In this document: positions 1 to 64,000 of the stretch, piece after piece
Position numbering within the stretch: the first letter of the stretch is position 1
How the letters are laid out: each line of letters begins with the position of its first letter
Virus record (IMG/VR): IMGVR_UViG_3300032893_000005
Location: 62,001-126,000 of that record
Length of the DNA: 64,000 bases
Source: a virus
Strand: one strand, 5' to 3'
The notes under the pieces: model-generated
What the model saw: the letters and a program-made list of their open reading frames with translations, nothing else
Databases searched by the model: none
What the model was told of the DNA's origin: nothing
Translations under genes and position numbers: made by a program

Positions 1-1
1 G

Positions 2-985
2 CAAGAAGTACCTAAGAAGCGATTCGACTTCGGATTCGGCGAAGCCGTCTGCGTAAGAGAAGTCCTCGCTAACTTCTATACTCCGCACATGGGAGAGCAC
101 AACACGATCCTCTCGGTTCGTGACATGGGTTATCCGGGCACAGGCCCCGGACTCCCAGAGCTGATCGAAGACACCCGCAGCGTCATACGTGACGAGACGG
201 GCTACAACTACAAGCATGTCCTGATTACGGCTGGAGCTGCTCAAGCAATCATCGTTGCCGTCAAAGCACTGTCTCTGAGCGACTGCACGTTTGTCAGGTA
301 CCACGAGCCGTACTTCTCTCACTACCCGTCATTGATAGAGATGGCCGGGGCCAACCCGGTCCCGTTCGCGGACGACGCAATCGAGTACAGGGACGAGGTC
401 CGTCTGGTTGACTCTCCGTCAAACCCTGAGGGGAAAACACGACTCGACGACTGCGACATCTGGGATGCTACGTACGCGAACCGAATCTACAGCAAGCTCC
501 ATGCTGCTAATCCTAAGCATAAGATCATGATCGGCAGCTTCGGGAAGCTGCTTGGACTCAACGGCGTTCGCCTTGGGTGGATCGCAACAGATGACTCGTA
601 CTTGTTTGATAAGATGGTTGACATAAACTACCACATGACCCTAGGCGTGAGCGTTCCCTCTCAGCGGCTCGTCTCGAGCATCATAGAGAACGTAGAGATG
701 GGTCAGTTCACTCAAGAAGCGGCCTTACAGATCGACTGTAACCGCGAGGAGATGTCAAAGCTCGAGTACTTGTCTGGAGACGATGAAGTACCATCAAGCG
801 GCATGTTCTACTGGGCTTCCATGGACTCGAAGGCTCGCGGCCTACTGAAGATCGCGGGAGTTAAGTGGATAGAAGGGACTGACTGCGGCGGGACAGAATA
901 TCACTTAAGGTTAAACCTTGCTCAGTCAAGAAAGCTCACTCAAGAGATGGTGAGGGCGGTCAGGAAGCTCGATGGAAAGAAGTAG
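2..985 (+). CDS. PLP-dependent aminotransferase (fold type I), 5' end beyond window
   Basis: Probably transfers an amino group between an amino acid and a keto acid using pyridoxal phosphate; the substrate cannot be read. The frame is open from base 2, so the ATG at 89 is internal and the true start lies left of the window. Seen in order: cofactor-pocket stretch LITAGAAQAI, substrate loop SPSNPEG (NPxG signature), DATY, the Schiff-base lysine in IGSFGKLLGLNGVRLGW with its G-x-R-x-G tail, and YHLRLNL near the C-terminus, whose Arg should bind the substrate carboxylate. About 327 residues are visible, so little is missing. The motif order recalls histidinol-phosphate-type aminotransferases, but that is only resemblance. 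It overlaps the next gene by 14 bases. Aminotransferases are uncommon in phages; a role in making a modified metabolite or surface sugar is a guess. Confidence 0.85.
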   Translation, partial: QEVPKKRFDFGFGEAVCVREVLANFYTPHMGEHNTILSVRDMGYPGTGPGLPELIEDTRSVIRDETGYNYKHVLITAGAAQAIIVAVKALSLSDCTFVRYHEPYFSHYPSLIEMAGANPVPFADDAIEYRDEVRLVDSPSNPEGKTRLDDCDIWDATYANRIYSKLHAANPKHKIMIGSFGKLLGLNGVRLGWIATDDSYLFDKMVDINYHMTLGVSVPSQRLVSSIIENVEMGQFTQEAALQIDCNREEMSKLEYLSGDDEVPSSGMFYWASMDSKARGLLKIAGVKWIEGTDCGGTEYHLRLNLAQSRKLTQEMVRAVRKLDGKK

Positions 986-1493
986 TCACAAGTACGTACT
1001 AGCAAGCGCTATCGCCCATGCGCTGATCTTCCTGTCGATGTCTCCGATGCATGGATGTGTGACCGGCAGTAAGGGCGCTGCGATGAAGATGGCGAACGGT
1101 GCCCAGTCAGGCGTTAAGCACGTAGAACATGTAACCGTTGACCTGATCACCGAGGAGATCAAGGATAAGAAGACTGACGAGGGGAAGACTAAAGACAAGA
1201 AGCCAGGCCTTGTCACTGAGCCCGCAAAGATGGTTCACGAGAACGACGACTGCAAGCGCTGGTTTGGCGGCATAGGCATCACAGTGACCAACCTTAATGC
1301 CCTAGGCGTCGAGATCTTGAAAGTTCACCATGGGTATCCTGCCGAGAGAGCAGGTCTCATGGCCGGAGACGTGATCATCCACGTGAGTGACAGGGAGATT
1401 CGCGGAGAGGTTGGAACTGAGGTTACACTGACGGTACTCCGAAGCGGAGCGCCTATCATGTTTACGATGCTTAGGGACAAGATCTGTTATTAA
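972..1493 (+). CDS. Membrane-anchored PDZ-domain protein with TonB-like N-terminus
   Basis: 173 residues. A hydrophobic segment at about residues 8-25 (YVLASAIAHALIFLSMSP) matches the anchor of TonB-like proteins. A charged linker rich in Lys/Asp/Glu (about 55-80) follows, then a C-terminal PDZ domain (about 97-173) with the typical core GYPAERAGLMAGDVIIHVSD. PDZ domains bind peptide C-termini and occur in periplasmic proteases and secretion proteins; no protease domain is present. The predicted topology is a short inner-membrane anchor with the PDZ in the periplasm, so it may recruit or inhibit a host envelope protein (inference). Start ATG at 972 follows AGGAAG and lies inside the aminotransferase gene end, suggesting co-transcription. 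A lipoprotein reading was considered because of a Cys at about residue 29, but the preceding residues do not make a lipobox. Confidence 0.75.
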   Translation: MERSSHKYVLASAIAHALIFLSMSPMHGCVTGSKGAAMKMANGAQSGVKHVEHVTVDLITEEIKDKKTDEGKTKDKKPGLVTEPAKMVHENDDCKRWFGGIGITVTNLNALGVEILKVHHGYPAERAGLMAGDVIIHVSDREIRGEVGTEVTLTVLRSGAPIMFTMLRDKICY

Positions 1494-1495
1494 AT

Positions 1496-1924
1496 ATGGC
1501 ATATAACCCTGAAAGCAGTAGAAAGTGGTATCAGAAAAATCGCGAAAAACGACTCGCAGCGATGCTGGAGAGGTATCAAGACCCTGAAGTAAAGAAACGA
1601 AAACAGGAATATGACCGTCAAAGGCGACAGCGCCTGAAGGATGCAGGAGAAAAACAGTTTTCAGAAGCTCAGAGGCAGACCCACTACCGAAAACGGTACG
1701 GTATAGATATAAATATTTACGAAAAAATGTTAGAAAGTCAAAACGGCTGTTGTGCTATATGCGGGACGGCTCAAGCAGAATTAAAGAAAACTTTAGCCGT
1801 AGACCATTGTCATGTGACAGGCAGGGTGCGCGGTCTTTTATGTGATCCATGCAATAAAGGTTTAGGTTACTTCAGAGATAGTTTAGAGATTATGAGTAGG
1901 GCCATAGATTATCTTAAGGATTAA
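1496..1924 (+). CDS. Endonuclease VII-like HNH endonuclease (probable mobile gene)
   Basis: 142 residues. The C-terminal half carries the recombination endonuclease VII signature: zinc-binding CCAICG, then LAVDHCHVTGRVRGLLC, then DPCNKGLGYF. The N-terminal half is highly basic and helical, suited to DNA binding. Family members cut branched DNA in phage T4, but free-standing copies like this one in many phages behave as mobile endonucleases. Lys codons and overall composition are more AT-rich than neighbours, which supports recent arrival. The ATG follows the PDZ gene stop by two bases without a clear ribosome-binding site. The gene ends tail-to-tail with the endolysin gene, overlapping it by 11 bases. 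A second member of the same family is at 48,849-49,301. Confidence 0.85.
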   Translation: MAYNPESSRKWYQKNREKRLAAMLERYQDPEVKKRKQEYDRQRRQRLKDAGEKQFSEAQRQTHYRKRYGIDINIYEKMLESQNGCCAICGTAQAELKKTLAVDHCHVTGRVRGLLCDPCNKGLGYFRDSLEIMSRAIDYLKD

Positions 1925-2369
1925 ACCATCGCGTACCGCCAGGTTTATATGATCCAAATGGTTTATTTTGGAAATGTACCCAGTTTTGATTGCCATTCTC
2001 ACAATAAAGCCCGGCGTCTTCAAGGATGGACGGATTCTCTTTAAGCCACTTAGTGATCTCAAGGCCTGGATCGGCGATGTCTACGGCAGCACAGTCGGTC
2101 ACAGTTTCTAAGTGCTTCGACTGCTTCGGAACCTTACTCTCGTCAAACACTCCGTCTAAGAACGGCTTCTGGTGGTTCGCAGCCTTTGCTCGGTAGATGT
2201 CGAGGTGGTGCTCCCACGTCCTGACTCCGCTCGTGACAGTCATAGGCTTGTTCCAGGCCGTCCGAACCTTGTTGGCTCGATCGAGCAGGTCTTGCTCTTG
2301 AGCCAGCTTGTCGGGGTCAAGCTCGCTAGCTTGTTTTTCATTTCCGATGATCTCTTGTAAACCTAGCAT
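1914..2369 (-). CDS. M15-type peptidase endolysin (D-Ala-D-Ala carboxypeptidase-like)
   Basis: 151 residues starting at the ATG at 2369, chosen because GGAGAA lies six bases upstream; a longer frame reaches 2486 but has no such site and would run through a promoter. Zinc-peptidase M15 motifs are present: SGVRTWEHHLDIY, SKHLETVTDCAAVDI (probable ligands His at about 86 and Asp at about 97) and WVHFQ (His at about 132). The protein should cleave peptide bonds in peptidoglycan, releasing progeny or helping entry. It has no signal peptide, so it would need a holin or the many small membrane proteins here. It is the only leftward gene in the first 34 kb and has its own candidate promoter at 2393-2422, so it may be timed separately from its neighbours. 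Confidence 0.85.
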   Translation of the reverse strand: MLGLQEIIGNEKQASELDPDKLAQEQDLLDRANKVRTAWNKPMTVTSGVRTWEHHLDIYRAKAANHQKPFLDGVFDESKVPKQSKHLETVTDCAAVDIADPGLEITKWLKENPSILEDAGLYCENGNQNWVHFQNKPFGSYKPGGTRWFNP

Positions 2370-2392
2370 TGTAGTTCTCCTTTTCGAGCTAC

Positions 2393-2422
2393 ATCTTAGC
2401 ACACAGTCTCGGTTTGATACAA
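2393..2422 (-). promoter_or_regulatory. Candidate sigma70-like promoter for the endolysin gene
   Basis: Read on the minus strand: TTGTAT, an 18-base spacer, then TAAGAT, ending about 24 bases before the endolysin ATG with GGAGAA in between. It is divergent to a second promoter at 2437-2466 that has the same -10 box and the same spacer length. Confidence 0.55.
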
Positions 2423-2436
2423 GGTTCACGAAAAAT

Positions 2437-2466
2437 TTGCACTCCTGCGATGCGTCGCAGTAAGAT
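2437..2466 (+). promoter_or_regulatory. Candidate promoter with palindromic operator in its spacer
   Basis: TTGCAC (2437-2442), 18 bases, TAAGAT (2461-2466). The spacer ends in the perfect inverted repeat CTGCGA-TGCG-TCGCAG (2445-2460), which abuts the -10 box and would be an obvious binding site for a dimeric regulator. The ribosome-binding site GGAGG at 2475-2479 and ATG at 2485 follow at a normal distance. Confidence 0.65.
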
Positions 2467-2484
2467 CTAAGAGTGGAGGTAATC

Positions 2485-2769
2485 ATGGATAACCAAACCG
2501 CTACTCAGATCGAATCGAAGCCGGGCATCATGTTGGCCGGTGAGTTTCCCCTTTCCCAGTCACCAACCGCCTACGTCATCAACCTTCACATGCGCAACAT
2601 CATAGAGTGCTACGAGGTCGTCGAGAAGCGCCGCATACCTAAGAGCATCTACGAGCGCCACTTCGACAACTGGGTCGGCACGTTCGGCCTCGCGACCGTG
2701 GAAGAAGCCCTTAATCTGATGGGCCGTGGCCTTGATGGTCGCAAGTTCAAGAAAGAGAAGGCTGCGTAA
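2485..2769 (+). CDS. Conserved-looking small phage protein, function unknown
   Basis: 94 residues, soluble, mixed charge, with no recognisable domain. The ATG at 2485 is chosen over an in-frame GTG at 2473 because GGAGG sits at 2475-2479. It is the first gene of a rightward unit behind the promoter at 2437-2466 and its stop overlaps the next start by one base (TAATG), so the next three genes are probably translated with it. The last dozen residues are basic (GRKFKKEKAA). Confidence 0.8.
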   Translation: MDNQTATQIESKPGIMLAGEFPLSQSPTAYVINLHMRNIIECYEVVEKRRIPKSIYERHFDNWVGTFGLATVEEALNLMGRGLDGRKFKKEKAA

Positions 2770-3155
2770 TGGACGCAAACGAGGTCAGCAACATCTTAGG
2801 GGTTAACGCAGGCGGTCTCAACATCAAGAAGATCCGCACGCTCGCTGGTCAGAACATCGAGTTCTTGACTGGGCGAAGGTTCTCGCTTGTCCAGTGGCTC
2901 AAGAGCGTTGGTCGGCAGTACCCGTACCACGACGAGCCTCAAGACTACTACTGGGACTTCAGCCTAAGTCTGGGATACTACGAAGTTTATACGCCACGGT
3001 TCATGGAGTACGATGACTTCTACTACATGCTCGAGCTGGCTGTCACGACTACGACTAAGTACATGATCCTGTCTCGACACAGGGACTTCAGACATCCGAG
3101 GAAGGTCAGAGTTAGATACCAACAACCCAACTTCAAGTACGTGGAGGTACCATGA
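2769..3155 (+). CDS. Hypothetical protein rich in Tyr
   Basis: 128 residues, unusually rich in Tyr and Asp in the middle (for example DYYWDFSLSLGYYEVY). No signal peptide, membrane segment or known motif was seen. It is coupled to its neighbours by a one-base overlap upstream and a four-base ATGA overlap downstream, so it belongs to the 2485-4077 unit. Function unknown. Confidence 0.78.
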   Translation: MDANEVSNILGVNAGGLNIKKIRTLAGQNIEFLTGRRFSLVQWLKSVGRQYPYHDEPQDYYWDFSLSLGYYEVYTPRFMEYDDFYYMLELAVTTTTKYMILSRHRDFRHPRKVRVRYQQPNFKYVEVP

Positions 3156-3373
3156 AGACTAGAACGCCCGCAAATAATCGCAAGAACTTTCGTCGCGCCC
3201 GCGCAATCAAGCGCTTAGAGGCTCGACTTAAGCTCTCTGACTCGGAGATCTTTAAGATCGCCAAGTCGCTCAAGCCCGGAACAAACGACGGCATCGTCGA
3301 CTATCGTAAGAGGATGAACGACGAGCTGGAGCGTACGAAGAAGATTCAAATTACAAAGGGAGGAAACCTATGA
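3152..3373 (+). CDS. Small basic protein
   Basis: 73 residues with a strongly basic N-terminal half (many Arg/Lys up to about residue 28) and a charged helical C-terminal half. It could bind nucleic acid, but no fold is recognised. GGAGGT precedes the ATG, and ATGA overlaps link it to both neighbours. Confidence 0.75.
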   Translation: MKTRTPANNRKNFRRARAIKRLEARLKLSDSEIFKIAKSLKPGTNDGIVDYRKRMNDELERTKKIQITKGGNL

Positions 3374-4077
3374 AAACAGTAACTTACCTATCACTTCTGA
3401 TCGCCATGATGATGCTGGCCGCTTGCGGTCGCATGGAGAGTACCGACTACGTGGCTGGACCACAGGGACCAACTGGTCCGCAAGGGCCTCAGGGACCTGC
3501 TGCACCCGCTCCGACGCCGAGCGCTATCCAGCAGATCGTCGACTCTGAGAACGCTTACCGCGCTACTCTGGGCGAAGCTCCGCTTACTCCGGGTCTATCG
3601 TGCCAGGTCGTTGCCGTAGCTTCCGGCACGTACCTGTCCAGCTCGAGTCCGGGATACACTGCCGCACAAGCGATCGTCACGACAGGACCGACGTACTCGT
3701 ACCTCTTGTCGACCTCGATCAACCAGGCTAACGTGGCGGGAACTGCAGGCAACAGCCTCATCGATCCTGAGATTCGTCCACTGTTCTTGAACAACAACTA
3801 CCGCATCGTGTGCACGGGCCAACTGGTAGTGGCAGAAGACGGATACTACGGGTTCTCAACGTCTTCTGACGACGGGTCGCTCCTGTACATCGACGGAACA
3901 CTGGTCGTAGACAACGACGGAGCCCACGGCATCCAGACCGTTTCAGGAACCAAGCTGCTCGAGGCTGCCGTCACGCACTCCTTCACCTTATACTACGCGG
4001 AGAGCGCTGGCGGTAACATAGCGATGGTCTTGAACATGGACGGTTCTGTCTTGACTGCAGACCACCTCTACCACTAA
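3370..4077 (+). CDS. Lipoprotein with collagen-like repeat and PA14-like domain
   Basis: 235 residues. The N-terminus is a lipoprotein signal with lipobox LAAC (Cys at about 19). Residues about 29-43 are Gly-Pro-Gln collagen-type triplets (GPQGPTGPQGPQGP) followed by a Pro/Ala linker. The C-terminal half contains the PA14-family core GYYGFSTSSDDGSLLYIDG followed by a DNDGAHG turn; PA14 beta-barrels often bind carbohydrate. The product should be a lipid-anchored protein displayed on the host envelope, with a short trimeric stalk and a sugar-binding head. A role in altering the infected cell surface, for example blocking superinfection, is inference. It is the last gene before the hairpin at 4088-4110. 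Confidence 0.8.
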   Translation: MKTVTYLSLLIAMMMLAACGRMESTDYVAGPQGPTGPQGPQGPAAPAPTPSAIQQIVDSENAYRATLGEAPLTPGLSCQVVAVASGTYLSSSSPGYTAAQAIVTTGPTYSYLLSTSINQANVAGTAGNSLIDPEIRPLFLNNNYRIVCTGQLVVAEDGYYGFSTSSDDGSLLYIDGTLVVDNDGAHGIQTVSGTKLLEAAVTHSFTLYYAESAGGNIAMVLNMDGSVLTADHLYH

Positions 4078-4080
4078 GAT
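4051..4080 (+). promoter_or_regulatory. Candidate promoter at the end of the PA14 lipoprotein gene
   Basis: TTGACT (4051-4056), 18 bases, TAAGAT (4075-4080), the same -10 box and spacing as at 2437 and 13110. Transcription would start near 4087, so the hairpin at 4088-4110 would form the very 5' end of the message of the gene at 4131. Confidence 0.45.
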
Positions 4081-4087
4081 AAACTGT

Positions 4088-4110
4088 GGCCCCGCTTCGT
4101 CGGGGCTTTT
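4088..4110 (+). terminator. Intrinsic terminator hairpin
   Basis: Perfect stem GCCCCG (4089-4094) with CGGGGC (4101-4106), a six-base loop containing TTCG, and a run of four T. It closes the rightward unit 2485-4077. Because a candidate promoter fires just upstream, the same stem may also protect the 5' end of the downstream message. Confidence 0.85.
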
Positions 4111-4130
4111 AATCTAGGAGGTACATTTTT

Positions 4131-4973
4131 ATGCAAGTTGATAAGTATGGACTCCCCATATCAGAGGGTGATGGCGGAGACTCCCTTCACCACTACTTCA
4201 CAGGCGAACTTCGACTTAGGCTTGCGATGAACCCTATCAAGTGGTCTCTGAAGGATCAAAGTCCTCAGTTGAAGAACGCCGTAGACGGCATCTCCAAGCT
4301 GTGCTCTACAGACGATGCCTTCAAGAACTTGGAAGTTCAGCCTGGCATATACATTCGCAATCCAGACCCAACTCAGTGGGTTTCCGATCCAAGAAACGTA
4401 TCGCGCGATCAGCTTACTGCCGTCATCGCGTTCTTATCTTACACGACCGACAAGGTTAGGCTATGGAACTTGCTCAAGGCCTGCCTGAAGCGCTACATGT
4501 TCGCGCAGAACATATACCCTAACTGGGTCGATCCGCGCACTCAAGCGGTAACGGCGAAGACTCCCGACTTCATCACGCCTGACTTATGGACTTTGTTTGC
4601 CAGAGGACTCCTCGGGGCATGGTCATGGCCGATCAACTTCTTCCTGGACCTCTTCATACTCCTGTCAGTGATCTTCAAGCTATGGGCACCTCTGTCAGTT
4701 GACGGAACCCTCACGTTTAGGTGGCCGGGGCCGGGCGATACCGATGATGACAACATGCACAACGTCTTGATGGTGTCGCAGTATCGATACCCGACCCCTC
4801 TGTCCTGGTTTGCTCGAAAACTGTTCAAGAAGTACCGTAAGCCAAACTTCGGTAACACCCAGATGGGAGAGAAGGACCCGATGATGGGCGCCCTCGTTTG
4901 GTACTACCGCGCAAGCATCGGCGAAGATCCTGAGTTCGCAGAGATTGCGCGACCGATCGTGGAGAGGTATTAG
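4131..4973 (+). CDS. Hypothetical protein with one membrane segment
   Basis: 280 residues. The N-terminal 150 residues are soluble and contain DPRNVSRDQL. A hydrophobic segment at about 163-185 (INFFLDLFILLSVIF) may be a transmembrane or membrane-associated helix, and the rest is polar with a basic patch (ARKLFKKYRK). A strong site AGGAGG at 4116-4121 precedes the ATG. No family is assigned. The next gene, a LAGLIDADG endonuclease, starts directly after the stop. Confidence 0.78.
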   Translation: MQVDKYGLPISEGDGGDSLHHYFTGELRLRLAMNPIKWSLKDQSPQLKNAVDGISKLCSTDDAFKNLEVQPGIYIRNPDPTQWVSDPRNVSRDQLTAVIAFLSYTTDKVRLWNLLKACLKRYMFAQNIYPNWVDPRTQAVTAKTPDFITPDLWTLFARGLLGAWSWPINFFLDLFILLSVIFKLWAPLSVDGTLTFRWPGPGDTDDDNMHNVLMVSQYRYPTPLSWFARKLFKKYRKPNFGNTQMGEKDPMMGALVWYYRASIGEDPEFAEIARPIVERY

Positions 4974-5438
4974 ATGTACCTTGAGCCTGCTTACTTAGCT
5001 GGAGTCCTTGACTCTGATGGTTCCATCTCCATAGTCAGGAGGAAGAAGCAGAAGACTATCAACGGCTTTCATTACAGAGCCGTGTTCCAGCTATCATGGA
5101 TCAAGAAAGATTTGACCATGGAAGTTTTGTCCGAGCTAGTTGTAAAATACGGAGGCAATCTTAATGAGATTGAAAGCAGGTGGAAGGGCCAGTTTCAATC
5201 TCATAACAGCGTCTTGAAGTATTCTCTTGAAGGTCACGGACTAGACCGCTTCTTGAGTGATGTACTTCCCTATGTTAAGTTGAAGAGAGAACAAGTATTC
5301 CTTGCTATAATGATGCGCACCAACAGGCGTGAGTGGCAGAGGATGAGGATCAGAACTAAGCCTGACTGGGCGTGGCAGAAGGAACACGACATCTATAAAA
5401 AATTTAAGGGGTTAAATACTAAAAATGGACACAATTAG
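4974..5438 (+). CDS. LAGLIDADG homing endonuclease, free-standing
   Basis: 154 residues with one LAGLIDADG motif (YLAGVLDSDGSISI, about 7-20). One motif means it should act as a homodimer, each motif helix contributing an acidic metal ligand. The length fits single-motif members. Base composition is more AT-rich than both neighbours, and it is inserted flush between the stop of the upstream gene and the HAD gene (14-base overlap), so it is a mobile gene that does not interrupt either reading frame. No intron boundaries were seen. Confidence 0.88.
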   Translation: MYLEPAYLAGVLDSDGSISIVRRKKQKTINGFHYRAVFQLSWIKKDLTMEVLSELVVKYGGNLNEIESRWKGQFQSHNSVLKYSLEGHGLDRFLSDVLPYVKLKREQVFLAIMMRTNRREWQRMRIRTKPDWAWQKEHDIYKKFKGLNTKNGHN

Positions 5439-5715
5439 CATTTGTTTCGACGTGGACGGAACTTTGATTCATCAAGTAGGCGAGCGAGAAGATACGCCTA
5501 AGTACGAAAACATTGAACTCTTTCATCATTTCCAGCGTATTGGATGTGACATGTATATCTGGTCCGGAGGCGGCACAAGTTATGCTGAACGCTGGGCTGA
5601 GAAACTTGGTCTCAAAGCTAAAGTCGTTGCCAAGGGTAGCTTCAAGCCCGACATCGCTGTCGACGACATGGACGTAAACCTCGGCAAAGTAAACTTACGG
5701 GTGAGCGGTGGATAA
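5425..5715 (+). CDS. Small HAD-superfamily phosphatase-like protein
   Basis: 96 residues. HAD motifs in order: FDVDGTLI (nucleophile and acid/base Asp near 9 and 11), SGGGTSYAERWA as motif II, a Lys in AKGSFKPD as motif III, and AVDDMDVN as motif IV. There is no cap domain, so a macromolecular or nucleotide phosphate substrate is more likely than a small buried one (family knowledge). AAGGGG lies upstream of the ATG. It is one of three HAD proteins in the window (also 10,720 and 27,487). Confidence 0.8.
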   Translation: MDTISICFDVDGTLIHQVGEREDTPKYENIELFHHFQRIGCDMYIWSGGGTSYAERWAEKLGLKAKVVAKGSFKPDIAVDDMDVNLGKVNLRVSGG

Positions 5716-7663
5716 CTTATCAACTGAGATCATAAAAGTTCAAAACCAGACCTTCTCGTTCAACCAGAAGTATCCGTTCCAGGTCGGCGAGCGAGAGAAG
5801 TTCACTGCCTTCGGTAACAAGAAGCGCTTGGTCATCATGTTCAGGGAGCCTTGGTACGTTCTTCCTAACGGCCAGTGGTACACCAGGACTGACGCATCAG
5901 GATTCTCGATAAGCAAGTCTAGGGTCAAGTCGGACGGCGCTGCGCTCAGTCAGCGCCTGATGCGCCACTCTGCAGAAGTCACGGGCGTATGCTTCGCGGT
6001 AGGCTGTGGCGTGCTCATGCGCGTCGGGAATGCCCATCACCCAGACGGCATCACGCAGAACTGGTGGGACCAAGATCCGTTCTCCCTCAAGTTCTGGAAC
6101 GAAGCATCACGCCGGAACATGGGCGAGGCCATCGAAGTACAGTTCAACCTCGGCGAGAGGAAGATCTGGGTCAAGAACCCGCTAGAGATCGAGCACTTCA
6201 TCTCCCGCAAGGAGAAGGGCGACAGCGACATCCAGCAACTCCTGGTTGAGTGGGGTATGTGGGCCGGGATGTGTGATTCGCAGCCCCAGTACGGCTCGTA
6301 CCGTAGAGAAGATGCCATATCTTACTCTGGCCTGTCTCGTCAGTTAGCTGGAGAAGCTCCAGCCGAGGACTCTGTTGTCAAGAACGACATGCGAATCTTG
6401 CACGTCATAAAGAAGGTCTTCTACCCCGGCGTCTCGCAGGTTCAGGGTAAGGCCGAGCACGGCGAGTGGGGAGCACAGGCTCTTCGCTACGTGGCTGACG
6501 TCTCAGACCTAAGGAAGCGGACCCTCTACAAGATCGCCAGCATTGGTTCCCTAGTCGAGAAGATAACTGGACGTCGTCCTAAGACGCTCGTAAATGCCTT
6601 CGGCGAGAATCTTCACACTGTCCTTGGTGACCCAGCCAGCAGTTACTCCTACGGGAGCCATAAGTCGGGCGTAATCGTCTACATCGATCAGTGGATCAAG
6701 CTCGCCAAAGATCTCATGGACGCCGAAGTACCAATGGAGTACATAGTCCAGATGATCCCATATTTCAAGACTTCGGTCAGCCGCGACGACATAGACTTCC
6801 GTGCGTTCTTCGTGGACATCGTCAAGGAGTTCGGACACGTCAAGGTTCTGGGATGGCTCGAGAGAGATCCCAGCTTGGAAGCTAATACTGTGCCTGCAGA
6901 CGGCGCTGCTGCCCTGGCGCAGGCCCTCGAAGCTGGCGTCTACGGAGGAAGATCCTCTACGCCGCTAGATCACTTAGTCGAAGCCTGTCGCATCTTAAGG
7001 GAGTCTCGCGACAAGCTGACCAAGGCTACTCCGCGACAGCTCAAGGTGTTTCCGAACGGCGTTCAGGCTAGGAGGTACTACAAGACGGCCAAGGAGTTCC
7101 ACGACGACGTGTCCAAGCAGGCTGGTCGGTTCGACGAGCTTGGTCAGTCCATCGTCATCAAGTGGGACGACCGCTGGAAGCACTTGCATGGTATCAGGGC
7201 GGGCGAACTGAGGCTCCTCCTCCCGCGCAGCACTGGAACGGTCACTCGCTGGGGTAAGATGCAGGGGCACTGCATCTCGTCTTACTCTCGAGGGATGCTG
7301 CCTAAGCGCGGCGCTGGAACTAGCATGCCCGCTGGGTACGGAGACTCAAGCCCCGACAAGGAGCGCACCATCCTCGGCGGTGTGTTCAAGGGAACTGAGC
7401 TTCTGTACTGCCTTCGCATAGAGCCTGGACAGCATCCACCCATCAAGCTATCGCGATCGCACGAAGCCCTAGGTGCGGACCCTGACGTAACCGCAAGGGA
7501 AGTTCTCGAAACGAGGCAGGACTTAGACTGGAGTCTCGAAGAGTTACGAGGGAAGCAGAACTGTAACCCGGAAAAGTTGCACGCCCAGCTCATATGTAGT
7601 ATGCTTGAGAAAGCTGGAGTTTACGCCGAGAAGTGGCGTGGATATAACAAACTGGAGGAGTAG
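5708..7663 (+). CDS. Large PcfJ-like protein, function unknown
   Basis: 651 residues from a GTG start that overlaps the HAD gene by 8 bases. The C-terminal third has GKMQGHCISSYSRGM followed by a Thr/Leu-rich strand (ERTILGGVFKG), LYCLRIEP and a GAD segment. This pattern of a conserved Cys-x3-Tyr and following beta-strands recalls PcfJ-type proteins of phages and conjugative elements, whose biochemical role is not known. The N-terminal two thirds are soluble and unrecognised. The assignment rests on the C-terminal pattern only and a profile search could overturn it. Confidence 0.6.
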   Translation: MDNLSTEIIKVQNQTFSFNQKYPFQVGEREKFTAFGNKKRLVIMFREPWYVLPNGQWYTRTDASGFSISKSRVKSDGAALSQRLMRHSAEVTGVCFAVGCGVLMRVGNAHHPDGITQNWWDQDPFSLKFWNEASRRNMGEAIEVQFNLGERKIWVKNPLEIEHFISRKEKGDSDIQQLLVEWGMWAGMCDSQPQYGSYRREDAISYSGLSRQLAGEAPAEDSVVKNDMRILHVIKKVFYPGVSQVQGKAEHGEWGAQALRYVADVSDLRKRTLYKIASIGSLVEKITGRRPKTLVNAFGENLHTVLGDPASSYSYGSHKSGVIVYIDQWIKLAKDLMDAEVPMEYIVQMIPYFKTSVSRDDIDFRAFFVDIVKEFGHVKVLGWLERDPSLEANTVPADGAAALAQALEAGVYGGRSSTPLDHLVEACRILRESRDKLTKATPRQLKVFPNGVQARRYYKTAKEFHDDVSKQAGRFDELGQSIVIKWDDRWKHLHGIRAGELRLLLPRSTGTVTRWGKMQGHCISSYSRGMLPKRGAGTSMPAGYGDSSPDKERTILGGVFKGTELLYCLRIEPGQHPPIKLSRSHEALGADPDVTAREVLETRQDLDWSLEELRGKQNCNPEKLHAQLICSMLEKAGVYAEKWRGYNKLEE

Positions 7664-7664
7664 C

Positions 7665-8183
7665 TTGGAAAAGATCGTTTTAACATCGCATATGTTGCTC
7701 TCAGGAGATGGCGGAGACGATGGCAGACGCCGTCGTCGTTCCCGCCCGAATCCGTACGACATCCACTACAATCAGGACCTTTACCCGAACCATGCTCGAC
7801 TTCTCCAGAACCGCTACAAGCACGTAAGAGAGCGCCTGTTCAAACGCGTAGGCGTGCAGGCTGGCATCGGCACCTACCTCAAGCTCACTGAGATGTGTGG
7901 CCGGTCGTTCGCCGAGCTTATCCGCCGAGACGAGAACTTCCGGTGGGCTCCGAACCGCGATTACCACCTTGGCTACAAGCGCAATCCGAAGTACCTCATG
8001 CGTGCCAAGGTTTGGGGAGAAGAAATCTTCTTGATCTACGACGCCTACGACATGATGGTCCTGACGGTGTTCGCCGACAGCGACGAGAACTTCCAAGACA
8101 GCTTCAACATCCACCCGGACACAGTTGAGACCCAGATCATCATCGACATGGACAAGCTCTACCCAAGGACAGGCAATGGCTAA
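7665..8183 (+). CDS. Hypothetical protein with Arg-rich patch
   Basis: 172 residues from a TTG start at 7665, chosen because GGAGGAG lies at 7654-7660; an earlier in-frame ATG at 7605 would lie 59 bases inside the previous gene and has no site. A run of Arg near residues 21-27 follows a Gly/Asp-rich turn (LLSGDGGDDG). The remainder is mixed alpha/beta. No motif is recognised. It overlaps the next gene by 8 bases. Confidence 0.72.
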   Translation: MEKIVLTSHMLLSGDGGDDGRRRRRSRPNPYDIHYNQDLYPNHARLLQNRYKHVRERLFKRVGVQAGIGTYLKLTEMCGRSFAELIRRDENFRWAPNRDYHLGYKRNPKYLMRAKVWGEEIFLIYDAYDMMVLTVFADSDENFQDSFNIHPDTVETQIIIDMDKLYPRTGNG

Positions 8184-8406
8184 GGGTATACTTTCCTTCA
8201 ACCTTCCAGAAGAAGAGAGTGAGTTCAAGACTGCCCAACAAGGCGGCGACTGCAAGTGTGCCCTGGAGTCGATCGCGAACGACATCTTCCGTAAGCGTCT
8301 GAAGTACGGAGAGTTCCCGGAAGACCAGCGTAAGCTGATACAGGAGATGAGCGATGAGTTCTGGGAGACTTTGAGACAGTATGGAATAGACCCGTATGAA
8401 CCTTAA
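8176..8406 (+). CDS. Small acidic hypothetical protein
   Basis: 76 residues starting at ATG 8176 inside the end of the previous gene. The middle is helical (LESIANDIFRKRLKYGEF) with two Cys (CKC) at about 26-28. No known domain. The pattern of a start placed in ATGGCTAA over the upstream stop recurs at 32,220. Confidence 0.75.
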   Translation: MAKGILSFNLPEEESEFKTAQQGGDCKCALESIANDIFRKRLKYGEFPEDQRKLIQEMSDEFWETLRQYGIDPYEP

Positions 8407-8677
8407 GTTCGAGACAGACGACTACGAGACCGCCCATGCCCTGTGGAACACGATGTACCATAACTTTGGTCGCATCGGTCCGTTCAAGTGCGATGGTATG
8501 GCAGTCAGTCAGCAGCATAAGAAGATAGACATCTTCGCGCTCGAGCCTTCTGAGATCGTACCTCGGAAGTACCAGGTAGAGATCCACAACTTTCGATACA
8601 GTCCGATTACGTGGACTGAGCGTAAAAATAGGTTTAAGAAAAGGATGAAGAGATGGATGTCGAAATTGCTTCGCTGA
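8396..8677 (+). CDS. Hypothetical protein with basic tail
   Basis: 93 residues; the N-terminal part is acidic and the last 25 residues are strongly basic (KKRMKRWMSK). No recognised family. It overlaps the previous gene by 11 bases and the oxygenase gene by 25, so all three are translated from one message. Confidence 0.72.
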   Translation: MNLKFETDDYETAHALWNTMYHNFGRIGPFKCDGMAVSQQHKKIDIFALEPSEIVPRKYQVEIHNFRYSPITWTERKNRFKKRMKRWMSKLLR

Positions 8678-9501
8678 CGTACCCAGGCTTCTCGAAGAAG
8701 TTCGTCGATAGCTTGAAGAACACCGGCTTCGCGGTCGTAACTGGTCATGAGATAGACCCGAGACAGCTCTCAGATGCGTACAAGCTCTGGGGCAAGTTCT
8801 TCGACCAGCCGCTCAAGAAGAAGATGGCGCTCCTTTACTCGAAGGAGACCCATGGCGGCTACTTCCCGATGAAGTCGGAGAAGGCAAAGGATGCGAAGGT
8901 CGGTGACCTGAAGGAGTTCTACCACTGGTATGACCACTTGGAGCATGGCGAGGATGACCTTAACTGCTCAACCTGGTCACTCCGATACGACTTGCTCAGT
9001 CTTGCCACGAACCTCTTAAACAAGATCGAGGATGAGCTGCGCCTGCGCAACGTGAAGATGAACTCGACTGAGGATCTCAGCAACATGATCTACGGAAGCA
9101 GGCAGACTCTGTTCAGGATCATACACTATCCACCGATCAAGGATGTCGAAGTCGAAGAAGGCGCTACTCGCGCTGCGGCTCACGAAGACATCAACCTGCT
9201 TACACTGCTTCCTGCTGCGACAAACTCGGGCTTGCAGGTTAAGGATTCGATGGGCGTCTGGCACGACATCCACGCAAACCCGGACATGATCATCGTGAAC
9301 GTCGGTGACATGCTGCAAGAGGTTACCGGCGGTTACCTCAAGAGCACGACCCACCGCGTGGTGGTCGACGTCAACTCGACCGCCGAGAGCCGATACTCTA
9401 TGCCCCTGTTCTTACATCCGCGCCCGGAAGTTCGCCTGAGCGATCGCTACACGGCCAAGGAGTACTTGGCTGAGCGCCTTAAGCAGTTAGGACTCGCCTG
9501 A
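8653..9501 (+). CDS. 2-oxoglutarate/Fe(II) oxygenase, isopenicillin N synthase type
   Basis: 282 residues. The non-haem iron triad is visible: His177 and Asp179 in AAHEDINLLT and His234 in KSTTHRVV. The co-substrate-binding R-x-S follows at Arg247/Ser249 in ESRYSMPLFLHP. An N-terminal segment (GFAVVTGHEI) matches the DIOX_N region of this family. Such enzymes hydroxylate or cyclise small molecules using oxygen, usually with 2-oxoglutarate. Residue layout and length match full, active members. Phage oxygenases are known, but most are of the prolyl-hydroxylase or nucleobase type; this one is of the small-molecule type, so the substrate is open. It is followed directly (TGATG) by the nucleotidyltransferase gene. 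Confidence 0.88.
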   Translation: MDVEIASLTYPGFSKKFVDSLKNTGFAVVTGHEIDPRQLSDAYKLWGKFFDQPLKKKMALLYSKETHGGYFPMKSEKAKDAKVGDLKEFYHWYDHLEHGEDDLNCSTWSLRYDLLSLATNLLNKIEDELRLRNVKMNSTEDLSNMIYGSRQTLFRIIHYPPIKDVEVEEGATRAAAHEDINLLTLLPAATNSGLQVKDSMGVWHDIHANPDMIIVNVGDMLQEVTGGYLKSTTHRVVVDVNSTAESRYSMPLFLHPRPEVRLSDRYTAKEYLAERLKQLGLA

Positions 9502-10571
9502 TGCGTACGTTGATCAAGGTCAAGTTTGGCTCTCACCTATATGGTACCAGTACGCCGGAGTCCGACCTGGACTTCAAGTCTGTGTTTGTTCCATCAGGCC
9601 GCGACATCTTACTCGGCAGATACCCTAAGACCAGCATCAACGAGTCGACCAAGAAGGACAACGACGTCAAGAACACGTCTTCTGACGTCGACAGCGAGGA
9701 CTTCTCCCTGAACGGGTTCATCCGGCTCTTATCTGAAGGTCAGACGGCAGCCTTGGAGATCCTGTTTGCTCCTGACGACATGATCGTCGAGATGGACCGT
9801 GAGTGGGCACTCTTTCGCGACAACGCTCATAGGCTAGTCCACAAAGACGTGACCGCGTTCTTCGGGTATGCTCGCCAGCAGGCCGCGAAGTACGGCCTAA
9901 AGGGGTCCAGGATCAGCGCTATCCGTCGCGTGATGGAGTACCTTGACCAGTTCAGCGAAGATACTAAGCTGCAAGTACTGTACGACGCTGAGAGCGTAGT
10001 TCCACGGGACAAAGGCCTAAGGTCTTTCGTAGAGAAGAACTCAGACTTGAAGCTCGACGAGAGCGAACCGTTGATAAAGTTCACGACGAACAACTACGTT
10101 CGCAACGGTCAGCAGTGCGAAGAGACGTACTTCGAAGTTTGTAACCGCAAGATCCCGCTCCACAACAACGTCAAGCATACGAAGCAGGTCTTCCAGCGCG
10201 TCTGGGACGAATACGGCAAGCGTGCACGTCAGGCTGAGACCAACGAAGGAGTCGACTGGAAGGCCTTGTCACATGCCGTCCGTGTTGGGAAGCAAGCTTT
10301 AGAGCTTCTGACTACCGGTAGAATCACGTTACCACGCCCGGAAGCCGCAACTCTCCTTGCGATCAAGAAAGGTGAGCTTCCTTACAAGGAAGTTGCCAGC
10401 CTAATCGAAAGCTTGCTTGAGGAACTCAAGATCGTTCAGAAGGAGTCTACGCTTCCAGCCAAGTTTGACTCTGCGCTGGGCGAAGACCTTCTACTTCACT
10501 TCTACGAGATGGCCGTCTTGGACGCCGGTGAAGCCGACCAGCTTGCAAACATGAGGAACGTGTACCCGTGA
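9501..10571 (+). CDS. Predicted nucleotidyltransferase (DNA polymerase beta-like fold)
   Basis: 356 residues. The catalytic G-S...D-x-D signature of the superfamily is at the N-terminus: FGSHLYGTSTPESDLDFKSV, with Gly10-Ser11 and Asp22/Asp24. The long helical C-terminal region fits the phage/RNA-repair-associated nucleotidyltransferase family (PF10127 type). It would transfer a nucleotide to an RNA end or other acceptor. A HAD protein of the type found with RNA repair enzymes is encoded just downstream (10,720), which supports a nucleic-acid end-processing role (inference). It overlaps the previous gene by one base and the next by four. Confidence 0.82.
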   Translation: MRTLIKVKFGSHLYGTSTPESDLDFKSVFVPSGRDILLGRYPKTSINESTKKDNDVKNTSSDVDSEDFSLNGFIRLLSEGQTAALEILFAPDDMIVEMDREWALFRDNAHRLVHKDVTAFFGYARQQAAKYGLKGSRISAIRRVMEYLDQFSEDTKLQVLYDAESVVPRDKGLRSFVEKNSDLKLDESEPLIKFTTNNYVRNGQQCEETYFEVCNRKIPLHNNVKHTKQVFQRVWDEYGKRARQAETNEGVDWKALSHAVRVGKQALELLTTGRITLPRPEAATLLAIKKGELPYKEVASLIESLLEELKIVQKESTLPAKFDSALGEDLLLHFYEMAVLDAGEADQLANMRNVYP

Positions 10572-10723
10572 CCAAAGACGACGTCCGTTTTCTAATCTTG
10601 ATGATGGCGCTCGCGTTTGCGATCATGATGGTCGCTTGCACCAAGAAGACGACTAAGGTCGATGACTTTGGCATGTGCATGATCCCGCACACAGACGTGA
10701 AGCCGCCTGAGGAGATGATGTGA
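10568..10723 (+). CDS. Very small lipoprotein
   Basis: 51 residues from GTG 10568, which overlaps the previous stop as GTGA. The N-terminus is a hydrophobic helix (LILMMALAFAIMMVAC) ending in a plausible lipobox MVAC with Cys at about 24, then a Lys/Thr-rich short mature part. Size and layout resemble outer-membrane spanin subunits, but no partner gene is recognisable, so that is only one option. Confidence 0.65.
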   Translation: MTKDDVRFLILMMALAFAIMMVACTKKTTKVDDFGMCMIPHTDVKPPEEMM

Positions 10724-11313
10724 AGTACGTGATTTTTCTTGATATTGATGGTGTCCTTAACAGTCGCGGGTACTTCTACACCGACCTCAAGTACCGCGAG
10801 TACGAGAAGGCGATGCCGGACATGGCGCACCGCGTTGACACCAAGCGGTTCATGCGACTTAACCTGGACCCGTCTGCCGTCAGGAACCTAAGGTTCCTCC
10901 TTGAGAAGTTACCAGAAGACAAGGAGATCTGGATCTCCTCTAGCTGGGGAATGGCGTTCTCTCTGGCCGAGATCAAGTCTGCCTTGAAAGTTCGCGGCCT
11001 CGGAGAGTTCGTCAAGTACGTGAGAGACGTTACCCCGCGCAAGATGTCATCGTGGAGGTGTAACGAGATCGGGTGGGCTCTGGAAGAGGTCGCCGAGACG
11101 TACAAGGGACCTGTACGGTGGGTATCGATCGACGATAACCCGCCGCTCCCGCAGAACTACCTTGAAACCGTCATCTACCGCAACAAGATGTTCAAGGTCG
11201 AGTACAACCCCGAGTTCACGACTAGCAAGCAGAACGGCTTGACCTATACTGATACGCTCGATATACTGACCATGCTTGTTCCAGGATTCAAACCTAAGAT
11301 GGAGCCGTTATGA
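10720..11313 (+). CDS. HAD-superfamily protein of the RNA-repair-associated type
   Basis: 197 residues from GTG 10720. Motif I is FLDIDGVLNS (Asp8, Asp10), motif II ISSSWG at about 72-77, an Arg/Glu helix (WRCNEIGWALEE) at about 108-119, and motif IV SIDDNPP near 145. The DIDGVLN plus SSSWG pattern is that of the HAD domain found in multi-domain RNA repair proteins. A 5'- or 3'-phosphatase role on nucleic acid ends would complement the nucleotidyltransferase encoded 150 bases upstream (inference). ATGA overlaps connect it on both sides. Confidence 0.8.
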   Translation: MKYVIFLDIDGVLNSRGYFYTDLKYREYEKAMPDMAHRVDTKRFMRLNLDPSAVRNLRFLLEKLPEDKEIWISSSWGMAFSLAEIKSALKVRGLGEFVKYVRDVTPRKMSSWRCNEIGWALEEVAETYKGPVRWVSIDDNPPLPQNYLETVIYRNKMFKVEYNPEFTTSKQNGLTYTDTLDILTMLVPGFKPKMEPL

Positions 11314-11564
11314 AGTACATCACTGCCTCAGAGCTTAACAAGGTTGAGCAGAAGCTGATCGATGACCCAGTAGAAGCGCTTGCCGTCGTTCGCATGGCGA
11401 AGGTCCGCTTCGGGTTCTGCAACACGTTCCTCGACTTCACGAGCGAGAAGATCGCGACTACTTCGTTTGACTTCCTGAAGTCCCTCGGCTTCAAGGTTCG
11501 CTACTACGCCGAAGGCGGTAAGAAGGCGTACCGGGCAACAAAGACGTTAGAAGTTCAGTGGTAA
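11310..11564 (+). CDS. Hypothetical protein
   Basis: 84 residues, basic, with a helical N-terminus and a C-terminal beta-rich part (GFKVRYYAEGGKKAYRATKT). No known motif. It is linked to the HAD gene by a four-base overlap. Confidence 0.75.
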   Translation: MKYITASELNKVEQKLIDDPVEALAVVRMAKVRFGFCNTFLDFTSEKIATTSFDFLKSLGFKVRYYAEGGKKAYRATKTLEVQW

Positions 11565-11574
11565 GGAGAATCAT

Positions 11575-11847
11575 ATGAAGCGCGGTTACGAGATTGGATC
11601 TGGCCGGGTGATCTACCAGATTACTCGCACGAAGACTGAAGACGGTAAGCTCATCATCACTGAGATGCCTGTGTTTCGCGGCAGCCCCGAGAAGCAGGCA
11701 CGCGGCATGATGAAGGCTCATACGCCCGCCGGTGCGCTGGCGATCGTCGACAAGCTCTTGTCGAAGGACACGTTCTGGCTCAACGTCCGAAACTACATCA
11801 TGAACCGAATCAAGGAAGCTGGCGAGAAGAAGGTATCGAATAAATGA
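11575..11847 (+). CDS. Hypothetical protein
   Basis: 90 residues, basic, soluble. AAGGAG precedes the ATG by six bases, and the stop overlaps the next gene as ATGA. No family recognised. The following gene is a mobile HNH endonuclease, so this was probably adjacent to the exonuclease gene at 12,584 before insertion. Confidence 0.75.
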   Translation: MKRGYEIGSGRVIYQITRTKTEDGKLIITEMPVFRGSPEKQARGMMKAHTPAGALAIVDKLLSKDTFWLNVRNYIMNRIKEAGEKKVSNK

Positions 11848-12587
11848 AGAAGTGGAGAAAGTGGACTTCAGAAGAAGTTTCTTTCTTAACTGAAAATTAT
11901 GGTAAGGTGACGACTCAAAGCATAGCATCTGCTCTTGGCAGATGCTGGAGTTCAACTTATGCCAAAGCCGTACTTCTTAAACTTACTAAGCCTAAAGCTC
12001 CTGTTCAGATAGGAGAAAAATTAGGTAGACTTCTTGTCTTGAAAGTTTCTGATAAAAAATCTACGTCTCATGCCTTATTTTTCACTTGTCAGTGTGATTG
12101 CGGGTCTATTGTTGATGTAAGGGCGGCGCAATTAAGGAACGGACGCACAAAATCTTGCGGTTGTTACACTGTCGAACAAACCCAAAGGGCGCTTAGGATG
12201 GCTCCAGGGCAGACTTCATATAGAAGCCTGGAGCGAAGAACTAAAGTGTCTGCACGAAAGAGGAACCTGGAATATAATTTAACTACAGAACAGTTCATGA
12301 GTTTGGTCTGCTTGAGCTGTCACTGGTGCGGTCAAGAACCGGCCCCGTACAATGTATATATGAAGCACGATGGCACCTTCAGGCCAACGAATAGTGTCAC
12401 TATTGGATGGGCTCGACAGCAAACAGTATTTGTGAACGGAATAGACAGAATAGACAGTAGCGTCGGATATACGATAGAAAACTGCGTACCGTGCTGTTCC
12501 ATGTGCAATTTAATGAAACTAGATTATAGCCCAGAGCAATTTTTGAATCAAGTTAAGAAGATCGCTGAACATAAAGGCATTGTATGA
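11844..12587 (+). CDS. HNH homing endonuclease with N-terminal DNA-binding domains
   Basis: 247 residues. The N-terminus is a Myb/SANT-like helix-turn-helix (WTSEEVSFLTENYG), followed by a Cys cluster (CQCDCG, then SCGCY) that should bind zinc. The C-terminal HNH nuclease has CLSCHWCG, a catalytic block NGIDRIDSSVGYTIENC and CCSMCN. Composition is clearly more AT-rich than neighbours, with AAA and TTA codons common here and rare elsewhere. Four-base overlaps on both sides mean the insertion preserved translational coupling. It is a mobile gene, not a phage-essential one. Confidence 0.88.
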   Translation: MKKWRKWTSEEVSFLTENYGKVTTQSIASALGRCWSSTYAKAVLLKLTKPKAPVQIGEKLGRLLVLKVSDKKSTSHALFFTCQCDCGSIVDVRAAQLRNGRTKSCGCYTVEQTQRALRMAPGQTSYRSLERRTKVSARKRNLEYNLTTEQFMSLVCLSCHWCGQEPAPYNVYMKHDGTFRPTNSVTIGWARQQTVFVNGIDRIDSSVGYTIENCVPCCSMCNLMKLDYSPEQFLNQVKKIAEHKGIV

Positions 12588-13141
12588 CCCATGTTATGAT
12601 AGACCTAGAAACATTCGGTAACTCGCCCGGCTGCGCCTTCGCCTCCCTTGGAGCCATAGAGTTTGACCCAGAGACCCGCAAGAAGGGGCGATCGCTGTAC
12701 CTCGTCATCAACAAGGCGAGCTGCGTCGCCAAGGGCCTCACTCTTGACCAAGACACAATCAACTGGTGGGCTACTCAGCCCGAGGAAGCCCGGTCTGTGC
12801 TTGCCAAGTCTGAGTCTGAGAAGGTCGGAGAAGACAACGTCACCCTAGAAGGCGCACTGATAGCTCTCACTTACTTCCTCAAGGAGTGTGGGGATAACGT
12901 GAAGGTGTTTAGCTGCGGGGCAGACTTCGATTTACCCCTCATGGTGTACGCCTTCAAAGCCTGCGGCCTAGAAGTGCCGTGGAAGTTCTGGAACAGCCGC
13001 TGCTTTCGTACCTGGAAGAGCCTGGCCCCATGGGTGAAGGCACCCGCCGGTGCCGTCGCACATAACGCCTTGCAAGACGCATCAGACCAAGTCGATCACC
13101 TCTTTGCCATTGCAACTAACCTGAGACTTAAGATAAGATAG
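12584..13141 (+). CDS. DEDD-type 3'-5' exonuclease (DnaQ-like fold)
   Basis: 185 residues. Exo I motif MIDLETFG (Asp7, Glu9), exo II in SCGADFDLPLM, and exo III in AHNALQDASDQ (His and Asp) are all present, so the enzyme should be active. The layout resembles Rv2179c-like and T4 DexA-like exonucleases that degrade single-stranded DNA or RNA from the 3' end. It may recycle host nucleic acid or process RNA. Its 3' end carries a candidate promoter for the next gene. Confidence 0.85.
   Translation: MTHVMIDLETFGNSPGCAFASLGAIEFDPETRKKGRSLYLVINKASCVAKGLTLDQDTINWWATQPEEARSVLAKSESEKVGEDNVTLEGALIALTYFLKECGDNVKVFSCGADFDLPLMVYAFKACGLEVPWKFWNSRCFRTWKSLAPWVKAPAGAVAHNALQDASDQVDHLFAIATNLRLKIR
13110..13139 (+). 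promoter_or_regulatory. Candidate promoter at the exonuclease gene end
   Basis: TTGCAA (13110-13115), 18 bases, TAAGAT (13134-13139). The ribosome-binding site GGAGGG and ATG at 13165 follow. It has the same -10 box and spacing as 2437-2466. Confidence 0.45.
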
Positions 13142-13164
13142 TGTGTCAAACCTTGGAGGGTTTA

Positions 13165-13482
13165 ATGAAGCTCAAGGCTGGTGATCGAGTATACTACGCT
13201 CGCAGGAGCTGGAGAGACCCCGAGCCCTCTACGGTCGTCAAGGCTACTGACAAACAGGTAGTCATCCAAGAGGACCCTGCACCGGATGATAGCTATCAGG
13301 GGACCAAGTGGACTATCAGGGGTAATGAGATAGATCATATATTCCACACGCTGCCTGAAGCATTCGAGCATCTTGCTCAGCAGGAAGACGCAGAAGCCGC
13401 GCGTGCCGAAGAGCGGGCCGCAGAGCACCGCAACAACGCGGCAGAGTTCAGGAGGAAAGCCCGTGAGCCGAAGACAAACTAA
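13165..13482 (+). CDS. Small SH3-like protein with charged helical tail
   Basis: 105 residues from ATG 13165; the frame is open from a GTG at 13141 but TTGGAGGG directly precedes 13165. The N-terminal 60 residues look like a small beta-barrel (LKAGDRVYYARRSW), and the C-terminal 40 residues are an Ala/Glu/Arg-rich helix likely to form a coiled coil. A second short protein of the same beta-barrel style is at 32,036. Function unknown. Confidence 0.75.
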   Translation: MKLKAGDRVYYARRSWRDPEPSTVVKATDKQVVIQEDPAPDDSYQGTKWTIRGNEIDHIFHTLPEAFEHLAQQEDAEAARAEERAAEHRNNAAEFRRKAREPKTN

Positions 13483-13660
13483 CGTCTGGGACTTCTTGAC
13501 TAAGCTCTTGGATGCGATCACGACTGCTGGCGGAGCTATCCTGGGTACCATTGCCATGTTCTTAGTTGTCCTACTGTTCACACCGATCGGATGGATGGGC
13601 ATCATGATCATGGGCGTCCTGTACATGTTGTTCACGGGTGATCGTGGAACGTATCCATGA
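13463..13660 (+). CDS. Small membrane protein with two hydrophobic segments
   Basis: 65 residues from GTG 13463, chosen because GGAGGAAAG lies at 13451-13459; the longer frame from 13373 overlaps the upstream gene by 110 bases. After a basic start it has a hydrophobic helix at about 22-40 and another at about 44-58, a holin-like size and layout, but the charge pattern is not diagnostic. The next gene starts in its stop codon. Confidence 0.72.
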   Translation: MSRRQTNVWDFLTKLLDAITTAGGAILGTIAMFLVVLLFTPIGWMGIMIMGVLYMLFTGDRGTYP

Positions 13661-14220
13661 GCAAAGATCTACTGGACAAGCTCCAGGAAGTCATGGAAGA
13701 GCTGTTCGTTCTCTGCGTCCAGTCGGGCGTCAGCGCTCCCGATCCAGTGCTTTACATGCCACGCCGGACAGTAGCGGAGCTGTACAAGTCAAGGCAGAGT
13801 AAGCAGAGCAGCATGCGACAGTTCGAGATGTTCAGCCAGCAGCCCATAGGAGATAGGGATACCCACTTCGACATGGAACTGAACTACGGCAGCCTTGGAT
13901 CTTGCAAGCTACGCATGTTGGAAGAGTGGAACTCGATCAAGCGCAATGATGCATGGGACCTCTTGGCCGTAACAAGCCAGTCCGTATCCTTTCTCCTATC
14001 GATGAAGGAGGCTATGAGGGCTCCTGCTGGCTTGCAAAGGATGGTTAACCCCGCTATCATAGACTACAAGGTTGAAGAGATCGTAAAGCAGTTTAAACGA
14101 ATCAAAGAAAGTATGGCAAATGATGAACAAGCTTATCCTGGTATTCAGCAGTATCCTGATTTCAGCAATGGCATCGGCGAAGGTGGTAGAGCTTTCGACC
14201 CCGGAGCAGCTCAAGACTGA
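13657..14220 (+). CDS. Hypothetical protein; C-terminus overlaps the thioredoxin gene by 101 bases
   Basis: 187 residues, soluble, mostly helical, with a Gln/Ser-rich middle. No motif recognised. Its last 33 codons lie over the signal-peptide region of the thioredoxin-like gene in another frame. That stretch (Gly, Pro, Asp rich) looks less structured than the rest, suggesting the tail is tolerated rather than essential. Confidence 0.72.
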   Translation: MSKDLLDKLQEVMEELFVLCVQSGVSAPDPVLYMPRRTVAELYKSRQSKQSSMRQFEMFSQQPIGDRDTHFDMELNYGSLGSCKLRMLEEWNSIKRNDAWDLLAVTSQSVSFLLSMKEAMRAPAGLQRMVNPAIIDYKVEEIVKQFKRIKESMANDEQAYPGIQQYPDFSNGIGEGGRAFDPGAAQD

Positions 14221-14527
14221 GCTTGCGAAGCCTGGACCTGGCATCGTCCTCCTCTACTCCGCACCGTGGTGTCCCGGATGTCAGTTGTTTCATCCGGTCT
14301 ACGAGAAGTTGTCTGAGAAGATGAAGCCGATCCGCTTCTACGACATCAACATAGACGTAACTGCTCCACTCAAGGAGCATGAAGGTATGGTGCCTTACAT
14401 CCCGACCGCCTTCGTCGGCCACAGCGAAGATCAGCTCCGCAACAGACCGTGCAGGATCTTGAACGATGACCGAGACTTCGACACTGTGAGAGAAGAGATC
14501 GAAGAGTGTCTGAGAAGTACTAAGTAG
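14120..14527 (+). CDS. Exported thioredoxin-like protein
   Basis: 135 residues. A signal peptide (LILVFSSILISAMASA, cut probably after residue 21) precedes a thioredoxin fold with active site APWCPGCQLF (CxxC) and the cis-Pro region PYIPTAF. It should act on disulfides in the periplasm. CPGC is less common than CGPC; the Pro-Gly dipeptide affects redox potential, so direction (oxidase or reductase) is uncertain. ATG at 14120 and 14123 both serve; neither has a strong ribosome-binding site, so translation probably depends on the upstream gene, which it overlaps by 101 bases. Confidence 0.83.
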   Translation: MMNKLILVFSSILISAMASAKVVELSTPEQLKTELAKPGPGIVLLYSAPWCPGCQLFHPVYEKLSEKMKPIRFYDINIDVTAPLKEHEGMVPYIPTAFVGHSEDQLRNRPCRILNDDRDFDTVREEIEECLRSTK

Positions 14528-14535
14528 GAGGAGAC

Positions 14536-14826
14536 ATGGAAGCAGGAAAGATGGTTGGTTACAAGTTCTCGTTCGGCACTAAGAACGGCGTAATCACCAC
14601 GTCGGTAGACGAGCTTCGCAAGACTCTGTCGCAGTCACCGTACTTCGACAGCGTGGCCATGCGCCCAAACGCGTACGTGGGTGGGTACGACTCGCTGGAA
14701 GTCACCATGACCACGACGCATAACTCTCTCATCGAAGTCATCAACCTGCTCGACGAAGTCAAGGCGATGCTGTCCCTGGCCGACAAGGACTTACTGAGCT
14801 ACTCTGCCTTCATAATGGAGGAGTGA
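14536..14826 (+). CDS. Hypothetical protein
   Basis: 96 residues, soluble, alpha/beta, with no recognised motif. AGGAGGAG lies just upstream of the ATG. Its stop overlaps the next start by one base. Confidence 0.76.
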   Translation: MEAGKMVGYKFSFGTKNGVITTSVDELRKTLSQSPYFDSVAMRPNAYVGGYDSLEVTMTTTHNSLIEVINLLDEVKAMLSLADKDLLSYSAFIMEE

Positions 14827-15248
14827 TGCCTAACTCGATCACCGTTCATACTTCTAAAAGCCCTATCGACCCCTTAGCAGATGGAGTGAAGCTAGACGTC
14901 CTGGTCGCGACACACTTCATGGGCGAAGAAGTCTACGAGGAGCGCTGGGGAAAGCAGAAGCAGTACGGCGCCTTCAGCCTGGGGAAGCCTGACTACTACG
15001 ACAGCGCTGGCGAGATGATCCTGTTCAACCCGCTCCCCTCGTACTCGTACGACATGGCCGATGCGTGGAAGGTCGTCGAGAAGCTGCACGAAGTATCTGG
15101 CGTCTGCGGGTTCACTCTTATGTTCGACGACGACCAGTGGATCTGTAAGCTGGGATGGTCCAACGAAGGCGAAGCGTGTAACGGCATGGGAGTTGCCGAC
15201 ACTGCTCCACTGGCGATCTGCAGAGCAGCACTAGACGCGGTGAAGTGA
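14826..15248 (+). CDS. Phage ABA-sandwich-type protein
   Basis: 140 residues starting at ATG 14826, which shares a base with the upstream stop (TGATG). The middle (SYDMADAWKVVEKLHE) and the C-terminal DTAPLAICRAALDA are the hallmark ends of the phage ABA sandwich domain found in many phage genomes with unknown role. The N-terminal 75 residues precede that domain and are not recognised. Confidence 0.75.
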   Translation: MPNSITVHTSKSPIDPLADGVKLDVLVATHFMGEEVYEERWGKQKQYGAFSLGKPDYYDSAGEMILFNPLPSYSYDMADAWKVVEKLHEVSGVCGFTLMFDDDQWICKLGWSNEGEACNGMGVADTAPLAICRAALDAVK

Positions 15249-17329
15249 TGAAGAGGCTTGAGGGCGAGGTCAGGATAGAGGATGGACGCCTCTTGGTTGA
15301 CGCAGAGCCCCACGTCATGTCCAGACTTCGGCCAATCTTCGACAACGCGACCAACTGGTCCAACCGGGGCAAGTACACCCATCGTCCGATCACGTTCCCG
15401 TTCAACATGACTTCGGCCAAGGACATCCTCTGGATCATGCAGAGGTACAACCTGGCCTGCGATCCCCTGACAGCAAGCAAGATCCAAGAGAAGTCTGACG
15501 AGTATGACCGAGTACTCGAGTCTGTGGTCAACGCGGACAAGGATACGACGTACCGCGTTAGTCCAGAAGCCCTTCAGCTCGCTTTAAGCCTCAGAACCCA
15601 CCAAGTTACCTTCAAGAACGCCATCTGGCAGCTCAAGCGCATGCTCCTGTCCGACAAGATGGGCCTCGGGAAAACCCCGTCCGGCATCTCGATGCTTCAG
15701 GAGCCTGAGTCGCGCCCGGCGCTGATCGTGGTACCGCCGCACCTGTGCTCTCAGTGGGAGCGCGAGGTAAATCGGTTCCTACCCGGCGCCAGCACACACG
15801 TCATACGAGGCTTCAAGAACTACGAGCTGCCCCAAGTCGACGTCTTGATCACAGGATACAACCGGCTCCAGCCGTGGCAGGACACACTCCTGGCCGACAA
15901 GAGTCACTTCAAGACCCTGATAGGCGACGAGATCCAGGAACTGAGGCACACCGGCACCGGAAAGCGCGAGATCTTTCGCATCTTGTCAGAGCGCGTCAAG
16001 TTCTGCGCGGGTCTGAGCGGTACGCCGATCTACAACCACGGTGACGAGATCTGGAGTGTCCTGGACGCCATATCCCCTGAGTGCCTAGGAAGCCGCGACG
16101 AGTTCGTGGAAGAGTGGTGCGGCTGGTCCGGCGTAGTCCGGGAGCCTAGCGTCCTCAACCACTACCTGAAGACACGCGGTCTGATGATGCGGAGGACCCC
16201 GGAAGAAGTTGGGCTCCACTTCGGAGAAGCCTCGAAGCACGTCTACACGCTCGACGCCGACATGAAGCAGCTCGAAGCCGTCCAGAACGTCATGAAGATG
16301 CTGGCCTTGAGCGTGCTGAATGGCAACGTGAACGAGCAGAGCGAGTCTTCCCGCGAGTTCGACTGGAAGCTCCGTCACGCCACTGGAGTGGCTAAGGCTA
16401 GGCCTGTGGCCGAGTTCGTAAAGATGATCTGCGACCAGGGCGACAAGGTTCTCCTGGCCGGTTGGCACCGCGACGTCTACGACATCTGGATGAAGGAGCT
16501 GAAGGCCTACAATCCCGTCATGTACACCGGCACCGAGTCTCCCAAGGAGAAGGACAAGGCCGTCAAGGAGTTCGTCGAGGGGAATGCGAAGGTGTTCATC
16601 ATCAGTCTCAGGTCTGGATCTGGCCTCGATGGGCTTCAGAGAGCCTGCGCGACCGCTGTGTTCGGCGAGCTTGACTGGAGCCCACACGTAATGGATCAAG
16701 TCGTAGCCCGCCTTGACCGCGACGGCCAGACGAAGCACGTCCAGGCGTTCTACCTGACGATCGCCGACGGAGCCGACCCGTTCATGATCGAACTCGTAGC
16801 GAAGAAGCGTGACCAGCACGATGGCGTAGTGGAAGGCAAAGACAGCGCCGGTGAGATCTTGGCGTTCGACAGCGGCGGCAAGGAGCGAATCCGAGAGCTT
16901 GCGAAGTCGTACCTCAAGTCGATCGGCGAAGAGGCAGTAGAAGCTATCCAGGAAGTTGGCCTTCAGGCCGACGTAGCCAATGCCCTGAGGTCAGTCCGAG
17001 TCCCGGTAAACACCGAGGAAGAGATGCAGGCTGCACTCCACGACGTTCTTCCTAAGGTTCTGCCGCAAGACGTCAAGATCGAGCGCGAGGTCAAGATCTC
17101 GAAGCGAAGCCGCCTAGACTTCATGGTCACTCGCGGCGAAGAGCGCGTCGCTATCGAGTGTAAGATCGCATCGACCAAGCGGGCCGAGGTCTACCGGCAA
17201 GTTCGCAAGTACGTGGAAGAAGGCAAGGTCACGTCCGTGGTCTTGTTCGCGCCTTGGTTCGGGATACCAACTTTTAAGGTTGACGAGGTGGTCGTGACTG
17301 TGGTTGACACAGCGGCGGCGTCGCTGTAA
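15248..17329 (+). CDS. SNF2-type helicase fused to PD-(D/E)XK nuclease
   Basis: 693 residues from ATG 15248 (TGATG junction). The helicase core is SF2/SNF2-like: Walker A DKMGLGKT at about 137-144, motif Ia LIVVPPHLCSQWERE, motif II GDEIQEL (DEIQ instead of DEAH), motif III GLSGTPI, motif V SGSGLDGLQ and motif VI VARLDRDGQT. The last 100 residues form a separate domain with SRLDFMV...AIECKI, the D...E-x-K pattern of PD-(D/E)XK nucleases (Glu and Lys near 637 and 639). The protein should translocate on DNA and cut it, for use in phage replication, recombination or host DNA attack. Fusion of these two domains in a phage is not one I can name. Its stop codon lies inside the -10 box of the promoter at 17304-17332. 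Confidence 0.85.
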   Translation: MKRLEGEVRIEDGRLLVDAEPHVMSRLRPIFDNATNWSNRGKYTHRPITFPFNMTSAKDILWIMQRYNLACDPLTASKIQEKSDEYDRVLESVVNADKDTTYRVSPEALQLALSLRTHQVTFKNAIWQLKRMLLSDKMGLGKTPSGISMLQEPESRPALIVVPPHLCSQWEREVNRFLPGASTHVIRGFKNYELPQVDVLITGYNRLQPWQDTLLADKSHFKTLIGDEIQELRHTGTGKREIFRILSERVKFCAGLSGTPIYNHGDEIWSVLDAISPECLGSRDEFVEEWCGWSGVVREPSVLNHYLKTRGLMMRRTPEEVGLHFGEASKHVYTLDADMKQLEAVQNVMKMLALSVLNGNVNEQSESSREFDWKLRHATGVAKARPVAEFVKMICDQGDKVLLAGWHRDVYDIWMKELKAYNPVMYTGTESPKEKDKAVKEFVEGNAKVFIISLRSGSGLDGLQRACATAVFGELDWSPHVMDQVVARLDRDGQTKHVQAFYLTIADGADPFMIELVAKKRDQHDGVVEGKDSAGEILAFDSGGKERIRELAKSYLKSIGEEAVEAIQEVGLQADVANALRSVRVPVNTEEEMQAALHDVLPKVLPQDVKIEREVKISKRSRLDFMVTRGEERVAIECKIASTKRAEVYRQVRKYVEEGKVTSVVLFAPWFGIPTFKVDEVVVTVVDTAAASL

Positions 17330-17332
17330 AAT
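17304..17332 (+). promoter_or_regulatory. Strong sigma70-like promoter overlapping the helicase stop codon
   Basis: TTGACA (17304-17309), a 17-base spacer, TAAAAT (17327-17332). The spacer contains the inverted repeat CAGCG...CGCTG, again flush with the -10 box. The TAA of the -10 box is the helicase stop. A transcript would start at about 17338-17339, on or next to the ATG of the following gene, so that message would be leaderless. Confidence 0.75.
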
Positions 17333-17338
17333 CTTCTC

Positions 17339-17827
17339 ATGTATTGGCAAACTCACGGTCACTGTAAAAACTATCACCGCTCAAGAACGTACAACGTCTG
17401 GCACAAGATGCGCCAGCGGTGCTTCAATCCCAAAGATCCCAAGTATCCTAACTATGGCGGCAGAGGTATAACTATTGACCCAAGATGGATGGTATTTGAA
17501 ACTTTCTTAGAAGATATGGGAGTGTGCCCCGACAAACACTCTATAGATCGTATCGATAATAATGCCAACTACTGTAAGGCAAACTGCAAGTGGTCCACTA
17601 ACAAAGAACAGTGCAATAATAGAAGATCTTGTAGATACCTAGAGTTCAACGGTAAGAAGATGACTCACCAACAATGGGCAGAATCTTTAGGTTTTAAGGA
17701 AGGATCTGCCATCGCGTTTAGGTTAAAATCTGGATGGACTATAGAAGAAGCACTCACAACTCGCAAAGGCCAATCGAGAACGTCTCGTTCTGAGACTTGC
17801 GTTGACACAATGTCACAGGCCCTGTAA
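17339..17827 (+). CDS. HNH homing endonuclease
   Basis: 162 residues. Signature blocks in order: RTYNVWHKMRQRCFNP, YPNYGGRGITIDPRW, the catalytic HSIDRIDNNANYCKANCKW and NKEQCNNRR, then a C-terminal helix-turn-helix-like segment (MTHQQWAESLGFKEG) for DNA binding. It is AT-rich relative to the helicase gene. No ribosome-binding site lies before the ATG, which falls at the predicted transcription start of the upstream promoter. The last nine codons (VDTMSQAL and stop) repeat the helicase ending VDTAAASL and stop at the DNA level around a second promoter, a notable sign of how the gene was inserted. Confidence 0.88.
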   Translation: MYWQTHGHCKNYHRSRTYNVWHKMRQRCFNPKDPKYPNYGGRGITIDPRWMVFETFLEDMGVCPDKHSIDRIDNNANYCKANCKWSTNKEQCNNRRSCRYLEFNGKKMTHQQWAESLGFKEGSAIAFRLKSGWTIEEALTTRKGQSRTSRSETCVDTMSQAL

Positions 17828-17830
17828 TCT
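17802..17830 (+). promoter_or_regulatory. Second promoter, at the end of the HNH gene
   Basis: TTGACA (17802-17807), 17 bases, TAATCT (17825-17830), with the inverted repeat ACAGG-C-CCTGT (17815-17825) against the -10 box. It drives the gene at 17859, which has GGAGGG upstream. TTGACACA and CTGTAA are shared exactly with the promoter at 17304. Confidence 0.7.
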
Positions 17831-17858
17831 AACCTTGAAACTTTCTTGGAGGGAAGGC

Positions 17859-18161
17859 ATGAAGAAGGGGCAAGGTAACGACTTAGTCGGATGGACGGCC
17901 CGTGCGCTGCAAGACGTCAAGACGCACAACGGGTTCACGATCGTCAAAGACTCTAAGGTGAAGGTCGTAGACTATCTACACCTCGACAAGCACTACTGTG
18001 TCACCTTGATCGACTCGATCTGGGCGTCGTCGCTCATAGTGAGCGAGAACGACATGATGCTCTGCTTCGACTTTATCTCGTCCGGCCAGCCCGAACGAGT
18101 TCCTGTTCCAAAGTCACTAGCGAAGTGGTATAACGAAACCAAGAAGTACACGGGGTATTAA
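17859..18161 (+). CDS. Hypothetical protein, first gene of a long unit
   Basis: 100 residues from ATG 17859 preceded by TTGGAGGGAAGG. Basic N-terminus, then alternating strands (FTIVKDSKVKVVDYLHL). No recognised family. Position directly behind a strong promoter implies early, abundant expression. Confidence 0.76.
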   Translation: MKKGQGNDLVGWTARALQDVKTHNGFTIVKDSKVKVVDYLHLDKHYCVTLIDSIWASSLIVSENDMMLCFDFISSGQPERVPVPKSLAKWYNETKKYTGY

Positions 18162-18162
18162 G

Positions 18163-18414
18163 ATGAAGAAACCGCAGCTATGGTTAGAAGAACAGCGATG
18201 GGGCGAGAAGGATGGTGTCCATACCATGCTGCGCATCTTTTATCCTGACGGATCGTCCGAGTACCTGAACTTAAACAAGTACTATGATAACGGCAACGTG
18301 CTATTCAACACAACTGGTGACTGGGAGCGGTCCCACGGTAACGACTGGAGCCCCGATGACTACGATGGTCAGTACGGCAACGATACTGAAGCACACTTCC
18401 TGGGGTACCTGTGA
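18163..18414 (+). CDS. Hypothetical acidic protein
   Basis: 83 residues, rich in Asp, Asn, Tyr and Trp in the C-terminal half (NDWSPDDYDGQYGND). No motif recognised. The ATG lies one base after the previous stop, and ATGA-type coupling to the next gene uses GTGA. Confidence 0.74.
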   Translation: MKKPQLWLEEQRWGEKDGVHTMLRIFYPDGSSEYLNLNKYYDNGNVLFNTTGDWERSHGNDWSPDDYDGQYGNDTEAHFLGYL

Positions 18415-18791
18415 AGTACGTCGCAGTCGTCGTGAACATCAACGGCTCGATAGACTCACAAGGTGAGGTCATCATGGGAGACGTGACGTTTCCAGATCAT
18501 CCGGTGCAGTTCTTCCGTGACAGTGACATAGGTAAGAGTATCAGTGAAGGTGAACCTTTAGGCGTAGCCAAGCTTAGGAAGGAAGGTAACCAAGTCTTCG
18601 CGGACATCGATACCTTCAGTCCCATAGACATATCCGGCATGTACGCGGTTCCCACAGGATCGATAAAGACCAGGAGAGGGAACGTGATCACGGAGTGCAG
18701 CATATCAGGCATCATGTTGACCCCTTCCCCTGCCGACAAAAATCTGTTACCACTTACTAAAGTGGAGGATGACGATGGGCAAGCACGTTAG
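18411..18791 (+). CDS. Hypothetical protein, beta-rich
   Basis: 126 residues from GTG 18411. It contains FADIDTFSPIDISGMYAV and SISGIMLTPSPADKN, a faint echo of the strand pattern in prohead proteases, but the catalytic His/Ser pair cannot be placed and the protein is short, so no function is given. It overlaps the next gene by 17 bases. Confidence 0.72.
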   Translation: MKYVAVVVNINGSIDSQGEVIMGDVTFPDHPVQFFRDSDIGKSISEGEPLGVAKLRKEGNQVFADIDTFSPIDISGMYAVPTGSIKTRRGNVITECSISGIMLTPSPADKNLLPLTKVEDDDGQAR

Positions 18792-19113
18792 CTTCGGAAG
18801 CTCGAGTAGTGGCATCAAGGAACACGTCAAGGGACTCGTGACCTTCGAGTACTACCGCGACGGGAACCTGTTCTACAAGACAGAGTCAGGCCTTCGCTTC
18901 CCGGTGCCGGTCTCAGACATCGGCAACGCCACGTTCATGGCCTCAGACCGCGCCATGCTGTTCATGCGTTGGATCAGGCAGCACCTCGAGATCAACAAAG
19001 GCGTAGCAGTCATGGTCGACGTATCTATAAAGCCCAACGAGGCCAAGCTGGTCGATCCATCGAACCCGGCAAACTCTGTCCTCATCAAGAACATAGGAGA
19101 CGGCAATGGTTAG
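18775..19113 (+). CDS. Hypothetical protein
   Basis: 112 residues from ATG 18775, preferred over ATG 18769 because GGAGG ends at 18768. Soluble alpha/beta with a Ser-rich start (FGSSSSG). No known domain. Confidence 0.74.
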   Translation: MGKHVSFGSSSSGIKEHVKGLVTFEYYRDGNLFYKTESGLRFPVPVSDIGNATFMASDRAMLFMRWIRQHLEINKGVAVMVDVSIKPNEAKLVDPSNPANSVLIKNIGDGNG

Positions 19114-19681
19114 GATAGGCAGGCCTCCTCACGTTTACCTGATCGAAGGCCATAATGACATGAGCCACTTTACTCCGAGCGAGTACGTGTGCAACGAGTT
19201 CGTATACGTCACCGACGAACTTTACATGAAGCTCCTCCAGTTCACGGACCCGACGCTCATCGAGGGAACGCAGACCGAGAAGGAAGAGATGAAGTCTGCC
19301 TTGGAGTCATCAGCGGTTAAGTCTCTCGGACCAGGTGAAAGTTCTGCTGATAACTTGATGACTTTCTTGTCCGGCACGTCGCTTGCGCAGCGCATCAAGC
19401 GCGCGATAGACATGAACCCTGGCAAGAGCATGCTCTGGCAGTTCAACGGACTTGGTCCGAACATGAAGGATCAGTACCGTCACGTAGTCGCTATGGGAGA
19501 CCCGAGCCTGCTGCACGTCTGGACTGACTTTGAAGCCTACGTCATCCTGCCCTTGCACCGCATGAGGGTTAAGGCACTGAACAGGATGATCCGCAGACGG
19601 CAGCAGCGTGAGATCGCAAGCTGGGAAGCGTACCTTAAAGAAGTCTACTCAAGGAGAGAAAATGAAACTGCTAACCCTTAG
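19106..19681 (+). CDS. Hypothetical helical protein
   Basis: 191 residues. The C-terminal 60 residues are a strongly basic helix (RVKALNRMIRRRQQRE), possibly nucleic-acid or membrane-surface binding. No family recognised. It overlaps the upstream gene by 8 bases and the downstream lipoprotein gene by 20. Confidence 0.75.
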   Translation: MVRIGRPPHVYLIEGHNDMSHFTPSEYVCNEFVYVTDELYMKLLQFTDPTLIEGTQTEKEEMKSALESSAVKSLGPGESSADNLMTFLSGTSLAQRIKRAIDMNPGKSMLWQFNGLGPNMKDQYRHVVAMGDPSLLHVWTDFEAYVILPLHRMRVKALNRMIRRRQQREIASWEAYLKEVYSRRENETANP

Positions 19682-19886
19682 CCTGATTGCCATGTCGCTG
19701 GCGGCCTGCGCGAGCAAGCCTGTCAAGCAGGAGCCGTCTGAGTACGTGATCGGATGCGCCACTGGCATGTTCATGGTAGCGAAGATGAACAACAGCGTAA
19801 CCGAGGACAACCGAGAAGGACTAACTCAGTTATTTGCTCAGATCTGCATGTCACTTGAACACAGCTACCGGGAGAGGACCAAGTGA
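19662..19886 (+). CDS. Small lipoprotein
   Basis: 74 residues from ATG 19662 behind AAGGAGAG. Signal MKLLTLSLIAMSLAAC with lipobox LAAC (Cys16). The mature part contains YVIGCATGMFM and a second Cys in AQICMSLEHS. The 87-residue membrane protein at 32,220 has a similar FVIGCQFAASSM segment, so the two may be distant relatives. Expected at the inner face of the outer membrane or at the inner membrane. Confidence 0.8.
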   Translation: MKLLTLSLIAMSLAACASKPVKQEPSEYVIGCATGMFMVAKMNNSVTEDNREGLTQLFAQICMSLEHSYRERTK

Positions 19887-20164
19887 GGTTCAAGAGTAAG
19901 GTCGTCCACATCGACGCGAAGCAGTGGGACGGCGACTGGCGCGTGCTGTGCGACTGGGCATCGTCCATCAGCGTAGGCAGCGGTACCGGCTTGTCGTACA
20001 ACGGTAAGAGCTTGCAGATCCACACCCTGGAAGGTACCATGTCGGTCGGCATCGGTGATTGGGTGATTTGCGGAACCGAGGGCGAGTTTTATCCGTGCAA
20101 AAATACGGTCTTTCAACGTAAATACGAACCGGCCCCTGAGCCGGAGAGGAGTGGTGCAGTATGA
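19883..20164 (+). CDS. PGDYG-type small phage protein
   Basis: 93 residues from GTG 19883. The core LQIHTLEGTMSVGIGDWVI followed by GTEGEFYPCKNTVFQRKYEP is the widespread small phage protein pattern, here GDW in place of PGDY. Its biochemical role is unknown. ATGA/GTGA overlaps connect it to both neighbours. Confidence 0.8.
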   Translation: MRFKSKVVHIDAKQWDGDWRVLCDWASSISVGSGTGLSYNGKSLQIHTLEGTMSVGIGDWVICGTEGEFYPCKNTVFQRKYEPAPEPERSGAV

Positions 20165-20532
20165 TTACATCGAACGGAACATTTGTACAGGTGGTGACGG
20201 CTGCAGAAGCTGCGGCTGCCTACAAAGCCAACCCGTACAACAAGATGGAGACGCTCAAGGCAGACCTCATGGACGGCATCACCCGCGCAATGCTCTGCGG
20301 TAGCCCTAGCTACTCGTACTTCGGGTACAGGAATAAGCTGGAGCAGCCTGTCATAGACTGGCTCGTCAGCCTGGGATACTTGGTGTGGCACCATAGTCCA
20401 TACGATGGCTCAGGTCGCAAGCAGTACACCTACAGCATCTACTGGGCATTCCCAGACGACGCAACGGTCGCACCGTTTGCCCCTGGCGAGCGATTCGACG
20501 AGGGCTACAGCGACGCGGAGAGTACGGTATGA
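20161..20532 (+). CDS. Hypothetical protein
   Basis: 123 residues. A helical N-terminal half is followed by an aromatic-rich beta part (QYTYSIYWAF). No motif recognised; four-base overlaps on both sides. Confidence 0.75.
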   Translation: MITSNGTFVQVVTAAEAAAAYKANPYNKMETLKADLMDGITRAMLCGSPSYSYFGYRNKLEQPVIDWLVSLGYLVWHHSPYDGSGRKQYTYSIYWAFPDDATVAPFAPGERFDEGYSDAESTV

Positions 20533-20909
20533 AGAAGCTGTTTCGGTTTCAGTACGAGAAGTGCAGCGGCACTTGCTACCACCCGTCTCCAGAGTTCTTC
20601 GAGGAGCTTCGGTGCCTGGACAAGACAGTCCTGAAGCGCGTGGTGGATAAGGTAGTCGCATCGCACGACAGGGTGTGCAACGATCCAGAGATGCGATTCG
20701 GCGTAGACTACGACGAGAAGAGCAAGCACTACATCGCCAGCTTCGTTAACCACGGCAAGCTTGACTTGTTCACGTCCAGAGTGTTCATGGGAGCCGTCGA
20801 GGAGATGTGCGAGTTCATCCTGTCCGAGGTCCAAGGAGGTGCGTCTGGCGACTGCGAGTACGATCACACTACTGAAAAGTTGCACGAAGCCATCATGAGG
20901 GCCGTATGA
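20529..20909 (+). CDS. Hypothetical protein
   Basis: 126 residues with Cys near the N-terminus (YEKCSGTCYHPSP) and otherwise mixed alpha/beta. No known family. The Cys pair might bind metal, but a second pair is not evident. Confidence 0.74.
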   Translation: MKKLFRFQYEKCSGTCYHPSPEFFEELRCLDKTVLKRVVDKVVASHDRVCNDPEMRFGVDYDEKSKHYIASFVNHGKLDLFTSRVFMGAVEEMCEFILSEVQGGASGDCEYDHTTEKLHEAIMRAV

Positions 20910-21061
20910 TCATCTCTCAGGTAATGCGTACGGTAGCGATCTTCGTATGGATACTGCTTGGCCTACACCTGATCGCCGTCGATCGTATCGCAGCGACCTG
21001 TACGCTGATCAGCGGTACTCTGTTCATGGCCGCTTTGATATACGACGAGGCTTCATCATGA
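20906..21061 (+). CDS. Very small membrane protein
   Basis: 51 residues; hydrophobic helices at about 8-24 (TVAIFVWILLGLHLIAV) and 31-45. Starts in the upstream stop (ATGA) and ends over the next start in the same way. Role unknown; size is in the range of phage inner-membrane accessory proteins. Confidence 0.66.
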   Translation: MIISQVMRTVAIFVWILLGLHLIAVDRIAATCTLISGTLFMAALIYDEASS

Positions 21062-21216
21062 AGAAGGAAGAACTGCAGAAGCACTTAGACTCTCTGCTAG
21101 AGAAGCGCCGCAAGATCTTGACCAGCAAGAGTGCGAAGCCGAGCGAGATCACCGACAAGTTAAACAAGGTCGCCAAGGAGATCGAGTCGACCAGAAACAA
21201 GATGGAGAAGTTATGA
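21058..21216 (+). CDS. Short coiled-coil protein
   Basis: 52 residues, almost wholly helical and highly charged (LQKHLDSLLEKRRKIL and later VAKEIESTRNKMEKL), so probably a coiled coil. Unknown function; coupled by ATGA overlaps. Confidence 0.72.
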   Translation: MKKEELQKHLDSLLEKRRKILTSKSAKPSEITDKLNKVAKEIESTRNKMEKL

Positions 21217-21440
21217 AACTGTACGCTACCAAGTTCCGAGAGAAGGGTGACAAGGAGTATAAGACTGTCCTGATCATGGCGAAGGACTTCGACGAGTATC
21301 GCGAGAAGTTCGCAGACTTCTTGAAGGTCGGCGAGTACGACGTCGACAAGCGTACCATATCATGGGCAGGAAACTCTGTTCCGTTCATGTCCGAGGGTAG
21401 AGCTGAAGTCCTGTGCACAAACTTGGACGAAGTGAACTAA
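21213..21440 (+). CDS. Hypothetical protein
   Basis: 75 residues. The layout (a short strand, then KTVLIMAKDFDEYREKFADF) is a common small phage alpha/beta fold, but no name can be given. Overlaps the previous stop by four bases. Confidence 0.74.
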   Translation: MKLYATKFREKGDKEYKTVLIMAKDFDEYREKFADFLKVGEYDVDKRTISWAGNSVPFMSEGRAEVLCTNLDEVN

Positions 21441-21441
21441 C

Positions 21442-21663
21442 ATGAGGTACCTAGTCAAGCAGCCGGAGAAGTACAGGAAGGCGAAGTCTAAGAGCAAGCG
21501 CCTTAACCCGTCCTGGCACTTCGACACCGAGCAGGAAGCCAAGGCCTTCGCAGACTCCTTCAAGGAGTGCTGGGTCGACGTGTGGTTTGAGGGTAAGATC
21601 GTCCACAGCAACTACAGTAAGGCAGTGCCGGACTGGTTCAGGAAGATCAAGGAAGTAGCATGA
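21442..21663 (+). CDS. Small basic hypothetical protein
   Basis: 73 residues, basic N-terminal third (KQPEKYRKAKSKSKR) then FDTEQEAKAFADSF, an arrangement often seen in small phage proteins of unknown role. Coupled to the next gene by ATGA. Confidence 0.74.
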   Translation: MRYLVKQPEKYRKAKSKSKRLNPSWHFDTEQEAKAFADSFKECWVDVWFEGKIVHSNYSKAVPDWFRKIKEVA

Positions 21664-21860
21664 CGGAAGTCTACGAGCTTGAGTTCAGCCATCAGATAGA
21701 GCCTCAGAACTACGGCCTCTTCAAGAGCATCTTTCACGCAGAGCAGTACATGAAAGAGTACTTGAAGGGTGTAGACTTAACCAAGAAGACGTCGTATCAT
21801 GACGGTCAGACGATCATCTACGACGGTGATTATATCTTAAGACGGAGGATTGTGCGATGA
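21660..21860 (+). CDS. Small hypothetical protein
   Basis: 66 residues, with no recognised motif. A helix (SIFHAEQYMKEYLKG) is followed by a basic end (ILRRRIVR). Four-base overlaps on both sides. Confidence 0.73.
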   Translation: MTEVYELEFSHQIEPQNYGLFKSIFHAEQYMKEYLKGVDLTKKTSYHDGQTIIYDGDYILRRRIVR

Positions 21861-22462
21861 GTGACGAAGGATACGACGCAGGACCTTGGGACAAGGATCA
21901 TCCGGCTCCCACGAGCAGCCCAGCAACTGACGACATCAAGGACCAGCCGATAACGCTTAACGGCATGAAGCTGGCGGACGACGAGATCTTGGTCCTCAAC
22001 ATCCAAGGCCCAGACATCGACGCTGACATGATCCAGAACATCCGCACCTCCCTCCGCAGGGAGCTTGGCGAAGGCCGCGTGCTCATCCTTGGAAGCGACG
22101 ACGAGACGACAGTCCAGATGGCTACCATCAAGCAGCCGCCGTCCACTCTCGCGGTGAAGGTCTCAGGTGCTGAAATTTACAAGGCCGTCAAGAACTACAT
22201 CAAGTCGAACGAGGTCATCCACGCCAAGGTCAAGGAAGCCGTCGAGGAGACGATCAAGAAGGGCGCGGTGCAGAACCAGCTCGACCAGATCGTGAAGCAG
22301 CACTTCACCGGCTGGGGATCTGAGAAGAAGCTGACCGAACTCATGAAGCAGGTCATCAGCGACGACTTCAGGAAGCGCGTCGACGCCGAGATCGCAAGTG
22401 CCGTCGAGAAGGTGCTGGAGCGTGCGGTGTTCGTGATGCCTCCGAAGGACAAGCAGACGTGA
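21857..22462 (+). CDS. Hypothetical protein
   Basis: 201 residues. An acidic, Pro-rich N-terminus is followed by an alpha/beta middle (EILVLNIQGPDIDADMIQNI) and a long charged helical C-terminal half from about residue 100. No family recognised. The longest gene in this stretch of the cluster, directly before a lipoprotein gene. Confidence 0.76.
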   Translation: MSDEGYDAGPWDKDHPAPTSSPATDDIKDQPITLNGMKLADDEILVLNIQGPDIDADMIQNIRTSLRRELGEGRVLILGSDDETTVQMATIKQPPSTLAVKVSGAEIYKAVKNYIKSNEVIHAKVKEAVEETIKKGAVQNQLDQIVKQHFTGWGSEKKLTELMKQVISDDFRKRVDAEIASAVEKVLERAVFVMPPKDKQT

Positions 22463-22689
22463 AGACCTTAGTCCTCCTGGCACTGTTCATCTCTGGCTGC
22501 TCGATCGAGATCGGGTCTAACACCAGCATCGAAGAGCAGATGCAGAACTACTGCAAGAAGTGCGGTGGAGTAAGCGCCGGGTTCGTGAACGACTACGGCC
22601 TCGAGCTTACCTGCGTCGATGGAACACACCTGTCGCAGAAGTACGTCGGCCTCAAGGGGACGAAGACCGTACTGGGGAGCTGCAAGTGA
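22459..22689 (+). CDS. Small cysteine-containing lipoprotein
   Basis: 76 residues with signal MKTLVLLALFISGC (lipobox ISGC, Cys14). The mature domain has four further Cys (CKKCGG, LTCVDG, LGSCK), likely disulfide-bonded in the periplasm, where the phage thioredoxin-like protein (14,120) could act on them. Function unknown. Confidence 0.8.
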   Translation: MKTLVLLALFISGCSIEIGSNTSIEEQMQNYCKKCGGVSAGFVNDYGLELTCVDGTHLSQKYVGLKGTKTVLGSCK

Positions 22690-23186
22690 TCGACTTCAAC
22701 AACTGCATCATGGAGTTCGAGGTTGGACACTACGCGATCGCCGAGGTCGGCGGTGTCCTGACGAAGTACAGGGCATACGAGATCTTAGAGCGACGTCCCG
22801 AAGAAAACCAGCTCCTACTGAGAGATGACAGTAAGGATTCTCCCGTAGAGTTCTGGGTCGACTCTCGATGTTTTCGATACTTCCCGTACAGCGCAGTCGT
22901 CTTCGCTGAGGGTGAGCATAAGACCATCGACGAGCTTCTGCACGAGATCGCCTACTCCTGGGACCACACCTACTGGCCATCGACACTACATAAGGACGAA
23001 GATGGCTTGTTCCACGTCAACAAGCTAACGATCAGCCCGTTCTGGACTGAGTACAAGGGTCAGTACGAGAAGGTCGCGCCGGGGCTCTACGAGTACCTGT
23101 GCCGCATATACGAGGTGATCGAGGAAGCCCGCGAGAAGTTCGGGAAGCCTAAGATGTTCGACGGGACGGAGGTTCAGGATGAGTAA
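22686..23186 (+). CDS. Hypothetical acidic protein
   Basis: 166 residues from GTG 22686, taken because it overlaps the previous stop as GTGA like most junctions here. Beta-rich N-terminal 80 residues, then a helical part (LYEYLCRIYEVIEEAREK). No recognised motif. Confidence 0.74.
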   Translation: MIDFNNCIMEFEVGHYAIAEVGGVLTKYRAYEILERRPEENQLLLRDDSKDSPVEFWVDSRCFRYFPYSAVVFAEGEHKTIDELLHEIAYSWDHTYWPSTLHKDEDGLFHVNKLTISPFWTEYKGQYEKVAPGLYEYLCRIYEVIEEAREKFGKPKMFDGTEVQDE

Positions 23187-23418
23187 CTTTCTGCAGATGC
23201 TTAAGAAGGCCCGCAAAGACCTCATCGACGCAGGCATGAGCTACAGGGACGTGAGCGAGCTGATCACGAACGGCCAAGTCTCCTTCGACACTTCGCTAGA
23301 CGACCAAGCAGAGCAGATGAAGTGGAAGCTGAAGAAGCTTGGACTTAAGGTTGACATAACGACGACCGAGTCGAGTCACTACAACAGAGAGTCACACAAG
23401 ATGTGGGTCCGCCTGTGA
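23179..23418 (+). CDS. Small hypothetical protein
   Basis: 79 residues, helical with a segment LIDAGMSYRDVSELITNG resembling a helix-turn-helix in outline, but without enough to call it DNA-binding. Overlaps upstream by 8 and downstream by 4 bases. Confidence 0.73.
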   Translation: MSNFLQMLKKARKDLIDAGMSYRDVSELITNGQVSFDTSLDDQAEQMKWKLKKLGLKVDITTTESSHYNRESHKMWVRL

Positions 23419-23627
23419 AGACGGTTGACATCTACGAGCCTGGCGACAAGATCAGCCTCTACTCGTGCCCGCGCTGCGGTCGCAACGTCTACAACGAGGT
23501 GACAGGTGTCGACTGCTACGGAGCCAACGACATCACCACCTACATCAAGTGCCTAGGCTGTAACTTGCTCTACTGGTTCAGCTCGTTTACTGGCAGAACA
23601 AACACTAACGGGAACGATGCCGCATGA
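23415..23627 (+). CDS. Small zinc-ribbon protein
   Basis: 70 residues from GTG 23415. Two Cys pairs, YSCPRCGRNVY and IKCLGCNLLYW, form a typical zinc ribbon. Could bind nucleic acid or a protein partner; no closer assignment. Confidence 0.74.
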   Translation: MKTVDIYEPGDKISLYSCPRCGRNVYNEVTGVDCYGANDITTYIKCLGCNLLYWFSSFTGRTNTNGNDAA

Positions 23628-23815
23628 AAACTCTGAAGTACGTCTTAGGATCTGCTGCCATCCTCTACGCGATGGGGAGCCTAGTCATGCTAGTGTCTGG
23701 GCTTCAGGATAGTCAGTGGGGTCCGATGTTCTCAGACTGCAGGACTGACAAGAACCACCTTGAGCAGATCTTCTTACCGGCATACTCAGCCGGATGCTGG
23801 CTGGGGCACAAGTGA
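23624..23815 (+). CDS. Small membrane protein
   Basis: 63 residues with one N-terminal hydrophobic helix (VLGSAAILYAMGSLVMLVSG) and a short polar C-terminus containing two Cys. It could be exported and stay anchored. Unknown function. Confidence 0.7.
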   Translation: MKTLKYVLGSAAILYAMGSLVMLVSGLQDSQWGPMFSDCRTDKNHLEQIFLPAYSAGCWLGHK

Positions 23816-24054
23816 GCGCCGCAGACAAGAGGCACGCCAACCACGGAGAAGTATTCAGCGGGTCGATAATGATCCAGCAGGGCTACGCCATAGCCACGAT
23901 GAACACCTGCGCGATGTTCCAAGACCGTGGACTACACGGCTCATCAGGGGACGTCAACGGTAGAGCCATCATGATCAACAGGAGCAACTCTATAATGGGG
24001 TCGGAGGAAGCCTGGGAGAGGAACAAAGCTCTCTTGGAGTCCAACGATGACTAG
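23812..24054 (+). CDS. Hypothetical protein
   Basis: 80 residues from GTG 23812 (GTGA junction). Contains a Gly/Ser/Asn-rich middle and many Met. No known domain. Confidence 0.68.
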   Translation: MSAADKRHANHGEVFSGSIMIQQGYAIATMNTCAMFQDRGLHGSSGDVNGRAIMINRSNSIMGSEEAWERNKALLESNDD

Positions 24055-24250
24055 GCAGCAGAAGATCAACTTGATCAAGGTCCTTCGATGTTCGCTCAAG
24101 TCAGAGAACATCACTGATTACTGTGACGGCGACGGAATAGGTTACTCCAGCACTGCAAGCTACTCCAGAGATGTAGCGGTGAAGCATAACGACGAGCTGA
24201 GGGCGTTCATAGCCATCTTGACTCGGGAAGTGAAGAAGAGTAAGATCTAG
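24047..24250 (+). CDS. Small hypothetical protein; carries a promoter at its 3' end
   Basis: 67 residues, helical ends with a Tyr/Ser/Asp-rich middle. Function unknown. The final 30 bases contain the candidate promoter at 24218-24246. Confidence 0.72.
   Translation: MTRQQKINLIKVLRCSLKSENITDYCDGDGIGYSSTASYSRDVAVKHNDELRAFIAILTREVKKSKI
24218..24246 (+). promoter_or_regulatory. Candidate promoter
   Basis: TTGACT (24218-24223), 17 bases, TAAGAT (24241-24246). The following bases CTAGG also resemble the promoter at 2437. The next gene starts at 24270 behind AGGAGGG, after one of the few real gaps in this cluster. Confidence 0.55.
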
Positions 24251-24269
24251 GTAGCTCTAGGAGGGACTT

Positions 24270-24518
24270 ATGAGCGATCTGGCTGCATACCTTATCGGTT
24301 TCATCGGATTCTTGATCTTCGTCTACAAGATCATACGCGTTCTGACGCCTCAGAACGACCTCATGGACGCCATCGACACCTCCCTCCGCTTCGCTTACTG
24401 CGAACTCCGAGACGCTGAGGACGAGGTTGGCAAGCGCTTCTACATGAACCAGATTGAGACGCTCAACCGAGCACTCTCTGACGCCGCTCGAGGCGGTGTG
24501 CCGGAGGACTTCGCATGA
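24270..24518 (+). CDS. Small membrane-anchored protein
   Basis: 82 residues. One hydrophobic helix at about 6-25 (YLIGFIGFLIFVYKIIRVL), then a charged cytoplasmic helix. Strong ribosome-binding site CTAGGAGGG. First gene behind the promoter at 24218. Confidence 0.76.
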   Translation: MSDLAAYLIGFIGFLIFVYKIIRVLTPQNDLMDAIDTSLRFAYCELRDAEDEVGKRFYMNQIETLNRALSDAARGGVPEDFA

Positions 24519-24688
24519 CCTGGGACAAGGCGCAACGCTTCTTCAACGGTGCGATCGTCGGCGCAGGCGCAGCCCTGATCATCGCCTTCGCTATCGGACA
24601 GGTAACTGCCTGGATGTTCTTCTGGTTCGGAACCTGGACCGGGCTAGCGATCGGAACTAAGATCGTCCGGTACTGGAGGAGTCGATGA
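24515..24688 (+). CDS. Small two-helix membrane protein
   Basis: 57 residues. Helices at about 13-31 (AIVGAGAALIIAFAIGQV) and 33-49 (WMFFWFGTWTGLAIG) with a basic tail YWRSR. Gly-rich helices can pack closely, so an oligomeric membrane pore is possible but unproven. Coupled by ATGA overlaps on both sides. Confidence 0.68.
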   Translation: MTWDKAQRFFNGAIVGAGAALIIAFAIGQVTAWMFFWFGTWTGLAIGTKIVRYWRSR

Positions 24689-24879
24689 AGACCACTAACC
24701 AGCCACTCATCCTACCAGCTCCGCGCAAGGAGAAGAACGGCGTCTTCTTTGACCCCTACAACTGGAAGTGCAACACCGACAACGGCAGGAAGAACTCCGC
24801 CGACTCACGCCGCAAGACGAAGTTCAAGCCACGAACGATCGCTGACGTCATCGCAGAGCGTGAGAATGGCGAGCGATAA
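24685..24879 (+). CDS. Small basic hypothetical protein
   Basis: 64 residues, Pro/Lys/Arg-rich, probably unstructured in part (SRRKTKFKPRTIADVIAE). No motif. Overlaps the next gene by 14 bases. Confidence 0.7.
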   Translation: MKTTNQPLILPAPRKEKNGVFFDPYNWKCNTDNGRKNSADSRRKTKFKPRTIADVIAERENGER

Positions 24880-25183
24880 CCACGTCCACATCTTCGTCAA
24901 GCCTTTCCAGATCTGGCCCTTCAAGAAGGTCTGGTATCGATCGCTCTGCGGTCGCGAGAAGTCAGAGTACCCGCACCTAGACCAGGCCGACCTGTCCTGC
25001 AAGCACTGCGCTGCTAGGCTCGAAGATCGCGGGGTCTGGAAGGAGTATCGCAGGTCCCAGATGAAGTTCTCAGCCCTCAAGTCTTTCAGAGAGGCTTTCG
25101 GCGAAGAGAAGTTTGAGAACAGGGCCTTCGCCCTTGAGAACCATGTCACCAGCCTCGACTACTTCACGGAGGATGAGGCATGA
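24866..25183 (+). CDS. Tandem-duplicated protein A with Cys pairs
   Basis: 105 residues from ATG 24866. The first 40 residues (HIFVKPFQIWPFKKVWYRSL, then CGREKSEY and CKHC) match the next gene product closely, so the pair arose by tandem duplication. The three Cys plus a His could hold a metal. The C-terminal 60 residues are specific to this copy. Function unknown. Confidence 0.75.
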   Translation: MASDNHVHIFVKPFQIWPFKKVWYRSLCGREKSEYPHLDQADLSCKHCAARLEDRGVWKEYRRSQMKFSALKSFREAFGEEKFENRAFALENHVTSLDYFTEDEA

Positions 25184-25404
25184 CTCACATCTTCCTGATG
25201 CCATTTCGCATCTACCCGTCCAAGAAGATATGGTACAAGTCCTTGTGCGGCGCTGAGAAGTCCGAGTCTCAGCAGGTCGGTTACACCAACTGTCACGTGT
25301 GCGATCACCTCAAGGAGCACAACCAAGTGCACATCATCAGGGCTCAGTTTGACCAGCACGTCACGAGTGCTCCGGTCAGCTTCAGGGTTCCGGTGATAGG
25401 ATGA
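25180..25404 (+). CDS. Tandem-duplicated protein B with Cys pairs
   Basis: 74 residues. N-terminal HIFLMPFRIYPSKKIWYKSL, CGAEKSES and CHVCDH parallel the preceding gene product in the same order. The metal-type Cys residues are kept in both copies, suggesting they matter. The C-terminal part differs. Confidence 0.75.
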   Translation: MTHIFLMPFRIYPSKKIWYKSLCGAEKSESQQVGYTNCHVCDHLKEHNQVHIIRAQFDQHVTSAPVSFRVPVIG

Positions 25405-25868
25405 AGTGCGACTTCTGCGGAGGCACCGGCTTCCACCTGTCCCCTGACGTAGTAGAGCCGATCTTGATCCCCTGCACCAAGAAGGGCTGCAAGGCTGGCA
25501 AGAAGCCGCCGAAGCCGCCTAAGAAGACCACCACGATGAGCGGCGTCAAGTACGAGTGGGTCGTGATCGAGTGGCACGGCCCGGCGGGATGGGAAGTTGT
25601 GTCGAAGAAGACTGGCGACTTCAAAGAACACATGGCCCAAGTTGCCGAGCGTCGAAAGAACTCACCGCCTGGTCACGTTAAGTCAATCCATGTCTGCTGG
25701 CTCGACGACGTCAGGAACTGGGATGGTCCAGAAGATGTAGTTCTGTCTCTGCACGATCGTCTCGAAGTGAAACACTTCAAGAAGTTTTTGGAGCTTAAGG
25801 AAAAGTATGGTATGGAAGTACTTGAGAAGCGCCCTTACTGGCGCAAATACTTAGGACTGGAGGACTAA
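25401..25868 (+). CDS. Protein with DnaJ-like zinc motif
   Basis: 155 residues. CDFCGGTGFHLSP at the N-terminus with CTKKGCKAGKK about 20 residues later is a half DnaJ-type zinc-binding repeat. A Pro/Lys linker follows, then an unrecognised alpha/beta domain. May act in protein or nucleic acid binding; no closer call. Confidence 0.74.
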   Translation: MKCDFCGGTGFHLSPDVVEPILIPCTKKGCKAGKKPPKPPKKTTTMSGVKYEWVVIEWHGPAGWEVVSKKTGDFKEHMAQVAERRKNSPPGHVKSIHVCWLDDVRNWDGPEDVVLSLHDRLEVKHFKKFLELKEKYGMEVLEKRPYWRKYLGLED

Positions 25869-26315
25869 ATGGACAACTATCAGCAAGAGCGTGCTAAGGA
25901 AGCTGGTCGGATGATCGGCTTCACCGTCGGTGGAACGATCTCGTTCGTGATCCTGCTCCTGTTCTACATGATCGGCTGCCCGCAGTACAACGTGTACCAG
26001 CAGCGCATGGAAGGTGAAGCGCAGCTCGCTCACGCCGAGTACTCGAAGAAGGTTCAGGTCCAAGACGCCCTCGGTAAGCTCGAGGCTTCAAAGTCTCTGG
26101 CCGAAGTCGAGGTCACCCGCGCTGGCGGCGTGGCCCGAGCAAACAACATCATCGGCGACTCGCTCAAGAACAACGAAGCCTACCTCCGCTGGCTCTACAT
26201 CGAGGGCTTGAAGGAGAAGCAGGGCACTGAGGTCATCTACGTGCCGACGGAAGCCGGTCTTCCTATCCTCGAGGCTGGTAAGCGCGTGATGAAGCTCCAA
26301 GAGGAGAAGAAGTAA
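25869..26315 (+). CDS. SPFH/prohibitin-like phage membrane protein
   Basis: 148 residues. One membrane helix at about 17-36 (FTVGGTISFVILLLFYMIG) is followed by the conserved phage block GCPQYNVYQQRMEGEAQLAH, a long Ala/Glu-rich helix and a C-terminal VIYVPTEAGLPILEAGKR. This architecture is seen in many phages and recalls the helical region of SPFH (prohibitin/HflC) proteins, which form membrane rings. A role at the inner membrane during infection is likely; the exact function is not known. GGAGGAC lies before the ATG. Confidence 0.82.
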   Translation: MDNYQQERAKEAGRMIGFTVGGTISFVILLLFYMIGCPQYNVYQQRMEGEAQLAHAEYSKKVQVQDALGKLEASKSLAEVEVTRAGGVARANNIIGDSLKNNEAYLRWLYIEGLKEKQGTEVIYVPTEAGLPILEAGKRVMKLQEEKK

Positions 26316-26677
26316 TGACCACCCGGAAGCAGTTTGAAGAAGCAGTCGAAGTAATCCAAGCAGCGCTCCGAGAGAAGCTGGTGATCGATGACCTCTATCA
26401 GCCCACAGGAGTGGACCAGGTTTACATCAACAGTCACACTGCTTGCCCCATAAATTACAGCAGCGACATCGACTTCGGTGGATGGACCGTCTGCGATAGC
26501 CGCAAGCTGTGCATTCGCACGGAAGCTGATGTTCTGAAAGAGCAGCTCGATCAAGCTGAGAAAGAACATAAGGAAAACTTGAGCAAAGTATCTACGGCAA
26601 ACATCCTGTCATCTCACTCTGCTACCAAGGTGGAAGAGCTGAAGATGAAGCTCGCTCAGCTCGGGAAGTATCCATGA
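26315..26677 (+). CDS. Hypothetical protein with C-terminal coiled coil
   Basis: 120 residues. A mixed N-terminal domain with two Cys (TACPINY, TVCDSRKLC) is followed by a charged helix from about residue 73 that should form a coiled coil (VLKEQLDQAEKEHKENL). It lies between the SPFH-like gene and the Tat-signal gene with one- and four-base overlaps, hinting at a shared task at the membrane. The 3' half is more AT-rich than neighbours. Confidence 0.74.
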   Translation: MTTRKQFEEAVEVIQAALREKLVIDDLYQPTGVDQVYINSHTACPINYSSDIDFGGWTVCDSRKLCIRTEADVLKEQLDQAEKEHKENLSKVSTANILSSHSATKVEELKMKLAQLGKYP

Positions 26678-27039
26678 ACCGTCGTGGCTTCATCCGTGGC
26701 ATGCTTGCGGCAGCAGCGCTCGCCGCTGTTCCGTTCAAGTGGGCGTTCAAGCAGACGTCCAAGGTCTTCACTGGCGCAAGGGCTAGGATCTTCATTAACG
26801 GTAAGTTAATCGCTTACACAGGCGAAGTTACCGTATCCTACGATCCCAAAGATTTATCCATGCATACTATTGGACAGTACAAACCTGAAGAAGTTAATCT
26901 AGGACCAGTTGAGTTCACTGCTACTGTCACGCGTGTAGTAAAGGGTTCTGAGTGGGACAAGCTCATGAGCCTTTCTGACGAAGACCGCGAAGCTCTCTTG
27001 AACGAGAATCCGCCAGTTCGTCGCGAGGACATCACATGA
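26674..27039 (+). CDS. Tat-signal protein with tail-tube-like domain
   Basis: 121 residues. The N-terminus NRRGFIRGMLAAAALAAVPF is a twin-arginine signal: an Arg pair, a moderately hydrophobic Ala-rich stretch, then a basic flank. The next 60 residues (RARIFINGKLIAYTGEVTVS, then GQYKPEEVNLGP and EFTATVTR) parallel the N-terminal part of the tail tube protein at 49,314 (SKVVVNGKVVGFATNVTI, then LPPQEIATTGP and YSVTGTM). A folded tube-like domain would thus be sent to or across the inner membrane. The middle is more AT-rich than the flanks. Alternatively the signal is a plain membrane anchor. Interpretation beyond the two visible parts is inference. Confidence 0.7.
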   Translation: MNRRGFIRGMLAAAALAAVPFKWAFKQTSKVFTGARARIFINGKLIAYTGEVTVSYDPKDLSMHTIGQYKPEEVNLGPVEFTATVTRVVKGSEWDKLMSLSDEDREALLNENPPVRREDIT

Positions 27040-27254
27040 GTCAGCATGACCTTGGCATCATATACGAGAACGAAGTCGCAACTGTGCAAGAGTTCGAGAT
27101 CGAGAACAAGCCGTACGGCTGCCACTCTGAGTACGTCGTCAAGCACAAGACCTTGCCGTGCGTTCCTAAGTGGTTCAACGAGCAAGACGGTTGGGACGCT
27201 CGCAAGAAGGCGATAGCCTACTGCGACAACTACGATAGGCAGATGGTCATATGA
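27036..27254 (+). CDS. Small hypothetical protein
   Basis: 72 residues, mixed charge, two Cys, with no recognised motif. Coupled to both neighbours by ATGA overlaps. Confidence 0.72.
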   Translation: MSQHDLGIIYENEVATVQEFEIENKPYGCHSEYVVKHKTLPCVPKWFNEQDGWDARKKAIAYCDNYDRQMVI

Positions 27255-27490
27255 AGAAGCCTAAGATCTTAGTCGGATTCTTCAACCAGGCTGGAGGCTT
27301 CACGAAGGGAAGCGTAACGGCTTCGTCCATGACTGACGTCATCATAGAGAAGTGGGCTTACGACAAGCTCGTCGTTGGCCTCAGAGAGCTTCACAAGGAG
27401 CTTATCCTCTCTCCAGACGACGGTATCCGCCCGATAGTAGTTGCCAAGGTAGTGAAGACTCTGCTTGAGGAAGTTGGGGAGAAGCCGTGA
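27251..27490 (+). CDS. Small hypothetical protein
   Basis: 79 residues; an initial strand (KILVGFFNQAGGF) then helices. No family recognised. Confidence 0.72.
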   Translation: MKKPKILVGFFNQAGGFTKGSVTASSMTDVIIEKWAYDKLVVGLRELHKELILSPDDGIRPIVVAKVVKTLLEEVGEKP

Positions 27491-27816
27491 CTAACGGAAG
27501 CTGGATCGGCGTAGACCTTGACGGGACGCTCGCCCACTACGATGGCTGGAAGGGTCCTGAGCATATCGGTGAACCTGTTCCTATAATGATGGCCCGCGTT
27601 AAAACTTGGCTTGCTCAAGGCCGTCGTGTTAAGATCATGACAGCTCGAGCTAGTGATCCCGCACAGGTCGTCCACGTCAAAAAGTGGCTGGTCAAGCATG
27701 TCGGGATCGAGCTTGAGGTTACGAACGTAAAGGACTTCCAGATGGTTGAGCTTTGGGACGATCGGGCAGTGCAAGTGATCCCGAACACAGGCCGAAGAGT
27801 GGACGGTATGCCATGA
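27487..27816 (+). CDS. HAD-superfamily hydrolase, polynucleotide-kinase-phosphatase-like
   Basis: 109 residues from GTG 27487. Motif I GVDLDGTLAHYDGW (Asp9, Asp11), a Lys/Arg helix (VKTWLAQGRRVKIMTARAS) carrying motif II Thr, and motif IV ELWDDRAV. DLDGTLAHY and the KIMTAR strand are typical of the capless phage HAD group. Its substrate is probably a nucleotide or nucleic acid end (family knowledge). Confidence 0.8.
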   Translation: MTNGSWIGVDLDGTLAHYDGWKGPEHIGEPVPIMMARVKTWLAQGRRVKIMTARASDPAQVVHVKKWLVKHVGIELEVTNVKDFQMVELWDDRAVQVIPNTGRRVDGMP

Positions 27817-27995
27817 ACACGATCGACATCGTGAGCATGCACGTAGAAGTCCTCGAGATCGCCGAGCAGGTAAGGAATGCTCCTGCTGGCGTTAGCCTCG
27901 ACCTACTTGATGCCCGCCTAGAGGCCATGAAGAGAAAGCTCCTGGCTGACATAGACGAGCGCTTAGAAGAGATTGCGCGAGAGGAGATGGGCTGA
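27813..27995 (+). CDS. Short helical protein
   Basis: 60 residues, acidic, largely helical and coiled-coil-like (LLDARLEAMKRKLLADIDERL). Starts and ends in stop/start overlaps. Unknown function. Confidence 0.7.
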   Translation: MNTIDIVSMHVEVLEIAEQVRNAPAGVSLDLLDARLEAMKRKLLADIDERLEEIAREEMG

Positions 27996-28171
27996 TGGAG
28001 ACCTACACGACTGAGCCGTTACAGATCCCAGACAACGCCATGAGGCACCTAAGGACGATGTACCCCGGCCACTTCGACGATCAGGAGATCGTTGAGAAGT
28101 TTGTGACTGAGTGCATAATGAAGTTGCTCGATCCCCAGGAAGAGATCAACAAGTTGGAGGAAACCCCGTGA
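27995..28171 (+). CDS. Short hypothetical protein
   Basis: 58 residues, acidic, no motif. The TGATG junction upstream and GTGA junction downstream, plus GGAGG near its end serving the next gene, support it as a real coding unit. Confidence 0.66.
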   Translation: METYTTEPLQIPDNAMRHLRTMYPGHFDDQEIVEKFVTECIMKLLDPQEEINKLEETP

Positions 28172-28353
28172 AGTACCTTATCCTTGCCCTTGTCCTGATG
28201 GCTGGATGCTCGAAGGGGCCGGACCCGATCGAAGTCTGCCGCGACTACTGCACTGGTTACCTTGACACCATAGTAAGGATCGGGACCGAGCGCAGCGACA
28301 ACCTTTACCACTGCCGCTGCAGCAACAGCGGGAAGAGGAACGGCGATGAGTAA
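28168..28353 (+). CDS. Small cysteine-rich lipoprotein
   Basis: 61 residues from GTG 28168 behind TTGGAGG. Signal MKYLILALVLMAGC with Cys14 as lipidation site. The mature part has four Cys in EVCRDYCTGYL and YHCRCSNSG, probably two disulfides. Similar in style to the lipoprotein at 22,459, though not obviously homologous. Confidence 0.78.
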   Translation: MKYLILALVLMAGCSKGPDPIEVCRDYCTGYLDTIVRIGTERSDNLYHCRCSNSGKRNGDE

Positions 28354-28642
28354 GGTTAAGATGACCGTAGCCAAGCTGAAGACGATCAAGGAGATGCGGG
28401 ACCTAGCCCTCAAGCGCTTCAACAAGCTGGACGCGCAGCTCCGTAAGGCCTGCACGCATCCCAAGCGCATGTGCTACACTACCGAGAGCTACCATACCGA
28501 TACCCTTGGGAACAACGGATACGGTGAGTACCAAGACCACTGCGGCTGCTGCGAAGCTTATCTTGGAGAGTCTTATAGAGCTGACGACCGTCGCTACGGT
28601 GGTACCATGAACGAGCCAAACTACGAACTGAGAGAGGACTAA
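28346..28642 (+). CDS. Hypothetical Cys/His-containing protein
   Basis: 98 residues. A basic helix at the N-terminus precedes KACTHPKRMCYTT and DHCGCCEAYLG; the Cys/His spacing suggests a metal site. Seen in style in other phage accessory regions; role unknown. Confidence 0.74.
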   Translation: MSKVKMTVAKLKTIKEMRDLALKRFNKLDAQLRKACTHPKRMCYTTESYHTDTLGNNGYGEYQDHCGCCEAYLGESYRADDRRYGGTMNEPNYELRED

Positions 28643-28643
28643 C

Positions 28644-28847
28644 GTGAGGTACCTGGTCAAGATAACCTTGCCTGACGGCGAGCAGGTCGAAGGTCAAGTA
28701 GTCCATCCCGACGGCCCGGACGGGCCAAAGCCTAAGGATCTTCGGCAGGCTCGCGAGATCGCTAAGAACATGCAGTGGCTGGACCAGAATGACGGTGAGT
28801 CTGTCAACGTCGTGAACAAGAAGAAGATAAAGGTGTGGGAAGCATGA
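28644..28847 (+). CDS. Small hypothetical protein
   Basis: 67 residues from GTG 28644, beta-rich start (YLVKITLPDGEQVEGQVV) then a charged helix. No family named. Confidence 0.7.
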   Translation: MRYLVKITLPDGEQVEGQVVHPDGPDGPKPKDLRQAREIAKNMQWLDQNDGESVNVVNKKKIKVWEA

Positions 28848-29167
28848 GATCGATAGACTTCGGAGAATATGGACAGGGCGCTCGCTGGGTAACGCTGGAG
28901 CAGGCTGACGAGGCCAGAGAACTTCGACTAAGCTGTCAAAGCGGCATAGGTCAAGTATTCATGCACAAGGAGTACGGCGACATCATCATAGCGTGGCCTG
29001 TGAGCTTTGACTCGCACTACCAGCCCGGCCAACCCACCAAGCACACTATCCATTACAAGATCGAGGGTGAACATTCACCTGGTTCCTACTACGCCGACAT
29101 GAGGGGTAATCCGTTCCTGTACAACTTCGAGTACCTAGGGGAGTTCGGAGACATGCATGAAGATTAA
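28844..29167 (+). CDS. Hypothetical protein
   Basis: 107 residues from ATG 28844, chosen for the ATGA overlap with the previous stop. Rich in Gly, Tyr and His; no motif recognised. Confidence 0.73.
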   Translation: MRSIDFGEYGQGARWVTLEQADEARELRLSCQSGIGQVFMHKEYGDIIIAWPVSFDSHYQPGQPTKHTIHYKIEGEHSPGSYYADMRGNPFLYNFEYLGEFGDMHED

Positions 29168-29501
29168 CGCTGGGTTCGAGCAGAAGGATAAGACGCGCAT
29201 AGTCTGGATCATTGACCAGAACCTCAACGTAGTGAGGGTTCGCGCCAGGTACAGAGCTGCGTTCTCGAGCTGGTCGTACACGTCCGTCGACGGTAAGTCA
29301 GGCGGTTCCCACCTGTTCCCGTACTATCCGACCGTCGGCATGGGACGTCGCTCCTACTACGGAGACGGCCCGCACTACACGACTCGCAGCGAAGCCGTCG
29401 AAGACCTGCGCCCCATCGTACTGAAGGTCATGCGAGAACTCAGGAAGAGCATGCGAAAGGCCTTGAACTCACAGCTCGAAGAGTTGCGGAGTAAGCTCTG
29501 A
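29157..29501 (+). CDS. Hypothetical basic protein
   Basis: 114 residues. Beta-rich, aromatic and Gly-rich N-terminal two thirds (HLFPYYPTVGMGRRSYYGDG), then a basic helix. No known family. Overlaps upstream by 11 bases. Confidence 0.74.
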   Translation: MKINAGFEQKDKTRIVWIIDQNLNVVRVRARYRAAFSSWSYTSVDGKSGGSHLFPYYPTVGMGRRSYYGDGPHYTTRSEAVEDLRPIVLKVMRELRKSMRKALNSQLEELRSKL

Positions 29502-29845
29502 TGGAGACCGTGGAGGAACTCAAGGCTGAGGTCAGTCGCTTATCCACCGAACTGCTCGAGTGGGAGACTTCCTACACGGTAAAGCGCTTCAACAAGAGCA
29601 TCGCCCAGTCGATCCAGGACCTCGTGATGACGATCGGCTATCGCCACGATCCGAAGCAGTTTAAGATCATGCTGCCCCAGACTGTCATAGACATCTTCAA
29701 CGAAGAGCGCGACGAGTTCAACGACCGCGATACGAAGGTTACCTGGGACGCAGAGACTAGATCTCTGCAGCGCTTTCCTGTTAAGATAAGGAAAAACTTC
29801 CTAGAGTACATGGGAGTCGAAGTGGAGCTGGTGCCTTATGAGTAG
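29501..29845 (+). CDS. Hypothetical helical protein
   Basis: 114 residues; N-terminal coiled-coil-like helix (VEELKAEVSRLSTELLEW), then an alpha/beta part. No motif. TGATG junction upstream. Confidence 0.74.
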   Translation: METVEELKAEVSRLSTELLEWETSYTVKRFNKSIAQSIQDLVMTIGYRHDPKQFKIMLPQTVIDIFNEERDEFNDRDTKVTWDAETRSLQRFPVKIRKNFLEYMGVEVELVPYE

Positions 29846-30020
29846 GGAAGATATGATCGACGACCTAATAACGGCTGACGTTAAAGAGATCGTAGACGCT
29901 GTCAAAGCAGGCAACGAGTACACGCCAGGCGACATCCGCCACATCCTCGCTTACGGTCGTGGGTACGATACCTGGACCGACGAGGAAGTCTTGAAAGAGT
30001 GGAAGGAACGGCATGAGTGA
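29838..30020 (+). CDS. Short acidic protein
   Basis: 60 residues, acidic, helical, ending WTDEEVLKEWKERHE. Overlaps both neighbours by 8 bases. Unknown function. Confidence 0.7.
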   Translation: MSREDMIDDLITADVKEIVDAVKAGNEYTPGDIRHILAYGRGYDTWTDEEVLKEWKERHE

Positions 30021-30531
30021 CGAGATGTTCTCAAACTTTGGCTCTGACCAGTCTGCGGTCCTTGACACAAGCGCTGTCCTGACTCAGGAGATCATCGAAG
30101 AGGCCGCGCAGCGTTGCCTGGACAACTTTGGCCAGTACGATCCGCCTTACATGGTCAGTCCTGAGACCTACGCCCACCTTGAGCTGCACCATAACCCCGT
30201 CTTCTACGACATCGTAGTCGAAGCGTACGTCACGCACCGTGGCCGGGTATCCAAGCGCCGGTTTAAGAACATCCTAAAGATGCGCAAGAAGCTCTTCGCA
30301 AAGATCATGATGGAGCACCTGTCCAACGAGAACGCCCATACCGTAGGCCGCCAGATCTACATGGCGATGGGAGCCAAGGCTGCGTGCGAGGAACTCGAGA
30401 AGTACCAGGACTCACCGGCCAAGGAAGCGGCACTCGCCCTGGTTACCTCCAAGGACCCTATCCGCTTCACGACAGACCACGTCCCTACCGGCTTCAAGCT
30501 CTACCGAGGCGAAGATGGTACAGACACCTAA
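30013..30531 (+). CDS. Hypothetical helical protein
   Basis: 172 residues, mainly helical, with a basic patch (RGRVSKRRFKNILKMRKKLF) that could contact nucleic acid. No recognised family. Overlaps the next gene by 17 bases. Confidence 0.74.
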   Translation: MSDEMFSNFGSDQSAVLDTSAVLTQEIIEEAAQRCLDNFGQYDPPYMVSPETYAHLELHHNPVFYDIVVEAYVTHRGRVSKRRFKNILKMRKKLFAKIMMEHLSNENAHTVGRQIYMAMGAKAACEELEKYQDSPAKEAALALVTSKDPIRFTTDHVPTGFKLYRGEDGTDT

Positions 30532-30817
30532 GGCCCAGACGTTCGAGCAGCAGGTCGAGGAGTTCTACTACTCCGTCATCGGAAGCCCGTACACACCCGG
30601 CATAGAGGACAGCGTGATGAACATGCTTATCTTCTGGCAAAGATGCTACGACTCTGGTACTATCACCCATCAGCAGTTCGAACTGGCGAAGCCTTACGGT
30701 TTTAAGCTAATAAAGGCCATAAGGAATGTAGCGCACCGAGGATATGCCGGTCAGATAGAAGAAGCCGTGTGGATAGATGCACCGAACTACGATGCGAAGT
30801 TTAAGTACAGAACATAA
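30515..30817 (+). CDS. Hypothetical protein
   Basis: 100 residues, helical, no motif. It is the last of the tightly overlapped run before the 402-residue gene at 30,831, which starts after a 13-base gap. Confidence 0.73.
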   Translation: MVQTPKAQTFEQQVEEFYYSVIGSPYTPGIEDSVMNMLIFWQRCYDSGTITHQQFELAKPYGFKLIKAIRNVAHRGYAGQIEEAVWIDAPNYDAKFKYRT

Positions 30818-30830
30818 AAGGAGAACTAAC

Positions 30831-32039
30831 ATGAAGACCAAGAACCAAGAAGATAAGCCTGCGACCCCAGTCCCATCGCTGCTGACGTACTCTGCACTGA
30901 AGCGTCAGACACGCCTGACGGATGAAGAGATGATGCTCATCGTCCGTAAGTACTTTGCCTGCGAAGGATTCTTGAGCGAGAAGACTGAGGCTGCAATTAA
31001 CAGCCCTCTGTTTAACGACTATAACTTCAAGTCAAGACTCTTCATCGAAATACTTAAAGTCGAGGCTTCGTCTATGAAGCTGTACAATAGTGAGGACATA
31101 TACGACTACATGGTCGACACCAAGCTCATCAACAAGAGCGCAGAGTCCCGGCTTGCTGTCATAAGCACCGTGAGTAACCTCGTGAACGACGGCAAGCTTC
31201 GCGGCCTAGACTACGCACTCGTGAACTTCGACAACGGCAAGCGAGAGAGTAGGCTCTACCGCTTCGAAGACGTGCAAGGCCGGATCATCAAGAAGTTGCT
31301 CAAGCATGTGACCGTGAAGTCGCACCGCGTGGTGAAGGCTGAGCCCGTGATCAAGGCTGGCGAAGGGAAGAAGACCATCATCAGGAAGAGTACTACGGTT
31401 ACCCAGCCAACTTCGAAGGAAGTGTCCGAGCTTAAGGCTCAGCTCGCGTCTGCCAACGAAACGATCGTGCGCATGACTGCGGAGAACGAGTCTCTGAAGG
31501 AAGAGCTGAGGACGCTCAGGAACTTGGAGCGGAGCAGTATCCAGAAGATCTTGGAAGCTACGACCAGCATCGAGGAGAAGCTGTCCAAGTCCGCGCCGCA
31601 GCCGACGCCAAGACCAACCGCAGAAGTCGCCCAGCCCTTGCCCATAGACCAAGTTTTGGACATACCCGTATCGATCACCGATGCTCGGCTGACGACGCCA
31701 GACAACCACCTGTGCCTGGTGCTACTCAACTACCTAACGCGGACGAGGGGTCCGTACACCACCAAGGTTGAGACCTTGAACTTGTGGGAAAAGTGGCTCG
31801 ACGACGCCACTGACGGAAACCTCCTGCCGGGCCAGATGTACTGCGTAGTTCACAACTACGTCCTCGGTGTCTTGAACAACTACACGTTCCTGCAGTCTCA
31901 GTTCTCCAACCTGTACGACACTACCAAGACGTACCTGACGGCGAACGCTGAGGGTAAGAAGAACTACGTGAACTTGCTTGGGCAGTGGCAGGCAAACACC
32001 AACCGTACCGTTCCAGTTACTGGTAACATCGTCGTATGA
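30831..32039 (+). CDS. 402-residue protein with central coiled coil
   Basis: Start ATG 30831 with AAAGGAGAA upstream, better than an earlier in-frame start inside the previous gene. The N-terminal 180 residues are helical and basic. A Lys-rich linker (GEGKKTIIRKST) leads into a coiled coil at about 205-265 (VSELKAQLASANETIVRM), a Pro-rich stretch (about 270-285) and a helical C-terminal domain. It may be a structural or scaffolding-like protein, or a replication accessory, but no signature decides. It is the largest unknown in the second half of the rightward cluster. Confidence 0.78.
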   Translation: MKTKNQEDKPATPVPSLLTYSALKRQTRLTDEEMMLIVRKYFACEGFLSEKTEAAINSPLFNDYNFKSRLFIEILKVEASSMKLYNSEDIYDYMVDTKLINKSAESRLAVISTVSNLVNDGKLRGLDYALVNFDNGKRESRLYRFEDVQGRIIKKLLKHVTVKSHRVVKAEPVIKAGEGKKTIIRKSTTVTQPTSKEVSELKAQLASANETIVRMTAENESLKEELRTLRNLERSSIQKILEATTSIEEKLSKSAPQPTPRPTAEVAQPLPIDQVLDIPVSITDARLTTPDNHLCLVLLNYLTRTRGPYTTKVETLNLWEKWLDDATDGNLLPGQMYCVVHNYVLGVLNNYTFLQSQFSNLYDTTKTYLTANAEGKKNYVNLLGQWQANTNRTVPVTGNIVV

Positions 32040-32227
32040 ACAAGGGCGACGTCGTCAACCTCACAGAAGACTTCGAGTACCTGGGCGTCGGGCGCACGAG
32101 CCTCGGCGTCATAGTGAGCATAGCAGACACCGATGTAGAGGTGAAGTTCGTCGGTCGTCGTGGTACGATCATATGTCAACTGGATGAGTTAAAGGTGGTG
32201 CAAGATGGAGAAGAACGTAATGGCTAA
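32036..32227 (+). CDS. Small beta-barrel (SH3-like) protein
   Basis: 63 residues beginning MNKGDVVNLTEDFEYLG; short strands and a GxGR turn suggest an SH3-like or KOW-like barrel, in the style of the N-terminal part of the protein at 13,165. Unknown partner. Confidence 0.7.
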   Translation: MNKGDVVNLTEDFEYLGVGRTSLGVIVSIADTDVEVKFVGRRGTIICQLDELKVVQDGEERNG

Positions 32228-32483
32228 GGTGTACGTAATTGCGTACCTGATCTTACTGGGAACGCTGCTCGGCTTCGTGGCAGGCGGCATCGTCCAGAAG
32301 CACGAGATGAAGCCGATCGTACTGCACGACTTCAACGTGGGCCGGAACCAGGGCTTCGTGATCGGCTGCCAGTTCGCAGCCTCGAGCATGCGCGGGGTCG
32401 ATCCAGGTGATCCGTTAGTTGAGATGTACAAGGAGTGGTGCACGAAGAACGCGATGGCCTTCAGCAAGATGGCGGATAAATGA
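32220..32483 (+). CDS. Small membrane-anchored protein
   Basis: 87 residues from ATG 32220; an ATG 15 bases upstream is also possible. One N-terminal membrane helix (VIAYLILLGTLLGFVAGGIV), then a short soluble part with FVIGCQFAASSM and EWCTKN. The VIGC segment resembles that in the lipoprotein at 19,662, suggesting two envelope-located relatives. Confidence 0.72.
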   Translation: MAKVYVIAYLILLGTLLGFVAGGIVQKHEMKPIVLHDFNVGRNQGFVIGCQFAASSMRGVDPGDPLVEMYKEWCTKNAMAFSKMADK

Positions 32484-32713
32484 AGATGATCAACGAGGTC
32501 AGGATAAAGGCTCCCATGCGCCAGGTGATCGAGGTTCCAGACGCTCGGTACGACCGCGAGTGGAAGACCTACTTCTTGCCGATCACCGTCACGGAAGAGC
32601 ATCCTAAGGACAGTAATCCCATATCAGAGCTTGTCACGATCTGCCTCAACGACAAGGCAGACGCAGAGAGGCTCATCAGCCTGATCAGGAAGGCGACGAG
32701 GAAGATCAAGTGA
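32480..32713 (+). CDS. Small hypothetical protein
   Basis: 77 residues, basic, alpha/beta, no recognised motif. ATGA and GTGA junctions on both sides. Confidence 0.72.
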   Translation: MKMINEVRIKAPMRQVIEVPDARYDREWKTYFLPITVTEEHPKDSNPISELVTICLNDKADAERLISLIRKATRKIK

Positions 32714-32952
32714 GCGAGTACGGCTATCACTACAACGTGATTCAGACCAACGGCGAAGGCTGGCACGTCCTGACCTTGATGGAGGACTACCAGCAGCATG
32801 GGTATGAGTCGTTCGGAACGATGGTCGACGCGAAGACTGGCGTCCTCTGCATACTGATGCGCAAGCCGATGACCGCCGAAGAAGCTAGGCAGAAGCGCAT
32901 GAAGTGGGCCATTGACCAAGAGCGTCGTGAGAAGAAGGCTAGGTCAAAGTGA
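32710..32952 (+). CDS. Small hypothetical protein
   Basis: 80 residues from GTG 32710; a beta N-terminal half and a very basic helical C-terminus (KRMKWAIDQERREKKARSK). The layout resembles small phage DUF proteins that begin Y-x-Y...G-W-x-V, but no name is given. Confidence 0.72.
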   Translation: MSEYGYHYNVIQTNGEGWHVLTLMEDYQQHGYESFGTMVDAKTGVLCILMRKPMTAEEARQKRMKWAIDQERREKKARSK

Positions 32953-33602
32953 AGGTCTCGTTCGACGAGAAGATCAACCTGCTGCACGTCACTTACCCGA
33001 CCCAGGTCGAGCTGGCTCAGGCACTCGCTCGCTTCCAGGAACACTACGAGAACCCAGAACTTCGCGGCAAGGTCTTTACCCTAGGAGAACTCCGCGAGTG
33101 GTACACCAATTTCCACGGAGCTTGGACGTACTACGTGGACTGGAGCGGTTTTAACTTCCCATCGCACGTCCTCGAATACTTCAAGGACGGATCGTTTGAT
33201 CCCCTGACTGCACTGGAAGAGGAGTTCCTGGAAGCCGTCCGCTACCGGCGCGGCAAGTTCTACATCATCGGAACCTACGATGGCGACGACTCCACGGTCA
33301 AGCACGAGAAGCTGCACGCACTCTGGTACTCAAACGAGGCCTACAAGGAAGAAGTGCAGAAGTACTTCTCGATATGCTTTCACCTGAGCCCGCTGGCCGC
33401 TCACCTCCGCAAGAAGGGCTACCACGAAGAAGTCATCGAGGATGAGATGCAGGCGTACCTTGGAGCTTCGCACGAGTACCTGCAGGACCAAGGGCTGATC
33501 ACGACGAACTGCGACATGAGCCCAGAAGCTCACTTATTTACTCACGCCTTGAAGATCGAAGAGATCGCTAACAAGTACCTGGAAGCGCAGAGGGGAAGAT
33601 AA
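32949..33602 (+). CDS. Putative zincin-like metallopeptidase (HExxH)
   Basis: 217 residues from GTG 32949. HEKLHALWY at about 119-127 gives an HExxH zinc-protease motif, and an acidic helix about 40 residues later (VIEDEMQAYLG) could supply the third ligand Glu, as in gluzincins. The preceding FYIIGTYDGDDSTVKHE strand leads into the helix as in such folds. There is no signal peptide, so it would act in the cytoplasm, possibly on host proteins. HExxH occurs by chance at moderate rates, but the downstream DE helix and the conserved look of the domain support the call. Confidence 0.6.
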   Translation: MKVSFDEKINLLHVTYPTQVELAQALARFQEHYENPELRGKVFTLGELREWYTNFHGAWTYYVDWSGFNFPSHVLEYFKDGSFDPLTALEEEFLEAVRYRRGKFYIIGTYDGDDSTVKHEKLHALWYSNEAYKEEVQKYFSICFHLSPLAAHLRKKGYHEEVIEDEMQAYLGASHEYLQDQGLITTNCDMSPEAHLFTHALKIEEIANKYLEAQRGR

Positions 33603-34067
33603 GTGAACGGCAGCCTACTCCACTTCGAGAAGACGGACAAGGTCGTCGTTCACTACGCGAAGCTCAACTCCGTGGACCTGGGGGTCGAATTCTTCACGAT
33701 GATCATGAGGCCGATCGCGTTCGCGACGCCAAGCCACGAGTACGTGAGGGTAGGTTACCAGGAGATGATGGCTGATCCGCGCGGGGCCTTGGGATGCCTG
33801 AAGCGGGCCGTGCTGAAGCGCTACGTGGGCATGCTGAACGCATCTGTCAACTCTTCAGACGAAGAGAGGCTGATGCAGGAGGCTGGCTTAGGATGGATGT
33901 GGGAGATCAACGACGTCGAGCTTGTCGAGTGTCGCCTGCTTGTCCCGAAGATGCCTGTCTACGACGTGCCGCACGCTCTGCTCGTCTCTCACGTAGCCGA
34001 TGCTCACGTCCTTCCTCATCCAGAAGGTTATGCACCGCCACTCGCATTCCAAGAACTGCAGCAATAA
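33603..34067 (+). CDS. Hypothetical protein, last gene of the rightward cluster
   Basis: 154 residues from GTG 33603 directly after the previous stop. Alpha/beta, no recognised motif; the C-terminus is rich in Pro, His and Ala. The leftward cluster ends 31 bases further on, and no intrinsic terminator is visible in that gap. Confidence 0.74.
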   Translation: MNGSLLHFEKTDKVVVHYAKLNSVDLGVEFFTMIMRPIAFATPSHEYVRVGYQEMMADPRGALGCLKRAVLKRYVGMLNASVNSSDEERLMQEAGLGWMWEINDVELVECRLLVPKMPVYDVPHALLVSHVADAHVLPHPEGYAPPLAFQELQQ

Positions 34068-34097
34068 CCAGACAACCAACAGGGATGAGCGGACCCA

Positions 34098-34280
34098 TCA
34101 GTTCTGCCCCTGCTTCTTCTTGAGTTCCTTAGCCCGCTTGCGAGCCTTGGCCTCTTCGCCGACCTTGTAGCTGAAGCCGCAGGTCGGACACTTCTTGTAG
34201 AACGAGTTCGTAGGGTGTCCTAGGACGTAGGAGAAGCACACCGGGCAGTGCTGGATGGGAGCGTCGCTTGAGTCTTCCAT
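34098..34280 (-). CDS. Small zinc-ribbon protein
   Basis: 60 residues from ATG 34280. CPVCFSYVLG and CPTCGFSYK form a zinc ribbon, followed by a Lys/Ala-rich basic tail. It is the last gene of the leftward tail cluster, seven bases beyond the fibre gene. A longer frame to 34,367 would overlap the fibre gene and is not used. Possibly a regulator or a nucleic-acid-binding accessory. Confidence 0.7.
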   Translation of the reverse strand: MEDSSDAPIQHCPVCFSYVLGHPTNSFYKKCPTCGFSYKVGEEAKARKRAKELKKKQGQN

Positions 34281-34287
34281 GAAGATC

Positions 34288-35010
34288 TTATAGGTCGATG
34301 AGCGGAGTATTAGACCAGGCAGCGATCGGTACTCGATACTGGCCAGACTCAATCTGACCTGTAGCAAACGGAGAGGCGTTACCGTTCATGGGCGTACCGT
34401 TCAAGGTGTTGGCAGTGTTGAAGTACAGGTTGGATGTGGTTTGTCCAGGGAGAGCGACGAGGCGAGTCTCGCCCACGTTACTGTTGTTCAAGCACGTTCC
34501 CAAGAACAGTGTTCCAGAAGGGATCAGGGTTGAGTCGACCAGGATGTTCGTAGGCAGAGGAAGAAGTGCTATAGCAGAAGAAACGGTACCGGTGGTGAAG
34601 CGGTAGTCGCAGGTGATGTTCTTCCCGTCGCGGTTGTAGTAGAAGTTAGCCCCAGTGAGAGTGCCTAGACCGCCGCCAGCCGTGCCTTGAAACAGGAGGG
34701 TTGTCTCTGTGCGTGGTAAGCCTACGATCGTGACGAACGATCCGAACGCTCCGCTGCTGTCAGCCAGGAAAGCCCCAACCAGGAGTGCACCAGAGTTCGA
34801 TCCTCGAAACGTACTGGAGACGCTAGAGCTGACTTGTAGAGCACCGTTCAAGAGGTAGACGTAGTACATGGTTCCAGCAGTCAAGCTTGGAACTGCGACG
34901 GTCAGCGTAAATCCAGCTACGGTAGCAGATATGATGCCGGAGCCCTGTGACAGACTGCTTGGCAGAACGTACGTAAGTCCGGGGGTTGTGAAGAGGTTGG
35001 TAGCTGGCAT
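34288..35010 (-). CDS. Putative tail fibre or receptor-binding protein
   Basis: 240 residues, Ser/Thr/Gly/Leu-rich with short beta strands and almost no Lys, typical of fibre tips. The N-terminal MPATNLFTTPGLTYVLPSSL and C-terminal PIAAWSNTPL resemble small terminal fibre proteins. Located at the distal end of the fibre gene row, where receptor-binding parts usually lie. No enzymatic domain is seen. Confidence 0.65.
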   Translation of the reverse strand: MPATNLFTTPGLTYVLPSSLSQGSGIISATVAGFTLTVAVPSLTAGTMYYVYLLNGALQVSSSVSSTFRGSNSGALLVGAFLADSSGAFGSFVTIVGLPRTETTLLFQGTAGGGLGTLTGANFYYNRDGKNITCDYRFTTGTVSSAIALLPLPTNILVDSTLIPSGTLFLGTCLNNSNVGETRLVALPGQTTSNLYFNTANTLNGTPMNGNASPFATGQIESGQYRVPIAAWSNTPLIDL

Positions 35011-35011
35011 G

Positions 35012-35356
35012 TTACTGTCCCATCAGCGCGTTGATCTCGTCGTCGGTCAAGCCCAGCGCCTTGAGCTTTGATAGACCGGAAGCCTTGGCCTTGGCCTGAG
35101 CGTTGGCGACGTCAGCTCTGCGATCCTCTGCGGACTGGTAGTTCTTGTACTCAGCCGACTTCTTGTTGATCTTGTTCCAGTAGCTGACGACCGCACTGCG
35201 GACGTCTTGACCGGGCTCATCAGTGAAGTGAACCTGGAACTGTGAGTTCGCAGAGCATCCGCAGTACTTGTCGCCCGCGTTCTTGGCGAGCCAAGCGTGG
35301 ACGAGGTTCATGTCTACTTTGAAGGCTTTCCAATCAAGGTTGATGTCGATGGTCAT
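35012..35356 (-). CDS. Small protein between fibre genes, possible fibre chaperone
   Basis: 114 residues, soluble, helical C-terminal half (Ala/Lys/Asp-rich), with Cys pair YCGCSAN. Sequence style is unlike the fibre genes that flank it. Proteins of this size between fibre genes are often fibre-assembly chaperones, but no homology can be stated. Confidence 0.65.
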   Translation of the reverse strand: MTIDINLDWKAFKVDMNLVHAWLAKNAGDKYCGCSANSQFQVHFTDEPGQDVRSAVVSYWNKINKKSAEYKNYQSAEDRRADVANAQAKAKASGLSKLKALGLTDDEINALMGQ

Positions 35357-35357
35357 G

Positions 35358-37994
35358 TTACCTCTCCCTCACGGTGAGTATGCGAGCGCCGATGTTGCCT
35401 GTACTCGTGTTTACAAACCAGTACAGGTCTACCTTGTGATAGCCAGGGGCAACCTGAACGATGAAACTGTCAGTAATGGTAGAACCGGCTGTTCCCACCG
35501 CACTAGCCTTAGAGTTACCCACCGCAACACCGTCTACGTAAACTTGGAGGTTAACTGAGTCTCCAGCACCACCGCTGTTGGAGACGACGGCGGAGTAGCT
35601 TATGTCTAACGGTCCCCCGTTCGTCTTGATGGTGCATGATAGGTCGGGAACAGGGATTGCTGTAGTAGACGTCGTGGTCGGCGTTGCCGTGACTCCAACT
35701 GCCTGCGACCACGCCTTCACTGCAGGCAAAGCATCCTTGACCGGAGTTGACTTTCGGTTATCGCTGATCGAGTTAGATCCAATGTTCAGGGTGTTCTGGA
35801 GATCCGCGTAGACGTTCGGCTTGTACGAGTGGATCGGAACGATGAGTTGGATGTCCGGGAAGAAGAAGCTTCCAGTTCCAGCACTCCTCTGGATGGTGAT
35901 CGTGTGGATGCCTAAGCTTAGTCCAGAGATCGAGATGCGACCGGGGATCAGTCCAGTTGCAGTAGTGGTGGTGTACGTTCCACCACCGCCGTTGCTCATG
36001 TTCTGAAGGGCAGTTGCGGTAGCATACAGACTTCCGTCAACGGAGACCTGAACGCTGAACGTGCCTCCGACGGAGTTTTCTACGGTTAATACTGCCCCAG
36101 TACCGAAGAAAGTGTACGATGCTGGTTGGCTGTTGTTGGTGGAAGTACTCGTGTCCCATCCAGAGGGGTACGTGGTGCTCGACTGTATCGTCCAGTTGGC
36201 ACCCGTGTAGACAAACTCTCTGGCAATGCTCTTGTACAGTGTTCCCTGAGCTAAGATGAGAGCACCGTTCGCAGTGTTGTCTGTGAGTGCAGAAGTGCTG
36301 AAGTTTGCCATCACGTTGTAGTCAGCAATCTCCACGGTTCCAGAAGGAAGCGAAGGCTTCTTGGGCTGGTAAACCATGAACTTGACTATGCCGCCTAAAC
36401 CGCTGGTAACAGCAGTCAGGGTGAGCTTAAACGTGTGGCTGCCGTAGGGCAGTCCAGACACGACCTTTACGATCTGTGTTCCACTAGTCGGCAAGGTGAT
36501 GGCAGCCGCAGTGCTACCGTCGATTGCGTAGGTAAAGCTTGCTCCCACTAACGAAGACGCGGTGTACTGTATGTCAAGGCCAGTGCCGACGAACGTCAGG
36601 ATATGGCTCTGCGATGAAGCGCTGTGCCCTAGCGCATCATAGCCGTTGATGGCTGAAAAGTTACAACCAGTCGACGATAACGTGGTCGTACCGTCGTCCA
36701 AGGTAAATGCGGCAACTTGGCTACCCGACACTCTGCTGAAGTCGTCAGTGCGGCCTGCACCAAACTCACGCGGGAAGTATGTTTTAGCAACTTCTTCGTT
36801 CGTGTGGTCCGCAGATGTCAAGAGTGCAGAAGAGGTGTTGACTGCCTGCCACGCACTTCCGATAGACCCGTCACCGTTCTGGTAGACCAGGACTCGTCCG
36901 CCTCTGGTGCCGGTAGCGATAGCGTTGTACGCGAACGTAGACTGAGCAGAAGTGGTGTACTTCTTCCCTTGAACGTACCCAACACCAGGGCTAACCGTGA
37001 TGTTCGATGACTCGTTCAAGAACTCAAAGCCCTGAACCCCGATCTGGACTGCGGACGTGAAGTTGATCTTTACGGTGTGAATGCCGAGGGTAAGGCCGGA
37101 GACCGCCTTGATGATCCCGTCCGATGCGTAGTTCCTTCCAGAGAGCACGTTTGAGAACGAGCTGCTCCAGATGTTAGCCCCAGCGGCACCGCCGTCGGTC
37201 GCAACGGTGATGGTCGCTGCCGCACTGCCGATCGCAAACAGGCAGTTCAGGCCAGTCCCGTAGAAGGTAACTTCGATGTAGTCAGAGCCAGAAGTTGACG
37301 GTAAGATGTAGAGGCCGGAAGTAGTAGCTCCGCTGTTCGTCCAGTTACCGACGAACCTTACTTGTCCGAAGGTATCGTTGATTAAGCCAGAGACCGTCTC
37401 CCCGTTTGGACCATACTCGTTTTGAATCTGAAAGATCGACTGAGAAGGTATGCGTTCAACGCCCATCCTCGCCTTCAAGTTCTGGGAAAGGTCAGCCATC
37501 GAAGCGCGGTTGGTTATGGTCGAGTAGAACGTGCCAGCAGCCGGAGTTCCGGTAGTGGTAGTGGCGGTTATCGTACTGTCAGTCTGACTGACGAAGCCCT
37601 GGAAGCCAGACGCCATCTCAGCATAGAGCTGAGTGAACCGGTTGTCGGTCAGGAACTCAGACTCCTTCTTCAAGCCCAGCTTGTAAGCGAGGATGTTCAG
37701 GTTAGCGGGCAAGTTGTAGTTGAGCGTAACCTGCGAAGAGGTGTTGTCAGAGGCGATGCTGGTGAAGGTGTAGTCGTTCGACGAGCCGAGCGTGAGAAGC
37801 TTGCCATCTACGTACAGCAAGAACTGGTCAGTCAGGGACTGGTCGATGCTGAAGGTCATGTTGATGACGTTCTGGTTAGCGGTCGACGTCGCCGTGTACT
37901 TCGAGAGGACCGGTTGGATCGGCGAGTACGGGAGGTCGTTGGTCGTCGTCCGCTTGACCGTGCCTTTGGGATTTAGTACTTGTGATGCTGGCAT
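35358..37994 (-). CDS. Large tail fibre with repeated jelly-roll-like modules
   Basis: 878 residues, Ser/Thr/Gly-rich. Four modules end in a similar strand: LGIHTVKINF, YGSHTFKLTL, LGIHTITIQR and PGYHKVDLYW, each about 100-250 residues apart and preceded by a segment such as FYGTGLNCLF, FVGTGLDIQY or FFGTGAVLTV. This is the pattern of repeated carbohydrate-binding beta-sandwich domains. The N-terminus (LLYVDGKLLTLGSSNDY) shares a beta module with other fibre proteins here. It likely contacts host surface glycans. Start ATG 37994 follows AAGGATAAG. Confidence 0.8.
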   Translation of the reverse strand: MPASQVLNPKGTVKRTTTNDLPYSPIQPVLSKYTATSTANQNVINMTFSIDQSLTDQFLLYVDGKLLTLGSSNDYTFTSIASDNTSSQVTLNYNLPANLNILAYKLGLKKESEFLTDNRFTQLYAEMASGFQGFVSQTDSTITATTTTGTPAAGTFYSTITNRASMADLSQNLKARMGVERIPSQSIFQIQNEYGPNGETVSGLINDTFGQVRFVGNWTNSGATTSGLYILPSTSGSDYIEVTFYGTGLNCLFAIGSAAATITVATDGGAAGANIWSSSFSNVLSGRNYASDGIIKAVSGLTLGIHTVKINFTSAVQIGVQGFEFLNESSNITVSPGVGYVQGKKYTTSAQSTFAYNAIATGTRGGRVLVYQNGDGSIGSAWQAVNTSSALLTSADHTNEEVAKTYFPREFGAGRTDDFSRVSGSQVAAFTLDDGTTTLSSTGCNFSAINGYDALGHSASSQSHILTFVGTGLDIQYTASSLVGASFTYAIDGSTAAAITLPTSGTQIVKVVSGLPYGSHTFKLTLTAVTSGLGGIVKFMVYQPKKPSLPSGTVEIADYNVMANFSTSALTDNTANGALILAQGTLYKSIAREFVYTGANWTIQSSTTYPSGWDTSTSTNNSQPASYTFFGTGAVLTVENSVGGTFSVQVSVDGSLYATATALQNMSNGGGGTYTTTTATGLIPGRISISGLSLGIHTITIQRSAGTGSFFFPDIQLIVPIHSYKPNVYADLQNTLNIGSNSISDNRKSTPVKDALPAVKAWSQAVGVTATPTTTSTTAIPVPDLSCTIKTNGGPLDISYSAVVSNSGGAGDSVNLQVYVDGVAVGNSKASAVGTAGSTITDSFIVQVAPGYHKVDLYWFVNTSTGNIGARILTVRER

Positions 37995-38004
37995 GTCTTA
38001 TCCT

Positions 38005-39120
38005 TTATAGTCCGCAGTCAACTGTCCAGTGAGCGGTATAGAAGTGTCCGGCAGTAAGAACAGCACCGCCCTCTATCGTCACGTAGTTCTCTCCCCAGTT
38101 GAAGTTGGTGGGAGTGATCGACGTATCGCTGGAAGAGTTGTTGTCGTGAACCTTGCCAGCGGTACCAGTAGTGTCCGAGTAGAACTGCACCAGAGTGTAT
38201 GTTCCAGGAAGGCGCTTAGGTACCTTGAACCAGGCCTTACCACCGTCACTCATCGTTTGAGTATCGGTAGCGATGTTGCGGTAACATCCATTTTCGTTGG
38301 CGGTGCCAGGAGCAACTCCTTGCGGATAGCTCTTCTCGTAGTAGCGCTGACACAGCGCAAGCTCTTGCTGGATGCTTCTGCCGTTGCGAGCAAACCCAGT
38401 CGCCGAGAAGCCCAAGGGTCCTTCGACGATCGAGAACTGAGCAATCTGGAAAGTTGCGCTGCTGGTAGCCATCCAGTTCGTGGCAGAAGAAGCAACTACG
38501 TAGCTGCCAGCCTGCCAAGAGTTGAGGGTAGAAGTCGCGTACGTGGTTCCGGCATAACTTCCTATGTCGACGTACAGTGCGTTCGTGTTGTCGAAGTTCC
38601 ACGTGCCAACAGTGTCCATCTGGACTGAGATAGAAATAAACTGCCACGTACTGGCTCCGTTGATGGTAAACGTAGTGACGTAGCTTCTGTTGGTAGACCC
38701 ATTTCTAAGAGCGAACGAGTAAGTTCCAGTTACGGAAGCTTGAGCCCAGAACCCAAAGGTCACTGTTTTTTGATGGATCTTCTCAAAGTCTAGCCCTTCC
38801 ATTCGGTACTGACAAACCTCTACGTAGTCCGAGGCTGCGAAGGATGCTATCCCCGTAACCATCGTTGCCAGTAAGCTGTACGTACTCTGAAATCCTGACT
38901 GGGCTACGGTAGGTATCGTAGCAGACCTAGCTATCGAGTAGTTCTTAACAGTTGATCCTCCAGAATCGTAGGTGAACATGTCGGCGGCATATCCAGAAGT
39001 TGTGGTCGCAGTGTTGACCGTCGTGGTGCTACCCTCGACGCGCTGCCAGAAGTCGAAGGCACCGTTGATCGCCAGGTTCCTGATCTCAGATGGTGTATGT
39101 GCGCCTATGATCTTACTCAT
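38005..39120 (-). CDS. Tail fibre protein with LCQRYYEKS-type C-terminal domain
   Basis: 371 residues. N-terminal RNLAINGAFDFWQRVEGST followed about 220 residues later by QQELALCQRYYEKSYPQGVA is a well-known phage fibre arrangement, with a C-terminal beta domain ending in HFYTAHWTVDCGL. The same two blocks occur in the C-terminal half of the next fibre (39,129). It probably forms the receptor-binding part. Start follows TAAGGTGAAAC. Confidence 0.82.
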   Translation of the reverse strand: MSKIIGAHTPSEIRNLAINGAFDFWQRVEGSTTTVNTATTTSGYAADMFTYDSGGSTVKNYSIARSATIPTVAQSGFQSTYSLLATMVTGIASFAASDYVEVCQYRMEGLDFEKIHQKTVTFGFWAQASVTGTYSFALRNGSTNRSYVTTFTINGASTWQFISISVQMDTVGTWNFDNTNALYVDIGSYAGTTYATSTLNSWQAGSYVVASSATNWMATSSATFQIAQFSIVEGPLGFSATGFARNGRSIQQELALCQRYYEKSYPQGVAPGTANENGCYRNIATDTQTMSDGGKAWFKVPKRLPGTYTLVQFYSDTTGTAGKVHDNNSSSDTSITPTNFNWGENYVTIEGGAVLTAGHFYTAHWTVDCGL

Positions 39121-39128
39121 GTTTCACC

Positions 39129-41750
39129 TTAAATCTCCGCGTCCGCAGTCCAATGGATTTTATACGCAGTTTGCGCCGCTGGCGTGACGGAAGTACCAAT
39201 AGTTACACTACCTAGTCCCACTGTCAATATAGATGATGCTATTGAAGCGCTGTTTGTACTAGTTTCCCAGGATGCTCCACCCGAGACAGGATTGATACCG
39301 GTAACTGTCGGTGAAGCTCTCTTCTCTGCCTTGAAGCCAACTGACACTAATAGACCACCGGTAACATTTGTACCGATTGACCACCAACTTGCTGTATCTA
39401 CGACTGTACCTGGAGCTGTTCCAATGTCATAACTCTTCTCGTAGTAGCGCTGACAGAGAGCAACTTCTTCACCAAAGTACCGTCCAGCTCTGGCAAATGT
39501 CATGGCAGTAGCGCCGATGTTGACTTCAGCTTGTTCAACCACGAACCCGTTGTTGAGCGCGTACAAGTTGCCGCTTGATACTCCAGTGATACGAACCCTG
39601 ATGCCTATCACGCCGCTCGCCGTTGGAGTGTTACCGCTGTTCTGGTTGAGCAGAGAAGCGAGCGTGAAGCCTGACGAGTTGACGGTGACAAGCTGCTCAG
39701 TTCCGAAGAACAAGGTCGGCTTGATCTCAGAAGTGGCGTAGGCGAACTGGATACCGACCTGGTTCACGTTGCCGAGAGCCTTGACGTACATGCTGGCCGA
39801 GATGCTCTGGTTTATGAGGTCGATCGACATCGGGTTCTCTATCACCTGGTAAAGCTCGGTCACGTTCGCTTGCGAAGCTGTCGGGGCGGTCGTGATCTGA
39901 ACAGAGCATCCATACTTGGAACCGGGCAAGGTGCCTGTAACTTGTGACATCGTGATGACGCCAGAAGTTCCGAGGCCGTTCTTCACGTACCATCGATCGG
40001 CTGCGACGTAGGACGAGCTGCCGTTTGCGATCGTAGCCGAAGTCTGACGCTGCCACAGGTCGAAGGCGCCGTTGATCAAGTAGTTCTTGAGGCCGTTGGT
40101 CTGAAGCTGAGTGATAGCGGTCGAGTTCTGACTCGATACGTCAACGACCTGAACACGGTAGACGATCATGAAGTCAAGTGCCAGTGAGCTGTAATCCTTG
40201 TCGAGCTGGATGATGGTCGAGCTGACCTCAGTGTAGTAACCGTCAGAGGTCGGGACAGAACCAGCGACGTAGCGCGGGAGCATCTGACCGTTGACGTAGA
40301 CGTCGAGGATGCCGTAAGCGTTTCCTGAGTTCACGCCGATCGGGTACTGAAGACCGCCGGTCAAGGCGATCTGTGTCTTACCACCTACGACGGACAAGGT
40401 GCAGTTGATGGGAGAAGTCGAGCTGTTAGTTACACCGTAAGCAGACCAGAGGGTAGCGCCTGAGGCAGAGCCCAGAGCCTTCTGCATGAAGGCTTCGTAG
40501 TTGAGCAAGTTGACGAAGCCGGTGCCAGAAGACCTTGCCGAGAAGAAGCGGAGGTAGAGGCTCGTTCCCGAAGTCGGGGCCACGTCGCTCTGCATCTGGT
40601 CGGTCGTGTTCGTAGTGCGAGTCTGGAGGGTCATCCAGTTCGTGTTGTCGGTTGATCCTACGTAAGCGCAGAACGGAGCAACGTCGGGCGTCCAGAGGTT
40701 TGATCCAGAGGCCGCGTTGTCCTCGTAGTCCACCATGATCTCGGAGAACGCAGTAGAGCCGAAGGAGGCAGAGATCGCTGCGGCAGTCGAGTTCGCGTTG
40801 TAGTTGTAGATGTCAACCGTGTGGACGCACTGCGACACGCAGCAAGCCACAGCGCTCGGGTTAGAGGCAAAGGCCGACTCGATCGTGAAGGGGGTTCCCG
40901 CACCACCGTCGGAGTTGATCGATCCGATGACCGTGATCTTCCTGACCTCGCCAGTCACCAAGTTGATGACGACGTCACCAGCAGCGACCGTGAAGGCAGG
41001 TCCTGATCCACCGCTGATGTGCATGGTAACAGAAGTGTTGGCGGTTATCGTGCGCGATGCGTCGTAGTTGATCGTGTACATCTGCTTCGCGGCGTTGTAC
41101 GAAGCGTTGGTGAAGCCAGTGTTCGCGTTGACGGCAGATACGGAGTTGGTCGGGCCTTCGGTGAAGGGCTCGATGAACACGGCACGGAACTGGAGGGTGT
41201 CCAGGTCGGAGCCAGAACCACTGGTACCGGAGCCTCCGCCTTGACCAAGGCGAAGCGTCTGACCAGCGTTCTGGGCGAAGCCGTTGCGCCAGTACAAGCG
41301 CTGGGTTCCGTCAGCAGCGTCTACGCGCTTGGCGATCAGGAAGACTTCCTGGTTCGCGTTGACCGCAGCAGACAGCGCAGAGCCGTTGGTGACGATCGAG
41401 AGCGTTGCGGTTCCAGCCGTGCGGTTTAGGACCGCGACGAGCATGTCGCCGGAGTTCGTGAAGTTCTGGGAAGAAGAACCGAGGCTAATGACCTGGGGTA
41501 CAGCGCCAGAGATCTTCTGGTTGACTGTGATCTTGAGGTTGTCAGTGAACTGGACCTGAGTGCCGGTGAACGTGATGGTACCGCCGTCTGTCAGGAGGAT
41601 GTTTCGATCCTCGAACAGCTTGCCCATCTCTCCGTCTATGTTAGAGAGGAGGGTGTCGACGCCGGTGTTCGCCGCGTTGCCGATCATGGACGGAGTACTT
41701 CTCAGTATACTCTGCCTGATGTCCTGATTCGTTGTTCCTGGTCCTGGCAT
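39129..41750 (-). CDS. Long tail fibre protein
   Basis: 873 residues. The N-terminus (MPGPGTTNQDIRQSILRSTP) and next 180 residues should attach to the tail. A beta-rich middle is followed by the module YLINGAFDLWQRQTS and, at about 775, EEVALCQRYYEKSYDIGTAP shared with the neighbouring fibre at 38,005. The two probably arose by duplication of the C-terminal domain, or form alternative tips. The C-terminus again ends in a YKIHWTADAE-type segment. Confidence 0.82.
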   Translation of the reverse strand: MPGPGTTNQDIRQSILRSTPSMIGNAANTGVDTLLSNIDGEMGKLFEDRNILLTDGGTITFTGTQVQFTDNLKITVNQKISGAVPQVISLGSSSQNFTNSGDMLVAVLNRTAGTATLSIVTNGSALSAAVNANQEVFLIAKRVDAADGTQRLYWRNGFAQNAGQTLRLGQGGGSGTSGSGSDLDTLQFRAVFIEPFTEGPTNSVSAVNANTGFTNASYNAAKQMYTINYDASRTITANTSVTMHISGGSGPAFTVAAGDVVINLVTGEVRKITVIGSINSDGGAGTPFTIESAFASNPSAVACCVSQCVHTVDIYNYNANSTAAAISASFGSTAFSEIMVDYEDNAASGSNLWTPDVAPFCAYVGSTDNTNWMTLQTRTTNTTDQMQSDVAPTSGTSLYLRFFSARSSGTGFVNLLNYEAFMQKALGSASGATLWSAYGVTNSSTSPINCTLSVVGGKTQIALTGGLQYPIGVNSGNAYGILDVYVNGQMLPRYVAGSVPTSDGYYTEVSSTIIQLDKDYSSLALDFMIVYRVQVVDVSSQNSTAITQLQTNGLKNYLINGAFDLWQRQTSATIANGSSSYVAADRWYVKNGLGTSGVITMSQVTGTLPGSKYGCSVQITTAPTASQANVTELYQVIENPMSIDLINQSISASMYVKALGNVNQVGIQFAYATSEIKPTLFFGTEQLVTVNSSGFTLASLLNQNSGNTPTASGVIGIRVRITGVSSGNLYALNNGFVVEQAEVNIGATAMTFARAGRYFGEEVALCQRYYEKSYDIGTAPGTVVDTASWWSIGTNVTGGLLVSVGFKAEKRASPTVTGINPVSGGASWETSTNSASIASSILTVGLGSVTIGTSVTPAAQTAYKIHWTADAEI

Positions 41751-41760
41751 GTTTTCCTCT

Positions 41761-42063
41761 TTACGGTGACCTGTCGACTCGGAAGTCTACCAAGTCTCCG
41801 ACTACTAAGTTGAACGTGAACGTGACTTGCGTCTTGGTGCCTGATCCCACGTAGTTGTAGTCAGCGCTGGGTTCTAGGCGTTGGCCGTTGAAGTAGACCT
41901 GAAGCTCAGCTCCCACGTAAGATCCGCTTGCTGGGAGAGTGACTGCGGTACCCGAAGTGATCGGCGATGCGACCGTGTACCGCTGGTCGTAGACTGGCAC
42001 GTAGACGTTAGCCGCCTGGGACCTAGGAAACCCGTTTACTAGGGCTAGAAAGGTCCCTGACAT
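41761..42063 (-). CDS. Small fibre-associated beta protein
   Basis: 100 residues. VYFNGQRLEPSADYNYVGS and the ending NLVVGDLVDFRVD match modules inside larger fibre proteins (for example FLNGQFLP and NLVVGDVLDFKI in the protein at 45,197), so this is a stand-alone copy of a shared beta module. It joins the previous gene by a one-base overlap. Confidence 0.74.
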   Translation of the reverse strand: MSGTFLALVNGFPRSQAANVYVPVYDQRYTVASPITSGTAVTLPASGSYVGAELQVYFNGQRLEPSADYNYVGSGTKTQVTFTFNLVVGDLVDFRVDRSP

Positions 42064-44453
42064 TAGTTGACTCCAACAGGCACCGCATCCACGTCAACGA
42101 CGTTCGTAGACTTCACTATGCCGAGGCGAGTGATCGCTTGGCCAGTAGTCGACGGTGCAGTGTTACTCCAAGCACCTGCGGCCTGAAGGAAGAACGGCTT
42201 GCCCTGGTCGTTGGTAGCGAACGCAGTGTCGCTCGAGCCGAGGGTAAGAAGTCCCTTACGAACGACCGTGATGCTGTTACCAGCAGACACGGAGGTCGGG
42301 TTGTTGAACAGACCGATGACGTAGAACTCGTCGTAGGTTGAAGTGTCGATGTCGGCAGCGTACACCCGGCCAGCAGTCTCGCCGTTCTGAACGATGGCTC
42401 TGCGGATTGCGTACGTCGTATTCGCGCTGAACGATTGACCGGCCACTTCGGTAGTGACCCAGGCGGGAGCGTTCTGAACGGCAGCGGCTGAACCGTTACC
42501 GCCCGTGATGGTGAGCTGGTCGAAGACGTTGGTGTTGACCTTGGCAGCAGTAACCGCGTTGTTGACGAGGTCAGTCGACTGGATGCTGTTCGAGAGGTTC
42601 AACTTCGAGTACGCGATCGCAGCCGAGGCGTTGATGTCCGCGTTCACGATCGAGTTGCTCAAGCTCAGCTTGCTGTAGGCGATCGCGGCAGAAGGACTGA
42701 CGTCGGAGTTGACGATAGAACCGGCAAGGCTTAACTTGCTGTAGGCGATCGCGGCAGAAGGACTGATGTCCGCGTTCACGATGCTGGCAGACAGGTTCAA
42801 CTTGCTGTAGGCGATCGCAGCCGAGGCGCTGACCTGGGTATTCGTGATACCGCCAGCCTTGACCTCGAGGTTGTTGCCGCTGAAGTCGATCGTGGTGCCG
42901 TCGACGTTTACGTTCAGCGTGTTACCGCTGTAGGACAGACCGTTACCGGCCAAGATCTTGGAAGGACCTGAGAAGTCAACCCACGAGAGGGTAGACGACA
43001 CGTAGGTGTACGAAGATCCGTAGTGCTGAGAGCCAGGCGCGTTGACGTTGAACGCCCAGTTGTTTGCAGGCGAAGCGAACGTGTAGGCGTAAGAGCCAGG
43101 CGTTGCGTTCGTGACGGTCGCGATCGTGTTGTGGTGACCTGCGAAGCTGCCGCCAAGCTGCGCCGTGAAGGACGAGTACGTGATCGTAGAGTCGCCCGTG
43201 CCGCTGGACTTGGTGATAGTGCCGCTTGCCGGAGGATAACCGTTGCTCGTCGCAACTAGCGTTGTACCGCCAGCGATCGTGCTCTGGACGATGAAGGCGT
43301 AGCCGTTAGAGTCGAGGTAGATAGCGCCAGCAGTTGCGTTCGCAGCCGTGACCGTGAACGTGAATACTTCGGGAGTGTCGATGGACACACCGAAGCGGTC
43401 GCCGACCTGCATGGCAGTCTGAGTTCCAGAGCCAAGGGGTAAGCCGTTCGAGATGTCGATCCAGTTCGCACCGTCCCACCACACGACGTGACCAGCAAAG
43501 CCGGACCAAGCGCCCGTAGGCGATGCTCCGATGACGTAGGTCAAGCTGTAGATCGGCGATCCGGGAGGAGCGCTTAGGCTGTCGTCGGTGATGTCTGGGT
43601 CTCTGACTGGGTTCTGCCACAGGAGGCCTGTGCTCGCAGAGGTCAACTGACCGTAGTTCACCGCGTCGTTCGGGTTCGTACCGTTCGCGAGGCCAGTGAT
43701 CTTGTTGCTGTTCAGGTTGAAGTTGCCGGTAGCGGGTACTGTGCCGTCGGCCAAGAACAAGTTGCCTGACAAGATACCAGAAGCCTGGACGTAGCCAGAA
43801 GCACTCTGGATCAAGACGTCGTTGGTTGAACCACCGAGGGTAGCCAACTTCGTGTAGGCGATGGCCGCAGAGGGAGATACGTCAGAGTTGACGATCGAGC
43901 CTGAGAGGTTCAGCTTGCTGTAGGCGATTGCCGCGCCAGCCGCGATGTTCGAGTTCGTCAGGTTCCCGAGGTCGACGTCGGCGTCGGGCATCGTGATCGT
44001 GCGAGTGTGGCCGGTCGTGATGCCAGCAGCACTGAACGCGATCTTCTTGGTCGTGTCAGACACGTTCTCGATTCGGAAGACCGAGTCGAGGGGAGTAAGG
44101 ATCGCGCCTAGGGCAGAGTCGATGCCAAGCAAAGCACCTTTGACGGTCGCAGCAGTAGGTGTGAAGTTCAGGTAGTTGTCGTAGTCACCGATAAGGCGTG
44201 AGCCGTCGGTACCGTTGGTCGCAGCAGACAGGGAGCTGGTGCGGGTATAGACCGTGTCGTGCGTGTGGTAGGACGTGTTGACGTCGGTACCGTTCTGGAG
44301 GCTGACAAGGCGGTCTAATATAGTCTTGGTGAGTTCAGTGTTGGATACACCACCGCCTACCTTGACGGACAGCGTCACAAGCGTGTTGGCGCTTATGTCT
44401 ATGCCCCTTGTTGCGGCTCCTACTAACCTGGCTAGTACGCTAATGTCTGACAT
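42063..44453 (-). CDS. Tail fibre with short tandem repeats
   Basis: 796 residues. The shaft contains six copies of a 22-residue unit of the type SAAIAYSKLNLSxSIVNxDI, two near residues 165-205 and four near 540-620. Such repeats build trimeric beta-structured shafts. A central domain between the arrays begins near GLLWQNPVRDPDITDD. The C-terminus (TTGQAITRLGIVKSTNVVD) may be the distal end. It is preceded by the shared upstream motif at 44508-44527. Confidence 0.82.
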   Translation of the reverse strand: MSDISVLARLVGAATRGIDISANTLVTLSVKVGGGVSNTELTKTILDRLVSLQNGTDVNTSYHTHDTVYTRTSSLSAATNGTDGSRLIGDYDNYLNFTPTAATVKGALLGIDSALGAILTPLDSVFRIENVSDTTKKIAFSAAGITTGHTRTITMPDADVDLGNLTNSNIAAGAAIAYSKLNLSGSIVNSDVSPSAAIAYTKLATLGGSTNDVLIQSASGYVQASGILSGNLFLADGTVPATGNFNLNSNKITGLANGTNPNDAVNYGQLTSASTGLLWQNPVRDPDITDDSLSAPPGSPIYSLTYVIGASPTGAWSGFAGHVVWWDGANWIDISNGLPLGSGTQTAMQVGDRFGVSIDTPEVFTFTVTAANATAGAIYLDSNGYAFIVQSTIAGGTTLVATSNGYPPASGTITKSSGTGDSTITYSSFTAQLGGSFAGHHNTIATVTNATPGSYAYTFASPANNWAFNVNAPGSQHYGSSYTYVSSTLSWVDFSGPSKILAGNGLSYSGNTLNVNVDGTTIDFSGNNLEVKAGGITNTQVSASAAIAYSKLNLSASIVNADISPSAAIAYSKLSLAGSIVNSDVSPSAAIAYSKLSLSNSIVNADINASAAIAYSKLNLSNSIQSTDLVNNAVTAAKVNTNVFDQLTITGGNGSAAAVQNAPAWVTTEVAGQSFSANTTYAIRRAIVQNGETAGRVYAADIDTSTYDEFYVIGLFNNPTSVSAGNSITVVRKGLLTLGSSDTAFATNDQGKPFFLQAAGAWSNTAPSTTGQAITRLGIVKSTNVVDVDAVPVGVN
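42585..42838 (-). repeat. Four tandem 66-base repeats in the fibre gene
   Basis: Units of 66 bases encode the 22-residue repeat. The second and third copies share a stretch of about 30 identical bases, including GTAGGCGATCGCGGCAGAAG, so copy number could change by recombination. A second pair of copies lies at about 43,840-43,960. Confidence 0.75.
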
Positions 44454-44487
44454 CTTCTCGTTTTCCTACTTAAAAAATGATGGGAAG

Positions 44488-44751
44488 TTAGGCGGGTGTT
44501 ACCTTCTGATTAAGATCTTGACCTAACTTACTGTCTTTGTTATCTTTTTCACTATCCTCAACCTCGCAGAAGTCGACGTTGAAGTTCGCGAGCTTCCAGC
44601 CGTAGGGCTTCAGGACCTTGTTGGCCTCAGCGTGGGCCTTCTTCAGGATGGCGTTCACCTGGTTACCCAGTTCTTCAGCCATCCTCATGCGCTCGCTGAC
44701 TCCCATGCTTGCTAGTGGACGGGCGTTTTCTTTTACTAAGCGCTTACTCAT
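44488..44751 (-). CDS. Small soluble protein in the fibre cluster
   Basis: 87 residues, helical (SERMRMAEELGNQVNAILKK) then KPYGWKLANFNVDFCEVED, and an acidic/polar tail ending LGQDLNQKVTPA. Its 3' end contains the shared motif at 44508-44527, so the tail sequence may be constrained by DNA function. Role unknown. Confidence 0.74.
   Translation of the reverse strand: MSKRLVKENARPLASMGVSERMRMAEELGNQVNAILKKAHAEANKVLKPYGWKLANFNVDFCEVEDSEKDNKDSKLGQDLNQKVTPA
44508..44527 (-). promoter_or_regulatory. Shared motif, candidate phage late promoter (copy A)
   Basis: GTTA-N5-AGATCTTAATC on the minus strand, 55 bases before the start of the fibre gene 42,063-44,453. Identical at all 15 defined positions to copies at 48730 and 58602. 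Confidence 0.65.
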
Positions 44752-44762
44752 GTGGCCCTTTC

Positions 44763-45197
44763 TTATAGTTGACCGATGATCGCGATGGCGACCAAGAGGT
44801 CAAGCTGCGAAGGTGTGGTCTCGTTCTTAACTATGAAGCCGACTCGGACAACCCAGTCGCCTTCCACGAATCCGTCAACCCCGATGTCAGGCTTGTCGTT
44901 GGTGAGCCCACCGGAGAGCGATACGAACACCGCGTCACCGGGCGAGAACATGCCGACGTTGTAGATCGTGCCGCTCGCGATGATCGTACCCTGGCTTCCG
45001 TTACCCACAGTGGCGACCGTGAGGCCAGCCAAGGATAGGACGTCAGCTTCCAGTGTAGGATTTATAGTAGCCATGCCTGTAGCTGTAATCTTTACAGGCA
45101 AGGCAGCACCGATCGCAGACCCCGTGTTGTTGGTCGAGGTCTTGGTGATCGACTGCGCCTGCACTGGTATGCCGAAGCTCTGGGAAGAGTAGCTCAT
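44763..45197 (-). CDS. Beta-structured tail or fibre-associated protein
   Basis: 144 residues from ATG 45197, whose first base is shared with the upstream stop (TAATG). Short strands with Gly/Ser turns (GDAVFVSLSGGL, GDWVVRVGFIV) suggest a small beta-barrel of the kind used for fibre trimer contacts or capsid decoration. In this position a tail-fibre role is more likely. Confidence 0.7.
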   Translation of the reverse strand: MSYSSQSFGIPVQAQSITKTSTNNTGSAIGAALPVKITATGMATINPTLEADVLSLAGLTVATVGNGSQGTIIASGTIYNVGMFSPGDAVFVSLSGGLTNDKPDIGVDGFVEGDWVVRVGFIVKNETTPSQLDLLVAIAIIGQL

Positions 45198-48100
45198 TAG
45201 TTGATCCACCATTGTACCCCATCGCTCGACACGTCGATCGAGTCGCCTGGGTTCGTGAGTACCTTGGTCATCGCGAAGTCGATGTTGTCGGCTCCAGACA
45301 CTGTGACGGTGTTAGCTGACATATCCTTCTTCTTGATCGTGAACCTTACGCCAGTCGCACTGCTCGCAGAAGGCAGCGAGATGATGATCGAGGCAGAAGA
45401 TGCGTCAGCGAGCACGAAGTCGTCGACTCCTAGGGAGATCGTGTGATTCGCGCTGTAAGTCGTGAAGCTTCTGTTGTTCGAGATGCCTGCCAAGAACACG
45501 CCGCGAGTCTGCTTGCGGTAAGCGCCTAGGCCTACGTCGTAGATGAGCAGGTAGTTCGAGTTGTTCGCGACCGAGTCAGTCGGCAGGTGGACGAAGTCGT
45601 CGTCGGGAGCACCGCCGCCAGTTCCAGGACCGCCAGGCATCCTGATCTTGAAGTCGAGGACGTCGCCAACGACTAAGTTCTGGTTGATCTGGATGGTAGT
45701 CGACTGAGCACCGAACACTCCAACCTCAGTCCAGCCGCCGGTCACAGAGTCTACGTTGGTGAGCGGCAGGAACTGACCGTTGAGGAACAGGTCAAGCCAA
45801 CCTTTACCGACGGTGTAGTACTGCGTTGCGTTAGAGTTTCGAGAGTTGAGCGGCAAGGTGATGTTCGTGCCGGACGTTATCGGTCCGTTGATCTGGTTGT
45901 TGCCAGAAGCACCGCTCGTGACCAACAGCAGAGACTCGTCGTACGCGGGGTTCGACAAGGTCGTGAAGATGCTGTTGATGTTACCAGCACAGATCGAGAT
46001 CGCGATGGTCAGCGAGTCAGCGCTCGAGAACGTGTAAGGGCTTCCAGCCTGAGGGAAGATGGTGTAAGGCGGAGAGGTGTCGGACTCTGACTCAGAGCCG
46101 ATGAACTTCAGGATGTTGAGCAGCGTCGGATCGTCGATCTGAGCTGAGTCGCCCTGCTCGAGTACGCCGTTACCACCACGCAGTCTTAGGTAGATGCGAG
46201 GAGTCGCAGTGACAGAACCGTCGCCCGCTATGCCGCCGCCAGTCTCAGAGTAGACCTGGTAGTACGTCGTGTAGTTTGCGCTTGCGTAGCTCACGCCGCC
46301 GTTGGTAGTTGCGACCGAGTAACCGGCAGACTGAGGAGGAGTTCCGGTACTCTTCAGACGCGCAGCGTTGAAGCTGTCCGCCGTCGTACCCTTGATCATC
46401 CACACGTAGTTTCCAGCAGAGAGGCTCGGGTAGCCAGCGCCGGTGAACGTGAAGTCGATGTCTGCCAAGTTGGTGATGGCGGTCGCAGCTACTACGTCAG
46501 AAGACGCGAGCACGGAGCCAGTGGGCACGTTGCCCGAGGCTGCGTACACGTCGATGTACACGTTGCCGGTCGGAGTTCCCATGGGGTTACCGCCGACGAC
46601 CGTGATCTTACCTAAGTTGATGCCAGCGCCGAGCGAGAAGTTGTTACCCTGCCAGTCCTGAGTCGTGATCGATCCAGTGTCGAAGCCGCTAGATGGAGCA
46701 GGAGTAGCGCCGGTCAAGCCGTCTGCGACGAGAGTATAGGCCGGTGATCCGCCGGAGACGTCGGGGCCAGGGTTGTAGACCGTGAAGGTCTTAGAGCCCG
46801 TGACCGCCTGGATGTCGTACTTGCCGTCGAAGCTCGAGTCGTTGGCGCCCGCGATCGTGATCGCCTGTCCTACGACGAGGTTGTGGTTCAAAACTGTCTT
46901 AACAGTCGCGTAGTTGCTCGCCCGAGACAGACCGCCGTTCGCAGGCGTGTCGATCATGAGGGTCGTGAACGCGTTGTCGTCGCGCTTCGCTAACCAGTAA
47001 GTATCCCCTGACACTGGTACTGCCGTGGGATCAGCAGCGGTGACCGTGCCGTAAGTTCCCTGACAGCGAAGTGCCTTGCCAGTAACGGTCGTGCCGATGT
47101 AGTTGGACGCGAGGGTGATCGTGCTGCCGGACACCATGCTGACCTTGGCGTAGGCCGCGATGTTGTCAGCCGCGTACTTGACCCAGTCGCCAGCGCTGAT
47201 GCCGCTTATGGTGTTCGCAGCAGTTATCGTGTTGGTGCCGTTGGTGAAGGAGAACGTGTTCGATGACTGGAAGTCTTGGTCGCGGACGAGGCTGACGTAG
47301 CAAACCTGACCGTCGTTGAGTTCGACGCTCCCCTGAGTGATAGTGTAAGTCAGCGGGCCGAAGATCGACCTGACGAGGACGTTTGAGGTCCACTCGAGCA
47401 AGCCTGCAGTGGCTGGATCATGTACGAATGCGCCAGAGCCAGTGATGACTGAGAACTCAGCGTTGAACGCGAGGTTTGCGACGCTGGCACCAGGGATCAG
47501 CGAAGATCCGTTGACGTACCAGAGGGAGCCGCCTGACAGGTTCAGGATACGGCTCATCACCATGTCCATCCAGTCCTTGAACTTCAGGAGGTTGAAGTCA
47601 CCGTTCTGGAAGGGGTCTGGCTGGCCGTTGGCCGTGACGATGAGAGGATTCTCAGCAGTTAATGACGCAGTGTAGTAAGGGTTCGGAGCAGCTCCACCTT
47701 GTCCTAGACGGAATGGCGAGTACTTGGCGTTCTCGATGCTGATCGCAGCGCCTGAGCTGTTGACGCCCACGATCGCAAGCGGCATGTTGGTGCCGAAGCC
47801 TGAGGTGTTGATGACGATCTGGTACTCGAGCACGAGCCCAAGCGGGACGTTCTTCGTGAACTCAACCTTGGCGTCGACGTCCCAGAAGCTGACCAGGTCG
47901 TTGGTCGAGGGATCAGTCGCGCGGAGTAACTGGACAGATACGTAGTTGGTAGCCCCTGAGGTGAAGGAGCCGACGACGTTCGGGTTCGTCGCGTTCAGGA
48001 TCTCGTTCGGGGTTCCAGCGGGAACTGTGAGGTAGGAGCCATCGGCCTGGCCAGGCATCCATATGACGCTGTCCGACACAGACACTTGGATGGTCGATGC

Positions 48101-48283
48101 CTGAGCGTTGATGTAGTTCGCCGCGTTCGGTATGTAGAATCCCCTAAGGGTGTAGGGCGAAGTACCGATGAAGCCGGACAGTAAGGCCCTGAAGTCGAAG
48201 ATGTTTCCATCCTCGATCATCTTGAGGTGAGGGACGTCTACGCGCTGAGCCTGAAGCCAGTTAAACCGCTGTGTATTTGCCAT
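45197..48283 (-). CDS. Large tail protein (proximal fibre or baseplate-fibre connector)
   Basis: 1,028 residues. The N-terminus (NTQRFNWLQAQRVDVPHLKM, then DFRALLSGFIG) is not repeat-like and probably binds the baseplate. A beta-rich middle holds the module GWLDLFLNGQFLPLTNVDS with NLVVGDVLDFKIRMPG, and the C-terminal domain ends with strands DDFVLADASSASIIISLP and SDGVQWWIN typical of fibre folds. It is the first large product of the transcription unit behind the motif copy at 48730. Confidence 0.8.
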   Translation of the reverse strand: MANTQRFNWLQAQRVDVPHLKMIEDGNIFDFRALLSGFIGTSPYTLRGFYIPNAANYINAQASTIQVSVSDSVIWMPGQADGSYLTVPAGTPNEILNATNPNVVGSFTSGATNYVSVQLLRATDPSTNDLVSFWDVDAKVEFTKNVPLGLVLEYQIVINTSGFGTNMPLAIVGVNSSGAAISIENAKYSPFRLGQGGAAPNPYYTASLTAENPLIVTANGQPDPFQNGDFNLLKFKDWMDMVMSRILNLSGGSLWYVNGSSLIPGASVANLAFNAEFSVITGSGAFVHDPATAGLLEWTSNVLVRSIFGPLTYTITQGSVELNDGQVCYVSLVRDQDFQSSNTFSFTNGTNTITAANTISGISAGDWVKYAADNIAAYAKVSMVSGSTITLASNYIGTTVTGKALRCQGTYGTVTAADPTAVPVSGDTYWLAKRDDNAFTTLMIDTPANGGLSRASNYATVKTVLNHNLVVGQAITIAGANDSSFDGKYDIQAVTGSKTFTVYNPGPDVSGGSPAYTLVADGLTGATPAPSSGFDTGSITTQDWQGNNFSLGAGINLGKITVVGGNPMGTPTGNVYIDVYAASGNVPTGSVLASSDVVAATAITNLADIDFTFTGAGYPSLSAGNYVWMIKGTTADSFNAARLKSTGTPPQSAGYSVATTNGGVSYASANYTTYYQVYSETGGGIAGDGSVTATPRIYLRLRGGNGVLEQGDSAQIDDPTLLNILKFIGSESESDTSPPYTIFPQAGSPYTFSSADSLTIAISICAGNINSIFTTLSNPAYDESLLLVTSGASGNNQINGPITSGTNITLPLNSRNSNATQYYTVGKGWLDLFLNGQFLPLTNVDSVTGGWTEVGVFGAQSTTIQINQNLVVGDVLDFKIRMPGGPGTGGGAPDDDFVHLPTDSVANNSNYLLIYDVGLGAYRKQTRGVFLAGISNNRSFTTYSANHTISLGVDDFVLADASSASIIISLPSASSATGVRFTIKKKDMSANTVTVSGADNIDFAMTKVLTNPGDSIDVSSDGVQWWIN

Positions 48284-48682
48284 TTAGATCTGCCTTCCAA
48301 GCCACTTGATGGGATCTCTGATGGACTCGTTCTGTTCTGGAGTTTGCCACGCAGAGACGCAGTAGTTGACCGGTTGAACACCGCCGACGACGCCAGGCAA
48401 AGCTTCTACGTTGGTGCCACAAGTGACCTTGAACGGTTCCATGCCCGGAGGTAAGTCGCCGACGTAAGGTGCTGGGTAGCCGGGCCACGGTTGGACTGCA
48501 GGAGTGACGATGATGTTCGGGTGAAGGATCGTAGGAGGAATATACGGTGCCACGTAGGGAACTTGTACGGGCTGGGCCAACACTTCTGCCTTAAGCTTGA
48601 GGGCTTCGATGATCTGTTTCTGTATGTTAACCAGGTCTTTGAGAGCCTGGACCTCTTGCTCGAGGGCTTCTTCGCGGGTCAT
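48284..48682 (-). CDS. Tail-cluster protein with coiled coil and Pro-rich region
   Basis: 132 residues. N-terminal coiled coil (LEQEVQALKDLVNIQKQII) followed by a Pro-rich linker (PYVAPYIPPTILHPN) and a C-terminal part with two Cys. The start follows TAAGGTGAAAC. It is the first gene after the motif at 48730-48749. A trimer-forming connector is plausible, unproven. Confidence 0.75.
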   Translation of the reverse strand: MTREEALEQEVQALKDLVNIQKQIIEALKLKAEVLAQPVQVPYVAPYIPPTILHPNIIVTPAVQPWPGYPAPYVGDLPPGMEPFKVTCGTNVEALPGVVGGVQPVNYCVSAWQTPEQNESIRDPIKWLGRQI

Positions 48683-48709
48683 CGTTTCACCTTAGATTGG
48701 CAGGACTGC

Positions 48710-48862
48710 CTAGGACTGGGTGTCCTCAGGATTAAGATCTTGAGCTAACCGGCTGATTTGCTTGTCTTTCTTTCGATCGTATTTGGTCTCATCACCGTGA
48801 TTTTTGTTCGGCGGTAGCTTGAGGCGCATGCTGGGCTTCTGGACCTTCTTAGGCTTTCGCAT
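48710..48862 (-). CDS. Short basic protein ending in a promoter-overlapping tail
   Basis: 50 residues from ATG 48862: a Lys/Arg-rich start (MRKPKKVQKPSMRLKLPP) then a charged stretch ending SRLAQDLNPEDTQS. No strong ribosome-binding site. Its tail LAQDLN is encoded by the shared motif, as is LGQDLN in the protein at 44,488, so it may be a relic whose 3' end is kept for the DNA signal. It overlaps the endonuclease gene end by 14 bases. Confidence 0.5.
   Translation of the reverse strand: MRKPKKVQKPSMRLKLPPNKNHGDETKYDRKKDKQISRLAQDLNPEDTQS
48730..48749 (-). promoter_or_regulatory. Shared motif, candidate phage late promoter (copy B)
   Basis: GTTA-N5-AGATCTTAATC on the minus strand, 48 bases before the start of the gene at 48,284-48,682. 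Confidence 0.65.
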
Positions 48863-49301
48863 TGAGGTAGTCCAGGACGCTGTGAACAACTTCGGGTCGA
48901 TCTTCGAGATGGCCCAGTATGATGTTGCAGCTAAAGCAGATCAGACCGCGCACTCTGCCGGTCTTGTGGCAGTGATCAACCGTCAAGTTCTTGATCTTGC
49001 CTGTTTGAGGATAAACGGCAGTCTCCGGGTTCGTGCATATCTTACAGACCCCGTCTTGCTCGGCAAGCATCTGATTATATTGATCAAGTGTTATACCGTA
49101 CTTATGCTTAAGCATGCGATTCTTGGCTTCAAGCGGATTTCTCGCCCTTGTAGCTCGTTGATAGCCCCGCTGCTTTGCCCGTCTGTCTGGGTTGTTAAGA
49201 CGTGAAGCATCGTAACATGCCTGACAAAGACCCTTACCGATATGTTTTCTATCGGGATGACAAGTGGGATGTTCGTAAGTGGGTGGTCTACCAATTCTCA
49301 T
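48849..49301 (-). CDS. Endonuclease VII-like HNH endonuclease (mobile gene)
   Basis: 150 residues. An N-terminal Cys/His segment (CHPDRKHIGKGLCQACYD) resembles a zinc finger. The C-terminal nuclease has VCKICTNPE, LTVDHCHKTGRVRGLIC and SCNIILGHLED. It belongs to the same family as the protein at 1,496 (VDHCHVTGRVRGLLC), although the two are too different to be a fresh copy. Inserted in the tail operon between the tube gene and a small gene, and more AT-rich than both. Confidence 0.86.
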   Translation of the reverse strand: MRIGRPPTYEHPTCHPDRKHIGKGLCQACYDASRLNNPDRRAKQRGYQRATRARNPLEAKNRMLKHKYGITLDQYNQMLAEQDGVCKICTNPETAVYPQTGKIKNLTVDHCHKTGRVRGLICFSCNIILGHLEDRPEVVHSVLDYLNAKA

Positions 49302-49313
49302 ACAATTACTTTA

Positions 49314-49754
49314 TCATGCTTTGGCGTCCGAGACCTCATTATAGTAGAAGAGACCTTGGAAGCTCGCGCTGAAGGTGTTCACGCCTTTGACGCTAGTTGT
49401 TATACTGTCCTTGTCGAAGATCACGCCGACCACGCGGGCGTAGGTCGTGTTGAGCTTGCGGTCGATCAGCTCGATCACGCAGTACTTCTGGTTGAGGAGG
49501 TCTTGGAGAGTCGAGGCATTGATGATGCCGAAGCCTGCGGGTCCACCGATGTCGCGGACCTGAAAGCCAGCCATGGTGCCGGTGACGGAGTAGGGGCCAG
49601 TCGTCGCGATCTCCTGAGGAGGAAGAACGTCGATGCCGTAGATGGCCTTGACACCCTGAGAGCGGTTGATGGTGACGTTGGTCGCAAAGCCCACCACCTT
49701 GCCGTTGACCACGACCTTTGATGATGCGCCTGTGACTAAAGATTGCTGTGACAT
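49314..49754 (-). CDS. Tail tube protein
   Basis: 146 residues, a typical size for this role. Beta-rich: SSKVVVNGKVVGFATNVTI, then GVKAIYGIDVLPPQEIATTG, GTMAGFQVRDIGG and a closing strand FSASFQGLFYYNE. This matches tube proteins that assemble as hexameric rings inside the contractile sheath. The sheath gene is not in the window. It is preceded by the repeat-rich gap 49755-49912, and part of its fold is echoed in the Tat-signal protein at 26,674. Confidence 0.72.
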   Translation of the reverse strand: MSQQSLVTGASSKVVVNGKVVGFATNVTINRSQGVKAIYGIDVLPPQEIATTGPYSVTGTMAGFQVRDIGGPAGFGIINASTLQDLLNQKYCVIELIDRKLNTTYARVVGVIFDKDSITTSVKGVNTFSASFQGLFYYNEVSDAKA

Positions 49755-49777
49755 AAGTTACTCGCTGTAATTGTCCT

Positions 49778-49910
49778 AAAAGACTACTTTAATGGTCTAA
49801 AACTGGGTTAACTGCTCTTCTTAGACTACTTAAGTGGTCTAAGTATTGGGACAAAAAATGTCCCGATTGTGTCCCGATTGTCGCATAATTGCGACAAACG
49901 ATGTCGCAAT
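49778..49910 (-). promoter_or_regulatory. Palindrome-rich regulatory region upstream of the tail tube gene
   Basis: On the plus strand: AGACTACTTTAATGGTCT (49781-49798) and TTAGACTACTTAAGTGGTCT (49821-49840, plus AA) are imperfect palindromes of one kind spaced 42 bases apart. GGGACA-N5-TGTCCC is at 49848-49864. TGTCCCGATTG is repeated in tandem (49859-49880). TTGTCGCA-N4-TGCGACAA (49878-49897) and ATTGCGACA-N5-TGTCGCAAT (49888-49910) overlap and exclude each other as hairpins. No coding frame crosses the region convincingly. It may hold operators, an attenuator or a replication element. Confidence 0.7.
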
Positions 49911-49912
49911 AC

Positions 49913-50134
49913 TCACTCCTTGAACTCCACTTCGCTGTTCACGATCGTCAAGTGCACTTTACACCCGACGAGCTGAAGGTACGAAGGGTTGACGCTGAGC
50001 CGCTCGAGGGAGTTACCGATGCAGGTCCACATGCCGGGTCCGAAGGGGATCGTGATGCGATGCGTCCTACACTTTGGGCAGTCGAACTGGAGCCTTTGCG
50101 GTATCCACTTCGGGTTCAAGCTCTGCAACTTCAC
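49913..50134 (-). CDS. DUF6527-like small zinc protein
   Basis: 73 residues from GTG 50134, chosen because AAGGAGAT lies six bases upstream; a longer frame to 50,182 has no site. Core FDCPKCRTHRITIPFG, GNSLERLSVNPSY and GCKVHLTIVN recall DUF6527-type proteins, with Cys and His residues for one zinc. Role unknown. Overlaps the upstream gene by 68 bases. Confidence 0.72.
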   Translation of the reverse strand: MKLQSLNPKWIPQRLQFDCPKCRTHRITIPFGPGMWTCIGNSLERLSVNPSYLQLVGCKVHLTIVNSEVEFKE

Positions 50135-50255
50135 GCCGGATCTCCTTCTTCGCTGCCATGCGGACCGATCCTTCGATCGCACGCTTCCACTTGCCGAACG
50201 GCTTGATGTCGAGGCTCATGTACACGTCTTGCCACTTCTTCTTATACGCCTTCAC
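50067..50255 (-). CDS. Small basic helical protein
   Basis: 62 residues from GTG 50255, which shares its first base with the preceding stop (TAGTG) and has AGGAG upstream. Helical and basic (YKKKWQDVYMSLDIKPFGKW, then AAKKEIRREVAELE). A longer frame reaching 50,327 has an unlikely Ser/Arg-rich start and is rejected. Unknown role. Confidence 0.65.
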   Translation of the reverse strand: MKAYKKKWQDVYMSLDIKPFGKWKRAIEGSVRMAAKKEIRREVAELEPEVDTAKAPVRLPKV

Positions 50256-50457
50256 TACCGTCTCCTGGCTGCTTGCCTGGCTGCGACGACGAAGCTGAGG
50301 GGAACGACTGGCTTCCAGTTCTTCCACGCTTCGGCGATCTCTCTTGCGGTTGGGACTTTCTTAGGTGGTACCTTCGCACCGTTTCCTTGATCACCCACTC
50401 GTACTTCTCCTGGTCCGTGCCGTTCTCTGGGTAAGGGATGGGCGTATCGTCACTCAT
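50242..50457 (-). CDS. Doubtful short reading frame overlapping the 47-residue gene
   Basis: 71 residues. The first 30 residues (PIPYPENGTDQEKYEWVIKE) look like real protein; after that the composition turns to Ser, Gln and Gly with no structure. The start ATG 50457 has no good ribosome-binding site. Either only the front is meaningful and translation shifts by -1 into the 50,255-50,398 frame, or this is a decayed gene. Confidence 0.4.
   Translation of the reverse strand: MSDDTPIPYPENGTDQEKYEWVIKETVRRYHLRKSQPQERSPKRGRTGSQSFPSASSSQPGKQPGDGSEGV
50255..50398 (-). CDS. Small basic helical protein
   Basis: 47 residues from GTG 50398 with AGGAGAAG five bases upstream. The sequence is protein-like: GAKVPPKKVPTAREIAEAWK followed by NWKPVVPLSFVVAARQAARRR-type helix (last residues 28-47). 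It lies in a different frame within the 3' part of the weaker frame 50,242-50,457. Translational coupling to the next gene by TAGTG supports it. Confidence 0.6.
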   Translation of the reverse strand: MGDQGNGAKVPPKKVPTAREIAEAWKNWKPVVPLSFVVAARQAARRR

Positions 50458-50467
50458 CTTAGACGTT

Positions 50468-50644
50468 TTACTTACTTTGTCTAGGATGAGAGCACAACTT
50501 TACAGGTTCACTGGGCTGCTTAAGCATCCATTCAAGAACTCTTGTGACAGCCTCGTACTCACCCTTCATGAACTCTTCCCATTCTTTGTTAGCTTCGATC
50601 ATGATCTCGTCAGAGGTTCGTGCTTTCTCGGTTGACTCTTCCAT
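50468..50644 (-). CDS. Small acidic helical protein
   Basis: 58 residues from ATG 50644 with AAGGAG upstream. Acidic helical core (EIMIEANKEWEEFMKGEYEA) and a short tail with one Cys. No recognised family. A 59-base gap with an A/T-rich stretch and the direct repeat TAAACT-N4-TAAACT precedes it. Confidence 0.68.
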   Translation of the reverse strand: MEESTEKARTSDEIMIEANKEWEEFMKGEYEAVTRVLEWMLKQPSEPVKLCSHPRQSK

Positions 50645-50703
50645 CCTGGCTCCTTATAGTGAGTTTACTCCAGTTTACCAATTTTTCCCTATAAGTGCCA
50701 GTC

Positions 50704-50895
50704 TTAGGACTTTGTTTGCTTTCGTAAGTGCTCGCGCTGGCAGTGGTCAGTGCAGTAGGCGAAGAACGCTGTGCTCGAGAACTCATGGCCGCAGTTTGGG
50801 CACTTGAAGTTAAAGAACTGCGACTCGTCGATCGGTTCCAGCTTGATCGGCTGAGGCTTGATGCGTCGCGGCTTAACTGATCTCACCTTACCCAT
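50704..50895 (-). CDS. Small zinc-finger protein
   Basis: 63 residues. Basic N-terminus rich in Arg/Lys/Pro, then FKCPNCGHEFSSTAFFAYC and DHCQREH, a C2-C2 or C2-CH type zinc finger. Could be a DNA-binding regulator within the tail cluster. Ends nothing else; gaps of 59 and 28 bases flank it. Confidence 0.72.
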   Translation of the reverse strand: MGKVRSVKPRRIKPQPIKLEPIDESQFFNFKCPNCGHEFSSTAFFAYCTDHCQREHLRKQTKS

Positions 50896-50923
50896 GATCC
50901 CCTGACTCCACTATTGTAAGGAG

Positions 50924-52519
50924 CTAAGTCGCGTCTCCAGCATAGACGTCCACTATGTTGTTCATGCCTGGCCCCTTGGGATAGACAACGATTATGTTGA
51001 CAAAAATCCCTGCTGCGGCGATCGACTGAGCCAGAGCTTCTGCCTCGATGCGGCCTTGCACAGTTCCAGTCAGGTAAGTCGGGTAGTCAGTGCCATCCGT
51101 TGCCGGGCTGTAGGGCTTGGTGGTTCTAACTAGCGAGACGTCCGGGTTGGCGTGCGTCCTCTTCATGACGTATGACGCATCGAGTAACAGCGTACCGTTT
51201 GACGGGCGACCGAGGTACTTGATCGGGCCTTCCTGATTACTGGTGCCGAAGTCCAAGATGATGTTGCCTGGGCTGTCCGGGAACTGCGCGGTGCTTCCTG
51301 ATGCTGACACGACGGTGTAAGGCTGACCAGCTTCCAGCGTCTGGTTGAGCGTGCACGACACGTTGCCGATGGTAACCCCTGAGGTAGGGTCGAAGCAGTA
51401 AGCACCGATGAACGTGTCAGGCCCACCGGTCTCATGGACGTGCCAACCGCCGATGAGCTGCCGCTTGATGATCTGCGTCGTCGCCGGGATGTAGATCACG
51501 ATCTCGTACGGGTTCACCTCGTAGAGCGTCGCGAACCTTGAGAGGTTGTTAAGTGTGGTGCGCCTGGGAAAGTAGAAGCGGATGTCGTTAGCACTCCCCT
51601 GACTTATGACAGAGGTAGTCTGGATCAGAGGGTTGACGATCTCGAAGTAGCCGCTTCCCACCACGTCAGGGTTGACCTTGGTGATGGTGAACGTACCAGC
51701 CTGGATGCTCGTGAACGGTGGGTTCTGGATGACAGCGTAGTCGCCAGCGAAGATGTTCTGTAAGGTCGGGTCAGGGCCAGAAGTCCAGGTGTAGCGGATG
51801 AAGCCGCCGTTGACCGTGATGGTCCACTGAGTTCCAGCAGCCTGAGTCGTAGGCCTGATCTGAGGAAACCTGAACACGTTCTGGGCTAGTCCCCCGAGTA
51901 CTGTGATGGAGGAGCGTGGACCGCGTGTACCGCTGAAGAGCTGGACGTAGTTTAAGCCAGCGCTCGAGTCGAGGTAGTCTTGAGCTGTGAGGCTTGAGCC
52001 TTGTTGCAATGCAGCGCGAGCGATCACCGTCGACACTTCGACAGCAGTCGCCTGTGAGATGTCTTGGAAGTCAGCCGCGTTGAACACGACGGACACCGGT
52101 GCAGCGTCAGCGTCAGTCTGGACCAGGAAGTCCATGCCGTCCTGGAGGAAGAAAGGCTCGGCCTGAGTTGACAGCACGTTTGCGTGCACTGCGTCAGCCC
52201 CGTAGAACAGCTCGAGCACTTGAAGGAAGATGTTGGAGACCGTCTTCGAGTTGTTGATCGAGATCGCGAGGTTACGATAGGAGTCATCATCGATGCCTAC
52301 GCCTGCCGGACGCTCTACGCCGATCGCGGACGTAAGCTTATCCAGGAAGCCCTGCTCTGCAGTCCATATGATCATGTTCTGCTTGGCAGCGGCAACGGTA
52401 GCCACGTTGATGTCGTCGACCGCTGCGGTTGCCTGAAGCATCGCGTTCGTGAACTTACCCTTGATGTCTCCGCGCAGGAACTGGCGAAGACGCTGGAACG
52501 AAGTCTGGTTATCAGCCAT
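50924..52519 (-). CDS. Tail/baseplate structural protein
   Basis: 531 residues, with Lys-poor, beta-rich sequence. The N-terminal 150 residues are helical (GFLDKLTSAIGVERPAGVG, FLQVLELFYGADAVHAN); the rest is beta-structured, and the C-terminal GRIEAEALAQSIAAAGIFVN resembles the last domain of baseplate J-like proteins. Position directly downstream of the giant wedge gene fits a baseplate wedge partner. It overlaps the upstream gene by 8 bases. Confidence 0.7.
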   Translation of the reverse strand: MADNQTSFQRLRQFLRGDIKGKFTNAMLQATAAVDDINVATVAAAKQNMIIWTAEQGFLDKLTSAIGVERPAGVGIDDDSYRNLAISINNSKTVSNIFLQVLELFYGADAVHANVLSTQAEPFFLQDGMDFLVQTDADAAPVSVVFNAADFQDISQATAVEVSTVIARAALQQGSSLTAQDYLDSSAGLNYVQLFSGTRGPRSSITVLGGLAQNVFRFPQIRPTTQAAGTQWTITVNGGFIRYTWTSGPDPTLQNIFAGDYAVIQNPPFTSIQAGTFTITKVNPDVVGSGYFEIVNPLIQTTSVISQGSANDIRFYFPRRTTLNNLSRFATLYEVNPYEIVIYIPATTQIIKRQLIGGWHVHETGGPDTFIGAYCFDPTSGVTIGNVSCTLNQTLEAGQPYTVVSASGSTAQFPDSPGNIILDFGTSNQEGPIKYLGRPSNGTLLLDASYVMKRTHANPDVSLVRTTKPYSPATDGTDYPTYLTGTVQGRIEAEALAQSIAAAGIFVNIIVVYPKGPGMNNIVDVYAGDAT

Positions 52520-52793
52520 TCTTTCTCTCTGAAGCCCTTAGGCGCTCGATCCTGTGCTTGCGGTTACAGATCCGGTAGTAGCGGTGCCAGAAGCTCGCCT
52601 GGAAGAAGTCGTCGTCGTAGCTGAGCTTGACCTTGTCTTCCTCTAGGTCTGCCTTGTACTCAACCTCGGACACTGGGTAGTTGTTTCGGTTGACGTCGTC
52701 GTGGTGGTTGTTGAACATGGCGTAGCCGAGGTTGACGCCCTGCGTCCCGTTCATCCAGTTATCAGCGTTGGACAGCCTTCTGTTGATGCCCAT
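52512..52793 (-). CDS. Small protein in the baseplate cluster
   Basis: 93 residues, rich in Asn, Asp, His and Tyr with a basic end (YYRICNRKHRIERLRASERK). No motif recognised. TGATG-type and 8-base overlaps tie it to both neighbours, so it is probably a baseplate accessory. Confidence 0.7.
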   Translation of the reverse strand: MGINRRLSNADNWMNGTQGVNLGYAMFNNHHDDVNRNNYPVSEVEYKADLEEDKVKLSYDDDFFQASFWHRYYRICNRKHRIERLRASERKNG

Positions 52794-53023
52794 CAGTCGT
52801 GCTCGTAAGTTCCGGTCCCGTAGTTCATCTCGTACTCCGTAGCGTTGTACTCGACCGCTATGTGCAGGTTATCAACTTCCCAGCACTTTCTGCCAGCCTC
52901 GAGGCCGTAGCCGTTCATGCATACCTCGTCGAGCGTGCCGATCATGTTGAACTTACCGAGGTGCTTGCTGAGAAGCGGGTGTCCTTGCAGGTGAAGTGAT
53001 GAGTTTACGTTGCCTGACTTCAC
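52793..53023 (-). CDS. Small protein in the baseplate cluster
   Basis: 76 residues, two Cys (EVCMNGYG, RKCWEVD), no known family. Starts in the stop of the wedge gene (four-base overlap). Confidence 0.7.
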   Translation of the reverse strand: MKSGNVNSSLHLQGHPLLSKHLGKFNMIGTLDEVCMNGYGLEAGRKCWEVDNLHIAVEYNATEYEMNYGTGTYEHD

Positions 53024-56000
53024 GAAGCAAGGCTCACGATCACGTCCGTGCTGAGGCTCAGGACGATCGGCTTCTCGTTCGGCTGGCTGATGATCTGGTC
53101 GTTGGTCGCGTTGTAGGTCGGGCTCGAGATACTGACGGCCTGGACACCAGCGATCGACTGGGCAGCAGAGACGATCTGCGAGAATACCACGGGATCACCA
53201 GCACCAAGGCTGTTGATGTAGGAGGCCACTGCGGTCTGAACTCTGTTACGCACCACGGCAAACGGAGTACCAGTCTTGTTGCGGATGACGATGCTGACCT
53301 GGATTCTCTTCTTGAGCGCCGAGTCGATCTCGATGTAGGAGCCAGCCGCTGCGACGCCGGGGTAAGTGATCGGGTCAGAAGCCTGACCACGGATGACTTG
53401 ACCCACTGCGTTGATTAGGCCGCCGTAGTGCTGGTACGAGTCCGCGCCGACCGCCACGTTGGTGTTGAAGGCAAGCTTGCTGACTGCGCTGATGCTGGAC
53501 GCGCCCGAGCTGTTGATCTTGTTGAAGAGGTCGATGCCCTCCACCACGATGTCTGCGTAGTTCACGTTGATCGGTGACTGCGCGACGTTTGCGATCTTCG
53601 CGTACTGGGTGAACGGGAACTCCTCGATCACGGTCACGTTCACGAAGTCAGCGCCCAGGGTGTTGGTAGTGACAGAGTTCTTGCTGAGCGTGGGCGTAGA
53701 GATCGCGATCTGAGTGTCAGAGCTGATGCCGGTGACCAGGTACTCACCCTTGCGAGTCTCGACGGGAACGCTCGAGTCATCGAGTAAGCTCGTTCCGAGA
53801 GAGAACGTGTCGCCAGGACGCACTGAGTCATAACTTATGACGTGGATGTCTGAGGCGCCTGTCAGGATGTAGTCGCCGACCATCGCCGACGGATTCTCGA
53901 AGTAGATGGTGCTTGAGCCGAAGGTGTTGACGACCAGGAACTCGCCAGCGTTGCCGAACGTGAAGACGCCGGAGAACACTGCGCGATCGCCCTTGTAGAG
54001 TCGCTTGAGGACTGTGCCGGACGCGGCTGCTGATACAACGTCAGGAGAACCAGACTGTAAGTACTGGAACGCCGTGGTGCTCGAGGCCATAGCACGGAAC
54101 TTACCGTTGAAGCTCGAGTCGTCAGAACTCACTTCGATCGTGGTGAAGCTGTTGACGGGGACGTTGTGCGCTGCGCTAAGAGTGATGGTAGACACACTCG
54201 AGGTGCGCTGCTTGTTAGTGACCGTCATGGTCTTCGAGAAGTTAGGAGCCGTGCCGAGGCCAGTCCAGGAAGCTGCGATGAACTTGCCCTGCTTCTCGAG
54301 CCTGATCTGAGTCGTGTTGTCAGAGTCGTGGTAGCGCTGAGTCTGGAACCATCCAGTCTGCTCGAGGTTACCGGTGTTGGAGTTCGAGATGCTGATCTGT
54401 GCAGTACCGAGGCTGGGGTTAACGCCCATGAAGCTGATCTCAGTTCCAGCACTGAAGCCTAAGTCTTTGGTAAGCTGGACGCCGTTCTGGATCTTCACCC
54501 ACTGGCCAGCCACGAAGCCGCGCATGGCAGCCTTCGGGATCGCGAACTTGGTGTAGGACGTTGACACGACGCTTCCAGAATCCTGCACAGCCCCTGAGAT
54601 GGAGTTGGCAGTACCGCCGGAGACCTCGACTGCGCCAGAGGAGCCGAAGAGTTCAGAGTAGAACTGGACAGCGCCTGCGTTGTCGCAGACCCCAGCCTGA
54701 GCGAGCGAGCTTAGACCGGTGACAGCGAACACGTTTACGTACCTGGAGAGCTGGTCAGCGTCGGTCGGGATCAAGTAGAAGTCTTCGCCGACGAGCTGAG
54801 AGCCGCTGATGGCGAGCGGAGTCTTAAGCGAGAAGTAGTTCACCGGCACCGAGACAGTGCCGATGTTGCTCACGTCTACCCAGTTCTCGCCGTCTGCCAA
54901 ACCAATGAACGCCTCAGAGCCCAGGCTATCGTCGAGGGTAGAGGTGGTGATGTTGCCAGCACCAGACTCCAACTGAGAGAGTGAGATGTAAGAAGCAAGG
55001 TTCGCGGTTACGTACGTCGCCGTTGTGAGTGCCGTATCCCCTGACAAAGGGAAGAACTGGAGCGACGATGCGCTTGACAGAGTGCGTCCGGTTTCCAGCG
55101 TGCCGCCGTACTTGGTGATCTCGAAGTAGACGTTGGTGATCGCGGTTATCTTGTAGGAACCCTGATTGTTCGCGCTGAAGGTGGAGGCTGAGCTGATCGC
55201 AACGACGTCGCCGACCACTATGCTCGCAGACAAGAAGTTAGGGGCAGTGCCGATCGTGTTGTAGGTGTAACGCCATGTGTTACCGATCGGGTTGGTCACG
55301 TCGAACTGAGTGGTAGCATCCCAAGTGCCGCCGGTGCGCAGAGCCCCTGATGACAAGTAGAGCTGGACGCTGGTGTTTAGGTCGTTAGTGATCGCGGACG
55401 ACATCGGAGTGCTGGCCGCGTTCGGGTAGAAGAAGCCGACCTGCACCTGGTTACCGCTGGGACCGTAAGTGGCCGCGCGTACCAGCATCTTGTTGTTGGC
55501 GCCAGCAGGGTCAAGGACTGTTCTGGCCCTGAAGTGGACCTTGAAGTCGTTGAAGACGAAGTTGTTGCCGAAGCTTGCCGGGAAGTTCGAGGTAGGACCG
55601 AGGTCAGTGTCGTACGCGTTGAAGCTGTTTGCGCCGGTAGACGCGTAGACAGTTCCATGACGCCCCATGTTAATGTTGAACGTCTTGTTGACCGTGTCCT
55701 TGTCGAAGATGCTGACCAGGTTGTCCTGGTAGCTGAAGTTGTAGCCCGACGCCACGTAGTAGCGATCGTTCTGGATGATGTCATCCATCTTAGGAGAGTT
55801 ACGCAGTGTGACAGAAGTTCCGGTGATGAGTTCAAGCCGCTGCTTCAGTCCCCTGTTCGAGCTGATGAGCCCGTTGTAGGGATCAAGCCACTTGAAGACC
55901 TTGTTCGGGTTAACCCCTAAGGTAGCAAGGTTCTGGTTGGTGATCGCGTTGGTGTAAGGAGTCGTTGCGTCGCCTGTCGCGATGCTGTCGTGGATGAACT

Positions 56001-58557
56001 CGATGAAGGTCTCGTCCGGGTTCGAGTCTAGGAAGGCAGTGTGAGATACGCCGCTCTGCGACAAAGTTCCGGCAACAAACCCCAGACTGGAAGCAGAGCT
56101 GTTGTAGCCTGCCATGTACAGGTAGCCGAGGTTAGAGTCGTACGTGTCGGTAGAGATGCGTACGGTGTTCCCAGCGACTGCGGCAGCGAATCCCCCAATT
56201 AGAGTAGAGGTGATGCTGTTCGCAAGCGAGCTTATGGTCTGAAGCCCCGAAGGTAGTAAGACCTGCTGCATGTCGCCAGCAGACCGCGCGAAGAACAGGT
56301 CGCTTACGCCGCCTAGGGTCTTTGACTCGGCCACGCCGCTGGTAGACCGGCGTACGTCGAAGTAGTTCGCGGCAGTGGCATCCACGCGCCAGTAGCCTAC
56401 GTTGGTAGCGGAGAAGCCAGCGTTCTCGGGCACGACGACCCAGTCACCTACGTTCACGTTGACGAAGGCGTTCGCGACGCTCGAGGTGTAGCGCCAGATG
56501 TTCGTCGTGGGGTTCGATACCGTGATGGTTGATCCGCCCGTGGAGCCATGCGTCACAGCCTGAGCAGAGCCATCGACGATGAGCCATATCTTAGGATTAG
56601 GGCTGACGGACAGGTTGATCGATCCGCCGGTGATGACTGCAGAATCGAGGAAAGCCCGAGTGCTGGTAGACCCAGCCGTGAAGACGTCACCCTTAGTCGC
56701 AGGCGTTACAAGCTCGATCTGACCGGTTGAGCGGTTGAGCGCGTAGTCGCTTGCCTTGCCGTCTTCTGACACGCCGAGGGCAAACATGAGGCCAGATGCG
56801 ACTAGGGTACCGCCGGTGATCGCGATGCTCGCGACGTTGCTTGCTCCCTTGTTAGAGCTTACCTGGAGAGATCCGAGTCCGCTGTCTGCGAACGTGGCTC
56901 CTGCGATCTTAGTGTTGAGGACGGACGCCCATGCGAGGAGCGAGTTGTTGGCGTTTACGGTAGCGTAGCCGTACGGGATGAAGTCAGAGTCGTTGACGGT
57001 TGCAGTCTGACTGATGCCGTCGACTTCGACGATGAGCGTCATACCACTCGTTATGCTTGGTGACCAGGCGCTCTGAAGGTTCGAGAATACGGTGGGGACC
57101 ACGCCGTCCTTTATCAGGAGCTTCTCGTTCTTGTAGAGGCGGAGGGTGTAGGTAAGCGTGGTCGGGAAGCCCAGGAACTGGTTGGCGTCTATTCCGGAGA
57201 TCGGCGCAGTAACCTGGATGTCCTCGTTCACGAAGTCTTTGGCAAAGAGCGTTATGAACGCGTCGTTCATGAACGAGCGAGCGCTGAAGAGCAGAGTGCT
57301 GTTCGCGTTGATGGAGTTGACTACCTCGAAGGTGTCAGCCGCGTTCGGAGTTGCGAAGTCGCTGTCTGCGAACTGGTGCTGACTTAGGACACCACCGACT
57401 AAGACGCTAAGTGTCATTCCACCGGTGATGGCGAACGGAGTCTGAAGCGTCGAGATGACGATGGCCTTGGTGAGGTCCTGGTACTGGAGCTGGAGGTACT
57501 TCTCGCCGCCGTTAGCATCGTCGATGATGGACTCAAACCCCTGACCCGAGAAGATCGGCTCGTACCCTGCACCGTTGTCGATGAAGAGAGTGCCAGGCTC
57601 GTTGCGGTTGGCGGGCTGCCTGAACTTAGCGGACGTGACCGTTTGCTGGTCATCGCTCGAGGTGATGTCGATCGCGGAGTTCTCGACGGCCAAGGTCGTA
57701 GCCTTGGTCTTCGTGGCTGCCGTCTTCTTGATGAGGTCACGGTAGTCGTCGTCGGCCATCGTGTCCCGGCCAGAGGTGAATCCGATCGGGTTAGTGGCAG
57801 TGGCGTTTGGAAACGGTGCGTTACCAAATCCCACCACGGCAGCAGCGGGTACGTTGCTCGTCGATCCAGGCGTAGTGGCCACGACGGGAACGTCAGATAA
57901 CTGCTGCTCTCCGTCAAGGAGCGTGACTGATGCCAGAGTCCTGAACGTGGTAGCGGGGCTCGTGAGAGTTGCCTGTGTCTGGACGATGGAGCCGGACTGG
58001 ACAACCCTGTTGCCGCCCTGCGCCAAGATGACGGTCTCGCCGAGGTTGTGGTTCTTTGCTGTGACGGTTGACAAGGTGATCTGGAAGTAGGAGCCCACCG
58101 GCGTGATCGCAGTGTAGGCGATCGGACCTTCTAAGTTGTTGGTTCCACGACCGATGTAGATCGAGCCTTGCTGCGGGAAGGCTGAGCCGTCGGCCACGTT
58201 GACGTACTGAGAGCCAGCCGGAGGTGCTGGGGTTCCCTGGTAGACCTTGGTCGCGACCTTGACGAAGCTCGCCTGAGAGATCGTGACGGTACCGTTGGAC
58301 GGCCTTGCTTGTGGTCTGGGAACTCCCTGTCCGTTGCCGTAGTTGTCGAGGTCTGAGCCCGACAGGTTGTCGATGTCGACTGAGGCCAAGGCAGTCATGA
58401 TGTCGCCCTGGATCTTGAAGTCGTTCAGGACCGCAGTCTCGGCAAAGGAGCGCCCGGCGCTTCCTACGGCGAGGTCGTTCGTTCCCGACTTGGTTACCCA
58501 AGTGCGGATGAACGTGTTAAGCATGGACGTGAATGACGTTTGTGTCGGTACTGCCAT
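53020..58557 (-). CDS. Giant baseplate J/gp6-like wedge protein
   Basis: 1,845 residues, far above the 300-700 usual for this family. The N-terminal region (NDLAVGSAGRSFAETAVLND, ASVDIDNLSGSDLDNYGNG) and the block FTSGRDTMADDDYRDLIKK are the J-family core. The C-terminal 200 residues (AGSYIEIDSALKKRIQVSIV, VFSQIVSAAQSIAGVQAVSI) are the usual closing domains. Between them about 1,300 residues of beta-rich inserts are present, including several Gly/Ser-rich sandwich-like domains. It should form the inner baseplate ring that triggers sheath contraction. It is preceded by the motif at 58602. Confidence 0.85.
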   Translation of the reverse strand: MAVPTQTSFTSMLNTFIRTWVTKSGTNDLAVGSAGRSFAETAVLNDFKIQGDIMTALASVDIDNLSGSDLDNYGNGQGVPRPQARPSNGTVTISQASFVKVATKVYQGTPAPPAGSQYVNVADGSAFPQQGSIYIGRGTNNLEGPIAYTAITPVGSYFQITLSTVTAKNHNLGETVILAQGGNRVVQSGSIVQTQATLTSPATTFRTLASVTLLDGEQQLSDVPVVATTPGSTSNVPAAAVVGFGNAPFPNATATNPIGFTSGRDTMADDDYRDLIKKTAATKTKATTLAVENSAIDITSSDDQQTVTSAKFRQPANRNEPGTLFIDNGAGYEPIFSGQGFESIIDDANGGEKYLQLQYQDLTKAIVISTLQTPFAITGGMTLSVLVGGVLSQHQFADSDFATPNAADTFEVVNSINANSTLLFSARSFMNDAFITLFAKDFVNEDIQVTAPISGIDANQFLGFPTTLTYTLRLYKNEKLLIKDGVVPTVFSNLQSAWSPSITSGMTLIVEVDGISQTATVNDSDFIPYGYATVNANNSLLAWASVLNTKIAGATFADSGLGSLQVSSNKGASNVASIAITGGTLVASGLMFALGVSEDGKASDYALNRSTGQIELVTPATKGDVFTAGSTSTRAFLDSAVITGGSINLSVSPNPKIWLIVDGSAQAVTHGSTGGSTITVSNPTTNIWRYTSSVANAFVNVNVGDWVVVPENAGFSATNVGYWRVDATAANYFDVRRSTSGVAESKTLGGVSDLFFARSAGDMQQVLLPSGLQTISSLANSITSTLIGGFAAAVAGNTVRISTDTYDSNLGYLYMAGYNSSASSLGFVAGTLSQSGVSHTAFLDSNPDETFIEFIHDSIATGDATTPYTNAITNQNLATLGVNPNKVFKWLDPYNGLISSNRGLKQRLELITGTSVTLRNSPKMDDIIQNDRYYVASGYNFSYQDNLVSIFDKDTVNKTFNINMGRHGTVYASTGANSFNAYDTDLGPTSNFPASFGNNFVFNDFKVHFRARTVLDPAGANNKMLVRAATYGPSGNQVQVGFFYPNAASTPMSSAITNDLNTSVQLYLSSGALRTGGTWDATTQFDVTNPIGNTWRYTYNTIGTAPNFLSASIVVGDVVAISSASTFSANNQGSYKITAITNVYFEITKYGGTLETGRTLSSASSLQFFPLSGDTALTTATYVTANLASYISLSQLESGAGNITTSTLDDSLGSEAFIGLADGENWVDVSNIGTVSVPVNYFSLKTPLAISGSQLVGEDFYLIPTDADQLSRYVNVFAVTGLSSLAQAGVCDNAGAVQFYSELFGSSGAVEVSGGTANSISGAVQDSGSVVSTSYTKFAIPKAAMRGFVAGQWVKIQNGVQLTKDLGFSAGTEISFMGVNPSLGTAQISISNSNTGNLEQTGWFQTQRYHDSDNTTQIRLEKQGKFIAASWTGLGTAPNFSKTMTVTNKQRTSSVSTITLSAAHNVPVNSFTTIEVSSDDSSFNGKFRAMASSTTAFQYLQSGSPDVVSAAASGTVLKRLYKGDRAVFSGVFTFGNAGEFLVVNTFGSSTIYFENPSAMVGDYILTGASDIHVISYDSVRPGDTFSLGTSLLDDSSVPVETRKGEYLVTGISSDTQIAISTPTLSKNSVTTNTLGADFVNVTVIEEFPFTQYAKIANVAQSPINVNYADIVVEGIDLFNKINSSGASSISAVSKLAFNTNVAVGADSYQHYGGLINAVGQVIRGQASDPITYPGVAAAGSYIEIDSALKKRIQVSIVIRNKTGTPFAVVRNRVQTAVASYINSLGAGDPVVFSQIVSAAQSIAGVQAVSISSPTYNATNDQIISQPNEKPIVLSLSTDVIVSLAS

Positions 58558-58601
58558 CTTTACCTTAGGGTGACCAGAGAGGGTCGAGGTGAGTATCTCA
58601 T

Positions 58602-58621
58602 GATTAAGATCTGGGTTTAAC
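58602..58621 (-). promoter_or_regulatory. Shared motif, candidate phage late promoter (copy C)
   Basis: GTTA-N5-AGATCTTAATC on the minus strand, 45 bases before the giant wedge gene, in an 80-base gap that is noncoding. This is the clearest noncoding copy. Confidence 0.68.
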
Positions 58622-58637
58622 TATATGATCTTACTAG

Positions 58638-61136
58638 TTAAGTCTCGAGGTCAAACGACAGGGGAAGCTCGGTGCCGGTCGAGGCCACAGGGACCACGAG
58701 CGAGATGTTGAGCGCGTCTTCGTCCTCAACTACCTGGATCGACTTAACTCCAGTATACCGCTCGTCTTTCTTGAAGGCGTCCACGATCCGGTTCCTGATG
58801 TCAGTCACCGATACGTCAGCGATCGAGTCGCCCACCTCCGGCTTAGCACCGTATTGAGGATGCAGAATGACCCCGCCGACGGCTGCCGTAAGCTTGAGCT
58901 TCGCGGCTTGAATCAGGTTCGCCTTCCCGAAGGCAAGGTTCCACGTACCGTCGGCTGTAACCGCGAGGTCGTTGTTCTGGTCCAGGAGCAGGTCGATCTT
59001 CGAGAGCTTGATCAGTGCCGGGTCTTCGTTTATGAACGGAAGCGGCTTAGTCACGGTGTTGTCGATGGTAGAAGGTGCGTCCACGGGGATGTAGAGCATC
59101 TTCTGCGAGTTCACGGTGTTGGGCAGGAAAGCCTTCATGAAGGCATGCTCGTTCACAGTGAAGTCTCCGAGCGTATCGTCTCCGTCCACGGTGATGAGCC
59201 AGTTGGTCGACGAGATCTCCTGGATGATCTTGATCTTCCTCGTCTGGATAGGCTGAGTGTCAGAACCGATCATGATGATCTGCTCGTTGAACAGGTTCTC
59301 GGTGGTGCTCACGTTGAACTGGTTTCCGTCGCCGTTGCTCAGGAAGCTGTAGGTGAACCCATCCTCGTCTATGTAAGGAGGTGAGAGGTTGTTGACCGAG
59401 ACGATCTCGATCCATCGCGTTGCGTCACCAAGGTACTGCTGAGCGATCCGCTCGAGCGATACCTTGAACGGGCAGGGGATGGCGATCTTCGACTGCGGAG
59501 TCGTGAAGTCGATGCCTGACGCTGCGGTCGTCTCTGCGTAGAAGTTGATGAGCGCAGATACGCCGCTCTGCTGGTTAGCCGTCGATACTGGGCCAAAGGT
59601 GTTGCTGGAGAGTAAGGAATACATGCCGCTCTGACTTGACTGTAAAGCATACATTATAGGCCAGATCGGGCTGTCGTCGCCCTGCGAGATCGCAGTCGGC
59701 TCGAGCGCAGTCACCGTTGCCTGGAGCTGGTTGATCAGGTTGTTGATGTCGTTGTTGGTGATCGATAGTGCGTTGAGCTTAGCTGTCGCGACTGCGTCCT
59801 GCTGGGACTTCGTGAGCTGGAGCGAGTCAGTTGAGATCGAGTCGGTGAAGTCGACGTTGGTCAAGACCGAGTCGGTCGTGGCCACTTCCACGTTGAAGCT
59901 GCCCTGGGCCTGGGTGGACTGAGTTGAGGCCGAAGTGTTGGTCGCGGACTTGAACTGTCCCTGGAGGTTAGGAGGTATCTGGTCGAACAGGTCGTTTGCC
60001 TGCCTGATCACGTTCTGCTGGAACGACGACTGGATCTGAGACGGAAGGTCGGCTATGGTCGCCGGGATCGAGATCGCCTCCTTAAGCGCCAGGATGACGT
60101 TGTTCATCGGACCTATGACGTTCACGTCGATGTCAGTCTTGATGGCGGTTACCACGTCCTTGGCCTTCTGGATGAGCCCGCGAGCGTTCCTCAAGGTGTT
60201 GAGGACGGCCTGGTAGTCTCCTATGTTGTTCACCAACGACTGAGAGCCAGCAGACGGACCGTCGCTGGCCGAGTCAAACTGGATCTGATCCTTTGGAACT
60301 GCTCCCCAGGCAATCCCTTGGAACGTGTAGAGGTACTCGAGCGGAGAAGACGCCGAGCGCTTCACGTTGAACATCTGAGGAGTGACGAGGTACGTCATCT
60401 TGTCCTTAGACATCTGGAACGCAAGGCGATACTGACCGCCGTCGGGCCGCTTCTTCATGTCAGCGTAGAGTTCGAGGAAGGACCTGATCAAGTGGTACTG
60501 GTAGTAGCCAGAAGTGATCACTTCTTCGCTCGGGAGTTGATTGCCGCCGCTTGCCGTGATGTTTGAGCCAGCGATCGCACGGAAGGATGAGGCTACGTTG
60601 TTGACCGCTGCGATGGTTCCGGCGAAGACCGTACCGATCAAGCTGTGGTCGGGAGAAGTCTGGGAGAAACTAGGTCTTCGTATGAAGACTCCGGTAGACG
60701 CAGTGAACGAGATGTTCCGAAGAGGGGCAGCGTTGTTCTCTTCCAAGATGCCGCGTGAAGTGACTGTAACGGTGGACGCGAAAGGGGTCGACACGTTCAA
60801 GTCCTGTGGGGTAATTGGCAATACTACTTCAAGCCCCGAATACTTCACGTACTTCCCACCTTGAAGACTTAATATAATGAAGCTGTACGGAAAGACCCTG
60901 TTCCAATCCTCGGGCTGTATGTATTCTAAACGCAGACCCCTCGACATCAACTGAGTGGCAGTTGACAGCGCTCGGGTATTCTGTTGGAAGTTTTCTATCG
61001 CTATGCTTAAGTCTACTACGCTAGACTGACTGTTGGACTGAGAGAGCTGAAACGGATTAACGGCGTCCAGGCCGTTCTTCTCGATCGCGTCTACTACGCT
61101 GTCCTTGATGCCGTTTAGTGAGTCAAGTATTCCCAT
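58638..61136 (-). CDS. Baseplate hub protein with LysM-like and gp25-like parts
   Basis: 832 residues. The N-terminal 250 residues have strands and a membrane-neutral beta region, then a long helical coiled-coil region (about 290-500). A LysM-like segment follows at about 555-590 (KVSLERIAQQYLGDATRWIE, then SVNNLSPPYID). The C-terminal 130 residues (TWNLAFGKANLIQAAKLKLT, QYGAKPEVGDSIADVSVTDI) resemble the gp25/W baseplate wedge fold. One protein thus joins parts that are separate in T4-like and P2-like tails. Start follows AAGGTGAAC. Confidence 0.75.
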   Translation of the reverse strand: MGILDSLNGIKDSVVDAIEKNGLDAVNPFQLSQSNSQSSVVDLSIAIENFQQNTRALSTATQLMSRGLRLEYIQPEDWNRVFPYSFIILSLQGGKYVKYSGLEVVLPITPQDLNVSTPFASTVTVTSRGILEENNAAPLRNISFTASTGVFIRRPSFSQTSPDHSLIGTVFAGTIAAVNNVASSFRAIAGSNITASGGNQLPSEEVITSGYYQYHLIRSFLELYADMKKRPDGGQYRLAFQMSKDKMTYLVTPQMFNVKRSASSPLEYLYTFQGIAWGAVPKDQIQFDSASDGPSAGSQSLVNNIGDYQAVLNTLRNARGLIQKAKDVVTAIKTDIDVNVIGPMNNVILALKEAISIPATIADLPSQIQSSFQQNVIRQANDLFDQIPPNLQGQFKSATNTSASTQSTQAQGSFNVEVATTDSVLTNVDFTDSISTDSLQLTKSQQDAVATAKLNALSITNNDINNLINQLQATVTALEPTAISQGDDSPIWPIMYALQSSQSGMYSLLSSNTFGPVSTANQQSGVSALINFYAETTAASGIDFTTPQSKIAIPCPFKVSLERIAQQYLGDATRWIEIVSVNNLSPPYIDEDGFTYSFLSNGDGNQFNVSTTENLFNEQIIMIGSDTQPIQTRKIKIIQEISSTNWLITVDGDDTLGDFTVNEHAFMKAFLPNTVNSQKMLYIPVDAPSTIDNTVTKPLPFINEDPALIKLSKIDLLLDQNNDLAVTADGTWNLAFGKANLIQAAKLKLTAAVGGVILHPQYGAKPEVGDSIADVSVTDIRNRIVDAFKKDERYTGVKSIQVVEDEDALNISLVVPVASTGTELPLSFDLET

Positions 61137-61144
61137 TGTTCACC

Positions 61145-62563
61145 TTATAGTGTCTTAAATACTCTGGCCTTGTCAGCGAGAGTGTATGTAGCTGGTATCG
61201 CAACTGTGACCTGAACCTGAGTCGTTCCCATGAACGCAACTATCGTAGTTGATAGTTCTGGCTGGGTCTCAGAGACGGCGGTCAGAACGTCACCGGGATT
61301 CAGCCCAGTCTGATCAGTGACGTGTATGATGTTTGATCCGTCGTTGAACGTCAGCGCCTTCGTCAAGAAGTAGCTATCGTACTGTCCCTTGATCGAGGTG
61401 TTATCATTCAAGAACTGCTGCACGCCTCCCTGGTTAGCGGTAGCATCGTAGTACCTGCGTAAGCTGCCAGTCGCCCTGTTGATGCGAAAGTTCAACCACT
61501 GGTACCTGATGTAGTACGGGTTCGTCATGTCGACCGCGCTGAAGGTTGAGCCTGACTGAGACAGGGCGTTGCTTCCGGTGAACGACGATGAGCCCAAGGC
61601 CGTGTTGATCTGAGTTATGCGCGTAGGCAAGTACGAGTTTCGAGTGGTGATCAAGCTCTGGATAGGAGCGAGTCCTCCCGACGTGTAACTAGGTGATGCC
61701 AGCCATGCAGCTAGCACAGTGTGGGCCGAGTTCGCGTTCGTCAGGGCTGTGGCGTTCTGCGTAGCGTAAGGCGAGCGTGTGTCGTTCTGTGTGCCCAGTG
61801 CAGTTACCTGACTAGATACTTCAGTCTGCCAGTACGTGATGTTCGCCAGGATCTGAGCCTGAAGCGTGGCCGAAGTGTTTGACACGGTACCACTTGTGAT
61901 GGCGGTCGGTGACGGTATGACGCTGCTCACTGTTATGGACACGTTGACGGTCGAAGCCGTGATCGTGTACACGCCGACGTTTGAGCCGTTCGTGATCGTG
62001 ACCATCTGTCCGTTGCTTAGGCCGGTGGTAGAAGCCATCGTCAAGACGAGGCCTGTCACTACTCCAGCAGGAACCGTAGTTGTGGTAGGCAAGCTCGCTG
62101 TTCCGAAGGACCCAGCAAGGTAGTAAGTGATTAGTGTAGATAGCCCCGATATGACATTCTGCTCATGTAAGACGTCAGTACTTGACGGAAAGAACCTGCC
62201 GCGTACCTCGTTGTTCGTGAAAGATCCGTCTTGGATGAGAGGTAGGGTGAGGGCGTAAGCTGGTGCCGGAGTAGTAGGGTAGAACGGAGCGACGTTCGGC
62301 GTCTGAGCCGCAGTCGTAAGGTCAGAAGGACTGTAAGTAGCAGCGACCTGACCATCGATGGCCCGAGCTTCGTTCTCATATGACTGAACCTGTGCGTTGT
62401 AGAAGTCATAAAATTTTTGATTGGATTGGTCAACCTGTAAAAGCATAGCTTGCTGAGTAGTGAACGCGTTGGACGAAGCTTGGTACGCCTGGTTCTCTAA
62501 AACGATGTTCAAGCTTCTTCGCGTAATTGCCAAACGATCAGCGGCGGTAAATACTATACTCAT
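61145..62563 (-). CDS. Baseplate or tail structural protein
   Basis: 472 residues from ATG 62563, which overlaps the endonuclease gene stop as ATGA. Helical N-terminal 90 residues (RLAITRRSLNIVLENQAYQA) with coiled-coil character, then a Ser/Thr-rich beta part, and a C-terminal domain ending VTVAIPATYTLADKARVFK. Not recognised by family; position between spike and hub genes indicates a baseplate role. Confidence 0.72.
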   Translation of the reverse strand: MSIVFTAADRLAITRRSLNIVLENQAYQASSNAFTTQQAMLLQVDQSNQKFYDFYNAQVQSYENEARAIDGQVAATYSPSDLTTAAQTPNVAPFYPTTPAPAYALTLPLIQDGSFTNNEVRGRFFPSSTDVLHEQNVISGLSTLITYYLAGSFGTASLPTTTTVPAGVVTGLVLTMASTTGLSNGQMVTITNGSNVGVYTITASTVNVSITVSSVIPSPTAITSGTVSNTSATLQAQILANITYWQTEVSSQVTALGTQNDTRSPYATQNATALTNANSAHTVLAAWLASPSYTSGGLAPIQSLITTRNSYLPTRITQINTALGSSSFTGSNALSQSGSTFSAVDMTNPYYIRYQWLNFRINRATGSLRRYYDATANQGGVQQFLNDNTSIKGQYDSYFLTKALTFNDGSNIIHVTDQTGLNPGDVLTAVSETQPELSTTIVAFMGTTQVQVTVAIPATYTLADKARVFKTL

Positions 62564-63363
62564 AGTATCCTCAGTTCTTTTAATTTGGATAGGTTCCACA
62601 ACTCAGAATTGGGATGTTCGGCATGAAACCAATCCCACTTTACTTTAGAATGCGGTCGCATGTATCCTTTGATTTCAACCCATAAATCTTGATCAGGCAA
62701 ATAGAGATCTGGAATATAATGCGTGCCCAGGGAAGTCTGAAAACTTTTAGGCTGCCATTCAAAAAATATCTGTTTTTGATTCAAGAAAAGTACCACCGCT
62801 AACTCATATGAACCAGTACAGACAAGCTCTTGTCCCGTCTTCCAATGTCTTTCAATATAAGATTTATTGCTCGACCTCATAGCTTTCTGGGCCGTTACGG
62901 GATTACATAAAGCGTGCGGGTATCCTGTTTTCTTGATAAATGTGTTTTTACGATTCTCAGAACGTCTCTTGTAATGATTGGCTTTACCGGAAAAAACATG
63001 TTTAGGAATGGCCCAGAATTCGCCATATACGTCATCAATAAAACGTGCTTTCTGTTCAGTAAATGTATAAGTACTAACATCTAGAGATATATGCCGAGGT
63101 ATGCGACTGAGTACTTCTGCCAAACCTAGAGGCTTTTGAGGCTTCAAACTTGCGATTTTATGTGCGGTGTGTCGCGATCCTTGCTCGTACACAGAGGTTG
63201 GAGTAGTCCAAAAAATTCCATATTTTTTATCTATAAATTGAGCTTGTTTTTTATATCCACAGTAAGTTTCTTCAACGAGAACCACTTCGTCACCGTGAAC
63301 ATCTCTAAGACGTTTCTTAAATAATTCAACCGTGATAGGTTTTGTAGAATGATTCTTTTTCAT
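62560..63363 (-). CDS. PD-(D/E)XK homing endonuclease (Vsr-like)
   Basis: 267 residues, clearly AT-rich. Two similar N-terminal modules (QAQFIDKKYGIFWTTPTSVY and KARFIDDVYGEFWAIPKHVF) probably contact DNA. The C-terminal nuclease has GSYELAVVLFLNQKQIFFEW, YIPDLYLPDQDLWVEIKGY (Asp then E-x-K) and WFHAEHP. The gene sits exactly between the spike gene and the next structural gene, with its own site AGGAA and an ATGA junction downstream, and should be mobile. Confidence 0.85.
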   Translation of the reverse strand: MKKNHSTKPITVELFKKRLRDVHGDEVVLVEETYCGYKKQAQFIDKKYGIFWTTPTSVYEQGSRHTAHKIASLKPQKPLGLAEVLSRIPRHISLDVSTYTFTEQKARFIDDVYGEFWAIPKHVFSGKANHYKRRSENRKNTFIKKTGYPHALCNPVTAQKAMRSSNKSYIERHWKTGQELVCTGSYELAVVLFLNQKQIFFEWQPKSFQTSLGTHYIPDLYLPDQDLWVEIKGYMRPHSKVKWDWFHAEHPNSELWNLSKLKELRIL

Positions 63364-63365
63364 TT

Positions 63366-64000
63366 TTAAGTTCCTACCAATACACTACTAGAACCTGTCA
63401 AAATGGTTGATATAACTGGAAAACCCAAGTTCCCAACGCCCTGACACATGCTCACGCCTACAGCCGCACAGGGCGCAGTGCCAGCGCCAATCATGTTGAT
63501 GGTGCCCATTAACTGAGCCTGTCCACCTGCCTGAATCTGTACGTTACCGCCTGCCTGAACCATCACGTTGCCGCCAGCCTTTACCTGCCAGTTGGATGCG
63601 ACCTTGGTATTAAGGTTGGCTCCGGCATCGTGCGTCATATCCTTAGCAGACTTCAACGTCGCTGCGGCGCCAGACTCCAAGTTCATGTCTTTGCCAGACT
63701 TAACGCTCGTCGCCTCGGTAGAGTTCGAGTTCACGTCCTTGCCAGCAGACATGGAGATTGACTTGGCTTCCTTATCTATCGTAACGCTCTCGCTGCCGTT
63801 CGTCCAGACCATGTTCTTTGCGACGCGGTCCAGCGTGATCGACTGCTTCTCGTTGTCAGAGATGCTGGCCCGACCATCCTTGTCTATCTTGATGACGGTG
63901 CCTGCTGCAGCTTCGTTGAGCTTCTTACCTTCTTGGTCGATCGTCGAGTTGAAGGTGATGGTGTATGCACCGTCCTTGTCGATCAGTACGTTGAGGCCGT
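63366..64000 (-). CDS. Baseplate central spike (gp5 C-terminal beta-helix type), 5' end beyond window
   Basis: The frame is open to the right edge, so the ATG at 63812 is internal. The visible 211 residues contain the repeating short strands of an intertwined beta-helix: NVLIDKDGAYTITFNST, TVIKIDKDGRASISDNEKQ, ESVTIDKEAKSISMSAGKDV, LESGAAATLKSAKDM and GGNVMVQAGGNVQIQAGGQ. The end switches to a Gly/Ser-rich, non-repeating tip with two Cys. This is the cell-piercing needle of a contractile tail; any OB-fold or lysozyme domain would be upstream, out of view. Confidence 0.8.
   Translation of the reverse strand, partial: GLNVLIDKDGAYTITFNSTIDQEGKKLNEAAAGTVIKIDKDGRASISDNEKQSITLDRVAKNMVWTNGSESVTIDKEAKSISMSAGKDVNSNSTEATSVKSGKDMNLESGAAATLKSAKDMTHDAGANLNTKVASNWQVKAGGNVMVQAGGNVQIQAGGQAQLMGTINMIGAGTAPCAAVGVSMCQGVGNLGFPVISTILTGSSSVLVGT

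Follow-up and report, generated by a model that had tools for sequence, protein, structure and literature searches.

In the mitochondria of Allomyces (atp6) and Glomus (atp6, atp9, cox2 and nad3), mobile endonuclease ORFs carry a replacement C-terminus: this C-terminus arrives with the inserted endonuclease, and the native one is pushed to the far side of the endonuclease (PMC3630166). In phage T4, the promoters that drive segA, segG, mobC and mobD lie in the 3' region of the gene upstream, and at segG/gene 32 the promoter of the downstream gene lies inside the endonuclease gene (PMC2988022). For I-TevI, also in T4, a sequence resembling the endonuclease target lies over the promoter upstream of the ORF (PMC2988022).

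Here we describe a 64,000-nt stretch of DNA from an uncultured phage (the window; positions 62,001-126,000 of the IMG/VR virus record IMGVR_UViG_3300032893_000005, which has 154,091 bases), in which a mobile-type HNH endonuclease gene lies between two copies of one junction sequence (Table 1), as a preliminary description of this DNA had recognised. That description took the duplicated unit to be a stop-codon and promoter cassette and was half right: we read the locus as a tail duplication round the HNH gene, in which the left copy makes a good promoter-like site and the right copy a doubtful one. On balance, we think it probable that the HNH gene was inserted in the last codons of the helicase gene, with duplication of the junction and a promoter-like left copy.

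Judged by analogy, the mobile ORFs of Allomyces and Glomus would be the closest published parallel. Here too the endonuclease ORF stands at the 3' end of the host gene, which appears to be closed by a new C-terminus with its native tail displaced, and the insert keeps the reading frame of the host gene, as it does in Glomus atp6 and nad3. The published cases, however, are from fungal mitochondria and involve LAGLIDADG or GIY-YIG enzymes rather than a phage and an HNH enzyme, and in the window the duplication covers no more than 9 codons and the endonuclease ORF runs in frame into the putatively displaced tail. For the free-standing homing endonucleases of T4 the promoter overlaps the end of the upstream gene, as the candidate promoter does in the window (an 11/12 consensus match at 17304-17332), and in both the promoter of the next gene may lie at the 3' coding end of the endonuclease. 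The two T4 promoters are not, however, described as copies of one cassette over a duplicated gene tail, and the sites in the window are candidates by consensus match, the second of them weak. After the model of the I-TevI operator, it is a possibility that the HNH endonuclease recognises both copies, in which case target-like sequence would overlie the promoter upstream of its ORF; the likeness of the two copies, known from sequence only, is equally explicable as tail duplication alone. The locus would be a modest variation on what has been described for phage T4 and fungal mitochondria.

Table 1. Features around the HNH gene, in window coordinates.
Feature	Position	Strand	Remarks
SNF2-type helicase gene with C-terminal PD-(D/E)XK-like domain	15245..17329	+	ends ...VVVTVVDTAAASL-stop
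Left copy, GTTGACACA-N12-CTGTAA	17303..17329	+	present 3' end of helicase (VDTAAASL-stop)
Promoter-like site 1, TTGACA-17-TAAAAT	17304..17332	+	11/12 sigma70-like consensus
HNH endonuclease gene, 162 aa	17339..17827	+	PHROG HNH endonuclease
Right copy, GTTGACACA-N12-CTGTAA	17801..17827	+	3' end of HNH ORF (VDTMSQAL-stop); read as displaced helicase tail
Promoter-like site 2, TTGACA-17-TAATCT	17802..17830	+	9/12, weak
Downstream gene, 100 aa, no family	17859..18161	+	own Shine-Dalgarno GGAGG at ~17848-17852

The two gene ends

Both genes end in V-D-T, five residues and a stop codon, and the spacer that follows TTGACA is 17 bases long in both copies, as had been reported. The helicase 3' end is spelled TTGACACA-GCGGCGGCGTCG-CTGTAA (17304-17329) and that of the HNH gene TTGACACA-ATGTCACAGGCC-CTGTAA (17802-17827). 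The duplication rests on 9 + 6 identical bases of 27, namely GTTGACACA (9 nt) and CTGTAA, with the 12 bases in the middle alike at 4/12 positions, which is chance level; a profile of the relatives' helicase tails recognises both ends. From start to start the copies are 498 bases (3 x 166) apart. The helicase and HNH ORFs are in the same frame, and only TAA AAT CTT CTC stands between them before the HNH ATG. The G+C content of the insert is 43%, compared to 59% for the helicase gene.

The helicase matched SNF2-rel_dom in Pfam (E 1.6e-24) and DNA helicase in PHROG (1e-80), and all of the aligned helicase C-terminal domains (8/8) matched PDDEXK_4. In an AlphaFold2 model of the C-terminal domain (pLDDT 87.6), the last strand, VVVTVVD, is followed by a short loose tail. 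Nine independent relatives of the helicase without the HNH gene (L001, L002, L003, L004, L008, L010, L011, L104 and L107) have a protein identity of ~46-65% (43% over the matched part for L107) and keep the C-terminal domain. In seven of the nine, the helicase ends with V/I-D, six residues and a stop (VDTTVANV, VDPSLTAL, VDFSAAAL, IDTNINSI, VDTSINSI, VDWAKAKI and VDTCLSAI), and in L010 and L104 it extends a few residues beyond this end. These relatives show that V-D-T-x5-stop is the helicase's own conserved C-terminus, just beyond the last strand of the PD-(D/E)XK domain, and the 17-base spacing between TTGACA and TAA follows from the conserved length of this end. As the same ending closes helicases that have no HNH gene beside them, its geometry is set by coding, and we do not regard the duplicated unit as a promoter cassette in the first place. 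When the profile, built from the helicase tails of the HNH-less relatives only, was scored on 5525 ORF ends, the HNH gene end was outranked among the non-helicase ends by one chance ORF.

Promoter-like sites at the helicase end

A promoter had been proposed in each copy, and the proposal held up better for the left one. Counting both strands of the 64 kb, no sigma70-like site other than site 1 reaches 11/12 (0.2 expected), and the -10 of site 1, TAAAAT, matches the consensus at 5/6 positions. When the same peptide was re-encoded with phage codons, keeping the real bases after the stop, 11/12 was reached in 0.07% of trials (P ~7e-4), and therefore coding alone does not account for site 1. The HNH ATG (A = 17339) starts 7 bases past the -10, where transcription would start, and no Shine-Dalgarno was found at this start. 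Placed in this way, site 1 would probably suit a leaderless HNH message, as the preliminary description had it for the original promoter; we judge its promoter activity from the consensus match.

The right-hand site fared less well. Site 2 has a perfect -35 but a poor -10 (TAATCT, 3/6), which fails the consensus scan, and a score of at least 9/12 was obtained in 14% of trials when that tail was re-encoded in the same way. It could at best give weak support to the downstream gene, and the idea that the insertion leaves a promoter in front of the gene at 17859 is doubtful. The Shine-Dalgarno of that gene, GGAGG, lies outside the repeated stretch, and a search for relatives of the gene in IMG/VR and phage records found none. 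TTGACA is not enriched in the window (30 found, 32.5 expected). Outside the hexamers the copies have letters in common (a G ahead of TTGACA, CA behind it and CTG ahead of TAA), and within the -10 they differ; thus, a coding tail fits better than a promoter cassette.

In the HNH-less relatives, the region of the helicase stop gave higher sigma70-like scores than other gene ends of the same loci (mean z 1.34, P ~1e-4). The best promoter-like sites at the relatives' helicase ends were found in L008, L107, L004 and L002, and their positions vary: TTGACA-17-TATTGT overlaps the helicase stop in L008 (8034-8062), TTGACA-17-TAATAT lies just past it in L107 (3277-3330; also in L108 and L109), and TTGACG-18-TATTCT is at the helicase end in L002 (7041-7070). 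It is plausible that a promoter at the helicase end is an old feature of this operon boundary, with a drifting position. Downstream of the helicase in L001 (7103-7165) are two near-palindromes, TTTATGCGTATAAA, ~45 bases apart, which might serve that phage as operators or promoter elements.

Proposed insertion and alternative explanations

How might the present arrangement have arisen? In the explanation that we favour, a free-standing, intronless homing-type HNH gene would have entered the last helicase codons, just past the final beta strand of the domain, leaving two junction copies, GTTGACACA...CTGTAA. The left copy would serve as the helicase C-terminus (VDTAAASL-stop), and the right copy, most likely the original tail, would now close the HNH frame as VDTMSQAL-stop. 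We consider the right copy to be probably the native one, since the downstream gene's old leader and ribosome site adjoin it. The empty site would then have read GTGGTTGACACAATGTCACAGGCCCTGTAATCTAACCTTG, or ...GTTGACACAGCGGCGGCGTCGCTGTAATCTAACC if the left copy were native. With a helicase tail that overlaps a sigma70-like promoter, the left copy would fire transcription exactly at the HNH start codon and yield the leaderless message. The 9-base GTTGACACA could be a target duplication, a repair microhomology, or a piece of a replacement tail borne by the element.

Searches of the fetched loci with HNH models found none beside this helicase, and genes of this HNH family were absent from 8 of the relatives' records. 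The HNH gene is absent after the helicase in all nine relatives, but these are ~46-65% identical and have unrelated DNA downstream; the closest helicase relatives found by DNA and helicase searches have 57-65% protein identity. Searches of IMG/VR, GTDB genomes and phage records yielded no empty-site relative alignable at the junction, and no helicase in IMG/VR ended exactly in VDTMSQAL-stop.

If the insertion explanation is right, the locus is a compact phage example of a selfish nuclease gene entering an essential-looking gene harmlessly. The newcomer would have landed past the last structural element, the host gene would have been given a tail of the usual length, and an overlapping promoter would have been available to the newcomer. 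This would link the displaced C-termini of fungal mitochondria to the borrowed promoters of T4, and would suggest that C-terminal tails common to unrelated neighbouring genes could serve to trace gene insertions. It also calls for caution, as a repeat at gene ends that looks like a promoter can in fact be a conserved protein end.

The likeness of the tails might instead be a coincidence, the HNH gene merely lying downstream of the helicase and its C-terminal extension ending in VDTMSQAL by chance. We regard this as unlikely. The two tails have an identical run of 9 nt, are identical at 19/27 positions, and form the top-scoring pair among 4095 gene-end pairs in the window, where one other pair ties. 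None of 1127 gene tails from other loci matched either tail equally well and, among 87 HNH-family genes with an upstream ORF on the same strand, an in-register tail copy was present in the window's case only and in none of the other 86. V-D-T spelled as GTT-GAC-ACA has a probability of 1.4% under the phage's own codon usage, under which two V-D-T spellings coincide 5% of the time; so rare a spelling implies that the copies have DNA in common, beyond the peptide. Chance, on the other hand, would agree with the variable length of the C-terminal extensions of HNH homologues, with the single non-helicase ORF that outscores the HNH tail against the helicase profile, and with how often neighbours pass a looser threshold (a 9-nt run and 17/27 identical). 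Adjacent gene pairs did so in 6/1522 cases (0.39%) in all fetched loci, compared to 3/4351 (0.07%) for pairs two to eight genes apart (Fisher P 0.012), with gene models that were mechanical ORF choices. At this rate of ~0.4% among adjacent pairs, one instance per 64-kb window is therefore not astonishing. The sequence comparisons put the tail likeness moderately above chance, and by the same comparisons such a tail pair is rare, though not unique.

It is also unlikely, in our view, that a promoter cassette was duplicated, that is, that the endonuclease divided a promoter overlapping the helicase stop, with a working copy now on either side to drive the HNH gene and the downstream gene. This would accommodate a left site that is the window's single best (11/12) and that coding alone does not explain (P 7e-4), the recurrence of such sites round the end of the helicase in L002, L004, L008 and L107, the perfect -35 that site 2 retains at 17-nt spacing, and the same logic in T4 (PMC2988022). 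In the relatives, however, it is the peptide end and not the promoter position that is conserved, the -10 of site 2 matches at 3/6 positions and coding would give the site's total in 14% of cases, and the identity of the copies lies partly outside the hexamers and their mismatch partly inside. Very improbable is a spliced or recoded element in the helicase, be it a group I intron ORF, an intein, or an in-frame HNH domain reached by readthrough of the TAA. The insert of 498 bp is a multiple of three (3 x 166), with the TAA at 17327-17329 as the only break in the frame, and there is a precedent in phage methylases, where an in-frame-readable HNH insertion without splicing is known (PMC11855218). 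Yet the helicase already ends at its normal length (VD+6) at the TAA, Rfam gave no intron at E up to 1, the HNH ORF takes 489 of the 498 bp, so that a ribozyme would not fit beside it, and intein ends were not seen. A group I intron, another known RNA element (Rfam, none at E up to 1) and an intein were rejected, the ORF filling the insert.

The HNH protein and other common tails

The HNH protein belongs to the phage HNH endonuclease family PHROG 3377/374 (E 6e-47 and 1e-42), and the invariant columns and catalytic-motif residues of the alignment are kept. It is 38-51% identical to its homologues and has in common with them the HNH core, DRID...Y..NC.W...Q..N, and the C-terminal motif TxxxWA..xG...RL..GW..E.AL. 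In about half of these homologues the N-terminal region is longer and carries an SCGC motif; the 162-aa copy in the window lacks this region and may have been truncated at the insertion boundary. None of the homologues examined ends in the tail of its own upstream gene, unlike the HNH protein of the window. In the structure model, the core has a pLDDT >90 and the fold ends near residue 144, while residues 145-162 are of low confidence and have no predicted structure. The right tail copy is thereby predicted to be a disordered appendage on the HNH protein. Homologues of the protein often stop 3-10 residues beyond the last motif, although their extensions vary. A PDB sequence search with the protein gave one weak, uninformative match only. 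The gene is single-copy, no second copy being found in the 154-kb record. At 11844-12587, the window has a second nuclease-like gene, with a D5-like N-terminal match, a segment like other HNH proteins and an endonuclease VII-type C-terminus (PHROGs).

Common tails were also observed at other loci. In L015, adjacent unrelated genes (6173-6634 and 6631-6906) both end in CDEERGRK-stop, and in L152 adjacent unrelated genes (1341-1688 and 1685-2080) both end in AKKRELGL-stop; in each pair the DNA differs only synonymously. The first of the L152 genes (1341-1688) encodes an HNH-like protein. Going by their sequences, the common tails of L015 and L152 may be what remains of insertions in which a gene tail was duplicated. 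A wider and more speculative proposal, to which we give only an outside chance, is that tail-duplicating insertion is recurrent in phages, with the end of the upstream gene duplicated round the newcomer so that all three genes stay expressed, and that the window's HNH gene, L015 and L152 are instances. The duplicated end would then hold the stop codon together with promoter or ribosome signals for the next gene.

Another locus, L008, has a cluster of repeated gene tails. Three of its genes (299-529, 690-1136 and 1133-1351) end in RKESSK-stop, RKESAK-stop and REKSSK-stop, with identical runs of up to 13 bases, and a copy of CCCGGAAAGA also lies between the first two.
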